A DNA stretch of 27,863 nt, from the IMG/VR virus record IMGVR_UViG_3300046028_003928, positions 1 to 27,863 of that record. The stretch is one strand, 5' to 3'. Positions 1 to 27,863 of the stretch are shown here, piece after piece; the stretch's first letter is position 1; every line of letters starts with the position of its first letter. The notes below the pieces were generated by a model. It did no database searches, had not been told where the DNA came from, and saw only the letters and a list, made by a program, of their open reading frames with translations. A program made the translations under genes and the position numbers. The stretch is from a virus.

Positions 1-53
1 TCAGTTTTAATTGTCGTCAGGGGTCAACTATAATTGTCGCTGCACAGCTGGGA

Positions 54-156
54 GTTTCAATCCGCGCCCCCCCGTGTGAGGGGGCGACTGGTCCCAACCC
101 GGATCGCAGCACTTTGCGGAGGTTTCAATCCGCGCCCCCCCGTGTGAGGGGGCGAC
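54..156 (-). CRISPR. Mini-CRISPR array: two type I-C-like repeats, one spacer
   Basis: Two identical 35-bp units lie at 54-88 and 122-156, separated by a 33-bp unique spacer (89-121). On the minus strand each unit starts GTCGCCCCC, forms a 7-bp CGCCCCC/GGGGGCG hairpin, and ends CGGATTGAAAC. The ATTGAAAC end and the 11 nt left after the stem match type I-C repeats, where Cas5d cuts at the stem base to leave an 11-nt 5' handle. A spacer of 33 nt is normal for I-C. Positions 1-53 hold no third repeat. No cas gene is in the window and no AT-rich leader is seen; the sequence upstream on the minus strand is the 3' part of a small ORF, so transcription would come from the leftward phage operon. Confidence 0.88.
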
Positions 157-296
157 ATTTGGCTCGGTGCGTTGTGTGGTAGTAGTTCATAGGTTAAATC
201 AGGTTGTAGTTCGTGACCGCAGTTGACGCAGCAGATACCCCAGTAGTCATGGGTTGGTCCGTGCAAGTCTAAGCTTTGGCACTCAGGGCATTCCAT
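57..296 (-). CDS. Small zinc-ribbon protein, 3' end running through CRISPR repeats
   Basis: This 79-codon ORF has a plausible native N-terminal part with two CxxC pairs (C3/C6 and C23/C26), a treble-clef or zinc-ribbon signature. From about residue 47 the reading frame is made of CRISPR repeat, spacer and repeat, and its TGA stop (57-59) lies inside the leader-distal repeat. The start overlaps the end of the upstream gene by 28 bp. Either the array inserted into the gene and replaced its 3' end, or the tail is fortuitous. No SD sequence precedes the ATG. The function is unknown; small zinc ribbons of this sort are common phage hypothetical proteins. Confidence 0.5.
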   Translation of the reverse strand: MECPECQSLDLHGPTHDYWGICCVNCGHELQPDLTYELLPHNAPSQMSPPHTGGRGLKPPQSAAIRVGTSRPLTRGGAD

Positions 297-898
297 AGGT
301 CAGGATGTGGCAGTGGGTTTTTGAGGTATGCCTCCAGTTCCATGGTGCGTTCGGGATCACGGAACCATCCAGTCCCGTCGCAGGACTCGGCTCCGGCTTG
401 TTCAGCTTGCTCCAGCAGTCTGCGGGAGTTTACCCGGCCAACATGGACGCGCGGAAAGTTGTCAGCCCACATCCGCAGGTTTGCCCATTTCCAGCTTGTG
501 CTTCCCCCCACAAAAACAACGTCAGCATCATTTGGCACATCTGCCGGAGTCATCCCGTCCTGAGCGGCAAATGCCATCGGAACTCCAAACGCTTTGACTG
601 CCGGTGAGTGTTGCTGCCACATCAGGAGAGTCTTATCGCGATTCCCCACAGAATCAGGAACTACTACCCAAGAGGGTTTCCATGCGGCGTATGCATCAAG
701 GTAGCGGTAAAACGGCTCCTCAGACCATTCTTTGCCTGCAGTGAAAGCGCCAAAAACTCCATTGTCGAGTGCCCATGGGATTCCTCGTTTTGGTTCGGTA
801 AGTCTTTCGGCGGAATGAAGATGGGCAAGCCGGTTAGGGTATCGGCCAAAGAGAAGTCCGCAATCGAACCCGGTGTTGTTTGATGGCATGATTAGCAT
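269..898 (-). CDS. TGT/DpdA-like phage protein
   Basis: This 209-residue protein has conserved-looking blocks LDNGVFGAF (about 44-52), PDSVGN (81-86), QDGMTP (113-118), FVGGSTSWKW (129-138), HVGRVNS (152-158) and SCDGTGWF (172-179). The pattern of beta strands ending in short acidic motifs suggests a TIM-barrel fold. I recognise it as similar to short phage proteins related to tRNA-guanine transglycosylase and DpdA, which put 7-deazaguanines into tRNA or DNA. Asp82 and Asp174 are candidate catalytic residues. The usual C-terminal zinc-binding Cys cluster of full-length TGT is absent. The leader CAACCAACTAAACTA stands in place of an SD. No QueC, QueD, QueE or FolE gene is present in the window, so the function remains inferred. 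Confidence 0.55.
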   Translation of the reverse strand: MLIMPSNNTGFDCGLLFGRYPNRLAHLHSAERLTEPKRGIPWALDNGVFGAFTAGKEWSEEPFYRYLDAYAAWKPSWVVVPDSVGNRDKTLLMWQQHSPAVKAFGVPMAFAAQDGMTPADVPNDADVVFVGGSTSWKWANLRMWADNFPRVHVGRVNSRRLLEQAEQAGAESCDGTGWFRDPERTMELEAYLKNPLPHPDLWNALSAKA

Positions 899-902
899 TA
901 GT

Positions 903-1223
903 TTAGTTGGTTGAAATTAGTGCGGCCTTAATGGCGTTAATGGTTTCGATCTTCGTGCAGTCTGATGGCTGGCAATAGAGTAGTCGGTATCCCATGCCAG
1001 CAGCAGTGTTGAGCTTCTCCCATTCTTTGATCATTGCTGCTCCTCGGGAGTGCCTGCCGTTGGAAAATACACCACCCTGAATTTCCAACGCAAGTCGCTG
1101 GTCCGGCCAACAGAAATCGAACCGCCATTTACGAACCGGGTGGAACCGGAACTCAGCAACCGGGGCAGGAATTCCGGCTTGAGCTAGTGCAGCGAGGAAA
1201 AGGCGGTCTTGGATCGGGGTCAT
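903..1223 (-). CDS. PD-(D/E)XK-type endonuclease-like protein
   Basis: A 106-residue protein when started at the ATG at 1223, which overlaps the upstream stop as ATGA; a longer form starting at 1247 is also open. It has the order of a small PD-(D/E)XK nuclease: N-terminal helix, KWRFDFCWP (Asp36), ALEIQGG (Glu47, with Gln49 where Lys is usual), then a helix with HSRGAAMIKEWEKLN and a final strand GYRLLYC. This matches phage endonuclease-domain proteins related to VSR and resolvase folds. It may act on branched DNA or nick DNA. The leader CCAAAACC immediately before the ATG is encoded by the last codons of the preceding gene. Confidence 0.7.
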   Translation of the reverse strand: MTPIQDRLFLAALAQAGIPAPVAEFRFHPVRKWRFDFCWPDQRLALEIQGGVFSNGRHSRGAAMIKEWEKLNTAAGMGYRLLYCQPSDCTKIETINAIKAALISTN

Positions 1224-1549
1224 GGTTTTGGCTGGTCGGTTTTGCATTTGGCCAAGAAACGATGCAGGAAGTTAAAGGAGTTTTCAGCGCGAGTCCCCCA
1301 TTCGTCTTCTTTTCCGTTAGCCCAATTCACGCAGTCGTTTATTGCGGCGACGGCTTCGTCCCGCTCGCGCCTCAGAACGCACATGGGCCTGACGCAGGCA
1401 TTGTGGCAGCTATGAATGCCGCGTGACCACTGGTTTTGATTGGCCGCGTTAAGCTCGCGCTCAAGCTGGCGGCAGAGGCTGAAAGCCCACTCGTCGTGCA
1501 AGCCTTCGGACCTTGCCTCACGTTCGTCTGTTCTTGGGGTGTCGCTCAT
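1220..1549 (-). CDS. Phage hypothetical protein (SDTPRTDE type)
   Basis: 109 residues. The ATG at 1549 is chosen over an ORF start at 1618 because it makes an ATGA overlap with the upstream gene and begins MSDTPRTDE, a common start of a family of small phage proteins. It continues with a helix containing RQLERELNAAN, then a Cys-bearing stretch (HSCHNACVRPMC), then another acidic helix. The family usually lies among small early genes, as here. No function is known. The C-terminus DQPKP is encoded by the C/A-rich leader of the next gene. Confidence 0.72.
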   Translation of the reverse strand: MSDTPRTDEREARSEGLHDEWAFSLCRQLERELNAANQNQWSRGIHSCHNACVRPMCVLRRERDEAVAAINDCVNWANGKEDEWGTRAENSFNFLHRFLAKCKTDQPKP

Positions 1550-1749
1550 GGGTGTTTTGGGTAATACTTGGTTTGGTCCTCGGAAGCAACATACAGGTCT
1601 TTCCGCATCACAAACCATTGTCCCGGCATTTTACCGTCTGGTCGGAAAGCGAAGTAAGGCGATTCGGGACTGATCGATGGCTGCATGGTTCCGGTCATAC
1701 CGTAACTGACTGCGGAAAGCCCTTTGCCAACGTAGATGGCTCTTTTCAT
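1546..1749 (-). CDS. Small hypothetical protein, beta-rich
   Basis: 67 residues. It joins the genes on both sides by ATGA overlaps. The segment YFAFRPDGKMPGQWFVMRKD looks like a small beta-barrel core with aromatic positions, and the protein ends in the basic tail YYPKHP. It has one of the clear Shine-Dalgarno sites of the window, GGAGGAG about seven bases before the ATG. I do not recognise a family. Confidence 0.65.
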   Translation of the reverse strand: MKRAIYVGKGLSAVSYGMTGTMQPSISPESPYFAFRPDGKMPGQWFVMRKDLYVASEDQTKYYPKHP

Positions 1750-1952
1750 TCCGGCTCCTCCAGTTGATCGACCAAGTCGTCAAAATGACCCTGCCCTGTT
1801 AAGGTTTTGCGGTTCAGTTCCGCATACTGTGATGCGTTAAGCAGTCGCAATTTCTCGTATCTGAGGTATCCAAGCGCCAGCACCTTGACGGGCAATACTG
1901 AAACTACTCGGTGGATGTCATCCTTTAGCTTGTCTCTTTGTTCTGTGGTCAT
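1746..1952 (-). CDS. Small hypothetical helical protein
   Basis: 68 residues from the ATG at 1952. Longer starts at 1982 and 2033 lie inside the upstream gene. The chosen start follows a C/A-rich leader, CACTAAACCAAACTAT, with no SD. The protein is mainly helical and charged (TTEQRDKLKDD at the start, DDLVDQLEEPE at the end). Its last codons supply the GGAGGAG SD of the next gene. No family is recognised. Confidence 0.6.
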   Translation of the reverse strand: MTTEQRDKLKDDIHRVVSVLPVKVLALGYLRYEKLRLLNASQYAELNRKTLTGQGHFDDLVDQLEEPE

Positions 1953-1974
1953 ATAGTTTGGTTTAGTGCTTAAT

Positions 1975-2769
1975 TTAACCATCGTAACATCCACAAGGCA
2001 CGGGCTGGGCGGCATTATTATCGACCCAATCAAAGAGCTTGGCTTGGTTGTCGTCGGCGGCTACGATCTCGGTCCAAGGGATGCCCATTGATAAGCCTTT
2101 GACGCGGCCTTTGATTTTTAGGTTTTTCTCCATAGTTATAGCACGCTCATAGAGGTCGGGGTTTTCATCCCGCAGCTTGATGATCTCATGGCGCTTCATT
2201 GCTGGGCAGAAAAAGCAGGATGATTTGCCCGGCGGAGTCATCCCGTGCCGCTTAATAGCCTCCACGCAGTCCGCCTGTCTCCATTGCCAATCAATAAGCG
2301 GATACCAAAATTGCTCCGAACGTCCCTTGGTAAACGGCTTCATTTTCTTTCCAACGGCCCGGTGCCCTTCCGCTGCATGGTATCCAATAGCCCGAGTCAC
2401 TACTTTTACGCCAACGCTGTCCATCCATTTTAGCACATAGCGGTTTTGTGGATCAACCTTAAACCTCATGGAGCACCGTTTGCTCCCATAGGCCAAAGAC
2501 GGAAGGATGTGCTTGCGTAGCGAATCGTTTTCCAGTCCCTCAAACTTGCCTTGGAATAACTCACGCACCGTGATGATTTCAATGCCCCACCAGATTTGGC
2601 AAAGTGCTGAGATTTCTACTAAATGAGCGTAGGTTCGCGGGTGCTCGGCTCCAGTGTCGGCAAACAGCATTAGGTCGGGTCGTATGCCTCGCTCCCGAAA
2701 TCCGCAAAGCATTGCCGTTGAGTTTATGCCGCCGCCATAGGCAACAATTAAAGGAAGGTCTGGATTCAT
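1975..2769 (-). CDS. PP-loop ATPase, PAPS reductase-like
   Basis: 264 residues. The N-terminus IVAYGGGINSTAM carries a variant PP-loop (GGGINS in place of SGGxDS), followed by LFADTGAEHP, typical of phage phosphoadenosine-phosphosulfate reductase family (PF01507) proteins. Near residue 180 it has SSCFFCPAMKRHE, a Cys-x2-Cys motif found in many phage members. These enzymes activate a substrate by adenylation; sulfate reduction is unlikely in a phage, and DNA or RNA modification (as with DndC) is a common suggestion. The C-terminal Cys layout does not fit QueC. It overlaps the upstream gene by ATGA. The role here is unknown. Confidence 0.82.
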   Translation of the reverse strand: MNPDLPLIVAYGGGINSTAMLCGFRERGIRPDLMLFADTGAEHPRTYAHLVEISALCQIWWGIEIITVRELFQGKFEGLENDSLRKHILPSLAYGSKRCSMRFKVDPQNRYVLKWMDSVGVKVVTRAIGYHAAEGHRAVGKKMKPFTKGRSEQFWYPLIDWQWRQADCVEAIKRHGMTPPGKSSCFFCPAMKRHEIIKLRDENPDLYERAITMEKNLKIKGRVKGLSMGIPWTEIVAADDNQAKLFDWVDNNAAQPVPCGCYDG

Positions 2770-3113
2770 GCTGTAGTCTCTGGTTTAGGTTGATGACATT
2801 CCTTGTCATGCCAGCAAACGCCGCAAAACTCATCGTCCCCAAAATATTCAGAACAGATTGGAGGAATCTCCCGGTGCCGAAAATCCCCCGCATCACATTG
2901 GCATTTCTGGTCCGCTTTCCACGCCTTCAGGACTTTGCCGGATGCTTGGAATATGGCTTCAGCAATAGTTGCTTCCGCTTCCGCCATTTCCGATCCCCAG
3001 CAACTCCAGCAATTCGGCTCTTGGCATCCCTCCTCTCCGCAATTGATTACACGGGTGACGACATAGGGCAGGACGTTATTCAGTGCGTTGGCGAGTTCGG
3101 TTGCAGTAATCAT
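2766..3113 (-). CDS. Cys-rich putative metal-binding protein
   Basis: 115 residues from the ATG at 3113; the frame is open to 3221, but the downstream start begins MITATELANALNN and lies four bases after the upstream stop. It holds many cysteines: NCGEEGCQEPNCWSCWG (about 28-44), KCQCDAGDF (about 71-79), PPIC and CGVCWHDKECH near the end, so it probably binds two or three zinc ions. The leader is CTCAAATAAATAACACT, A-rich with no SD. It precedes the PAPS reductase-like gene and overlaps it by ATGA. No specific family is recognised. Confidence 0.65.
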   Translation of the reverse strand: MITATELANALNNVLPYVVTRVINCGEEGCQEPNCWSCWGSEMAEAEATIAEAIFQASGKVLKAWKADQKCQCDAGDFRHREIPPICSEYFGDDEFCGVCWHDKECHQPKPETTA

Positions 3114-3117
3114 AGTG

Positions 3118-3402
3118 TTATTTATTTGAGTAATGTCGGCTCTTTTGAACCGGGCGTCTGTCGTGAAGGTTATTGACTGAAAGCCAGCGTAGCAATTCGG
3201 CTTTGTCTTCATTGCCGCCATTCCAAGCGTCCACTGGTTTTAGACCCGCAACCGGATCAATGGCTCTAGGCTCGACCGGCGGTTCGTCCCGGCCTTTTCC
3301 TAGCTTGATCGTTCCCAGAGTAGCGTAATCCCGCTTCTTATTGTTATACCAAGAGTGCTTTTGCACCGGCATCTTTTGCTTGCTGAATGTTGGTGGGGTC
3401 AT
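3118..3402 (-). CDS. Hypothetical basic protein
   Basis: 94 residues, lysine- and proline-rich in the first half (KMPVQKHSWYNNKKRD), with a helix GGNEDKAELLRWLSVNNL near residues 62-79 and a basic end. The ATG follows CTCTAAATCACC and lies just downstream of the hairpin region 3403-3502. No family is recognised. A DNA- or protein-binding role is possible from its charge, but this is only inference. Confidence 0.6.
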   Translation of the reverse strand: MTPPTFSKQKMPVQKHSWYNNKKRDYATLGTIKLGKGRDEPPVEPRAIDPVAGLKPVDAWNGGNEDKAELLRWLSVNNLHDRRPVQKSRHYSNK

Positions 3403-3418
3403 GGTGATTTAGAGCGTT

Positions 3419-3464
3419 GCCCGGCCCCTGCGATAGATTTTCCGAAAGATCGCAAAAGCCGGGC
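3419..3464 (-). promoter_or_regulatory. Two-step hairpin between SSB gene and next gene
   Basis: A 7-bp perfect stem (GCCCGGC 3419-3425 with GCCGGGC 3458-3464) encloses a 3x3 internal loop (CCC/AAA) and a second 6-bp perfect stem (TGCGAT 3429-3434 with ATCGCA 3449-3454). A further weaker pair, GTCCG/CGGAC, lies at 3466-3488. No T-tract follows on the minus strand, so it is not a textbook terminator. It may be an RNA processing or translational control element in the leader of the gene at 3402. Confidence 0.55.
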
Positions 3465-3502
3465 GGTCCGTTGGCAGAATTACCGGACGGAAATGGTTTA
3501 GA

Positions 3503-3877
3503 TCAAAACGGGATGGCGTCCGAATCGTCCTGCTGGTAATTACTTGCCCCGCGATTGACCGGAGTAGCCTGCGTCATCGGCGGACGCATCTGATTGGCAA
3601 TTCCAGCCCCGTAAGACTGACCAGCGACCTCTCCTCGGATGATGCGGCAGTTGCCAAGGATTGCCCCCTTAACGCCATTGGCTTTGTCCTCCTTGGATAC
3701 GTCCTCAACGATCATGCCGTTGTCTCCGTATTGGCCCTTCTCGTTGTCGATAAAAACGACGCAATCAAGGTATTTGGCTCCGTTCTTGCCAGTGAAGAGC
3801 TTTTCACGGGTGATCTTCATGACGTCCAGCTTGAGCGCGACGATCATGCCGCCTTTTTGTGTGTTTTGGTTGTTCAT
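3503..3877 (-). CDS. ssb: Single-stranded DNA-binding protein
   Basis: 124 residues from the ATG at 3877; the open frame begins at 3943 but the first 22 codons lie inside the exonuclease gene. The core reads as an OB-fold (ALKLDVMKITREKLF, KYLDCVVFIDNEKGQYGDNG, KGAILGNCRII) followed by a flexible Gly/Gln/Asn-rich linker. It ends in QQDDSDAIPF, an acidic tip like the DDDIPF of bacterial SSB that recruits partner proteins. It lies one base after the exonuclease stop, forming a recombination or replication pair. The leader AACAAAACCAAATAGT has no SD and encodes the end of the exonuclease. Confidence 0.8.
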   Translation of the reverse strand: MNNQNTQKGGMIVALKLDVMKITREKLFTGKNGAKYLDCVVFIDNEKGQYGDNGMIVEDVSKEDKANGVKGAILGNCRIIRGEVAGQSYGAGIANQMRPPMTQATPVNRGASNYQQDDSDAIPF

Positions 3878-3878
3878 A

Positions 3879-4517
3879 CTATTTGGTTTTGTTTGGGGTG
3901 AGTTTATTGACGACTTCATTACGGACGGTCTGATACAGAGCAAGAAATTCCTTGCAGGATTTCTCCAGTTTTTCAGTGAATGCGTCCCGTTCGGTGATGA
4001 TGTGCAACGGAGCCATATCTGGATGGAAAGATAGAAAATGCCAAGTATTAAAGCCGGTTACAACCATGCTCATGTGGACCTGCAATTTATGCTCCGGCGG
4101 CAGGGTTCCTTTGTGCATGAACTCAACGTGCTTGCCGGGGTTATGCGCCTTCAGTTCAAGTCCTTCCAGCCAAGCGCCGTCTGGGCCTTTGATTAATCCA
4201 TCCGGTGACGCTCCGATCACGCCGTTGTCTTGCGTGATAAATCCAACCTCATGGACTTCGATTCCGGTCAGTTCGGAAAATTGCTTTCTCGCGGCTGGTT
4301 CCATTTCGTTGCCTCGCTCGGTGAATTTGTTCCCGGCAAAGTAAATGTAATCAGGATCGTAACATTCGCCAATGAGCGTGTAAATGTGTTCGATTGCGCC
4401 TTCCTTGAGTTCGCCTTTGGTCGGAGTAAATACCTTCTTTGCCGAACTTGCCGTGAGCTTGCCGGATCTGAGGGTAAGCCATTCATCACTTCCCTGAGCG
4501 CATTCATGGATAATCAC
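3879..4517 (-). CDS. YqaJ/lambda-type exonuclease
   Basis: 212 residues with a GTG start in a GTGA overlap with the upstream gene and a clear GGAGG SD about eight bases upstream. The lambda-exonuclease/YqaJ fold motifs are in order: QGSDEWLTLRSGKLTAS (8-24), RGNEMEP (68-74), GASPDGL (102-108) with metal ligand Asp106, LELKAH (120-125) with Glu121-x-Lys123, and HKLQVHMSM (143-151) with Gln146. It should be a metal-dependent 5'-3' exonuclease making single-stranded tails for annealing. SSB follows directly. Its last residues TPNKTK are encoded by the C/A-rich leader of the next gene. Confidence 0.9.
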   Translation of the reverse strand: MIIHECAQGSDEWLTLRSGKLTASSAKKVFTPTKGELKEGAIEHIYTLIGECYDPDYIYFAGNKFTERGNEMEPAARKQFSELTGIEVHEVGFITQDNGVIGASPDGLIKGPDGAWLEGLELKAHNPGKHVEFMHKGTLPPEHKLQVHMSMVVTGFNTWHFLSFHPDMAPLHIITERDAFTEKLEKSCKEFLALYQTVRNEVVNKLTPNKTK

Positions 4518-4918
4518 TTAGCCACCTCCATTCTGGCAAAGGGGTCAATTGGCGCATCACGGGCTATCCTGTCTGCCTTGATCCGCAGGCCGGTAGTAAC
4601 TCCACCGCTGACTGCTTTAACGCCGTCCTGAGCAAACAGGCGCACTTTTTGACCGATCCATTTCTCGACCTTCGCCCCAAATGCGTTGGAGAGCGTCTTG
4701 CGGTTTGTGGCATTTAAGACCAGTTGCTTGTTGGTCTTCACAAATCCAATTGAAAAGAAGTCCTTTTTCCTTCCGTCCTGCATAATCTCGCCGGAGTTCT
4801 GGAAGATTTGGGCAATCTCAAACTCGACTTCTCCAAGCCCAATAAAGTCCTCGGAAGCAAGCCAGCGGGCATCTGGCTTCATTTGGGATACTTTCCCGGT
4901 AAAGGCTGTTTGGCTCAT
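4514..4918 (-). CDS. Hypothetical protein in recombination operon
   Basis: 134 residues, directly before the exonuclease. A segment around residues 65-105 (NKQLVLNATNRKTLSNAFG, then WIGQKVRLF) resembles a family of phage proteins of unknown function found beside recombinases, probably an OB-like beta barrel. In phages of this layout the neighbour of YqaJ is usually an annealase (RecT, Erf or Red-beta), but the length and motifs here fit none of these. The function stays open: accessory single-strand binding is possible. Confidence 0.68.
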   Translation of the reverse strand: MSQTAFTGKVSQMKPDARWLASEDFIGLGEVEFEIAQIFQNSGEIMQDGRKKDFFSIGFVKTNKQLVLNATNRKTLSNAFGAKVEKWIGQKVRLFAQDGVKAVSGGVTTGLRIKADRIARDAPIDPFARMEVAK

Positions 4919-5301
4919 GGTTGCTCAATCAGTTGGGATTGGTATTGCTGGATCCAGCGGTTAGCGGTTGGAGCACTTACGCCGTATTTAGCAGCGGTCG
5001 CGTTCTGATGGATCTTGTAGACCGGGGCGAAGTCTTCCGGCATCCTTCCAATCGATTTGATTAGATCCAAGGACTTATGCCAGCGGCGGGCGATATGATT
5101 GCAGACGCCATACTTTTTGGCGGTCTTCTCAACGGATCGTTCAGGAGCAAAGTCCTCAGGCGGTTTGATCTCGCGGCCCCGGCTGGTCAGTCCGGTCTCC
5201 AATACGCGGATCTGACTAATTCGGAACCGGGTCAGTTTTACTTCGCGTCCGATGTCTGCATCAGTTCGGGTCCAATCAATTGTTTGTGTCCAGTCGTTCA
5301 T
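4915..5301 (-). CDS. Triple helix-turn-helix DNA-binding protein
   Basis: 128 residues with three HTH-like segments. The first, TDADIGREVKLTRFRISQIR (13-32), fits a homeodomain-like or sigma-type HTH. The second and third form an internal repeat, each starting PEDFAP (48-53 and 88-93) and continuing to AKKYGVCNHIARRW (61-74) and AAKYGVSAPTANRW (103-116). It is probably a DNA-binding regulator or replication-initiation factor. It heads a sub-operon with the recombination genes and lies behind a 106-bp untranslated stretch with a long hairpin. The leader is a tandem CCAAA run ending four bases from the ATG. Confidence 0.68.
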   Translation of the reverse strand: MNDWTQTIDWTRTDADIGREVKLTRFRISQIRVLETGLTSRGREIKPPEDFAPERSVEKTAKKYGVCNHIARRWHKSLDLIKSIGRMPEDFAPVYKIHQNATAAKYGVSAPTANRWIQQYQSQLIEQP

Positions 5302-5322
5302 AGTTTGGTTTGGTTTGGTTTA
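5302..5322 (-). promoter_or_regulatory. Tandem CCAAA translation leader
   Basis: On the minus strand the bases just before the ATG at 5301 read TAAACC(AAACC)n, with the pentamer CCAAA repeated three to four times and no purine-rich SD. Near-identical runs precede the starts at 5617 (5618-5639), 3877 and 1952, so this looks like a recurrent initiation signal rather than chance. Confidence 0.55.
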
Positions 5323-5332
5323 GTCGAATGAG

Positions 5333-5400
5333 TCCTTCCAGCCGCCTGACGCCGCCCTCCTCCAAGAGTTTGGTTGTTATTAATCAGGCGACTGGTCGGA
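5333..5400 (-). promoter_or_regulatory. Long intergenic hairpin with SD-like loop
   Basis: CCAGCCGCCTGA (5338-5349) pairs with TCAGGCGACTGG (5384-5395), 11 of 12 positions, and TCC/GGA (5333-5335, 5398-5400) extend the stem across a 2x2 loop. The 34-nt loop carries GGAGGAGGG on the minus strand (5355-5363), yet no start codon follows at SD distance. It lies after the stop of the 69-residue gene and before the HTH gene, and could be a terminator, a processing site or a regulated leader. No T-tract is present. Confidence 0.55.
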
Positions 5401-5407
5401 AATTGGT

Positions 5408-5617
5408 TTAGATCCCAGTGGATTCCAGCAGTCCGATCCGGTTGCTGTCGGATGGTGCGGCTTTACCAAGGCGCATATATTCAAGTTGCAGCTTGGCGAG
5501 TCCGATCATCTTACCTGCGGCGTTGTTCATCTCGCAGGCGACTGGAGGTTTAATGGCTCCGGTCTTAAGGTTCTGATACAGTTCGGCGAGTTCTTTTTGT
5601 AGTTGGTTGGCGTTCAT
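5408..5617 (-). CDS. Small phage hypothetical protein
   Basis: 69 residues, MNANQLQKELAELYQNLKTG at the start, then a helix NNAAGKMIGLAKLQLEYMR; this is a common type of small helical phage early protein of unknown function. It overlaps the upstream gene by ATGA. Its leader is the C/A-rich run AACCAAACCAAACAAACAAC, without an SD. The stop codon lies in a sequence element that recurs after the SSB gene (5397-5414 and 3488-3504). Confidence 0.68.
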   Translation of the reverse strand: MNANQLQKELAELYQNLKTGAIKPPVACEMNNAAGKMIGLAKLQLEYMRLGKAAPSDSNRIGLLESTGI

Positions 5618-5937
5618 GTTGTTTGTTTGGTTTGGTTTCTGATTTCCTTGCGGATCATGTTTTTCATGACGATGACGGCAAGTAATTCTTCGGGTAGTCC
5701 GGGATTATTTCTTTTGGCTTGGTAGATAGCTTCCCTCATTGGATTATTTGCGACCCATTTCTTTCTGTAGGCAGTCTGTTTTTTTGGATTGTCTTTTTTA
5801 TATCTCGCGCATTCTGCCTTAAGCTTTTCTGCATTAGCCTTACGATAAGCGGCTTTTTGGGAGCGTAGTTTTTCTGCATTAAGTTTGCGATATAATGCAT
5901 AATAAGCTTTCTCCTTTTCTGGATCTTTATAAGCCAT
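5614..5937 (-). CDS. HNH-type repeat protein lacking the HNH core
   Basis: 107 residues from the ATG at 5937 (a GTG at 5958 is less likely). It is made of Lys/Tyr/Asn-rich units such as YRKLNAEKLRSQ, YRKANAEKLKAE and YKKDNPKKQTAYRKK, the same sort of repeats that form the N-terminal part of many phage HNH endonucleases, including the one at 9465. No H-N-H motif follows. It may be a truncated homing endonuclease or a DNA-binding remnant. The gene is more AT-rich than its neighbours, which suggests separate acquisition. The last codons RNQTKQTT are the CCAAAC leader of the next gene. Confidence 0.6.
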   Translation of the reverse strand: MAYKDPEKEKAYYALYRKLNAEKLRSQKAAYRKANAEKLKAECARYKKDNPKKQTAYRKKWVANNPMREAIYQAKRNNPGLPEELLAVIVMKNMIRKEIRNQTKQTT

Positions 5938-5950
5938 ACCAGCACAGGGT

Positions 5951-6328
5951 TTAAACACTTACATAAGTCAAAAGCTCCCCGTCCCGCTCGTCCTCTTCGT
6001 CCAGATCAGGATCTTCCCATTTTCCAGTGACCCGAACAAATGCATGAGCGCGACTCATCGCCACTGACGACATCCGATGGAACTCTCGGTATTTGCCGGA
6101 CGATGTAAGCAAGTTAGAGTAAGCAATTCTCAGGTTTTTTGCCAAGCCCATTTCGGCATCATGCATTGCGTTTAGATCCTTGTGATACTGAGGAATCATC
6201 GCAATTGGGTATTTCTCCCCGGCTGAGTTTGAGCGGATTCCATACCGCCTGTCACTGGTGTCTTGCGGGGTGATCTGAGACCATCCCAGATATTCAGCAA
6301 TGGCAATGTCGATTGCGTCAGGCTGCAT
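5951..6328 (-). CDS. Phage ABA-sandwich-like hypothetical protein
   Basis: 125 residues from the ATG at 6328, one base into the upstream stop (TAATG). The frame is open to 6610, but that part overlaps two other genes. The pattern AIAEYLGW near the start and PQYHKDLNAMHDAE in the middle, then a helix with RAHAFVRVTGKW, matches the phage ABA-sandwich domain family of unknown function. The C-terminus is acidic (DPDLDEEDERDGE). A GAGGGG lies about eleven bases before the start. Confidence 0.68.
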   Translation of the reverse strand: MQPDAIDIAIAEYLGWSQITPQDTSDRRYGIRSNSAGEKYPIAMIPQYHKDLNAMHDAEMGLAKNLRIAYSNLLTSSGKYREFHRMSSVAMSRAHAFVRVTGKWEDPDLDEEDERDGELLTYVSV

Positions 6329-6525
6329 TAGTTCAAGCCCCTCAGGTTGAGTTTGCGCCAATGCCGACGAATCAGTTGCCGGTTCTGCTTGTCCAGTTGC
6401 TTGCGGACTTTCTGGGAATGCCAGATGCAGAGCAGGAAAAAGCTTGCCAATATGATGTAAATGGCTCCGACGATAAGGTCCACTTGCGCGGTTTCCTTGA
6501 GAAGCTGGATCTGAAAAAGACTCAT
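6328..6525 (-). CDS. Small single-pass membrane protein
   Basis: 65 residues from the ATG at 6525, which follows a strong SD, AAGGAGGTG, at a spacing of about seven. A hydrophobic segment at about 15-35 (VDLIVGAIYIILASFFLLCI) is followed by a very basic tail (KVRKQLDKQNRQLIRRHWRK). This gives a small inner-membrane protein with the tail in the cytoplasm. It is not with the lysis genes, so a role at the host membrane early in infection, such as superinfection exclusion, is possible but unproven. Confidence 0.68.
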   Translation of the reverse strand: MSLFQIQLLKETAQVDLIVGAIYIILASFFLLCIWHSQKVRKQLDKQNRQLIRRHWRKLNLRGLN

Positions 6526-6755
6526 GATTGCACCTCCTTCCGGGCGGCGAGCATGGCGTCTGCCATTTTCCACGCGCTCCTTGCAACGCATCGGTCATCG
6601 TAATCAACATAACCGCCTCCGTCTCCTGATGCGGCTAAAATGCCAGTCAGCGCCTGACCAGCAAAATAATCGAACAGATTCATACCGGGAAAAGCGCACC
6701 CATGCGCGTCGTTGTTTGGGAAGGCTGGACCTCCGTCGTCGATTGGAGCGCTCAT
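6522..6755 (-). CDS. Small phage hypothetical protein (DGGPAFP type)
   Basis: 77 residues. It starts MSAPIDDGGPAFP and contains GMNLFDYFAGQALTG and a C-terminal ARSAWKMADAMLAAR, the signature of a very common small phage early protein of unknown function. An SD, GGAGGGG, lies about eight bases upstream. It overlaps its neighbours by ATGA and TGATG, so it is translated with the early cluster. Confidence 0.8.
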   Translation of the reverse strand: MSAPIDDGGPAFPNNDAHGCAFPGMNLFDYFAGQALTGILAASGDGGGYVDYDDRCVARSAWKMADAMLAARKEVQS

Positions 6756-6952
6756 CAGTCGCCCCTCCGTTCCATCAAAGCCGATGCGCTTTTATCCCAG
6801 TCCAGATGGCAGTAGAGATACTTGCCGCAATACCGGAACCAGATCTCGCCGAAGTAGGCGACTCCGAACATCAGGCTAAACTCAGTAGACTTGGCCAGCG
6901 TAATGCCGTCCATGGCCTGCTGTCCCCAGATGGTAAATGCTTTGTCTTTCAT
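6755..6952 (-). CDS. Small hypothetical protein
   Basis: 65 residues, aromatic-rich (FGVAYFGEIWFRYCGKYLYCHLDW read in two overlapping hydrophobic patches). It overlaps the gene upstream by ATGA and the one downstream by one base. The leader is encoded by the preceding gene's end (CAACAACCAAGAAAGC). It has no clear signal peptide and no recognised family. Confidence 0.6.
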   Translation of the reverse strand: MKDKAFTIWGQQAMDGITLAKSTEFSLMFGVAYFGEIWFRYCGKYLYCHLDWDKSASALMERRGD

Positions 6953-7149
6953 GCTTTTGCTTTCTTGGTTGTTGGTTTGGCGGCTCCAGTTACGCCGGAA
7001 TAACCCGTGATAAACTGGACCGTAGCCTGCTTGGCCAGAGCCGACCGGGATGTGCCTTCCTTGGCCGCGATTACTCCCAGCCGGAGATACTCCATCGGCA
7101 GCAGCGCGAATCCAACGTGGACGCTTGGTTTGGTTGATTTGATTTCCAT
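6949..7149 (-). CDS. Small DNA-binding-like protein, first early gene
   Basis: 66 residues from the ATG at 7149; the frame is open to 7218 but that part would cross the promoter. The sequence VGFALLPMEYLRLGVIAAKE followed by TSRSALAKQA looks like a ribbon-helix-helix or short helical pair, with a lysine-rich tail ending KKAKA. It is the first gene of the non-structural operon and its start lies only about three bases from the predicted transcript start. It may be an autoregulator, by position. Confidence 0.58.
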   Translation of the reverse strand: MEIKSTKPSVHVGFALLPMEYLRLGVIAAKEGTSRSALAKQATVQFITGYSGVTGAAKPTTKKAKA

Positions 7150-7158
7150 GTGGAGAGG

Positions 7159-7185
7159 ATTATTACAGGTTTGGCGGATCGTCAA
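7159..7185 (-). promoter_or_regulatory. Sigma70-like promoter of the non-structural operon
   Basis: On the minus strand TTGACG (7185-7180) and AATAAT (7164-7159) are separated by 15 bp, close to the -35/-10 consensus though the spacer is short. It sits in the only sizeable gap between the structural and non-structural blocks, right after a T-tailed hairpin. The expected transcript start near 7152 would leave almost no 5' UTR before the ATG at 7149. Confidence 0.5.
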
Positions 7186-7223
7186 CGAATAATTGAAATG
7201 TTTTTTGCATGACCCCAAAAGAA

Positions 7224-7255
7224 AGCCCTTGAGCAGTCGGAACCACTCAAGGGCT
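7224..7255 (-). terminator. Rho-independent terminator of the structural/lysis operon
   Basis: A perfect 10-bp inverted repeat, AGCCCTTGAG (7224-7233) and CTCAAGGGCT (7246-7255), with a 12-nt loop. On the minus strand it is followed directly by TTTCTTTTGG, a T-rich tail. It stands 13 bp after the last tail gene's stop, so it should end the leftward late transcript. Confidence 0.8.
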
Positions 7256-7268
7256 GGGATGTTGATAC

Positions 7269-7604
7269 TTACTCAGCAGGAACCACCGGCTCGACCGGCT
7301 TATTCTTCTCAGCCTGATAAGCAATCAAATCCGGCAAACAAAGCGCCACCGCAGCAAAAGCATCCGCAGCACTAGGAATCAAATTAACGGCCTCCCAAAA
7401 CGGAAGCCTCACCTCCCGCCGATCCGACAAAAGCCGGTCGCCAGTAGCCTGGTCAAAAGGAACGTATTCAACGTAAATCGAATCCTGTTCCCCCATAGAC
7501 CGCGCCGAAATGGCAAGGTCCATGATGTAGATTTCGTTGTAAACTTTCGCGGGAACCTCAGGACGTTCTGCCGGAGTATCGAGTGGGATGGTAATGGTAG
7601 CCAT
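7269..7604 (-). CDS. Phage structural/tail-region hypothetical protein
   Basis: 111 residues, beginning MATITIPLDTPAERP and ending in the Pro/Glu tail KPVEPVVPAE. The middle (VYNEIYIMDLAISARS, YVEYVPFDQATG) predicts beta strands and a helix. Last gene of the late operon, just before the terminator and after the small coiled-coil gene, so a tail-fibre-associated or chaperone role is likely by position. No family is recognised. Confidence 0.65.
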   Translation of the reverse strand: MATITIPLDTPAERPEVPAKVYNEIYIMDLAISARSMGEQDSIYVEYVPFDQATGDRLLSDRREVRLPFWEAVNLIPSAADAFAAVALCLPDLIAYQAEKNKPVEPVVPAE

Positions 7605-7609
7605 GGGTA

Positions 7610-7798
7610 TTAGGTAGTGGGTTGTTCAGCCTTGGCCTTGTCAGCCTCGGCAGATTCGATTTGAGTCAGGATGGCGATTGCGCCCTTTAACTGCGTCTCT
7701 TCGGACTCAAGCTGCTTCAGCCGCTCCCGAAGATCATGCTGCTCGGCGAGGTTGGCTTGGCGACTGGTGATGAGGTTTTGTTTGTAGGTTGGGGTCAT
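7610..7798 (-). CDS. Small coiled-coil protein
   Basis: 62 residues, almost all one long helix with heptad spacing (AEQHDLRERLKQLESEETQLKG read in parts, then ILTQIESAEADKAKAE). Such proteins are often found next to tail-fibre genes, as here (five bases before the 111-residue gene, 12 after the fibre gene), and may be a fibre chaperone or trimerisation aid. No TM segment and no SD are seen. Confidence 0.65.
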   Translation of the reverse strand: MTPTYKQNLITSRQANLAEQHDLRERLKQLESEETQLKGAIAILTQIESAEADKAKAEQPTT

Positions 7799-7810
7799 GT
7801 GTGGGATTGA

Positions 7811-8992
7811 TTAGACGACGCAAGGCACCCGGTATGCAGTCCCGGTCGAATCGTAGAGCGTCAGGAATCCGGTTGGGACGACTACAGTGGCAGTGTATGC
7901 GGTGTCTGTGGTCAGCTTGCCTTGGATGTTGGTAAAGGCGCTGTCATCAGCAAGACGGGCTTGCAGGCTTGTGGTGCTGCGCTTAATCGCGGGGAATGAG
8001 GAAGTAGTCCCGCCTAGTGTGATCCGTGGAGTGGTATTAGTCGCACCAAGATCTGCCATCGTGACAACCCCAGCAGCAGAACTGGATAAAGCAGTTGCCC
8101 CACCGACATTAAAACGGAAATACCGATTGGTCCCGCAGTAAATATCTCGCTCGCCATTAAAATCTGAAACGCAGGTAATAGATGAGTTGAATGATGCCGC
8201 TCCTGTAAAATTAGTAGTTCCCGTCGCAGCAATCGACATCCTCACCACCCCACCAGTCACAAAATCAATCGGACGCGCCGCCCCAGTCCCACCATGCTCC
8301 GTCCCGATCCGCAGCGTATTGGCCGTGGTCAGCCAGTCAAATCCACCCCATTCATTGGCGGTTGTTCCTAAGAAAGTGTTATAGACCCGGTGGACCTGTT
8401 TTGCTGTCCCGTTCCGCTGGGCTAGGATTCCGGCGGCGTCTCGGGTAATACCAACATCAATGTCGGCATTAATTGCAGAGTTGGGACAAAAACCAAAATA
8501 ACCATTAGATGTTGTAGCAAAAGTAAAATTTGATTGGTTTGAGAAATAATAAGCACCTTGGACAAAACCGTTATAAGCCCCAAAAATAAGTCCGGTTCCA
8601 GGACCAAATCCTGATTTGAATGTAATTTTACCAGTGGTTGCACTGTTTGTTGCAATAGAAAAATTGTCGGCTCCTGCAATTTCACCAATTTTACTAATCT
8701 TAAGTTTACTCACCCCACCCACCTGCAAATCCATCAGCAGAGACGCAGCGTTGCTTGCCGTGTCCGTGACGTTTAGCTTGATCGCAGTCGGCGCTCCGGT
8801 CGTGCTTAACCAAGTGGTTGCCAGATCAACCAGACTCGTCGCCTGCGTCCCGGTCAGCGATTGGCCGGTCAGGGATTGCGCCAAAAACGTCGGTGCGTCC
8901 GTTTGGCCTAGGCCGATGGCGGATCTGATTCCTGCGTCGTTGTCGGCACGGAGCATCGAATCGACATCGGCTTTTACGGTGTAGTCAGGCAT
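7811..8992 (-). CDS. Tail fibre-like protein
   Basis: 393 residues. The N-terminus has DVDSMLRADNDAGIRSAIGL, a motif that recurs in phage fibre proteins, followed by short Ser/Thr/Gly/Ala-rich beta repeats (AQSLTGQSLTG, SNAASLLMDLQVGG, ATSNGYFGF). The C-terminal end (LYDSTGTAYRVPCVV) is a compact beta unit. This should be a host-recognition or side-tail fibre, trimeric by family habit. The middle of the gene (about 8450-8700) is more AT-rich than the rest, which may mark a swapped receptor-binding segment. The start context CATAATCTTATG is shared with the gene starting at 13669. Confidence 0.72.
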   Translation of the reverse strand: MPDYTVKADVDSMLRADNDAGIRSAIGLGQTDAPTFLAQSLTGQSLTGTQATSLVDLATTWLSTTGAPTAIKLNVTDTASNAASLLMDLQVGGVSKLKISKIGEIAGADNFSIATNSATTGKITFKSGFGPGTGLIFGAYNGFVQGAYYFSNQSNFTFATTSNGYFGFCPNSAINADIDVGITRDAAGILAQRNGTAKQVHRVYNTFLGTTANEWGGFDWLTTANTLRIGTEHGGTGAARPIDFVTGGVVRMSIAATGTTNFTGAASFNSSITCVSDFNGERDIYCGTNRYFRFNVGGATALSSSAAGVVTMADLGATNTTPRITLGGTTSSFPAIKRSTTSLQARLADDSAFTNIQGKLTTDTAYTATVVVPTGFLTLYDSTGTAYRVPCVV

Positions 8993-8996
8993 AAGA

Positions 8997-9182
8997 TTAT
9001 GGGATCAGGTAAAGGGATGAACCGTCGGGCTGGAAGTAGTTGCCGCTGTCGGATTGAATGTAAGTGTTTGGATCAGGCGGAGGAGGAGGACCGCCCCCAG
9101 CCGAACCGGATCTTTGCCGAAACAGGATGAACGTAATCGTCGGCCCAAAGACAGGCTTGAGGACTGGTTTAAGGATAGCCAT
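8997..9182 (-). CDS. Small proline/glycine-rich tail-region protein
   Basis: 61 residues with an N-terminal beta/hydrophobic part (VLKPVFGPTITFILFRQ), a GGGPPPPPDP hinge and a C-terminal SGNYFQPDGSSLYLIP. The last part looks like a short fibre repeat. It lies between two fibre-type genes with gaps of four and nine bases. No function is known. Confidence 0.6.
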   Translation of the reverse strand: MAILKPVLKPVFGPTITFILFRQRSGSAGGGPPPPPDPNTYIQSDSGNYFQPDGSSLYLIP

Positions 9183-9191
9183 TGGATCGGA

Positions 9192-9461
9192 CTAGGTGAT
9201 CTCGACGTTTACCGAAGCGGCAGCAGATGCGTTCTGGAGCGTCACACGCAAGCTCGTTCCCGGCGCACGATACTCGCTAAAGAAGTTGGCGGAAATCGGT
9301 TGATTCAGCGCACCAAACACGGTCGCACTGGTTGGCAAGGACGACTCCAGAAGGATCTGACCGCCCCCAAGGTTGCCTGTAGCCCCCAAGGAATAGATGG
9401 TGCCGGTCGTGGTGGTAAAGGTGTTACTGGGAGATGCGGCGGTGAGAGTTGCGGAGGCCAT
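9192..9461 (-). CDS. Small beta-rich structural protein
   Basis: 89 residues, rich in Ser, Thr, Ala and Gly (MASATLTAASPSNTFTTTTG) with beta-strand pattern throughout and a final VTLQNASAAASVNVEIT. It resembles small phage tail or decoration proteins with an immunoglobulin-like or jelly-roll fold. It is placed next to the tail fibre gene. No specific family is recognised. Confidence 0.62.
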   Translation of the reverse strand: MASATLTAASPSNTFTTTTGTIYSLGATGNLGGGQILLESSLPTSATVFGALNQPISANFFSEYRAPGTSLRVTLQNASAAASVNVEIT

Positions 9462-9464
9462 AAT

Positions 9465-10112
9465 TTAAGGGAGTTGATTGGGTGGTTGTGTCAAGGACTT
9501 GGCAATCCGACGAGGACCGCTTTTACTGAGATTTTCATGCGCCCAGAGAGGCTGGAGATTGGTATAATGAAAGCACTTATACTGTTCAGCAGGATCTACT
9601 AAATTAAAGGACGAACAAGGTATAATATGATCAATATGCCACTTGCCGTGATTGTCCCATGTCATTCCTTCCCGAAACAGGCTTTCCAGATGCGCTTTAA
9701 GTTCAGGAATAGAGCAACCCAAAAGCATCGTAGTCGATGATGTCTTCCTTGCCATTACCGCCCGTAAGGCTTCATTCAGGCGGGATCTGACCCTGCCGGA
9801 GATCTTCGTAAACCAGCAAGTTCGGCGCTTCTCGCGCATATAAGTAGCCCGTGCCGCTTTGTTCTTGACCCTCCATTTCCTGCACGATTCCTTGGCTTTG
9901 CCTGGATTTGCCGCCCTCCATTCTGCTCCTCTGGCGGTTAAGTATGCGCGGTTCTTATCGGCCCATTGCTTTGCGTAATCTGGGTTCCTTTCTTTAAATG
10001 CCATCGTATGCCTCTTTGCCGCATCGGGATTCTTTTGTTTCCATTTACGGCTTGATTGCACTGCCGACCTCTTTCGCTTTTCGATTTGCTCTGGAGTCGG
10101 ATCAATGCCCAT
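9465..10112 (-). CDS. HNH homing endonuclease
   Basis: 215 residues. The first 100 residues are basic, aromatic repeats (WKQKNPDAAKR, FKERNPDYAKQW, WRAANPGKAKESCRKW) thought to bind DNA. The C-terminal HNH core reads WHIDHIIPCSSFNL (158-171), then CFHYTNLQPLWAHENLSK (180-197), giving the His-Asn-His set. It is a free-standing endonuclease placed between tail-fibre and lysis genes, as selfish phage HNH genes often are. The leader is AATCAAACCAACTTACAATA, without an SD. Confidence 0.9.
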   Translation of the reverse strand: MGIDPTPEQIEKRKRSAVQSSRKWKQKNPDAAKRHTMAFKERNPDYAKQWADKNRAYLTARGAEWRAANPGKAKESCRKWRVKNKAARATYMREKRRTCWFTKISGRVRSRLNEALRAVMARKTSSTTMLLGCSIPELKAHLESLFREGMTWDNHGKWHIDHIIPCSSFNLVDPAEQYKCFHYTNLQPLWAHENLSKSGPRRIAKSLTQPPNQLP

Positions 10113-10136
10113 TATTGTAAGTTGGTTTGATTTGCT

Positions 10137-10649
10137 TCAAGGCTGGAGCAAACGAATGAAGCGGCGGGATTCCTTAAAGTTGCGGGATTTGTCCCAGACG
10201 CCATCTCCATCCCTGCCGCCAGATGCGCCGGTATTGCCTTCAATGGTCTTAATGACTCCCTTTGCGTCGTCGGCAACAAATCCCGTGTGACTTGTGTCAA
10301 ATGTTAATATATCGCCAGTGCGAAGATTCGGCTTGTCGTCGGCATCAAGGATTTCCAGTTTGTTCTTTCTTGCCCAGTCCTCCAGCCCAAAAGCAGCAGC
10401 GGTCTTGGGTCGCCATTTCTCAAACTGAGCCGGAGTCATTTTAAGCGCGGCTAGAACCTCCTTATCCTTGCCCCACTCACGGACGCACCAGCAGACAAAC
10501 GCAGCACACCAAGGCCAGCCAGTGCCTTCCAGATTGGTCGCGGCCTGATACTCCCTGACCCGTTTGCCGGTATTGCGCCCAACCTCTTTTACCCCCACCT
10601 CCCGGCGGGCAATGTCGATCAGTTTCTGTCGGATGGGCAATGTGCTCAT
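10137..10649 (-). CDS. Endolysin, NlpC/P60- or CHAP-type cysteine peptidase
   Basis: 170 residues. It has the form of the TIGR02594 family: IARREVGVKEVG (13-24), then GTGWPWCAAFVCWC with the catalytic Cys48, TFDTSHTGFV with His121, and IEGNTGA with Asn139. No signal peptide is seen, so it should act as a soluble endolysin that cuts peptidoglycan and needs a holin for release. It overlaps the upstream gene by ATGA and closes the lysis group. Confidence 0.87.
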   Translation of the reverse strand: MSTLPIRQKLIDIARREVGVKEVGRNTGKRVREYQAATNLEGTGWPWCAAFVCWCVREWGKDKEVLAALKMTPAQFEKWRPKTAAAFGLEDWARKNKLEILDADDKPNLRTGDILTFDTSHTGFVADDAKGVIKTIEGNTGASGGRDGDGVWDKSRNFKESRRFIRLLQP

Positions 10650-10873
10650 GCTTTACGGACCCAAGCCAAGAGGAGGTGGATAACGGTATCGACAACCCAT
10701 CCGGCTTTCCCGGTCAGATACGAAACGGCAGCAGTCCGAACGAATTGCAGCTTCTCCGGTCCTTTTTCAAAGCGGTTGTCGGCGGATTTAATGGCAGAGA
10801 CAATCAGGTTAATGATGTCTTTGTTGTTGTCGGCAAGCCAAGTGGCGAGGTATTTAAGCAGGTAAACTTTCAT
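10646..10873 (-). CDS. Small lysis-region protein, possibly holin-associated
   Basis: 75 residues from the ATG at 10873. It starts MKVYLLKYLATWLADNNKD and has a middle SAIKSADNRFEKGPEKLQFV and a C-terminal GKAGWVVDTVIHLLLAWVRK, an amphipathic helix. The spacing of the middle segment is reminiscent of LLH-type holin-like proteins, but it lacks their N-terminal TM segment, which here could be supplied by the separate 49-residue ORF just before it. It overlaps the endolysin by ATGA. Confidence 0.58.
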   Translation of the reverse strand: MKVYLLKYLATWLADNNKDIINLIVSAIKSADNRFEKGPEKLQFVRTAAVSYLTGKAGWVVDTVIHLLLAWVRKA

Positions 10874-11019
10874 GGGATGTAATAGTAAATGATTCGAGCA
10901 AGGATGCAGATGACAGCGGCAATTCCGCAAGCAAAGGACAGGAAGCATCCAACTGGGATGCTGCGTTCCTCGTCAGAATCTAAGGGCTTGAAGGGTCTCG
11001 AGGGCTTGCTGGTCGTCAT
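10870..11019 (-). CDS. 49-residue single-TM protein
   Basis: An ORF from the ATG at 11019 to TGA at 10870, sharing ATGA with the next gene. It starts MTTSKPSRPFKPLDSDEERS, a charged cytoplasmic part, and continues with a strongly hydrophobic stretch at about residues 21-43 (GCFLSFACGIAAVICILARI) ending YYYIP. Its first 47 bp overlap the end of the Rz1-like gene in another frame. Holin or antiholin activity is likely from size, charge and neighbours, but this is inference. Confidence 0.6.
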   Translation of the reverse strand: MTTSKPSRPFKPLDSDEERSIPVGCFLSFACGIAAVICILARIIYYYIP

Positions 11020-11248
11020 CGGCTTGCCTTTCTAGTTCGTGCTTGGTTCGGGGGATCAATGGAACGTATTGCAACGGCTCTGGGTTGATTGGAGCGGCAG
11101 GTAAAGCAATCGGAATAGCCTTGAGTGTTTGTCTAGCCTCCTTGTAATCGTGAGCACAACTACTCAGAGTCACCGAAAAGAGTAACGCTACCCTTAGTGA
11201 CCATTCGTAGACCAACCTGAAGAATCCCCGCACCCATAAGGACGACAT
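10973..11248 (-). CDS. Rz1-like outer-membrane lipoprotein (spanin)
   Basis: A lipoprotein signal is clear: EWSLRVALLFSVTLSSC with the lipobox LSSC. The mature part is short, proline-containing (PIALPAAPINPEPLQYVPLIP) and ends in a charged helix (KHELERQADDDQQALETLQAL). The gene's 5' part overlaps the holin-like gene in another frame, as spanin genes often nest. The exact start is uncertain: ATG at 11248 is given, but a TTG at 11215 would put the Cys at residue 20. It suggests a Gram-negative-type host with an outer membrane. Confidence 0.65.
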   Translation of the reverse strand: MSSLWVRGFFRLVYEWSLRVALLFSVTLSSCAHDYKEARQTLKAIPIALPAAPINPEPLQYVPLIPRTKHELERQADDDQQALETLQALRF

Positions 11249-11378
11249 CGGCATGAGCAGCCAACCAAGGAGCGAGGTTTGGGGCGAATGATCCAAGCGC
11301 ACCGGCCAGGGCAACCAAGAACCCGGCAAAGACGGACTTGGAGCGAAAGATGGATTTGGTTTTGGTGATTTCATTCAT
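11160..11378 (-). CDS. Holin-like membrane protein
   Basis: 72 residues with a short basic start (TKTKSIFRSKS), a hydrophobic helix at about 14-32 (VFAGFLVALAGALGSFAP), a second weaker one at 43-58 (DVVLMGAGILQVGLRM) and the ending VTKGSVTLFGDSE. This two-TM plan is common in small phage holin-like proteins. It overlaps the upstream gene by ATGA; the upstream codons give the leader ACACCAAACTAAATCC. Confidence 0.68.
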   Translation of the reverse strand: MNEITKTKSIFRSKSVFAGFLVALAGALGSFAPNLAPWLAAHADVVLMGAGILQVGLRMVTKGSVTLFGDSE

Positions 11379-11653
11379 GGATTTAGTTTGGTGTCAATTT
11401 TGCGGACCAGTTCGTAAATATTCTCAAGCCTTTGATCGACCGTTGCTCCCCGGATCTCCAATGTCCTGAGTCGCTCTTGGTTGTCGTCATTGGTTTTTGT
11501 TGATGCGTTTACTTGGAATTGTATCGCACCAACCCAGATCCCAACGCCAACCGCCCCGCCGACAACGATCTTCATCAGACCGGCCAAGCCATTCAGCGAA
11601 TCCAATCGCTTCTCTAGTTCTTCCAGTTGGTCGCCAGACATTGTATAACTCAT
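11375..11653 (-). CDS. XhlA-like membrane protein with coiled coil
   Basis: 92 residues: a short helix (LEELEKRLDSLNG), a TM segment at about 26-45 (MKIVVGGAVGVGIWVGAIQF) and a long C-terminal coiled coil (NDDNQERLRTLEIRG, QRLENIYELVRKIDTKL). The plan is like haemolysin XhlA proteins, which work with holins in lysis, though the order of coil and TM differs. It stands in the lysis group. No SD precedes the start. Confidence 0.62.
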   Translation of the reverse strand: MSYTMSGDQLEELEKRLDSLNGLAGLMKIVVGGAVGVGIWVGAIQFQVNASTKTNDDNQERLRTLEIRGATVDQRLENIYELVRKIDTKLNP

Positions 11654-11656
11654 ATG

Positions 11657-12046
11657 TCAAGGATTGGTGATGACTGGGGCGACTTCTTCGACTGGGTTAA
11701 GAATCTTAAGGGACTCTACTTCTGCGGCAGATGACGTTGCGGCCCTGCTGGTTTCTTCCTTGGCCAGAATGCGAGTAGTGCTCTCCGAGGTTCTAAACAT
11801 GGACGTTGCGGCTTCTGTCACTGCTTTGATTCCGTAGTAATTAGCTACTTTACCGGGTATGACCGTCTCATCTTTACCGGCATCGGCATAGCTCAGATTG
11901 CCAAGCGGGCCAGAATAACTCGCGGTCTCACTGGTTGACTTGCTGAAGACTGAGCCGCCCAAGCTGACGTAAGAGTCCCCTGATTTCATGACCGGGCGCA
12001 CAGTGCAAGCCGGGAGCGCGAGGCAGAGCAGCAAGATCGGCTTCAT
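11657..12046 (-). CDS. Phage lipoprotein
   Basis: 129 residues with a lipoprotein signal peptide, MKPILLLCLALPAC, lipobox LPAC with Cys14. The mature part is Ser/Thr/Ala/Glu-rich (GGSVFSKSTSETASY, ATSMFRTSESTTRI, ETSRAATSSAAEVES). It may be an exclusion or lysis lipoprotein; its place just before the membrane proteins of the lysis group favours lysis. The leader is CAGCAAAAACC, encoded by the end of the upstream gene. Confidence 0.7.
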   Translation of the reverse strand: MKPILLLCLALPACTVRPVMKSGDSYVSLGGSVFSKSTSETASYSGPLGNLSYADAGKDETVIPGKVANYYGIKAVTEAATSMFRTSESTTRILAKEETSRAATSSAAEVESLKILNPVEEVAPVITNP

Positions 12047-12603
12047 GGTTTTTGCTGAGTGTCAAGTTTGGCGAGATTCTCCGGCAGGATTCGGATCGGA
12101 TCGGTATAAACGTCAGACGGTTCCTGATAAGCATAGACCGGCTCAGGCGGGACATATGCGACTGGCTCAATAACTGGCGGGACGTAAGGAGTGGGGACTG
12201 GGCTTGTGATATGGCCGGGAATCATGCCCCATGCCGTAATCTCGCCGGGATTGCGGACAAGCGCCACGATGCCTTGCTGGCAGTAATGCTGCGGGTTGCG
12301 ACGTCTGTGATCGCCTAAGACATGGCCCTGAGCGGCGGATGACATACAGCCTAGTTCGTTCTGATCTTTGTCGAGGTAAGTAATCCGGCTGAATGGCTGG
12401 CAGATGGTATGCGTCTCCAGCATCTCTTCGATCTGGGTGATTAGATCCGGGGCGGGATGTTTTACGCCGTAATCCACTACAATGACTTTGGTGATCTCAG
12501 TGGGAAGCGCATTGATTGCGGATTGAACGAACTCCGGCGGGCATGGATCTGGACGGTCGATGATTGCCGTCGTGGATGCGGTTGGTTTTGGTTTGGCTGG
12601 CAT
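12043..12603 (-). CDS. Hypothetical protein with proline-rich C-terminus
   Basis: 186 residues. The N-terminal half has alpha/beta pattern (IDRPDPCPPEFVQSAINALP, KVIVVDYGVKHPAPDL) and a central Cys/His-bearing part (GCMSSAAQGHVLGDHRRR, QHYCQQG). The last third is Pro/Val/Tyr-rich (SPVPTPYVPPVIEPVAYVPP). There is no signal peptide or TM segment. By position it could be a tail-tip or lysis accessory protein. It overlaps the lipoprotein gene by ATGA. Confidence 0.62.
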   Translation of the reverse strand: MPAKPKPTASTTAIIDRPDPCPPEFVQSAINALPTEITKVIVVDYGVKHPAPDLITQIEEMLETHTICQPFSRITYLDKDQNELGCMSSAAQGHVLGDHRRRNPQHYCQQGIVALVRNPGEITAWGMIPGHITSPVPTPYVPPVIEPVAYVPPEPVYAYQEPSDVYTDPIRILPENLAKLDTQQKP

Positions 12604-12615
12604 GGTAGTTATTTA

Positions 12616-13158
12616 TTAGCCGTCACTGATGCCGCTTCCGTATCCGGTTGCGGTTGCGGTTGATGCCCCAAAGATGGCAAACGCCACTTTGCAGTTCGTC
12701 AGCGTGTCCACTTCAGTAATGACGATGGAAGTATTGTTTCGGGCGGGCCAGCCTTTGTTTGTCATGACTACGAGGGAGTCGCCGGAAGTCAGAAAGTGAT
12801 TGCTTGCACCACCATCCGCCAGCGTTCCCATTTCGGTGATGTTGATACGGACATGGCCGGTTGCGGTCAGGCCTGGGGTTGGGATGACCTTGAGGATGTA
12901 GCCGTGGATGGAGTTGAGCAGGAGCGGTTCTTTGTCGTCTCCCGCCACCGCTGTCCCATTACGGGTCACGTTGGGGAATCCGGCAAGAGTCGTCGAAACC
13001 AAAGCCTCGCCAGTTACGATAAACGAGTAAAAGGAGTCCAGCGGAAGGTAAGTCAGGTCTTGAGCGATCAGAGTATTGACCGTCCCCTGCACTCCAACAT
13101 CTTCGCTGTTGAGCGATGATCCGACTGAAACTGATGCGGTGATTTTGTTGATGAACAT
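12616..13158 (-). CDS. Distal tail structural protein, beta-rich
   Basis: 180 residues from the ATG at 13158, which lies one base after the upstream stop; a TTG at 13173 would add five codons. The sequence is beta-rich (NKITASVSVGSSLNSEDVG, FIVTGEALVSTTLAG, HVRINITEMGTLADGG) and ends in a Gly/Ser/Thr stretch. It looks like a tail or baseplate structural protein, with no specific family. Upstream bases are pyrimidine-rich without an SD. Confidence 0.62.
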   Translation of the reverse strand: MFINKITASVSVGSSLNSEDVGVQGTVNTLIAQDLTYLPLDSFYSFIVTGEALVSTTLAGFPNVTRNGTAVAGDDKEPLLLNSIHGYILKVIPTPGLTATGHVRINITEMGTLADGGASNHFLTSGDSLVVMTNKGWPARNNTSIVITEVDTLTNCKVAFAIFGASTATATGYGSGISDG

Positions 13159-13159
13159 A

Positions 13160-13669
13160 TTAGGAGACGGCAAAGATTAGATCACAATAGAAGTTGGCGT
13201 TTCCGATGGCAGTAAGATCAGCGGTCAGAAATCTAAGCGTAAGCACCGAATCCCCATTGTCTGGACCCTCAACGTTAAAGGTCGAATCCAGTAAAAGCGC
13301 TCCGTTTGCAGTAATGGACCCAGGCACTGGAATTGATACTGCGACAGGGTAAGCGGTGGCGTTGGGCTTAATGTAAAGAAACCTGCCGTTTTCTGAATAA
13401 GCAATTACTTCGCCTGCTGGGTTCCTGAATAGATTGCCGCTGTGGTCCTGATAAAACCCATCGCCATAAACGATCTGAAACACCTTGTAGATCCCACTCG
13501 TGACAAGGTCAGCAAAGACGATGCGCTTTACAAACGTGTTGTCGTTGGTTGGCGCGATCCGGGTCAGATGGTTCGGCGAGAATGACATCCGCCCGCCTCC
13601 GATGGGACTGACTCCGTTGTAATTTACGGAGATGGAAAGGTTTGATTCAATTACGGTTTCTGTGTCCAT
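13160..13669 (-). CDS. Distal tail structural protein
   Basis: 169 residues from the ATG at 13669 (an open extension to 13690 overlaps the upstream gene). It is beta-rich and asparagine/glycine-containing (ESNLSISVNYNGVSPIGGG, FQIVYGDGFYQDHSGNLF), ending VLTLRFLTADLTAIGN. It is part of a run of three virion-type genes after the tape measure. The sequence CATAATCTTATG at its start is identical to that at the fibre gene start (8992). Confidence 0.62.
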   Translation of the reverse strand: MDTETVIESNLSISVNYNGVSPIGGGRMSFSPNHLTRIAPTNDNTFVKRIVFADLVTSGIYKVFQIVYGDGFYQDHSGNLFRNPAGEVIAYSENGRFLYIKPNATAYPVAVSIPVPGSITANGALLLDSTFNVEGPDNGDSVLTLRFLTADLTAIGNANFYCDLIFAVS

Positions 13670-13673
13670 AAGA

Positions 13674-14633
13674 TTATGTGGATGATCCAATAAGGGCTAC
13701 GGTGACAACTGCGTTTACGTCTTTGTCGGTGAGGGGGGCGGGGCCGGTCGAGTTGAATTGGATGTTAATCATTCCAGCCGGGTCAGGAACCCATCCTTCT
13801 GGGACGGCAAAGGTCAGGAGTGATGGGGTTGAGACTGTGTAGATCAGGCTTGATCCGGCTCCAGGTAGAAGGGCAGAGGCAAGTGTGATTTTGACCGTTC
13901 CTTCCAGTGTTCTGGCTACTGCTGGCTGGGTTACGTCTTCCCCGCCGGTCAGGGTTGCTGCGGCCCAAGTCATATGGTTTGACGGGGAATATCTTGTGGT
14001 GGCGATCAGGTTTCCAGCCAGTCCGGTTCTAGCTGCGGTTACGACGATTGTGTCTCCTGAGATTACTGAGGTTCCGATTAATGGGTTGGCAAGAGTTCCA
14101 GTGTTGTAATTGGTTGGAGCAGATCCGTTGGCAAGGATAGCCGCATCTAAATTAGTAATTGCGGCGGCTTTGTTTGCGCCTAAAACAACATCGTATGCAA
14201 CGGTAGGAGAAGTCCTAAACGTGTAGGTAGTTGCGCCAATCGTTACAGTGTCCCCGTTGGCTGGATGGGTTGCAAAACTAAGCACTCCGCTCGCGGCAGT
14301 CCCCTGAAAGGCACTAATCGGCTTTACCTCAATTATAATCGCCTTGAGTGTATCCAGTGACAAAGAGTTTCCATTCCAGTCTTTTACCGGAGTTGTCGTG
14401 TCTCCATAGTCTGAGAAGCCGGGAAATTCGCCAAACTTAAAGGAATCATCACCTCCACTTCCGGGGGCGTAATTTACGAACTCAGGATAAAACGTCCGCA
14501 CGAAGAATGCTTCGTCTCCAGTTGCCTCAGTTGCGACCGACAACCCGCCGAATAGTCCAAATGTAGCCGGGCTTGATACGTCCGCAGTTGGGGTAATATC
14601 AATTACTGTGTTCGTTGAGAATCTAGTTTGCAT
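13674..14633 (-). CDS. Tail/baseplate protein with embedded beta domain
   Basis: 319 residues. Residues of about 115-230 (THPANGDTVTIGATTYTFR, AAAITNLDAAILANG, VTAARTGLAGNLIATT, WAAATLTGGED) form a domain seen in many phage tail and baseplate proteins, with the typical ANGDTVTIG...YTFR start and LTGG end. The flanks (SPATFGLFGGLSVATEATGD, TVKITLASALLPGAGSSLIY) are beta-rich. It is probably a distal tail or host-contact protein. A weak AGGTTAAATC precedes the start. Confidence 0.68.
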   Translation of the reverse strand: MQTRFSTNTVIDITPTADVSSPATFGLFGGLSVATEATGDEAFFVRTFYPEFVNYAPGSGGDDSFKFGEFPGFSDYGDTTTPVKDWNGNSLSLDTLKAIIIEVKPISAFQGTAASGVLSFATHPANGDTVTIGATTYTFRTSPTVAYDVVLGANKAAAITNLDAAILANGSAPTNYNTGTLANPLIGTSVISGDTIVVTAARTGLAGNLIATTRYSPSNHMTWAAATLTGGEDVTQPAVARTLEGTVKITLASALLPGAGSSLIYTVSTPSLLTFAVPEGWVPDPAGMINIQFNSTGPAPLTDKDVNAVVTVALIGSST

Positions 14634-14636
14634 GAT

Positions 14637-15299
14637 TTAACCTGATTGAGTTTCAAACTCGTATTTGTATTCAGCGGTGACAAACCAGATCCCAGGAAGC
14701 ACTTGCTCTGATTGCCAAGCGTAACAGACCCAGCCGTGAGGGTAGATGTAGGTCACTGGGGCGTTCGTTACTTTATATTGGTTCGTTGGAGCGTTTACTC
14801 CATGAAGTTGCCCGGTTCCAGCGCTTGCGGATATGGATGGGGCGGGAGGCTTGATGGTTGCTATACTTCTGACGGAAATTCCCGCCTGTAATTCCATGAT
14901 TCGCGCCTTTACTCCCGTGGGGCCAGGTTTAATTCCAGTAATTGCGTCAAAGTTTCGCTCACGAACACTGCGGGTTTCTGTTACCTGCTCATCTCTTCCG
15001 GTTAAAGTAACCAGCAAACCCCGCCAAGTCATCGTATACTCGCAGCAATTTCCGGGAAGGTCTGCGGTTTCGGATACCCCCATAAAAACCATTTTTGCAT
15101 TTCCATTAACAGTAATGCCAATAGGCAGTGCTTGAGTAGAGCCGGGTAGCTTTGCTTGAGTAATGGCAATGGCGGTTGTCTGTGAAATATAACGCGCCGT
15201 CACAACATCAAAGCCGGACGCATCCAATGTTGATACAACACCAGGGGAGATCAGTTGATCCCCGCCTGGCTTTTTAAGGACAATAATGTTTGTTGCCAT
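14637..15299 (-). CDS. Distal tail protein
   Basis: 220 residues directly following the tape measure gene, with which it shares a base at 15299 (TAATG). Beta-strand pattern predominates (ITVNGNAKMVFMGVSETAD, EYTMTWRGLLVTLTGRDE). Position after the tape measure is where distal tail or tail-tip adaptor genes (lambda M/L region) lie. No family motif was recognised. Confidence 0.65.
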   Translation of the reverse strand: MATNIIVLKKPGGDQLISPGVVSTLDASGFDVVTARYISQTTAIAITQAKLPGSTQALPIGITVNGNAKMVFMGVSETADLPGNCCEYTMTWRGLLVTLTGRDEQVTETRSVRERNFDAITGIKPGPTGVKARIMELQAGISVRSIATIKPPAPSISASAGTGQLHGVNAPTNQYKVTNAPVTYIYPHGWVCYAWQSEQVLPGIWFVTAEYKYEFETQSG

Positions 15300-17143
15300 T
15301 ACGCTGTGCTGGTTCTGCTGCTGGTTGGCTTGGCGCGATCAGTTGAATTTGGCGCACCTTCACGGATGGCTTTTTCCACCTTGGCCAATCCTTGAACAAT
15401 GGCGTCAGTGGAAGTTACTGGCTTGTCATTAACGCCGGACTTCTTATCCTCGTCCTTATTGCCTGCGCCTTTAATGGTCTTGCGTTCTTTGCCGGTAGCG
15501 GGCTGGAATGCCTCCAATGCATCCAATGCGCCGAAAGTGGTTCTGCGGTCCCTGCTGGCATCATCCTTCCCAAAGCCTGCTCCACGAATGCGTTTAGGCT
15601 TGGACGGATCGTTTGCTTCCTCCAGCTTAATGCCGCGTTCTGCCATGCTTGCTGCCTCTTCGGGACCAAACCCTTTCTTTTGCAGTTCTTCAATGTCCTT
15701 AGTTTTCTTTAGTTCCCGTTCGGCCTTTGCGCGTTTACGAGGGGACATATTCAAAAGCTCTTCCTCGCCGGTTAAGCGGTCTCTTATTGATTGGCGGTCT
15801 TTTTCTTCGTCTTGAGTTTTCTTCTGCGCCTTCTCCTCTTTTTTCTTAGCGGCGGCTTGACGTTTTTGTTCGGCGTCGAACTCGTTGCTGAAACGCTCGT
15901 ATTCGGCGGCAGTTAAGCGTTTGGTCTCATCAGTCAGGTCGGCCAAATCGTTCTTCCGTTGCTCGTCGATTTCAGCTTGCTTGCCATCAATCTCAACGCC
16001 CTGCTGCTTAACCTCGTTGTAGTCTTCCTGAACCTGCTTTAATCGCTCTTTAGCGTCCTTCATGCGCTTTTCGATGCCGATCATCTTTTCATCCATCTGC
16101 TCTTTAATGCGAGCGTCCTGCGAGTTTGGAGCCGCATTAGTAAGACCCTGCAAAGTAGCGTCTGCCTCTTGGTATTCCAATCTGGCGTTTGCTTCCTCTT
16201 GGGCGGCAATTTGCAGGATTTGATTAATCCGCATATTATTGCGGTCGTAAGCCGCCTGAACCGCCTTCTTTTCCTCATCAGCAAGGGCATTGATTCGTTG
16301 CTCGTCGTCCTTAATGGCCTTGAGCTTGGTCCGTTGCAGCTTTTCAGCGACAATGGCAGAGCCTTCGCCGAGTTGATAATTCCGATTAACTTGCCCAACC
16401 TCCTGATCAATTACCCCGCCAAAGTTCTCTTGGGTTTGGCGACCAGCAGCAGCAATGGCAGTTGATTTAATGTCTGCCTCTTTCTTCTCCCGCTCAAACT
16501 TCTTCCTGTCCGCTTCAGCTCTTCCCTTGGCGTAGTTCCTTGCGCTAATGTCTTCGTTGCCTGCGTCGGTTTCGGAATAGGCATATTGAGCCACCTTTAC
16601 CAAGCCATATCCGGCAGCAGCAGCAGCAGCAGCAACACCCAGCACCTTGAGCATTGGCGACTTGGCAACCAGTTCAATGATTTGCGGAATGTTGTTTGCA
16701 ATAGCAGCAGGACCGCCTTGAACCAAATCCTGAATGGCATTGTAACCAACCCCAAACCCATAAGCATTACTCCTCCCTGCTTTTCCGCCTTGCCCGGCCC
16801 TTCCTCCCTCAAACATGGTTCCCTCTAAGTGGTCGAACCTTTTCCCGCCAATCATTCTTGATTGACGCTCCGCAATCGCTATGCGGTTATTTTCTTTAAT
16901 TGCGGCATCGGCCCGCTTTTTATTCTGACCTTCAAGGTATTTAGTTAAATTTTCCTCGTTCTTCTTGCGATACTGAATATCCCGAAAGACTTGAGTCTTC
17001 GCAATATCCGGCGCAGGAACGGCAGAACTTAACGCCTCTCCCAGTTTCCTTGCGTCATCTGCGGCACTCCGTAACCCAGACCGGAACTTAGCTTGCCCCG
17101 ACAGATGAAGCTCTGCGGTTATGGAGGAAGTTCGGTTTGCCAT
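15299..17143 (-). CDS. Tail tape measure protein
   Basis: 614 residues. The start ITAELHLSGQAKFRSGLRSA is typical of tape measure N-termini. A hydrophobic Ala-rich segment (about 175-200, with seven Ala in a row) is followed by long charged coiled coils (KRMKDAKERLKQVQEDYNE, QRKNDLADLTDETKRL, KKKEEKAQKKTQDEEKD) and a low-complexity Lys-rich end. It sets tail length and occupies the tube lumen. It follows the tail-chaperone pair with a frameshift, as expected for long-tailed phages. At 614 residues it suggests a fairly short tail. The leader is CTCTAAAACCG, without an SD. Confidence 0.88.
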   Translation of the reverse strand: MANRTSSITAELHLSGQAKFRSGLRSAADDARKLGEALSSAVPAPDIAKTQVFRDIQYRKKNEENLTKYLEGQNKKRADAAIKENNRIAIAERQSRMIGGKRFDHLEGTMFEGGRAGQGGKAGRSNAYGFGVGYNAIQDLVQGGPAAIANNIPQIIELVAKSPMLKVLGVAAAAAAAGYGLVKVAQYAYSETDAGNEDISARNYAKGRAEADRKKFEREKKEADIKSTAIAAAGRQTQENFGGVIDQEVGQVNRNYQLGEGSAIVAEKLQRTKLKAIKDDEQRINALADEEKKAVQAAYDRNNMRINQILQIAAQEEANARLEYQEADATLQGLTNAAPNSQDARIKEQMDEKMIGIEKRMKDAKERLKQVQEDYNEVKQQGVEIDGKQAEIDEQRKNDLADLTDETKRLTAAEYERFSNEFDAEQKRQAAAKKKEEKAQKKTQDEEKDRQSIRDRLTGEEELLNMSPRKRAKAERELKKTKDIEELQKKGFGPEEAASMAERGIKLEEANDPSKPKRIRGAGFGKDDASRDRRTTFGALDALEAFQPATGKERKTIKGAGNKDEDKKSGVNDKPVTSTDAIVQGLAKVEKAIREGAPNSTDRAKPTSSRTSTA

Positions 17144-17158
17144 CGGTTTTAGAGGGGG

Positions 17159-17389
17159 TCAGTCAAGGTGGCAAACGCCCGTCATTGGAGCTTCCGTTGC
17201 GGTCTTGATCATGTCCTGCATCCATGTTGCTGATAAGCTCCGACGAGCAGAGATCACGGCTGGCCATTGCACATCATGACCCAGCTTAGTCAGGGATAAA
17301 TGGAAATGAGCATAGGCCCGCGCCAATGGCATCTCCTCGCGGATCTCCTTCTCTGTTCCTCCGCTGATCGGAAGGATTGCCGCCACCAT
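17159..17389 (-). CDS. Tail assembly chaperone, frameshift extension (gpT-like part)
   Basis: 76 residues if started at the ATG at 17389, but the frame is open upstream at least to the slippery site at 17419-17425 and encodes RNADPAWEIR before the Met. It is in the -1 frame of the preceding chaperone gene, so it is most likely the C-terminal part of a G-T-type fusion of about 245 residues. The sequence has helices (TEKEIREEMPLARAYAHFHL, QWPAVISARRSLSATW). Its place directly before the tape measure is the standard one. Confidence 0.72.
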   Translation of the reverse strand: MVAAILPISGGTEKEIREEMPLARAYAHFHLSLTKLGHDVQWPAVISARRSLSATWMQDMIKTATEAPMTGVCHLD

Positions 17390-17391
17390 CC

Positions 17392-17895
17392 TTATTTCCC
17401 AGGCTGGATCGGCATTCCGTTTCCCAGTGCCGTTTCCGACTCCGGGTTATCAATGGCGGGACGGGTCGCATGATGCAGATCCCAGAGTTGATCGACGACC
17501 ATGCAGGCCTCAAATATATCCGAGCAGGACAAAGTCTTATCTGCCCATTCGTCAATAGCCGCAAGCCAGTCGGACGGGCGGGAACGCAATGGTTGCAGCA
17601 GATGTTTTCCGACTTTCTGCGGCTCAGACCAACTAGAAGCGGGTTGGCTGGCGAGATACAGTAGAATCACCGCATCCCGTTCGTGACGGTCTCCTGCGTT
17701 ATCAGCGATACCGTCGAGCCGTTGCAGCATGAAGAACAAGCTCTTGATGCTGATCGTCAGCTTGAGCGCCATGCCCTTAAAATACATCGGACTGTCTGCG
17801 GCCTGCAATGCAACTGCCGCACGAGTATCTGCGGAGACTTGTAATGCTTCCTCGTTGGAGAAGTCGAGAGTTGGGAGTGTTGGTAATTCGGTCAT
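17392..17895 (-). CDS. Tail assembly chaperone (gpG-like)
   Basis: 167 residues, mostly helical (FSNEEALQVSADTRAAVAL, LKLTISIKSLFFMLQRLDG, RDAVILLYLASQPASSW). It precedes the tape measure and has a G-GGA-AAC slippery heptamer in frame at residues 158-159, only nine codons before its stop, with the -1 frame continuing into the next ORF. This is the organisation of lambda G/GT and related phages, in which the two products assist tail assembly around the tape measure. It overlaps the upstream gene by ATGA. Confidence 0.8.
   Translation of the reverse strand: MTELPTLPTLDFSNEEALQVSADTRAAVALQAADSPMYFKGMALKLTISIKSLFFMLQRLDGIADNAGDRHERDAVILLYLASQPASSWSEPQKVGKHLLQPLRSRPSDWLAAIDEWADKTLSCSDIFEACMVVDQLWDLHHATRPAIDNPESETALGNGMPIQPGK
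17419..17425 (-). promoter_or_regulatory. -1 ribosomal frameshift site (G GGA AAC)
   Basis: On the minus strand the zero-frame codons read CTG GGA AAC. GGGAAAC is an X-XXY-YYZ heptamer of the lambda G-T type (GGGAAAG). Slipping back one base continues as CGG AAT GCC GAT into the downstream ORF with no stop before 17159. The upstream product stops 9 codons further on. Confidence 0.78.
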
Positions 17896-18698
17896 TGTCT
17901 TAGGTGTTTGTGAACGTGTTCTTTGAAAGTAGTGTTGCCTTCCATTATGGACTGCGAGACAAGCGCCACTTTGCCACCACTGCGGCTATTGAGATGCATG
18001 GTCGGATCTTTCTGGGCGGCTACGATTCCGAGCGCTCTGGCTTGCTGGATTGCGGCCAGACCGTAAAGGAACGGGTGGTCTCCAGGCCCATAGTCTCCGA
18101 TTTTAGCAGTGGCGGATACGGATGGATTGCGCTCAACGGAAGCAGCAGCCGCAGCAAGGGTTGCGGCGGGAACGATCATGGAGAATGCCCCACGGGAAGT
18201 GATGAAACATCCTTGGTTGGCAATGGCGGTGATGCCGTGACCGCAGGTGATTGCAGCAGCGGCATGGTCTAGGGTCATCTGCTCAACTGCCCCGATCAGG
18301 TGATGCGAGATATCGGCGTTTTGGCTCCGACCGGATGGAGGCATGGCGCGGGCGAACTTCGTTCCGGTGACGATGACGATATGAGGCATCCCGTGGATTC
18401 CTTTTTTCCAATCCGCGAGGACTTGCCTTGTCTTCAGAGCAAGCATTCCAGCGATCAGGGGATGTGCTGGCGAGGCTTTGATCAGATGTCCTCCCGTCCA
18501 TGCCGGAACAAGCTGTTTGCCGTCGTGCAGGCCATCCTGAGACGCAGGAGCAATCATCCAAGTCACCACCTTATGCGCGGCCATGGTTGGCGCATCTGGA
18601 TGGAGGTGGACGTTTGGCTTTACCGCAAATCCAAGAGAGGCAAGGGCGGCGGGTAAAAGCGGGTCGTTATCGATTGGAATCCAAGTCTCAGCGATCAT
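17892..18698 (-). CDS. Tail-region protein of unknown function
   Basis: 268 residues between tail-tube genes and tail chaperones. It has mixed alpha/beta character with long Ala/Gly-rich stretches (HAAAAITCGHGITAIANQGC, VPAATLAAAAASVERNP) and GDHPFLYGLAAIQQARALG. No TM segment or signal peptide is clear. In lambda-like order this position could be a tail-completion or minor tail protein. I do not recognise the family. Confidence 0.62.
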   Translation of the reverse strand: MIAETWIPIDNDPLLPAALASLGFAVKPNVHLHPDAPTMAAHKVVTWMIAPASQDGLHDGKQLVPAWTGGHLIKASPAHPLIAGMLALKTRQVLADWKKGIHGMPHIVIVTGTKFARAMPPSGRSQNADISHHLIGAVEQMTLDHAAAAITCGHGITAIANQGCFITSRGAFSMIVPAATLAAAAASVERNPSVSATAKIGDYGPGDHPFLYGLAAIQQARALGIVAAQKDPTMHLNSRSGGKVALVSQSIMEGNTTFKEHVHKHLRQ

Positions 18699-18727
18699 CT
18701 AAATGCGTATGCGTCAAGAAACGACTA

Positions 18728-18753
18728 GGGGCAGGTCACGTATGACCTGCCCC
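18728..18753 (-). terminator. Perfect hairpin after tail-tube gene
   Basis: An 11-bp perfect inverted repeat, GGGGCAGGTCA (18728-18738) and TGACCTGCCCC (18743-18753), with a four-base loop. On the minus strand it is followed by TAGTCGTTTCTT, a weak T-run. Lying 33 bp after the stop of the 149-residue tail-tube-like gene, it is a likely partial terminator or RNA-stabilising hairpin in the late transcript. Confidence 0.65.
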
Positions 18754-18786
18754 CGACTATGAACACCAAACCAACTGAGACAAATC

Positions 18787-19236
18787 TTATGGAGGCACTG
18801 GATTCGCAACTACCACGGTCCCTGTGGCATTAGTTGGGAATCCAACAATACGAACCGGGAAGTTGATCTCGTCCAAGTCTCCACGCGGCTGAGTGTGGGT
18901 TACGTTGCCAACCATCCACCAGCCCTGATCAAGCTCAAATCCATGATTAACTCCGGTGCGGAACTGAGCAATTGCGGAACGAGTAAGGGAAGTGCCTGGG
19001 TGAGAATTGGTAATGCCAGCGTTCCGAACCATCACTTTCGCGCCAAAAGTCATGGTGTATTTTGGAGTCCGGGCAATGTGGACCGTTGGAACTGCGGCAT
19101 AGTTCTGATGCTCAACTTCATCGCGTTCAGCAGAAGCAGAACAAGAATCAATCAGCATCCCGGTCAGGTCAGCGGAAAGACCGATCTGGGCATCGACGGT
19201 GCTTGGCGCGTTAACGTAATAAGGAGAGATGGCCAT
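18787..19236 (-). CDS. Tail tube-like protein, short paralogue
   Basis: 149 residues, beginning MAISPYYVNAPSTVDAQIGL. It shares an N-terminal layout with the next gene upstream: AISP(Y/F), a polar stretch, then TPKYTMTFGAKVMVRNAG and NSHPGTSLTRSAIAQF, against DPKLTFSFDADCLAFEG and NCHPGRTVTAASINNL there. The beta-rich pattern and the location between head-tail joining genes and tail chaperones fit a major tail protein. A strong hairpin follows, as is usual after highly expressed virion genes. Confidence 0.68.
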   Translation of the reverse strand: MAISPYYVNAPSTVDAQIGLSADLTGMLIDSCSASAERDEVEHQNYAAVPTVHIARTPKYTMTFGAKVMVRNAGITNSHPGTSLTRSAIAQFRTGVNHGFELDQGWWMVGNVTHTQPRGDLDEINFPVRIVGFPTNATGTVVVANPVPP

Positions 19237-19254
19237 GTTCCCATGGCGAAGATG

Positions 19255-20283
19255 TCAAGGAGCCAAAGCGGTCATTGAGTTCTTCATATCGTAGAGGCCC
19301 GCCAAGGTCAGGTATGCGTCGTCTGGATGAGATACGCGGAAGGCGGCGAGATTAGCCTCAGAACCAAAGTAGTCTGCTCCAACGTGCTCAGTCCCGCCGG
19401 TTGCTCGCCATACCGCAGCCCAACGGCAGGCGGGATTTGGAAGGACTTGGGTATCGATTGGATTTATTGCGTTTCCAAGCAGGGTTGGGAGAACATTTCC
19501 TACGGCTGTATCTTCCAGCATATGAGTTCCGGTCCTTACATCAAAGACCTCAACAATTGAGCTTCCAGTTTCATTTTCTTGAGTATCAACCGTTGCCAAA
19601 AATTCAGTAAGATTAGCGGGTTGAGGAGATCCAACCGGCAAAGATTGGCAATACTCCTTCGTGTCGTTTCCAAGCAATCCGCTTGGATCAAAGAATCCTC
19701 TGCGGTCGATCGTTCCACGCCTGCGCCAGAAGATCGTAGCCCCGAACAAACTGGCAACCGGCTGGAATCCTTCAGTCGAGGACGTAAGCACCGTATCTGG
19801 ATCGGGATAAGTAAGCGAACTAAGTGGATCTCCGCTAATCCCAAGACCAGTTGGATTGTCATAACTATGCTGGAAGACCGCATTCATCACCTCAATCTCA
19901 AACTGGATGGTAGCCAACGCAGCAGCAGACCGCCGACGCCGAGGACGACGATAGACATAAATCCGATTCGGCCCATCCCAGCCAAATGCATTCGGGATTA
20001 AGTTGTTGATGCTTGCGGCGGTTACGGTTCGGCCTGGGTGGCAGTTGGCAAGCCCCTCAAAAGCCAAGCAATCTGCATCGAAAGAGAACGTCAGTTTTGG
20101 GTCTTGTAGGCAGTGATAAACCTTTTCGCCAGTAATTCCGAACCGGGTAATCTCGTTGCCGTATTCTGCGGTATCCTCAACGCTATGAACAAGCAGGAAG
20201 TCCTCATCTCCCTTTAATCCGACATCGGACATACGAACGCCTTCACCAGAAGCATGAACAAGGAATGGAGAGATTGCAGGCAT
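19255..20283 (-). CDS. Tail tube-like protein, long paralogue
   Basis: 342 residues. The first 110 resemble the 149-residue neighbour (MPAISPFLVHA, PKLTFSFDADCLAF, NCHPGRTVTAASI). The rest includes a basic patch (YVYRRPRRRRSAAALATIQF) and a C-terminal domain (RVSHPDDAYLTLAGLYDMKN). It could be the main tube protein with an added domain, or a partner that forms the tail completion layer. A weak SD (AAAGGA) lies about 12 bases upstream. Confidence 0.65.
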   Translation of the reverse strand: MPAISPFLVHASGEGVRMSDVGLKGDEDFLLVHSVEDTAEYGNEITRFGITGEKVYHCLQDPKLTFSFDADCLAFEGLANCHPGRTVTAASINNLIPNAFGWDGPNRIYVYRRPRRRRSAAALATIQFEIEVMNAVFQHSYDNPTGLGISGDPLSSLTYPDPDTVLTSSTEGFQPVASLFGATIFWRRRGTIDRRGFFDPSGLLGNDTKEYCQSLPVGSPQPANLTEFLATVDTQENETGSSIVEVFDVRTGTHMLEDTAVGNVLPTLLGNAINPIDTQVLPNPACRWAAVWRATGGTEHVGADYFGSEANLAAFRVSHPDDAYLTLAGLYDMKNSMTALAP

Positions 20284-20284
20284 A

Positions 20285-20803
20285 TCAGATTACTTTTCCT
20301 TTGTGGCAGCAGAAAGCGGTGAATTTCACTTCGCAGACCGGGTCGCCTTCCAGTTCAGTGTCGGCTTCAACGGATACGTCGTAGATCTCCCAGACTTGAA
20401 TTGTCGCGGTCGTCAGGCGTTGTTCTGGCGTGGAGAATCCGGCGGCTTCATTGTTTACGTTGATTCTAAGCGGCATGGTCAGGATTGCTTCCATGTCGTC
20501 CGAGAAGGACCGGATGGATGCTTCGATCTGGTCTGCGGTATTGCCGAGGGTTCCGTTACGATCCAGCACCAATCGAGCCGATACGGGTATCTCCCAGAGA
20601 CCGGAGCCTTGCAAGTGTCTCTCCTTGCAGGGACCGGCTTGGCAAAGCGCCAGAAGCGGCAATGGCGCGGAAACAGGGGCATCGCTGCGGAAGACTTGAA
20701 TGGCGCTATTTGCCGGGAATGTAGCCGGGAGATTGTAGGTTGCGCTCCCATTGAGCAGCAAAGTTTCCATTGCTGAGAGTAGCTGATCGACGGGAGAGGT
20801 CAT
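20285..20803 (-). CDS. Putative tail terminator/completion protein
   Basis: 172 residues, starting SPVDQLLSAMETLLLNGSATY and with strand-rich centre (LWEIPVSARLVLDRNG), SFSDDMEAIL and IQVWEIYDVSVEAD. Short proteins of this fold and position (just before the tube genes) are usually tail terminators (lambda gpU-like). No diagnostic motif was found, so the call rests on gene order and size. The start context CCAAATAGTATG is identical to that of the SSB gene. Confidence 0.58.
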   Translation of the reverse strand: MTSPVDQLLSAMETLLLNGSATYNLPATFPANSAIQVFRSDAPVSAPLPLLALCQAGPCKERHLQGSGLWEIPVSARLVLDRNGTLGNTADQIEASIRSFSDDMEAILTMPLRINVNNEAAGFSTPEQRLTTATIQVWEIYDVSVEADTELEGDPVCEVKFTAFCCHKGKVI

Positions 20804-20804
20804 A

Positions 20805-21455
20805 CTATTTGGCGTTTATTCCGGCGTTGTTTAATCCGTCTACTAAATCCTTGGCGAGGTAACCTTGCAGGATTCCCTGAAGTTCAGCGGCACCATCTTC
20901 AAATGCATTCGGGGCAAGCTCCGCAATGATGTTTGCGAAGTTCATTACCTCGACTGAAATCCGGTGGGGGTTCTCTGTCCATTTGGGTTCTGTTCCTGGT
21001 TCATTCTTGTAGCGAGGGGGGCGTTCTCCGGCGGCTTGTCGTAAAACGCGAAGGGCTGGAATATAGCCCGCTTTGTGAATGCCTGCCGAGAAAACACGGG
21101 CATTTACAAACTTACGGGCGAGGATTCGCAAGTCTTGAAATGAGAGGGATTTTGCTTTTCCTCCGTAGTTGATAAATCTGACATAAGCAATGGCTTGAGT
21201 TTCCGCCATTTCATGGGCGAGCTTGGATCTTTTTGCCCTAGTTGATGGAAGCCTTCCACGCGCCGATGGCTTCATCCAATGTTCAAGGATTGCGGCTTTG
21301 TCTGCCTTCCTTGTTCTCTTCAGCGCATTCAGCACCCAGTTGCCCATCAACCGCCCCATCGTCCTGCGGGGATTCTTGCCCAACCCCACTTCCCGCGAGA
21401 TATAGCGCCCAATGGTCTGAGAGAAACTTTCCTGAACGATGAGAAGATTTTCCAT
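20805..21455 (-). CDS. Head-tail connector-region protein
   Basis: 216 residues, basic, helical at the start (SFSQTIGRYISREVGLG, RLMGNWVLNALKRTRKADKA) with YVRFINYGGKAKSL in the middle and an acidic C-terminal half. In position it corresponds to the HK97 gp10/lambda Z region that joins tail to head. The leader (CTGATAAAAGAAA) is A-rich with no SD. The family is not certain. Confidence 0.58.
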   Translation of the reverse strand: MENLLIVQESFSQTIGRYISREVGLGKNPRRTMGRLMGNWVLNALKRTRKADKAAILEHWMKPSARGRLPSTRAKRSKLAHEMAETQAIAYVRFINYGGKAKSLSFQDLRILARKFVNARVFSAGIHKAGYIPALRVLRQAAGERPPRYKNEPGTEPKWTENPHRISVEVMNFANIIAELAPNAFEDGAAELQGILQGYLAKDLVDGLNNAGINAK

Positions 21456-21470
21456 TTTCTTTTATCAGGC

Positions 21471-21494
21471 AGGCCAGGTTTTGGGCCAGGTTTT
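21471..21494 (-). repeat. Dispersed tandem repeat, copy 1 (AAAACCTGGCC x2)
   Basis: Two copies of AAAACCTGGCC at a 12-bp period on the minus strand, starting at the stop codon of the gene at 21493. The same pair occurs at 24523-24545. See the second copy. Confidence 0.75.
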
Positions 21495-21855
21495 ATGAAC
21501 GACTTCCCTTGATCTCAATCCAGTTGGCAAGATGACTCATATTCTTGACGGATTCAACCTGGTAGGAGATTGCGGCGTTTCTGGTTGTGGTCGTTCCGGC
21601 AAAGAACCGGCTGGCAATAGTTGGTGCAATTCCACCAGGCATATCGGTCAGTTTTACATGGATCGTTACTTCTTCTTTAGGCCGGTGCAGGAACCCTCCC
21701 ATTGGCATCTGGGTATCATCTTTAGTTGCAGTGCTGCCGATGCAATTTACCGCGACTTCAACCGAGCCGGATGGAAACCAAGCCGTGAACGTCCCCGCCG
21801 CGATTGCCAAGGTTCCGGCAAAACGACTGGCAATTGCTCTTTTGAGTAGGTCCAT
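21493..21855 (-). CDS. Head-tail joining protein (lambda FII position)
   Basis: 120 residues, beginning MDLLKRAIASRFAGTLAIAAG and with beta pattern in the middle (SGSVEVAVNCIGSTATKDD, EVTIHVKLTDMPGG) and the ending YQVESVKNMSHLANWIEIKG. Short beta-rich proteins of this size directly after the coat gene are usually head-tail joining proteins. The start lies immediately after a terminator-like hairpin, so its expression may be reduced relative to the coat gene. No SD. Confidence 0.6.
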   Translation of the reverse strand: MDLLKRAIASRFAGTLAIAAGTFTAWFPSGSVEVAVNCIGSTATKDDTQMPMGGFLHRPKEEVTIHVKLTDMPGGIAPTIASRFFAGTTTTRNAAISYQVESVKNMSHLANWIEIKGSRS

Positions 21856-21867
21856 GGTAACAAGAAA

Positions 21868-21896
21868 GCCCCGACCCGGTAAGTCCGAGCCGGGGC
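21868..21896 (-). terminator. Terminator-like hairpin before head-tail joining gene
   Basis: Arms GCCCCGACCCGG (21868-21879) and CCGAGCCGGGGC (21885-21896) around a five-base loop. The two non-identical positions pair as G-U wobbles only in minus-strand RNA, so the 12-bp stem is complete only in that direction. TTTCTTGTT follows on the minus strand. It fits a terminator or attenuator behind the coat gene. Confidence 0.72.
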
Positions 21897-21906
21897 GGCG
21901 ATTGGT

Positions 21907-21954
21907 GCGGGGGAAGGGAGTTACACCCTTTACTAAAGGTTACTCCCCTCCCGC
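21907..21954 (-). promoter_or_regulatory. Hairpin directly after coat gene stop
   Basis: Nested stems: GCGGG/CCCGC (21907-21911, 21950-21954), GGGAGT/ACTCCC (21916-21921, 21942-21947) and CCTTT/AAAGG (inner, near 21927-21939). It starts seven bases after the coat stop and is followed on the minus strand by the terminator at 21868-21896. A 3' stabilising hairpin of the coat mRNA is likely. Confidence 0.55.
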
Positions 21955-21960
21955 GAAGTG

Positions 21961-23106
21961 TTAGCCGATGATTACTGCAAGATGCTCTGGCTTGATTACA
22001 GTCATGCCATATGCAATAGCAACTTCATATTTCACCATGCGTTGACCAGGCCACATACACATTTCAAAGCTAATGCCGGTGTTTGGATCAGTGATGACCA
22101 TGCGGTCTGCGGCCATGTCGTTGGCTTGGAACTTAGGCAGACGGGTGGCGAGGGTGATCGCGTTCCGGCTCAAGGCAATGTTGCGGGTGCTGGTTCCAAA
22201 AACCGTGATTGCGGTATCATTAGCGGTAGCCACTCGCAAGCCTGGGGCGGCAATCGTGATGGTTCCGGTGGTGGAGGTGGAGCCGACTTCAACCACATAT
22301 TTGTTGGCGTCAGTTCCAATCGTGATAATGTCTCCGGCAGCAAAACCAGTGGTGTTGACGGTTCCGCCATCGTAGGTCAGGACGGTAGATCCGACCGCAA
22401 TGTTTCCGTTGTTGATCAAAGCGCCGGTCATGCCGCCTTTGGTGACAGGCTGGATACCAGCAGACTCGCGGACATCAAAACCGTAAAGGCTACCGAGAAC
22501 GCCATTGCGGAGCAGGCCGGACTCACCGGCTTCATTTACCTTGAACAGGTTGGAGATACCCCGGAAAGCAACACCGGCAGTGGTATCAAGAATCACGGAA
22601 CGGTCGGACATTGGCGCACCGTTGTCGTCGAGGATCTTCTTGGCACCGGCAATGTCGGCGAGGATAGGGGCGGTTCCGGCAGTGGTTCCGATGGCGCGGG
22701 AAGCACCGTTTTTAGCAGCAGTGCAAAGGGCCAATTCCATGGCGTTAATGTGCTTGCGGAACTCTTGGGCGAGTTGGTCGCGCATCAGGTTTTCCATCCG
22801 AACGCCGGAGTTGATACCAAACTCTTCTTCACCGGTCCAATTGAAACCGGAGACCTTGAAGTTATCAACCACAAGGGATTTGGTCCCGTAGGTGATGTCG
22901 GTCGCGGCGGTCACGGTCATTGCCGGAGCGATGTTCCCGATGGCGTTGCCGGAAGGAACAACAGGCGAATAGATCGTCTGGCCCTGGGCAATGGTATCAG
23001 CAGCAGCATCCACGTTGACGGCGGAAATCAATCCGGTCAGTTCACGGGAGACGACATCCAAAGCGCGATAAGCGATTGGGATCAGATTGGTAAGCGAGTT
23101 AGCCAT
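21961..23106 (-). CDS. Major capsid protein, P22 coat family
   Basis: 381 residues. It starts MANSLTNLIPIAYRALDVVS, a signature of the P22 coat-protein (gene 5-like) family, then has MRDQLAQEFRKHINAMELAL, ILDDNGAPMSDRSVILDT and GVLGSLYGFDVRES. A beta-rich inserted domain lies at about 235-310 (TYDGGTVNTTGFAAGDIIT, YVVEVGSTSTTGTITIAAPG), comparable to the I-domain of P22-type coats. The HK97-type fold is implied. The leader is CTCACATAAAAAACC, with no SD despite the expected high expression. Two hairpins follow the stop. Confidence 0.92.
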   Translation of the reverse strand: MANSLTNLIPIAYRALDVVSRELTGLISAVNVDAAADTIAQGQTIYSPVVPSGNAIGNIAPAMTVTAATDITYGTKSLVVDNFKVSGFNWTGEEEFGINSGVRMENLMRDQLAQEFRKHINAMELALCTAAKNGASRAIGTTAGTAPILADIAGAKKILDDNGAPMSDRSVILDTTAGVAFRGISNLFKVNEAGESGLLRNGVLGSLYGFDVRESAGIQPVTKGGMTGALINNGNIAVGSTVLTYDGGTVNTTGFAAGDIITIGTDANKYVVEVGSTSTTGTITIAAPGLRVATANDTAITVFGTSTRNIALSRNAITLATRLPKFQANDMAADRMVITDPNTGISFEMCMWPGQRMVKYEVAIAYGMTVIKPEHLAVIIG

Positions 23107-23126
23107 GGTTTTTTATGTGAGAGGGT

Positions 23127-23615
23127 TTATTCGGTCAGCTTTCCGCCCGACTTTGAGAAATCGGATTGTTGTTGCGGGGTGAGTTTAGCGAAATCTGCGC
23201 GGGAAAGGCTTTTGTCGTCAGCGGCAGTTGCATCAACGGCGGGAGCTTCATCGACCTTGAATCCGCTGGCAGCAACGGTCTCGACCGACTGGCGGACGAC
23301 TGCGGCTTGAATGGCGGCGGCTGGATCGGAAGTAGTGCAGTTCGGAACCAATGCCTCGATGGCGGCAAGGGTTGCGTTGGCGGCTTCAAGTTCTCCGGCT
23401 AAGGCGGTTACCTTGTTGCTGAGATCCAGCGCATTAAGAGTAGCTGCATCAAATCCGGCTTGGAGAGAGTCGAACTTGGACTGGAGATCCGCAAGTTCAG
23501 CAGACGCATCAACAGGCGCGGCTTCAACGGGCGCGGTCAGACCGAGATGGGCGGCAATCCGGGCAACAAGGCCAGCGGATGGGGCGGGAACAGGGGTTTC
23601 TTGGGCGGTTGCCAT
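23127..23615 (-). CDS. Putative scaffold / capsid assembly protein
   Basis: 162 residues from the ATG at 23615; the frame is open to 23717 but overlaps the protease gene. It is Ala-rich and acidic with a long predicted coiled coil (SAELADLQSKFDSLQAGFDA, NKVTALAGELEAANATL), a Pro-rich start and the ending LTPQQQSDFSKSGGKL. Position between an S49 protease and the coat gene, with these features, suggests a scaffold or assembly protein; lambda gpD would be more compact. An AAGGCAAAGGGC purine tract precedes the ATG. Confidence 0.65.
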   Translation of the reverse strand: MATAQETPVPAPSAGLVARIAAHLGLTAPVEAAPVDASAELADLQSKFDSLQAGFDAATLNALDLSNKVTALAGELEAANATLAAIEALVPNCTTSDPAAAIQAAVVRQSVETVAASGFKVDEAPAVDATAADDKSLSRADFAKLTPQQQSDFSKSGGKLTE

Positions 23616-23631
23616 GCCCTTTGCCTTACTG

Positions 23632-24498
23632 TCAAGCAGCAAGAACCGCCAAAAGATCATCCAGACTATGGAAAAGGCTGGCATCATCAACCATTCCGCG
23701 AGGAGCGGAACTGGCATTCCACCAGGCGCCGGTTGATGCTTGTTCCAGATTGAGCTTTTTCCTTGATCCTTTTAGTTGCGCTTGAAAGAGGGAATCCGCT
23801 TCATCCACATGACGTTGCATATCGTCGGCTTGGGCTTGGGTCAGTGTTCCGTCTGCTCCGGCGGCTTTGAGCGGGGCATCACGGGCAACAAATACCTTGT
23901 AGCTCAACCCAGACATCTCAGCCGCTTTCGACCAGTCCATGAAAACCGAGTAAGTCCCGATGCTGCCAACGATGGCGGAAGGGGAGGCAAAGATCTCTTG
24001 GCAGGCCGACGCTATATAATAGGCAGCACTGGCGCACATGATTGATGCGTAGGCGGTCGTATGGACTCCTTGCGTCTGGAGTGCCTTGATTCGGGAAGCG
24101 GTCTCTTGCAAGCCAAGGACGGAACCGCCGGGACTGTTGAAATCCAGAATAAGGGAAGTGAACCCTCCTTCAGCAACCATATCCAGAGCGGCATCCAGCA
24201 GGATAAGCGGAGTGGCATATCCGCACATCCAATAATAGAATGGGCAGTCTTTTACGATCATGCCCCGGATCTGAAGCACCGCTGTCGTTCCCCCAACTTG
24301 CTGAATCATAAGACGGGCGGAATTATGCCGGTCAGCAAGACTCCAATCCTCCGACATATCGTATTCGCCGTCATCATTGCTCTTATACATCGGGCGCTTC
24401 GGCGGGCGGGCCGCAGAGAGTGCAGCCAGCGACTCCGTAAGCATATCCGGCATGATTGCCCAAGGTGCTCGAGCGTGAATTGCGGAGGAAAGAATCAT
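23632..24498 (-). CDS. S49-family head maturation protease
   Basis: 288 residues. It has SppA/protein C motifs: LQIRGMIV (about 75-82), NSPGGSVLGL (121-130), YASIMCASAAYYIASACQEI (150-169) with Ser157 as the likely nucleophile, and IVGSIGTYSVFMDW (176-189). This is the phage S49 class, lambda gpC-like, that processes head proteins. It lies between portal and scaffold as in lambda. The start follows TTCTGTAAAAT, with no SD. Confidence 0.9.
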   Translation of the reverse strand: MILSSAIHARAPWAIMPDMLTESLAALSAARPPKRPMYKSNDDGEYDMSEDWSLADRHNSARLMIQQVGGTTAVLQIRGMIVKDCPFYYWMCGYATPLILLDAALDMVAEGGFTSLILDFNSPGGSVLGLQETASRIKALQTQGVHTTAYASIMCASAAYYIASACQEIFASPSAIVGSIGTYSVFMDWSKAAEMSGLSYKVFVARDAPLKAAGADGTLTQAQADDMQRHVDEADSLFQAQLKGSRKKLNLEQASTGAWWNASSAPRGMVDDASLFHSLDDLLAVLAA

Positions 24499-24522
24499 AT
24501 TTTACAGAATGTTTTCAGGATA

Positions 24523-24545
24523 GGCCAGGTTTTAGGCCAGGTTTT
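24523..24545 (-). repeat. Dispersed tandem repeat, copy 2 (AAAACCTGGCC x2)
   Basis: Two copies of AAAACCTGGCC, 12 bp apart, at the portal stop; the first copy encodes the portal C-terminus NLA and the stop. The paired motif matches 21471-21494, about 3 kb away, apart from one base at the junction. Both pairs sit at a stop codon before a downstream gene. Confidence 0.75.
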
Positions 24546-26058
24546 CTATCTTGCTTGGAATGGGTTGTGGAATCTTGTCTTCCTTGCCAAAGAATGACCC
24601 TTCACGAAGTCCAAGACGGGCTTCGATTTCTTGTCCGTAAGCCAATTCAAGACCTCTTTGCTCAAACTGCTTGCGCCAGTCGTCCCCGTCCTCGCCATAC
24701 CAGTCTTGATAAGTAGTGCCGCCTTCGCGCAGTTCCTTCATGCCGGAACTAGAATCCCGACCGGCATCAATAGTAAGGGCGCTTGGAGCGATCCATGAGC
24801 ATTTCCACCAGTTCGTATCTTTGCAATATGGGATTGCGCCCGATTTCTGCGCGAGGGCAATGGCATAGACCCAATACGGCTGGCAGAACTGCTCAATCAG
24901 ATTAGACCGCATCTCCTTAAGGGTCTTCTCTGCCATTCGCATGATGAACCGGACGGCAGGACCAGAGATTCCGCTGATCGACCACATTGATTCCACCGGC
25001 ATGGAGAACCCGGCAGCAATATCGTGAACAAGATAAGATTTGAAATCCATCTGGTTTTGGTGCGGACGGGAATCATTGACCGTCTTAAGATCCTGCCCTT
25101 GATTGAGCGTGAGCATTGCGCCTCCTCCCTCCGTAAGTGCCTCAAACTTGATCGGCTTGGGGTCAGCTACGGTGGCACTGTTGATGGCGCGATAATCTGG
25201 CTTGGTATTGTATTTCCCAGCAGCAGGGGCGGCATCGATGTTGTTCAGGATTTGATTCGTTACGTAAAAGCCGACGATGTTCCCAGCCTTGATGCCTCGC
25301 TTGGTATCGTTATCGATTTCCCGCAGATCCAGCATATTGTTGATGGCGTGGATAAAGCCGGTCAGGCCGCGAGGGGACTGAGGCGATTCAAACCGACCGC
25401 AATGCAGAATCTTGTCGGCGCGGATGACTTGCGCTTCCCGGCTGTAGTTGCCCGGCTCAAGGATGCTGTAGGCTTGCTTTTTTCCGTATCGGTCGGTCTG
25501 GACTCCGTCAAACCATCCGTCCTGAGCAAGTTGCTTGGTTCCGCTTCCGACTTGTGGAGCTTCGTAGAATACCGTTCGGGCCGTTCCGGTTGTGGTGGTG
25601 GTCAGTCCGATGAAGCAATCACCATCGACCAGGCCGCGTTTAAGGATTGTCTTCTGCCGGGTGCTGAAGTTTTCCATTCCGCCTTGATCGTGGACAAGTC
25701 GGCTACCTTGGGTGCGGTTAAAATACTCTAGGGCGATCTTGTTCCACTCTGTGTCCGATGTGGCTGGTTGCGGGATAAGTGGTCCCGCCATGCGCGGCAG
25801 AGTGTTGGCGAAGTGACGGGCGAGACCGACGTTTGCTTCAAGCCATCGGGCCTTGCGTGATACCTCGCTACGCACATACTGCGAGACATTGGTTTTGCTG
25901 TCTATGTTAGGGAAAAATACATAGCCTCTGCCGGTGGATTGGTCTGCGGCAGTGTAGCCAGAACCAGAGCTTCCTCCGCTCCCGTAGCCGTAGGAGACCG
26001 GAGCTTCAATGCCCCCAGATTGAGCCGGAAGTGATTTAGGTCGTTTGCGCTTGGACAT
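24532..26058 (-). CDS. Portal protein, lambda gpB family
   Basis: 508 residues with a basic start, a Gly/Ser/Tyr-rich linker (GYGSGGSSGSGYTAAD), then YVRSEVSRKARWLEANVGLA, the helix and asparagine pattern of lambda-type portals, and LKRGLVDGDCFI. Later parts include RGIKAGNIVGFYVTN, MDFKSYLVHDIAAGFSMPVE and FIMRMAEKTLKEMRSNLIEQ, all in lambda-portal order. It forms the dodecameric DNA channel at one capsid vertex. The leader contains CCAAATCGAATAAGT. Gene order (terminase, small protein, portal, protease) agrees. Confidence 0.92.
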   Translation of the reverse strand: MSKRKRPKSLPAQSGGIEAPVSYGYGSGGSSGSGYTAADQSTGRGYVFFPNIDSKTNVSQYVRSEVSRKARWLEANVGLARHFANTLPRMAGPLIPQPATSDTEWNKIALEYFNRTQGSRLVHDQGGMENFSTRQKTILKRGLVDGDCFIGLTTTTTGTARTVFYEAPQVGSGTKQLAQDGWFDGVQTDRYGKKQAYSILEPGNYSREAQVIRADKILHCGRFESPQSPRGLTGFIHAINNMLDLREIDNDTKRGIKAGNIVGFYVTNQILNNIDAAPAAGKYNTKPDYRAINSATVADPKPIKFEALTEGGGAMLTLNQGQDLKTVNDSRPHQNQMDFKSYLVHDIAAGFSMPVESMWSISGISGPAVRFIMRMAEKTLKEMRSNLIEQFCQPYWVYAIALAQKSGAIPYCKDTNWWKCSWIAPSALTIDAGRDSSSGMKELREGGTTYQDWYGEDGDDWRKQFEQRGLELAYGQEIEARLGLREGSFFGKEDKIPQPIPSKIENLA

Positions 26059-26060
26059 AC

Positions 26061-26372
26061 TTATTCGATTTGGCGTGGACTAAAATCAAAATTGACCCCG
26101 AGTGGAGTCTTGGCATCCAAAGCGATTGCTGCCGCCGCGTCTCCGGTTGTGGGATCTGCCTCAACCTTCATTTGACGGGCGGCTTCAAGTGTTTGAAGAA
26201 TGAGGTCGGCGCGGTCTCCGTTTTGTCCGGTGCTCATTCCCAAGACCGAGATATTTGAGAACTGGGACGTTAAGAAAGCCTCCGCAAGTTGAGCGATTGC
26301 GGTATCAAGCTCCGCCAAAGTATGGCGGCGCGAGAATGACGCTACGATTGCCGGAATGATGCTTTCCCTCAT
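26061..26372 (-). CDS. Small head-joining protein in gpW position
   Basis: 103 residues, helical at the start (AIVASFSRRHTLAELDTAIA, QLAEAFLTSQFSNISVLG), then an Ala-rich stretch and DFSPRQIE. It lies two bases upstream of the portal gene and after the terminase with an HNH gene in between, the position of lambda gpW. Motif similarity to gpW is weak, so the name rests on place and size. Confidence 0.6.
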   Translation of the reverse strand: MRESIIPAIVASFSRRHTLAELDTAIAQLAEAFLTSQFSNISVLGMSTGQNGDRADLILQTLEAARQMKVEADPTTGDAAAAIALDAKTPLGVNFDFSPRQIE

Positions 26373-26387
26373 CCTTGAAGGGCTAAG

Positions 26388-26903
26388 TCAACCCCTTGGC
26401 GCGTAGGCAAATTCCCCGTGCAATTCGGCGGCTGCGGCTGTGTATGCCGCTATAGCTTCTTCTTTGGTCTTAAATCTCCCCAGCAAGCGCAGTTTGTTTT
26501 CGGAACGTAGTCTTGCATCCCATTTTTGCTTGGCTGAACACCACGAAATGCCCCTAAACCCAGAGGAATTTCTAGAGCTTAACTTGGAATTGATTAGATT
26601 TTGAGACCGGGTCGCTTCCCTTAAATTGCAAAGTCGATTATCTGACCTGTCCCCGTTAATGTGATCAATCATCTCCAAAGGCCATTCCCCGTGAGTCATT
26701 ACCCAAGCAACCCTGTGAGCCAGTAGTTTTTTGCATGAGTAACAAACAGATCGATACCCTTCCTTGTGGGCGCAAGTGGCATCCGCGCCGGGTTTAGCTC
26801 TGCAACTACGGATTTTGTTCGTAATTATTCCGGTTTGCGGGTCGTAGGCAAATCTCTCGTTGAGTTCTGCGGATGTCGGAAGTATGCGTTTTGACGGATT
26901 CAT
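26388..26903 (-). CDS. HNH homing endonuclease with AP2 domain
   Basis: 171 residues. HNH core: HRVAWVMTHGEWP (63-75), IDHINGDRSDNR (79-90) and NLREATRSQN (93-102). The C-terminal part, SGFRGISWCSAKQKWDAR (114-131) and LGRFKTKEEAIAAYTAAA (141-158), is an AP2-type DNA-binding domain. Free-standing HNH-AP2 genes are mobile in phages, and this one separates the terminase from the head genes. No SD; the leader is ATAACAAACACAGTGTC. Confidence 0.92.
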   Translation of the reverse strand: MNPSKRILPTSAELNERFAYDPQTGIITNKIRSCRAKPGADATCAHKEGYRSVCYSCKKLLAHRVAWVMTHGEWPLEMIDHINGDRSDNRLCNLREATRSQNLINSKLSSRNSSGFRGISWCSAKQKWDARLRSENKLRLLGRFKTKEEAIAAYTAAAAELHGEFAYAPRG

Positions 26904-26928
26904 GACACTGTGTTTGTTATGGATTTGA

Positions 26929-26961
26929 GAGCCGTCCGTTGCTGATTACATCGGGCGGCTC
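26929..26961 (-). promoter_or_regulatory. Hairpin between terminase and HNH gene
   Basis: GAGCCGTCCG (26929-26938) pairs with CGGGCGGCTC (26952-26961) except one position, with a 13-nt loop. There is no T-tract on the minus strand. A second small pair, CGGCA/TGCCG, lies nearer to the terminase stop (about 26972-26992). The gap 26904-26999 contains nothing else; it may be a mark of HNH gene insertion. Confidence 0.45.
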
Positions 26962-26999
26962 GTTTATTTTACGGCACTGTTGATACTGCCGCAAATGGT

Positions 27000-27863
27000 T
27001 TATTCCTGCTCAGGCGGATCTTCAGGAGTCTCATCTGGAGCGTGCAGCACCCACAAAAGTAAAGCCATTTTCACACAATCCCCGTAATCGTTCGGCTCAT
27101 GATGCTTTGCCTTAGTCCAGATCCATGTGCCTAATTGCCTTCCTTTGATTGTCTCCTCAACCTGAGTCGCATTAGATAACTCAGACTTAAAATCATCACA
27201 AACGTCCAAAGGTAAATGAATCCGAGGATAGCGCCGTTTAGGCTTCTTCGGATCAAATTCAATGATTCTGCGCCGGTATAGGTCATCTTCCCACGCCTGA
27301 CTGTCAAAATTCACGATACTGACTGCCGCGTTCGGAATGCTCTTATCCTCCGTTACCCAGATCGATGCCCTCGACTGCACCCGCTGAACTCCACGGGCTG
27401 GCGCAAAGTAAGGGATTAGTCCGCGAATCTCCCAGCAGTATTCAATGACCTTGGACCGGCGGAAACCGGAGTCGAATAGTCCGCAGTAGATCCGATAATC
27501 ATCGCCTGATTTGGATTTTACTATGAAATTCTGGAGTAGGAAGGTTATGTCGTCCTCGTTTGCCAGCACCCCGTAATCCAGAATGTGCGGTTCCCCATTT
27601 GCCATGAAAGCACTGATTACATATTTTAAGTAACCGTCTTGCTTGTCGATGGTGATGCCAATAAAGAGCGGATCGAACGTGAGCGGGACTTGTGCGCCTT
27701 GCCATCTCCGGCCCTCATCGTAGCATTGCAGCCGGGGGTAATCTGATATGAGACGGTCGATAGCGGCAAGCTCTACGCGGCCTGCTGATTTACGTTCTGG
27801 CCGGGGCAGTCCAAGGTGGTCGTTGTAGAATGCGCCTAGTTTCTCGTCGTCTCCCTGCGCTTC
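27000..27863 (-). CDS. Terminase large subunit, GpA-type, C-terminal part
   Basis: The frame is open from the window edge (27863) to the stop at 27000, about 287 residues, and it should continue beyond the window. The first visible part has LGAFYNDHLGLPRPERK, the F-N-x-x-LG-P pattern of GpA-type terminases, and FDPLFIGITIDKQDGYLKYV, the start of the nuclease domain with a likely metal ligand Asp. Later: YRIYCGLFDSGFRRSKVIEY and GRQLGTWIWTKAKHHEPNDY, then CVKMALLLW. It translocates and cuts DNA during packaging. The internal ATG at 27605 is not the true start. Confidence 0.85.
   Translation of the reverse strand, partial: EAQGDDEKLGAFYNDHLGLPRPERKSAGRVELAAIDRLISDYPRLQCYDEGRRWQGAQVPLTFDPLFIGITIDKQDGYLKYVISAFMANGEPHILDYGVLANEDDITFLLQNFIVKSKSGDDYRIYCGLFDSGFRRSKVIEYCWEIRGLIPYFAPARGVQRVQSRASIWVTEDKSIPNAAVSIVNFDSQAWEDDLYRRRIIEFDPKKPKRRYPRIHLPLDVCDDFKSELSNATQVEETIKGRQLGTWIWTKAKHHEPNDYGDCVKMALLLWVLHAPDETPEDPPEQE

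Follow-up and report, generated by a model that had tools for sequence, protein, structure and literature searches.

A type I-C CRISPR array at the end of a phage contig, probably a host array fused to it during assembly

We found a single-spacer type I-C CRISPR array at one end of a phage contig of 27,863 bp (the window, i.e., the whole stretch of DNA analyzed, which is a complete virus record), and we posit that it is probably a cellular array, with two neighboring spacers directed against this phage group, that was fused to the phage contig in assembly. The array lies 53 bp from base 1 of the window, which is the contig end, and its surroundings are made up of the following features:

1–46, plus strand: IS21-family-like insertion sequence, right end only, truncated by the contig end (alignment to an end in the Akkermansiaceae genome G009)
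47–53, minus strand: 7-nt remnant TCCCAGC between the insertion sequence and the repeat that comes second on the minus strand (sequence)
54–88, minus strand: CRISPR repeat GTCGCCCCCTCACACGGGGGGGCGCGGATTGAAAC, type I-C form (sequence comparison, fold)
89–121, minus strand: 33-nt spacer CTCCGCAAAGTGCTGCGATCCGGGTTGGGACCA (30/33 match to positions 25629–25661 of the phage relative G001)
122–156, minus strand: CRISPR repeat, identical second copy (sequence)
157–190, minus strand: 5′ fragment (MNYYHTTHRAKC...) of a conserved phage gene, cut by the repeat (homologues in L003 and L005)
157–190, minus strand: junction segment, spacer-length phage sequence, 34 nt shown and 33–36 possible (ends exactly at the repeat)
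157–296, minus strand: zinc-ribbon-like phage ORF MECPECQSLDLHGPTHDYWG..., cut by the join (68 aa in L003)
269–898, minus strand: phage gene of PHROG 15826, function unknown (96% identical protein in L003)

The array, its relatives and the phage

The two identical 35-nt repeats (54–88 and 122–156, spacing 68) flank a single 33-nt spacer at 89–121, with coordinates exactly as in the original prediction; a perfect 35-nt repeat with such spacing is well past chance expectation, and this is real CRISPR sequence. The predicted type I-C form was borne out on several counts: the window repeats show both the type I-C consensus (GTCGC...GGATTGAAAC) and its hairpin (~10 pairs, −19.8 kcal/mol), on the minus strand they terminate in ATTGAAAC, and a closely similar repeat is found beside I-C cas genes. 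Similar repeats, two to three edits off, form arrays in Gammaproteobacteria and in many Verrucomicrobiota genomes, and one of them, two edits away in a gammaproteobacterial genome (L182), lies next to Cas1c, Cas4, Csd2 and Csd1, which is the type I-C set and hence points to the same type for the window array. The spacers of these related arrays are mostly 31–37 nt long (mode 34), and the phage-derived spacer of the window is within this regular I-C range (about 31–37 nt). The window contig has neither cas genes, as had been predicted, nor a leader, and the first repeat on the minus strand directly adjoins a phage gene with no leader between them; the 27,863-bp window has no further repeat copies elsewhere. 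Judged by these features the array is of type I-C. The spacer also has a 15-nt inverted match to window positions 2599–2613, rejected as chance because less than half of the spacer is covered and its 5′ end is left out.

The original prediction had proposed a comparison of the repeat with those of candidate hosts, which returned the exact repeat in no genome searched, with similar ones two to three edits away: the exact 35-nt repeat is absent from other IMG/VR virus contigs and from GTDB representatives, and no copy with up to two mismatches occurs in the 244 genomes of the family of the Akkermansiaceae metagenome-assembled genome. The exact spacer has no IMG/VR match, and spacers of related arrays match the phage relatives over at most 20 nt, giving no host link. 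The major capsid gene has counterparts in just two of 384 genomes of the class, at 44–45% identity, which allows no host call. The array is mainly of use as a host clue, being evidence that some I-C-bearing bacterium, possibly from the Verrucomicrobiota, has encountered this phage group.

The rest of the window encodes phage functions, including a terminase large subunit, portal, S49 protease, major head protein, endolysin and exonuclease. Its close relative G001 (36,864 bp) carries the same 127 nt at both ends, and on this basis we take it to be complete and circular. From position 917 to its right end the window is, with gaps, colinear with G001, their major capsid proteins are 100% identical, and ~11 kb of G001 is missing from the window. 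No I-C repeat was detected in G001 or in the relatives fetched (L003–L086), and window positions 1–300 had no match among phage records and weak matches only among plasmids, these resembling other I-C arrays.

The phage genes nearest to the array also display local rearrangement. The gene order of window 157–1958 differs from that of the sister phage contig L003 (3428–5758), with the block 157–898 placed after a VSR-like gene in the window and before a QueD-like gene (PTPS, PF01242) in L003, a difference that shows mosaic exchange near a queuosine-related module. A phosphoadenosine phosphosulfate reductase-like phage gene is present at 1975–2769 (PHROG 424, E 9e-37).

The phage junction and the outer flank

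Followed on the minus strand toward the array, the window is identical to L003 at 98/104 bases up to position 157, the last base before the repeat, and past it the identity falls to 16/57, the level of unrelated DNA. Two overlapping phage genes, both intact in L003, are severed at this repeat edge. One of these encodes 80 aa in L003 (MNYYHTTHRAKCPNGKL...) and is kept in the more distant L005; 34 nt of it are left in the window, from its ATG to the repeat. The original prediction had placed the array at the end of a phage operon; with both genes cut, that operon end is not intact. Since the phage sequence stops exactly at the repeat start, a spacer's length of it is available, and the related arrays have a modal spacer length of 34, we infer that a host spacer with the same sequence as the phage makes up the junction segment and would bridge the two sequences.

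The outer flank, too, has the look of host DNA, in which an IS21-type element would have broken the array, and its resemblance to the G009 insertion-sequence end is moderate. On the minus strand, after the 7 nt, it runs to the contig end as TGTGCAGCGACAATTATAGTTGACCCCTGACGACAATTAAAACTGA; within window positions 1–46 there are motifs TCAGTTTTAATTGTCG and TCAACTATAATTGTCG, 23 nt apart, and an outer end of ...GCTGCACA. This end aligns with an end in G009, with none of 5000 shuffles scoring as well, and the matching G009 end follows an IstB gene (PF01695, E 9.5e-55); the window thus shows motifs and an end resembling those of an IstB-adjacent element, and its contig terminates before any transposase gene. 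The 384 genomes of the class contain no copy of the window end with three or fewer mismatches, so that the flank does no more than suggest a host, and window positions 1–60 had no match among plasmids. Going by the spacing, the 7-nt remnant is probably what the insertion left of the beginning of another spacer, and the repeated nature of the IS21-type element may account for the assembly stopping there. The IS21-type end of G009 is seen four times in that Akkermansiaceae genome, and in L179 (98–138) it sits immediately against an I-C repeat.

We posit the following origin. Window positions 1–156 would have come from a cellular array of type I-C into which an IS21-family insertion sequence had already inserted, the host order being repeat, spacer A, repeat, spacer B, repeat, broken spacer and insertion sequence. 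Spacer A (window ~190–157) would be identical to the window phage, and spacer B (121–89) would come from a close relative. As spacer A and the phage would share 33–36 nt, a short-k assembly step could have run from the phage contig into the array where the shared segment ends, and the resulting biology would be ordinary host immunity against this phage group. The 127-nt overlap of G001 fits an assembler finishing at k = 127. Assemblers that finish at this value usually start their series at k = 33, which is short enough to cross the shared spacer. That the join arose during assembly is likewise what we infer, and several observations count against it: a fork in the assembly graph normally breaks a contig instead of joining it, the exact repeat is in no host genome searched, the target flanks lack TTC, and I-C mini-arrays occur inside virus contigs. 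A literature search gave no paper directly on exactly such an assembly artifact.

A joined molecule that is real, in which spacer–protospacer recombination led the phage to take up a piece of the host I-C array with a spacer against a sibling, or inserted the phage into the host array, is rather unlikely. The specific version in which recombination between spacer A and its protospacer links phage DNA to the host array, in an integrated phage or a transducing particle, is quite improbable, even though it predicts the same geometry and sequence as the assembly join and there are reports of spacers recombining with phage targets (Watson 2018 and Varble 2019, both cited in PMC8616872). It would require recombination over a mere ~34 bp and a high abundance to be assembled, and neither the window nor the complete G001 has a tyrosine integrase, making a regular lysogen unlikely. 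A physical join would make this a natural case of spacer–protospacer recombination arming a phage with a spacer against its sibling. A chimeric DNA molecule from amplification or ligation in the library would presumably likewise set phage beside host array, but we consider this highly improbable, because a random chimera would not break precisely at the repeat edge and a contig end is not built from one read.

Spacer targets and the case for a phage-borne array

The prediction that the spacer is directed against a phage held up, with a match at 30/33 positions (25629–25661) in G001, a close relative of the window phage, and none in the other records of the 23 relatives. Both the spacer and the G001 target encode the peptide PQSAAIRVGT, and the codons for it, up to the final base, differ only once and synonymously; the spacer thus derives from a homologous gene of a related phage. 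The targeted gene sits in the ~11 kb of G001 missing from the window, and a search for its relatives returned G001 itself as the sole hit. A 5′ TTC protospacer-adjacent motif had been predicted but was not seen at either site: the G001 target is flanked by TTA, and the junction segment, depending on its length, by CTA, CCT, ACC or AAC. Given the three mismatches to the spacer, the original target phage may differ from G001. The missing TTC weakens both sites as candidate working targets in these phages, with escape mutation as a possible reason.

The original prediction had also read the array as carried by the phage itself. Under this explanation, a transcript from the upstream operon would be processed by host Cas5d, and host Cascade and Cas3 would then exclude a sibling phage. 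The aim at a very close relative is the pattern reported for viral mini-arrays (PMC6858448, PMC8616872), the leader missing here is likewise missing in reported phage mini-arrays, and single-spacer I-C arrays also occur deep within other virus contigs (e.g., L231, L239, L240 and L244). We nonetheless regard it as unlikely. The homology to the sister phage stops exactly at the repeat with two genes cut; the outer flank is an insertion-sequence end and not phage, leaving phage on one side only; the array sits at a contig end and none of the relatives fetched has it; and the G001 target has no TTC. A phage-borne array would need two broken genes, an abutting insertion-sequence end and a base-exact repeat edge to coincide at a contig end. 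The contig end, the homology break at the repeat edge, the spacer-sized segment and the IS21-type outer end instead favor a contig join to a host array, the very artifact that the original prediction had named as its alternative. We would therefore treat the window array as weak evidence for a phage-carried CRISPR array, and prefer the assembly join.

Comparable arrays in other virus contigs and known systems

An IMG/VR control of I-C repeat pairs recovered some that are internal and some at contig ends, showing that contig position alone is not decisive. Single-spacer I-C mini-arrays well inside contigs (L223, L231, L239, L240, L244, L249 and L250) are better candidates for phage-borne mini-arrays than the window, although L231 is without the ATTGAAAC end in its second repeat. 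Two- or three-repeat I-C arrays less than ~130 bp from a virus contig end (L225, L230, L233, L234, L236, L242 and L247) may be joins like that of the window. A host array with a phage-identical spacer, when fused to the phage in a metagenome assembly, can mimic a phage-borne mini-array, and short arrays near virus contig ends are not to be counted as viral without reads.

Solitary type I-C repeats, apparently intergenic, were also found in virus contigs L205 (6532–6565), L206 (11298–11329) and L207 (802–834), shortly upstream of a start codon in L205 and L207, and all three are RNA anti-CRISPR candidates. Such solitary repeats inside virus contigs and the described type I-C case RacrIC1 (PMC10651486) lend some plausibility to a comparable role for the window, with phage repeats acting as decoys for host Cas proteins. 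We consider this the least probable of the explanations, since the window has two perfect repeats around a phage-targeting spacer and not a solitary diverged unit, and the join evidence applies here too. With RacrIC1 and the solitary repeat units, which have no partner within 100 bp, the window shares an I-C-type repeat on a virus contig, but differs in its two perfect repeats and targeting spacer.

Viral mini-CRISPR arrays, such as those of SPV1/SPV2 and the bacteriophage examples, target sibling viruses (PMC6858448) and likewise have one spacer, no cas genes and a close viral relative as the target. The SPV arrays lie between genes, possess leaders and have been verified from virions, whereas the window array cuts two genes and lies at a contig end with an IS-type flank. 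Recombination through a spacer has been reported between phages and CRISPR loci (Varble 2019, as cited in PMC8616872) and for staphylococcal phages (cited in PMC8616872), and the order that it predicts, i.e., phage, shared spacer, repeat and host DNA, is that of the window; sequence alone does not separate it from an assembly join. The window contig differs from chromosomal type I-C arrays (L182, and L097, L120 and L179 in Akkermansiaceae) in having no cas genes or leader, one phage flank and an exact repeat that is unmatched in the genomes searched. It shares with them the repeat form, the hairpin, the ATTGAAAC end and a 33-nt phage-derived spacer, and the chromosomal array of L179 features an insertion-sequence end beside a repeat, as in the window.
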